Part shown: positions 1-6,167 of the stretch, piece by piece
Position numbering within the stretch: position 1 is the stretch's first letter
Layout: the number at the start of each line of letters is the position of its first letter
Assembly: GCA_024643945.1 (NCBI GenBank)
Contig: JAHELX010000381.1
Coordinates: 1 to 6,167, forward strand
Direction: 5' to 3'
Length of the DNA: 6,167 nt
Source: Anaerolineales bacterium
Lineage (GTDB): Bacteria; Chloroflexota; Anaerolineae; 4572-78; NAK82
Notes under the pieces: generated by a model
The model's input: the letters and a program-made list of their open reading frames with translations, nothing else
What the model was told of the DNA's origin: nothing
Database searches by the model: none
Made by a program: the position numbers and the translations under genes

Positions 1-483
1 TATCCCTTCGGGCTGCGGGGTACGAGTAAGCGCATGCCGCTGGTCGTCGTGGGTATGGCCTTTCTGTTCAATGTGGTCAACGGGTATTTCAATGGGAGGT
101 ATCTCTTTACGCTTTCGGGTGGCTATCCGGCCGGGTGGTTGGCCAACCCGCGCTTCGTGGCGGGCCTGGCGCTCTTTCTTGCGGGCTACATCATCAATCG
201 CCAGGCGGATCGCACGCTGCGCCGTCTTCGCCAGCCTGGCGAAGACGGGTACGTGATCCCTCAGGGTGGCCTGTATCGCTGGATTTCCTGCCCCAATTAC
301 CTGGGCGAGATCGTCGAGTGGATGGGGTGGGCACTGGCAACCTGGTCGCTGGCCGGCCTGGCCTTTGCGGTATGGACGGTGGCCAACCTGGCGCCCCGCG
401 CGCGAGCCCACCATCGCTGGTATCGGGAGCACTTCGCAGACTATCCGCCAGAGCGCAAGGCATTACTGCCGGGGCTGTGGTAG
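1..483 (+). CDS. Steroid 5-alpha-reductase-like (DUF1295) membrane protein, 5'-truncated
   Basis: The frame is open from base 1 (it reads YPFGLRGTSKR before the first ATG at 34), so the gene starts outside the window; 160 codons and a TAG stop are present. The protein resembles the C-terminal half of 3-oxo-5-alpha-steroid 4-dehydrogenase/DUF1295 proteins, which reduce C=C double bonds of lipid or steroid-like substrates with NADPH in the membrane. Visible support: hydrophobic helices (MPLVVVGMAFLFNVVNGY; a second around FVAGLALFLAGYII), the family-typical GGLYRWISCPNYLGEIVEW (compare the NPNYFGE-type motif in homologues), another helix (MGWALATWSLAGLAFAVW), and a conserved end with ARAHHRWYREHFADYPPERKALLP. 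The substrate cannot be told. The gene is GC-rich at third positions, unlike the cluster downstream. It is probably a chromosomal neighbour with no role in the downstream system. Confidence 0.9.
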   Translation, partial: YPFGLRGTSKRMPLVVVGMAFLFNVVNGYFNGRYLFTLSGGYPAGWLANPRFVAGLALFLAGYIINRQADRTLRRLRQPGEDGYVIPQGGLYRWISCPNYLGEIVEWMGWALATWSLAGLAFAVWTVANLAPRARAHHRWYREHFADYPPERKALLPGLW

Positions 484-504
484 CCACAAGACGTTTTTTA
501 TTTT
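475..504 (+). terminator. Weak candidate intrinsic terminator after the reductase gene
   Basis: TGTGG (476-480) can pair with CCACA (484-488) around the TAG stop codon as a 3-base loop, followed by TTTTTTATTTT at 494-504. The stem is only 5 bp and lies 5 bases from the T-tract, so this is weak, but it sits where a terminator is expected. Confidence 0.35.
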
Positions 505-506
505 GG

Positions 507-536
507 TTAGAATTAGTTAGGAATTATTAGAATTTG
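507..536 (+). repeat. Three 10-bp AT-rich direct repeats upstream of a promoter
   Basis: TTAGAATTAG (507-516), TTAGGAATTA (517-526) and TTAGAATTTG (527-536) follow each other with an exact 10-bp period, about one helical turn. They end 10 bases before the candidate -35 box at 547. The position fits an UP-like element, intrinsic curvature or a multimeric regulator site. No known operator is recognised. Confidence 0.5.
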
Positions 537-546
537 GCCCGAGTGA

Positions 547-575
547 TTGTCAGTCAGGGGCAGATATGATATACT
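547..575 (+). promoter_or_regulatory. Candidate sigma70 promoter P1
   Basis: TTGTCA (547-552, 5/6 to consensus) and TATACT (570-575, 5/6) are separated by an ideal 17 bases; the start would be near 582. It would give the GTPase gene a ~284-base leader. A caution: the -10 box adjoins or overlaps the upstream edge of the decayed coding remnant at 579-665. Confidence 0.5.
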
Positions 576-578
576 AAA

Positions 579-665
579 ATGCCGGAATGTAGATTATCGG
601 AAAACGCTCTCAAAGTCTTGAAGCGCACATTTGGACAAGTGGAACTAATACCCTGTCAACAGTGA
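579..665 (+). pseudogene. Remnant of the C-terminal tail of a lost gene (copy 1)
   Basis: The frame starting at 579 reads MPECRLSENALKVLKRTFGQ, then VELIPCQQ and a TGA at 663-665. It aligns with the genuine C-terminus of the membrane protein at 1981-3588 (PGCELSENTWRVLDSMFGQV): 12 of 21 residues and 40 of 63 bases are identical by hand count over 582-644. Homology may extend weakly upstream to about 561, where an in-frame TGA (567-569) breaks it. The remainder of the gene is not present. The initial ATG aligns with a Lys/Arg codon of the other copies, so it is not thought to be a true start. It lies in the GTPase leader and is probably a molecular fossil; a functional 28-residue leader peptide cannot be excluded. 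Confidence 0.65.
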
Positions 666-669
666 TTTG

Positions 670-686
670 ATCCCGCTTTGCGGGAT
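670..686. repeat. Perfect 7-bp hairpin with 3-base loop
   Basis: ATCCCGC (670-676), TTT, GCGGGAT (680-686). The stem is GC-rich and perfect. There is no U-tract after it on either strand, so an intrinsic terminator is not favoured; it may be an RNA leader stem or a piece of a dispersed repeat. Confidence 0.6.
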
Positions 687-750
687 TTGACGAGTACGAC
701 CAAGCGCTATGGGTGTCAAAATTACCTCCCAATTCCCCACCCACGGTCCC

Positions 751-774
751 CCCTCGGGGCCGCCCTCGGGGCAG
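751..774. repeat. 12-bp tandem duplication
   Basis: CCCTCGGGGCCG (751-762) is followed directly by CCCTCGGGGCAG (763-774), one mismatch in 12. Each unit contains the near-palindromic CCCTCGGGG. It is followed by, and overlaps, the perfect palindrome GCAGGCCTGC (771-780). Confidence 0.6.
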
Positions 775-809
775 GCCTGCACAGGGGAAAGGGGACCTAT
801 GGGTTAGTC

Positions 810-839
810 TTGACAGGGCGCTAGGTGCAGCCGAATAAC
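810..839 (+). promoter_or_regulatory. Candidate sigma70 promoter P2 with a perfect -35 box
   Basis: TTGACA (810-815, 6/6) is followed after 18 bases by AATAAC (834-839, 4/6). Initiation near 846 would leave a normal ~20-base leader containing the ribosome binding site of the GTPase gene. The -35 box is also the right arm of the inverted repeat ending at 818, so that repeat may supply the promoter. Confidence 0.35.
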
Positions 840-854
840 GAAAACCGACTCGAA

Positions 855-860
855 AGAGGA
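855..860 (+). promoter_or_regulatory. Ribosome binding site of the GTPase gene
   Basis: AGAGGA lies 5 bases before the ATG at 866, supporting that start over any upstream extension. Confidence 0.6.
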
Positions 861-865
861 CCATC

Positions 866-1852
866 ATGCTTTGTCCATTCTGCCTGGCCGACGTGAGGTT
901 CAAGCAGGAGAAATTGGCCGGTAATCCGGCCTCTGTCCACCTCTGCCCCATTTGCAATGAGCAGGTGCCAGCTTTGTATGCCCAGGATTACCGCAGGTAT
1001 CCGCCGGTGGTCATCAGCGCTATCGGCTTTCGCCAGCACGGCAAGACCGTCTACTTTGCCTCCCTCTTCTACACCCTAAAAAAACTGACCCTGGCCCGCG
1101 ATTGGCCGGAGTTTTTCACCATGGGTCTCGACGAGGATAGCCTCGATACGGTCTATGGCAACGCCAGGATGTTGGAAAAGGGAGCATTGCCGGACTCCAC
1201 GCCCAAAAACTTTCCCCGGCCAACGATGGTCCGCGCCGAGGGAATCCCGATGCAACCCAACTGTACGCTGCTATTCTTTGACACGGGCGGGGAGTCATTT
1301 GAAAAGCCCACGCAACTGGTCCAGTTTGCCGGTTTTGTGCGGCGGGCCAAGGCTGCTATGCTCCTAATCAGCATCCCTGACCTGGAAGACCCCCGGGCTG
1401 AGGTGCAACAACTCCTCAACACCTATGTGGTCGGCCTGAGAGAACTTGGAGGCCGAACGCAGTCCCAGCACCTGATCGTGGTCTATACCAAAGCTGACCA
1501 ATTGTCCACTTGCCTTACGGGCCAGTGGGAGGATTTGCGCACCTACCTTATTCAGGGTTCTGTGGAAGCCCTGGCCCAGCCCGATGGGTACATGCAGCGT
1601 ATGCACGACATCTCTGCCCGGCTCCACGAGTTCACCGAAAGGGAGCTGCATGCCCACGAGTTTATAAACGCTGCCGAGGCCAATTTCAAAAGTATCAGCT
1701 TTTCCATCATTTCGGCATTGGGCGCCGGGCCTCTGGGTGCGCGATTGCCGGTTGCCATTGTTCCCCGCCGTATTCTCGACCCAATACTGTGGGTCATGGA
1801 GAAGTCCTTTGCCGGCCGCGGACGGGTTTGGCGCACATGGCGGAGACGGTGA
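866..1852 (+). CDS. Zinc-ribbon P-loop GTPase, Double-GTPase 2-like
   Basis: A 328-residue protein with an N-terminal zinc ribbon (CPFC at residues 3-6, CPIC at 27-30) followed by a GTPase-type P-loop domain. Visible motifs: Walker A/G1 GFRQHGKT (54-61); G3 DTGG (139-142) after the hydrophobic strand TLLFF; strand AAMLLISI (163-170); G4 TKAD (208-211) after LIVVY; and a G5-like SAL (283-285). The TKAD motif implies guanine specificity. The C-terminal RRILDPILWVME (301-312) and basic tail also fit the bacterial family I know as Double-GTPase 2, found in predicted GTP-dependent conflict systems; the family assignment is from memory of its architecture. There is no membrane segment, so it is likely cytosolic. 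It is the first gene of the cluster, and a GAP1-like partner is encoded at 4269. It likely acts as the GTP-driven switch. Nucleotide-binding fold: high certainty; biological role: inferred. Confidence 0.85.
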   Translation: MLCPFCLADVRFKQEKLAGNPASVHLCPICNEQVPALYAQDYRRYPPVVISAIGFRQHGKTVYFASLFYTLKKLTLARDWPEFFTMGLDEDSLDTVYGNARMLEKGALPDSTPKNFPRPTMVRAEGIPMQPNCTLLFFDTGGESFEKPTQLVQFAGFVRRAKAAMLLISIPDLEDPRAEVQQLLNTYVVGLRELGGRTQSQHLIVVYTKADQLSTCLTGQWEDLRTYLIQGSVEALAQPDGYMQRMHDISARLHEFTERELHAHEFINAAEANFKSISFSIISALGAGPLGARLPVAIVPRRILDPILWVMEKSFAGRGRVWRTWRRR

Positions 1853-1884
1853 GGCCATGAAACAACCACTTGGCGTCATCTTCG

Positions 1885-1991
1885 TATCGAGAACCTCTCT
1901 ATAAGCAGATGCCTTGCTTTATCCGTCCCGAGTGCCGGCTATCAGAAATACGTTGTGGGTTTTGGATAGCAGGTTTGGACATGTGGAGTGA
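1885..1991 (+). pseudogene. Decayed 3' end of a lost paralogous gene (copy 2)
   Basis: The frame at 1885 reads YREPLYKQMPCFIRPECRLSE (to 1947), matching YRKPRYQQMPCIVKPGCELSE at the end of the membrane protein: 13 of 21 residues and 40 of 63 bases by hand count. Past 1947 the frame is off by one base. Restoring one base gives S-E-N-TLWVLDSRFGHVE and a TGA at 1989-1991, matching SENTWRVLDSMFGQVG; a 41-base stretch here is ~31/41 identical to the intact copy. Only the tail is left, directly after the GTPase gene. A short ORF at 1857-1904 (MKQPLGVIFVSRTSL), 4 bases after the GTPase stop and in another frame, could be the start of the same lost gene joined to its end by a deletion; this is weaker. 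An open frame runs through this region into the membrane protein gene, which is why a TTG start at 1870 would look possible. Confidence 0.75.
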
Positions 1992-3588
1992 GTGGGTGAC
2001 ACGGTTAATGCAGGATGCGGCTTTACAGAAAGATCATAGCAGTCAGCCATCCCCGGTTAGTGGTCGCGCCCAAGACTGGCAGAATGTTCTGTGGCGCGAG
2101 TGGCGCAACTGCGAGGATGAAGAATATGCAGGGCACCTATTTAAACTCGTAGCTGATGAGCTGTCACTCGACTGGCGAATGACGACTCTCATAACCCTGC
2201 TCGGCACGCTGGCTGGCGCAGTAGGCGGGTTGTTGGTGGGATTCGTTGATATGGCCTGGGTTACCTGGAGTAAATCTGGGCAGGACGCGACAAGTTGGAC
2301 AGTGTTACTCATCTGCACAGGGGCAGGCAGCCTGGTGGGTGGCATCATTGGCGTGATGGCTCCCATGCGACTGCGGGCATATCATACTTGGCGTGTGTTG
2401 TTTTTCAGGCTGCGGGTCGGACTGGCCGTTGGGCTGATATCCTTGTTGTTGGGCGGTCCGATTGCTGGCCTGGTAGGGGGTCTCATTGCCGGTTGGGCGT
2501 CTGTGCCCATTGCCAAATGGCGAGGCTTTGACCCGTCGCATTTTGATCCTTTGCGCATTGGATTGGTCCTTGGATTGATCGCCGGATTAATAACCGAATT
2601 GGTCTATGGGGGATGGGCAGGGGTGGCCATAGGCGTGTTTGTTGGATTCGTTTCCTGGCCGGCTCTGGCATTCATTGTAGCGGCGCATGGGCCGGGCGGA
2701 AAGATAGGTGCCTTGTTTGATGCGTGGCGTAGGGAGGTGAGCGAGGGCCAGCAACCGATCCCCCTCATCGAGCAATTCATACAGCACCGGCATCGTCACT
2801 GGTATTTTTGGTGGCGGGAACAGCCTGTAAGGGTGGAAGTAGAAAAAGCTTTATGGGAAGCTCGCGCTGCTCATGGTTGGGCCCGAGGGGTCTGGACCCG
2901 GCCCCTACACCGCCTGGAGGAGCGGCAGCAGGGGCCAGAGGCACCCGACCAACTCATCGACGACCTGCAAAACGAGGACTGGGTTGAGCGCTTCACTGCG
3001 CGTCACACGCTGATTGCGTTGGGCGGGAAGGCTGTGCAGCCACTGCAATCGCTGGTGGAGGACCAAACGGATTCATTAGGTAGGTTGGCAGTCACGGTGC
3101 TAAAGGAAATCGGGTTCGAAACCACAACACGATGGGTGGGAAATGCTTCCACATCGCTGTGTTTGCAATGTCTGGCACGCTGCTGTGCCCACCGGGCTCA
3201 CCTGCCATGGCAGCCTGACGTAACTTATTACGGTTGCCGGATCTGCCACCAGAGTCAAGCGTTTATCCATTGCCCGCAGGGGGTAGTGGTTGTGCTGGAT
3301 ACCGCCTGGACCGGCATGCAAGAACAACAGAATGGCCTCTTGCGGGTCAATTGGTTAACACGCCGCGCTCTGTTTGACTTTGACCGGGTAGAAATCATCC
3401 TGGCCACCGACGAAGATGTGGAGCGCTTCGCAATCCAGGTCGGCAACGACACCGATCCCTATAGAAAACCACGCTATCAACAAATGCCATGTATCGTCAA
3501 GCCGGGGTGCGAATTGTCGGAAAATACCTGGCGAGTTTTGGACAGCATGTTTGGACAGGTAGGACGTACGACCGCCATCAAGGCGTAA
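1981..3588 (+). CDS. Multi-pass membrane protein with HEAT-like and Cys-rich C-terminal domains
   Basis: From ATG 1981 the protein has 535 residues. A soluble N-terminus (1-66) with Trp- and acid-rich WQNVLWREWRNCEDEEYAGH is followed by strongly hydrophobic Gly-rich segments at about 68-90, 107-127, 145-174, 191-208 and 211-234, then a basic loop. A HEAT-like unit spans about 322-380 (DDLQNEDWVERFTARHTLIA, then GKAVQPLQSLV). The C-terminal domain (about 383-526) has zinc-ribbon-like Cys pairs C394/C397 and C419/C422, a strand VVVVLD, DFDRVEIILATDEDVERF (466-483), and a conserved tail QMPCIVKPGCELSEN. No characterised family is recognised. A TTG at 1870 would add 37 residues, but those come from the upstream remnant, so I reject it. 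ATG 1981 overlaps the remnant's stop; ATG 2008 is an equally reasonable start. The downstream gene starts 4 bases after its stop, implying co-transcription. It probably anchors the system to, or acts on, the membrane. Confidence 0.8.
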   Translation: MWSEWVTRLMQDAALQKDHSSQPSPVSGRAQDWQNVLWREWRNCEDEEYAGHLFKLVADELSLDWRMTTLITLLGTLAGAVGGLLVGFVDMAWVTWSKSGQDATSWTVLLICTGAGSLVGGIIGVMAPMRLRAYHTWRVLFFRLRVGLAVGLISLLLGGPIAGLVGGLIAGWASVPIAKWRGFDPSHFDPLRIGLVLGLIAGLITELVYGGWAGVAIGVFVGFVSWPALAFIVAAHGPGGKIGALFDAWRREVSEGQQPIPLIEQFIQHRHRHWYFWWREQPVRVEVEKALWEARAAHGWARGVWTRPLHRLEERQQGPEAPDQLIDDLQNEDWVERFTARHTLIALGGKAVQPLQSLVEDQTDSLGRLAVTVLKEIGFETTTRWVGNASTSLCLQCLARCCAHRAHLPWQPDVTYYGCRICHQSQAFIHCPQGVVVVLDTAWTGMQEQQNGLLRVNWLTRRALFDFDRVEIILATDEDVERFAIQVGNDTDPYRKPRYQQMPCIVKPGCELSENTWRVLDSMFGQVGRTTAIKA

Positions 3589-3592
3589 ACCC

Positions 3593-4246
3593 ATGCTCAT
3601 ATCCTTTGATCGAACGAAATTCCCCCTTTTCGCCATGGAGGGGATAGGTATTGAAATACACCTGCTGCCGGTAACCAAATGGCAGTTTGAGCAGTACGTC
3701 GTGGAGTCTGGCTGGGTGGCCAGGCCTGGCTATAAGAAAATGCTGGCTTTGAATCCTGGAGTCTCGCCGGAGCAGTTTACGGCTGACGAGCGAGAACGGC
3801 TCTTTGTCACCGGTGTTCTACCCGAAGAAGCGCAGGCGTTCGCCCGCTGGTTGGGGCAAGGCTTTGAGTTGCCTACAGTTGAGGAGTGGCGCGCCGTTTA
3901 TGCCACTTTAAGGCGGACACCTCTACCCAGGTATGATTTGCCATCCGAAGTGATCGAAGGGACGGCCGGCATTATCTTGAACGAACTCTCGGTTCAACTT
4001 AACGCTCGTTCTATGTTGGATTTGACCTTGATGGGCGGGGGGCTAGTCGAGTGGGTGCGACAGGCGGAGAGCTGGGTCGGATTGGGGGCGCCGCGCCCCC
4101 AGTTTCATCCGAACCTGTGGAACCCGCTCGACCATGAGGTCAGACCCATCCGGCTCGACGAGCGCCTGCCTTACTTCGGGTTTCGGCTGGTGCGGCGCGG
4201 CGAGTGGTATTTGGCTGATAGAGGGAATGCGAGATTCATTTATTGA
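3593..4246 (+). CDS. FGE-sulfatase-fold protein, predicted non-catalytic
   Basis: A 217-residue protein with the landmarks of the formylglycine-generating-enzyme/SUMF1 (C-type-lectin-like) fold in order: PVTKWQFEQYV (26-36; compare PVTNAQ(Y/F)..FV), EEAQAFARWL (78-87) then FELPTVEEW (91-99; compare LPTEAEWE), MGGGLVEWV (147-155; compare SGNVWEW) and the terminal FGFRLVR (195-201). True FGEs oxidise a sulfatase cysteine using an active-site cysteine pair; this protein contains no cysteine at all, and no sulfatase is nearby. A ligand- or peptide-binding role is therefore more likely, as proposed for such domains in bacterial conflict systems and seen in diversity-generating-retroelement target proteins. 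The usual N-terminal GGxFxMG-type start is missing and the protein is short. There is no signal peptide. It begins 4 bases after the membrane protein stop and is followed 22 bases later by the GAP1-like gene. Confidence 0.8.
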   Translation: MLISFDRTKFPLFAMEGIGIEIHLLPVTKWQFEQYVVESGWVARPGYKKMLALNPGVSPEQFTADERERLFVTGVLPEEAQAFARWLGQGFELPTVEEWRAVYATLRRTPLPRYDLPSEVIEGTAGIILNELSVQLNARSMLDLTLMGGGLVEWVRQAESWVGLGAPRPQFHPNLWNPLDHEVRPIRLDERLPYFGFRLVRRGEWYLADRGNARFIY

Positions 4247-4254
4247 ATGGCCCC

Positions 4255-4259
4255 GGGAG
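4255..4259 (+). promoter_or_regulatory. Ribosome binding site of the GAP1-like gene
   Basis: GGGAG, 9 bases before the ATG at 4269, supports that start. Confidence 0.5.
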
Positions 4260-4268
4260 CTGTAAACC

Positions 4269-5921
4269 ATGATCCCAGTTCAAGCCTGGCAGCACATCTA
4301 CAGCAACGTAGAGAAAGCGCAGTCGCCCAAGAGACGGGGGGGCTTTCAGACGCTTTTCTACACCACCTCCGGCTTGACAGAGGCTGAGGTATCAGAGATG
4401 GAGAGTCGCTTACTCTATTTTCCATCCGACGTGGAGCCGGTCAAGCATCTCTTTTTCACCATCTCAACCGGCAAGGGCGTGGTAGCCCAAATTGTAGCTT
4501 TGCCGGAGCCGGACCAATTTGGCCGGAAGGGACGCTACCTGGCCCACAGCCTGGTATTCGCCCCGGAGGGGCTGGCCCAATTTGAGGCCGATCCCTTCCG
4601 TGTATTTCGCAGATTTTCATTCATCACTACCGTCGCCGAGGCCTTAGCTCAGGGTGACTTCCGGACGGGTGACATCCCAGCCGTCTGGCTGGAGTTGCTC
4701 CCGGCCCCGGCGCGCAACGTTCAGGCGGCGCGCCGTTGGTCAGTGCCGGAGCTCAAAAAGCTGGCCCTGCTGGCTTTGCGGGCCGATCAGCAGGCCCGCG
4801 AGCGTGAAGCCATCACCTTTGCCGGAAGTCCGCAGCAGATTGAGGACGCCCTTGAAGCGAGTTTTCTGGTTGTACCGACCTCCTTTCGTCTGCGCTGTTC
4901 CTTTGATACCTACTTTTACCACTGCAATCTGGTGGCAACCTATTATTGGGCCATTGGCTTGCCAGAGCCGCCGGTCGGCATTAAGTTTGCCCTGGTAGAT
5001 GGAAAATCGCGGCAAGTGCAGGGTGCTGTCCCCAGTCACCCCGAAACGGCGTACGAGCGCTGGGCACTGACGGCTATCGAAGCCAGGCAATTGGATGAGA
5101 TTGTCCATAGACGGAATAACGCGTTTGCCGTAGCCGAGTGGCTGGACGGTCGAGCGTATGACCTTTCGTCTCTGGAAGAAGCATCGCCTGAACTTATTGC
5201 CTCTGTTTTTAAGGCCAATCCCCAGCCGGTGCAGGCCTCACTCCGCAGCCGGGTGGGCGAACAGTTGCCATCTGCGCTGGTTGAGCGCGTAGCTGAGCAT
5301 ATCTATAGGCAAACGGAAGGGGTTGTCCTCTTCCGGCAATTGCGGCAGGGCTTTGGATTAGCCCAATTACTGGACGGGTTGTACGCGAGTTATGCAGCCC
5401 AGAATTTTGAGGAACCGTCGCAAGAGGAAGTCAAGGCACTGGGGTCGATGTTGAGGAAGGTCGACCACCAGTTGCTTCGCCTGTTTTGGTCCTCCTGGCA
5501 CGATCCACACAAACAACTGCCCAAGGAACTTGAGCGGGTGGGCGAAGCCGAGTATCGCCAATTTGCGGAAATTGCTCTGCGTCTGGAATCGCTCGACCCA
5601 TTCAGCTTGCTCATACCGGGCCGTGGAGACGCCTTTCTTGACCTGTATCTTGCTTCCGGGGTCGATGATTTAGTTGATCTGGTCAAGGCGTTGATAAAAG
5701 TCGAGGAGACGGCTTGCCTGTCACGCCTGGCGGACTATGTACCAAAGTTGTCACGCAAAGCCTTGAAACAACTAGCCAGGCTCATTGCCAGGCAGGCCGA
5801 TACACCAGAGCCGTTCCGATCGGCAGTTGAAGCGGCCAGTGCTGCCTCGCCACCCAGGAAGGGGATCAGGAGAATGTTGCGGACCTTTCGGCGTCGCGTG
5901 CCAGGTAGAGAGCAGAAGTAA
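4269..5921 (+). CDS. GTPase-associated protein 1 (GAP1)-like protein
   Basis: A 550-residue soluble protein. The N-terminal ~140 residues match the pattern of GAP1 N-terminal domains: an opening AWQHIYSN (6-13), GGFQTLFYTTSGLTEAEVSE (24-43), a strand VKHLFFTIS (58-66), and GRYLAHSLVF (88-97), comparable with the '(G)R.(G)..(A)H.LV' motif of the family. A middle domain follows with FLVVPTSFRLRCSFDTYFYH (199-218), like the 'LP...R..lSFdT' segment of the GAP1 middle domain. The remainder (about 300-525) is helix-rich, and the end is basic (RRMLRTFRRRVPGREQK). GAP1 proteins are encoded next to Double-GTPase-type GTPases and are predicted to regulate or partner them; the GTPase at 866 fits. No catalytic motif, membrane segment or nucleotide-binding motif is seen. 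The family call rests on remembered motifs and the neighbourhood; a profile search would settle it. Confidence 0.7.
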   Translation: MIPVQAWQHIYSNVEKAQSPKRRGGFQTLFYTTSGLTEAEVSEMESRLLYFPSDVEPVKHLFFTISTGKGVVAQIVALPEPDQFGRKGRYLAHSLVFAPEGLAQFEADPFRVFRRFSFITTVAEALAQGDFRTGDIPAVWLELLPAPARNVQAARRWSVPELKKLALLALRADQQAREREAITFAGSPQQIEDALEASFLVVPTSFRLRCSFDTYFYHCNLVATYYWAIGLPEPPVGIKFALVDGKSRQVQGAVPSHPETAYERWALTAIEARQLDEIVHRRNNAFAVAEWLDGRAYDLSSLEEASPELIASVFKANPQPVQASLRSRVGEQLPSALVERVAEHIYRQTEGVVLFRQLRQGFGLAQLLDGLYASYAAQNFEEPSQEEVKALGSMLRKVDHQLLRLFWSSWHDPHKQLPKELERVGEAEYRQFAEIALRLESLDPFSLLIPGRGDAFLDLYLASGVDDLVDLVKALIKVEETACLSRLADYVPKLSRKALKQLARLIARQADTPEPFRSAVEAASAASPPRKGIRRMLRTFRRRVPGREQK

Positions 5922-5947
5922 CAAGTGTCAGTGGTAGTTTACGCCAT

Positions 5948-6167
5948 ATGCAGGATTGGAAAGCCACAGCCATAGCACATCCCAACATCGCCTTTATCAA
6001 ATACTGGGGCAACCGCGACGACGAGCTGCGCCTGCCGGCCAATCCGTCCCTTTCGATGAACCTGGGCGACCTGCACACGATGACCACGGTCGCCTTCGAG
6101 GAGGGGCTGGAGCGGGACGAGGTGACCATCGACGGCCAGCCGGCCGAGGAAGCGGCCCGGGGGCGCG
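5948..6167 (+). CDS. mvaD: Diphosphomevalonate decarboxylase, 3'-truncated
   Basis: Seventy-three codons from ATG 5948 run off the window end. The start of a GHMP-family diphosphomevalonate decarboxylase is clear: AHPNIAFIKYWGNRDDELRL (10-29) and LPANPSLSMNL (29-39) match the conserved 'A.P.NIA.IKYWGKRD..L.LP.N.S.S..L' region, including the Lys of IKYWG. The enzyme makes isopentenyl diphosphate from mevalonate-5-diphosphate with ATP, the last step of the classical mevalonate pathway. An in-frame Asn replaces the common Lys in the GKRD part. The gene starts 26 bases after the GAP1-like gene with no strong ribosome binding site or evident promoter in the gap. Its codons are markedly more G/C-ending than those of the genes upstream, so it looks like a core gene flanking the cluster. 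Confidence 0.92.
   Translation, partial: MQDWKATAIAHPNIAFIKYWGNRDDELRLPANPSLSMNLGDLHTMTTVAFEEGLERDEVTIDGQPAEEAARGR

Follow-up and report, generated by a model that had tools for sequence, protein, structure and literature searches.

Orphan gene ends beside a DO-GTPase2/GAP1-N2 cluster of an Anaerolineales bacterium as probable leftovers of deleted CT genes

The window, i.e., the whole 6,167-nucleotide stretch of Anaerolineales DNA analysed here, carries a DO-GTPase2/GAP1-N2 system in which one C-terminal gene end occurs three times, once in an intact gene (copy C) and twice as a short relic in an intergenic gap (A and B). We consider it likely, at a probability of about 0.8, that this is a GAP1-N2-type DO-GTPase system with CT genes, often in tandem, that are gained and lost, and that A and B are the ends of deleted copies. 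The case represents rapid gene turnover on a small scale and not a new mechanism.

All features lie on the forward strand. The DO-GTPase2 gene (866..1852; PF19993, E = 2.8e-9, 37.4 bits against a cutoff of 27) is followed by an intact long CT gene (2008..3588) encoding membrane helices, HEAT helices and the CT domain, a gene for an FGE-sulfatase (FGS) domain protein (3593..4246; PF03781, E = 9.4e-8) and a GAP1 gene with a GAP1-N2 domain (4269..5921; PF20013, E = 1.8e-7, 31.7 bits against a cutoff of 24). Both the DO-GTPase and the GAP1-N2 domain that mark a GAP1-N2-type GTPase-centric system are thus present above their Pfam cutoffs. The start of the long gene is preferably placed at 2008, from by-eye comparison with the homologues P0002 and P0003, with 1981 as a possible alternative. 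Near its N-terminus the GTPase has the motifs LCPFC and LCPIC, and all Pfam zinc models scored below cutoff there. A Pfam scan of the six window proteins gave no match to an FNIII-repeat component, and the cluster may reach past the window.

CT, the C-terminal domain of the intact long gene (3010..3579), belongs to a large family with 338 related proteins in a homologue search. It consists of HEAT helices, zinc-ribbon-like cysteines (CxxC..CxxC) and a Rossmann-like alpha/beta end, was modelled with a mean pLDDT of 95.8, and has three invariant cysteines and one nearly invariant cysteine across 42 sequences, while no consistent Pfam match was obtained among 70 members scanned. The parts in front of it are variable, and even those of the long CT genes of the window and of loci L001, L002 and L003 are only 33–43% identical. 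The window GTPase, next to which this family turns over fast, changes slowly, as it is 72–82% identical to its counterparts in six of 12 genomes of one family; CT matches range from 1 to 12 per genome (12 genomes). Judged by gene order and domain make-up, the most likely role of CT, at about even odds, would be to couple the variable, often membrane-bound N-terminal parts to the GTPase/GAP1 core.

Relic B (1885..1991) preserves the final ~35 codons of a CT gene, distributed over two frames. It reads YREPLYKQMPCFIRPECRLSE and then, in another frame, RNTLWVLDSRFGHVE; the motif spans 1885–1988 and ends in a TGA stop at 1989–1991. The tail profile, built from 116 tails among the CT homologue matches, the intact copy of the window included, detects the first piece with an iE of 4.6e-6 and the second with 0.1. 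The best domain in gap B scores 31.7 bits, which none of 2000 shuffles reached (best shuffle, 8.5), and the best blastx match against 155 CT proteins, including the window's own, is P0016 (E = 2.9e-7). That relic B is the leftover of a deleted CT gene which once separated the GTPase from the long CT gene is well supported, since in relatives a full CT gene of ~300 aa occupies the same slot (L001, L002, L003 and L005). This short gene is present in four of the six GTPase-carrying genomes of one family, and in the remaining two (G007 and G222) a single short CT gene is the sole CT gene there. A candidate 5' stub of the deleted gene may lie at 1857..1884, where an ATG stands 4 bp past the GTPase stop codon; the proposal is based on spacing, as the short frame in L002 and L005 has its ATG 3 bp past that stop, and the stub itself gave no blastx match to CT proteins.

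Relic A (582..644), which represents the final ~21 codons of another CT gene (PECRLSENALKVLKRTFGQVE), continues in frame to a stop at 663–665. Its tail-profile match (iE = 3.5e-9) scores 36.4 bits, against a best shuffle of 10.3 and with 0/2000 shuffles reaching the real score, and its best blastx match in the same set of 155 proteins is P0111 (76% identity, E = 1.3e-7). By its sequence, relic A is likely the leftover of a CT gene deleted upstream of the GTPase. This origin is less secure than that of B because the 11 loci scanned yielded neither an intact counterpart nor any other CT match at that place; four of them have less than 700 bp of upstream sequence. In the decayed cluster of genome G534, a CT N-terminal piece does stand upstream of the GTPase piece. 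The initial annotation's proposal that genes once stood in both gaps and were deleted is accordingly upheld by synteny for B, and for A only as likely.

The three copies were also compared as DNA, with C (3460..3561, within the intact gene) as the counterpart of A and B. Identities are 42/60 (A–B), 42/65 (A–C) and 70/100 (B–C), all inside the hand-counted range of 63–76% given earlier. The P codon of C lies at 3502, a codon later than the 3499 given initially, and the similarity between B and C begins earlier than had been claimed, at 1885/3460. When matches and mismatches were scored 1 and -1, none of 2000 shuffles attained the real score for any pair; at +2/-3, 0 (B–C), 15 (A–B) and 54 (A–C) of 2000 did. 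The initial observation of a tail repeated three times is confirmed. DNA evidence taken alone is modest for relic A, which is clear at the protein level. Chance resemblance to the CT tail, for which the +2/-3 counts of A–B and A–C might speak, is refuted for both relics by the profile scores and has practically no probability left. The blastx matches with E < 0.01 fall on the tail segment and those elsewhere, with E ≥ 0.05, resemble chance; the search detected nothing in the gaps that remains of the N-terminal part of either lost gene.

Related bacteria carry both intact CT copies and copies that have decayed or been overwritten in part. Outside the window, a CT gene comes next after the GTPase in 13/13 loci with both genes, and two or more are consecutive in 6/13; these loci were located via CT, and the L006 gene is broken into two frames. 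L006 also has a decayed CT copy just before GAP1, where L017, L019 and L023 carry a full gene. Further decayed copies are present in L068 and L070, and L124/L128 have, one after another, the N-terminal piece of a CT gene, a piece of a GTPase and a CT tail. The genome scans used the C-terminal domain as query, which makes them bound to find tails and blind to orphan N-termini.

In the reading that we prefer, the variable component of the system would be a CT gene family, often in tandem, with one shared C-terminal domain and differing N-terminal parts, whose copies are gained and lost over time. The gap that follows the GTPase would have held a short CT gene, deleted except for its last ~105 bp (B), and another CT gene upstream of the GTPase would have left its last ~65 bp (A). 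As relic B borders directly on the region where the next gene starts, a deletion ending there would probably leave the downstream gene expressed. The 3' coding ends of neighbouring copies would sometimes be overwritten and shared, which is best read as gene conversion; a number of relatives have such ends, whereas the window has none.

This sharing bears on another suggestion of the initial annotation, that the 3' coding end is a landing point where incoming or neighbouring genes recombine, exchange their variable N-terminal parts and leave orphan tails. In the adjacent genes of L022 and L003, tail DNA identity is 0.90 and 0.89, compared with 0.46 and 0.52 in CT1, and exceeds all 612 between-locus pairs (maximum, 0.875). 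Tail codon identity is raised (p < 0.05) in 4/10 adjacent pairs, with the excess in L003 and L022 surviving correction for ten tests, versus 0/15 control pairs of our choosing, two of which came near significance (p = 0.059 and 0.071). P0002 and P0003 have 240/286 body residues in common but only 18/34 in the tail (Fisher p = 9e-5); the body of P0053 resembles P0052 (0.85) and its tail does not (0.47), being instead like that of P0043 (0.90), for which a contig of equal length is listed, and the orphan tail of G534 is identical to the G010 tail at 85/97 positions. Against this, six of the ten adjacent pairs show no tail signal, the tail residual is not raised over the 26 linked pairs together (p = 0.38), and in these pairs the excess is greater in windows close to where the CT domain begins (p = 7.1e-5 and 1.6e-5). 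The likeness of the P0002 tail to the window tail (27/34, elsewhere 190/286) is not significant alone (p = 0.17), and no case of an entire N-terminal part being exchanged was demonstrated. The tail copies of the window show no sign of recent exchange: relic B is equally near to C and to the tails of L016 and L003, and A is nearer to L001. Their description as old paralogues was correct. The landing-point idea therefore has partial support, which comes from patchy tail sharing between neighbours in relatives and is not general for linked pairs; we regard it as rather unlikely for these relics, and its stronger form, with the CT 3' coding end as preferred crossover of an N-terminal displacement system and orphan tails as footprints of swaps, as somewhat less likely still.

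Less doubtful, but still more likely wrong than right, is the possibility that retained tails are not neutral debris and serve the downstream gene as a ribosome-binding region or by translational coupling. Relic B overlaps ATG 1981, and 16 bp separate the end of its stop codon from ATG 2008; the relic in L006 ends at the point where the stop-bounded GAP1 frame begins, and in L002 and L005 neighbouring CT genes have overlapping stop-bounded frames. The stop codon of relic A, however, is 200 bp short of the GTPase ATG at 866, and the frames listed after the L068 tail on its strand begin no higher than 8255 and do not overlap it. The earlier statement that both remnants sit just upstream of a start codon accordingly holds for B and is loose for A. 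That relic B is translated and lengthens the long protein at its N-terminus is very improbable: its first frame is stop-free from 1861 to 3585, but it matches CT tails in this frame only to 1947 and thereafter in another, and by-eye comparison puts the starts of P0002 and P0003 close to residue M2008. The adenine-specific differences expected of a diversity-generating retroelement were not seen (A accounts for 2/13 mismatching letters of the G534 orphan tail against each of the two L022 tails), and no reverse transcriptase gene was found among the six window proteins scanned with Pfam.

Gene turnover as the preferred explanation would add to GAP1-N2 GTPase systems a variable component, a gene family that keeps one C-terminal domain while its N-terminal parts change, and would allow past gains and losses of CT genes to be traced from orphan and shared tails. 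As the initial annotation had supposed, no description of such tail relics or of a landing point in GAP1 loci was found in the literature searched. Published GAP1-N2 systems, in the passages available, share with the window a DO-GTPase, a GAP1-N2 protein and membrane-bound variable components, and likewise an FGS-domain protein (there in planctomycetes), with chloroflexi among the hosts; they differ in their FNIII-repeat component, not seen in the six window proteins, and these passages contain no HEAT/zinc-ribbon-like CT family with variable N-termini and tandem genes. The GAAD adaptor domain of GAP1-N1 systems, proposed in the available part of its description to couple variable parts to GAP1 (PMC7159879), is like CT a small conserved module fused to variable parts, but is alpha-helical, whereas CT of the GAP1-N2 system is modelled as mixed alpha/beta. 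In Rhs/CDI orphan 3' regions and Vibrio T6SS orphan immunity arrays, as far as the excerpts describe them (PMC5361080, PMC3150448), leftovers beside a conserved core record the replacement of variable genes, as here. There, however, variability resides in the C-terminal part and the immunity genes left behind are complete, whereas in the window no immunity gene is seen and the conserved C-terminal end of an incomplete gene remains; Rhs/CDI-type C-terminal displacement does not fit, as it is the C-terminal part that is conserved here and each relic is its end. Should crossovers turn out to occur in the CT tail, the process would be the mirror image of C-terminal toxin displacement.

In the window, a steroid-dehydrogenase-family gene is followed by gap A, a DO-GTPase2 gene (866-1852), gap B, a long gene (ATG 2008 or 1981, stop 3588) encoding a membrane/HEAT protein with an intact C-terminal tail, and genes for an FGE-sulfatase-domain (FGE) protein and a GAP1-N2 protein. 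Last comes the start of a diphosphomevalonate decarboxylase gene. The initial annotation placed three copies of this tail here, and with slightly corrected coordinates all three are present: relic A (582-644), relic B (1885-1991) and the intact tail C (3460-3561), in which the motif starts at 3502. Similarity between B and C extends upstream to 1885/3460. DNA identity is 42/60 for A-B, 42/65 for A-C and 70/100 for B-C. With +1/-1 scoring, every pair scored above all 2000 shuffles; under +2/-3 scoring this held for B-C (0/2000 shuffles reached its score), while 15/2000 reached that of A-B and 54/2000 that of A-C. A tail profile built from 116 tails scored 36.4 in gap A and 31.7 in gap B (best shuffled values 10.3 and 8.5, 2000 shuffles each). 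Neither A nor B is a recent copy of C, in agreement with the proposal that the copies are old paralogues. Between relic A and the GTPase gene lies an imperfect palindrome, CCTCGGGGCAGGCCTG/CAGGCCTGCACAGGGG (764-787).

For the conserved C-terminal (CT) domain of the intact protein, a search with the final 185 residues found 338 relatives among 714 candidates; the analysis used the best 120 of the 338. These proteins are similar over the C-terminal ~150 residues and divergent at their N-termini. Across 20 sequences, C394, C419, C422 and N515 are invariant, and C397 and L512-S513-E514 nearly so. Modelled alone (mean pLDDT 95.8), the domain is predicted to consist of helices, a beta unit bearing these four cysteines and an alpha/beta end, and in this model the tail is its last strand-helix-strand, not a separate domain. 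Pfam searches of 70 members gave no consistent match (HEAT_2 in seven, six other families in one or two members each), and fold searches with the CT domain returned nothing beyond common Rossmann-like arrangements.

Relic B is best read as a short CT gene with an internal deletion. In four related loci (L001, L002, L003 and L005) the GTPase is followed by one or more short CT genes, then by a long CT gene, FGE and GAP1; L001 has a third CT gene behind the long one. The short gene occupies the position of gap B, and two other loci (L030, L077) have one short CT gene there and no other. An ATG lies 4 bp past the GTPase stop codon, a spacing of 3 bp in L002 and in L005, and ~35 codons of the 3' end are kept, with a frame change. 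The putative 5' stub after the GTPase stop had no sequence match, and we infer that it was part of the deleted gene. The first frame of B is open into the long gene (1861-3585), and automatic gene calling from TTG 1870 would join the two.

Relic A consists of the final ~21 codons of another CT gene. In 11 loci, the sequence upstream of the GTPase (four stretches <700 bp) gave no CT match. The nearest parallel found is a decayed cluster in genome G534 (L128, 1339-2809), where the remains of a CT gene, cut down to its N-terminus, precede a partial GTPase (65% match to residues 65-257 of the window GTPase), and an orphan CT tail comes next. Decayed copies also occur elsewhere. A full CT gene precedes GAP1 in L017, L019 and L023 and a decayed one stands there in L006; in L068 the tail lies directly behind a different, membrane-protein-like frame; L070 holds a further decayed copy; and L071 (8397-8852) has a single CT frame lacking the domain middle (profile 30-90, then 124-184). 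The relics are real and mostly ordinary in kind: what is left of lost paralogues in a set of genes that changes fast.

The tail had also been proposed as a landing point for recombination. Neighbouring genes in L022 and L003 have tail DNA identities of 0.90 and 0.89, above all 612 between-locus pairs, with identities of 0.46 and 0.52 in the first part of the domain. The L002 value (0.75) was reached by 4/612 such pairs, and those of the remaining 15/18 within-locus pairs by at least 19/612. When codon identity was scored at residues with agreeing amino acids, it was raised in the tail in L003 (p 0.0008), L022 (0.0010), the L005 pair s1/s2 (0.009) and L002 (0.037), that is, in 4/10 adjacent pairs versus 0/15 control pairs chosen by us (Fisher p 0.017); after correction for ten tests the signal was left in L003 and L022. 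Between the CT proteins P0002 and P0003, disagreement was much higher in the tail than elsewhere (p 9e-5). A protein test of 26 linked pairs, however, gave no general tail excess, and an excess near the start of the CT domain. Exchange between neighbouring CT genes is therefore likely in some loci and is not limited to the tail. The window gave no instance of it, and the landing point is a candidate reading with partial support from relatives.

A scan of genome contigs gave 25 CT loci, titled Chloroflexi or Anaerolineae-type (15), Armatimonadetes-type (4), Thermodesulfobacteriota-type (4), Desulfococcaceae (1) and Pirellulaceae (1). With only some first-look candidates scored per genome, CT matches occurred in 8/396 genomes of the class of G003, all within one family (8 of its 12 genomes), and in 4/389 of the class of G010, three of the four at E 1e-8 to 6e-4. 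Among the 12 genomes of that one family, six carry a GTPase 72-82% identical to that of the window, which probably places the window's source near the family. At 14 of the 25 loci (L007, L008, L010-L013, L015, L016, L018, L020-L024) no GTPase match accompanied the CT genes on the stretch analysed, some stretches ending at contig ends. In L004 (18505-20461), some two dozen direct repeats recur every ~75 bp (35 bp unit, 97% in one pair) and look like a CRISPR array or repeat gene. In two genomes, large direct duplications lie downstream of the CT genes (L013 11044-20534, L016 10869-20496); their units are spaced ~6.8 kb apart and match piecewise at 65-85% identity.

The loci show paralogues that often stand in tandem and vary at their N-termini, together with a GTPase that is more conserved; CT copies have decayed repeatedly, and in some loci tails are shared. 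Gene conversion may be the cause of the tail sharing, the CT domain could link variable parts to the GTPase/GAP1 core, and deletion ends would be tolerated where the start region of the next gene remains. No description of such relics in GAP1 loci was found in the literature searched, which covered GAP1/DO-GTPase systems and gene displacement and conversion, with papers on Rhs, CDI and T6SS among them (including PMC5361080), subscription journals being mostly outside it. The CT gene family and its domain are of more interest than the relics, and the window genes are the core of the GAP1-N2 GTPase system as described in PMC7159879.
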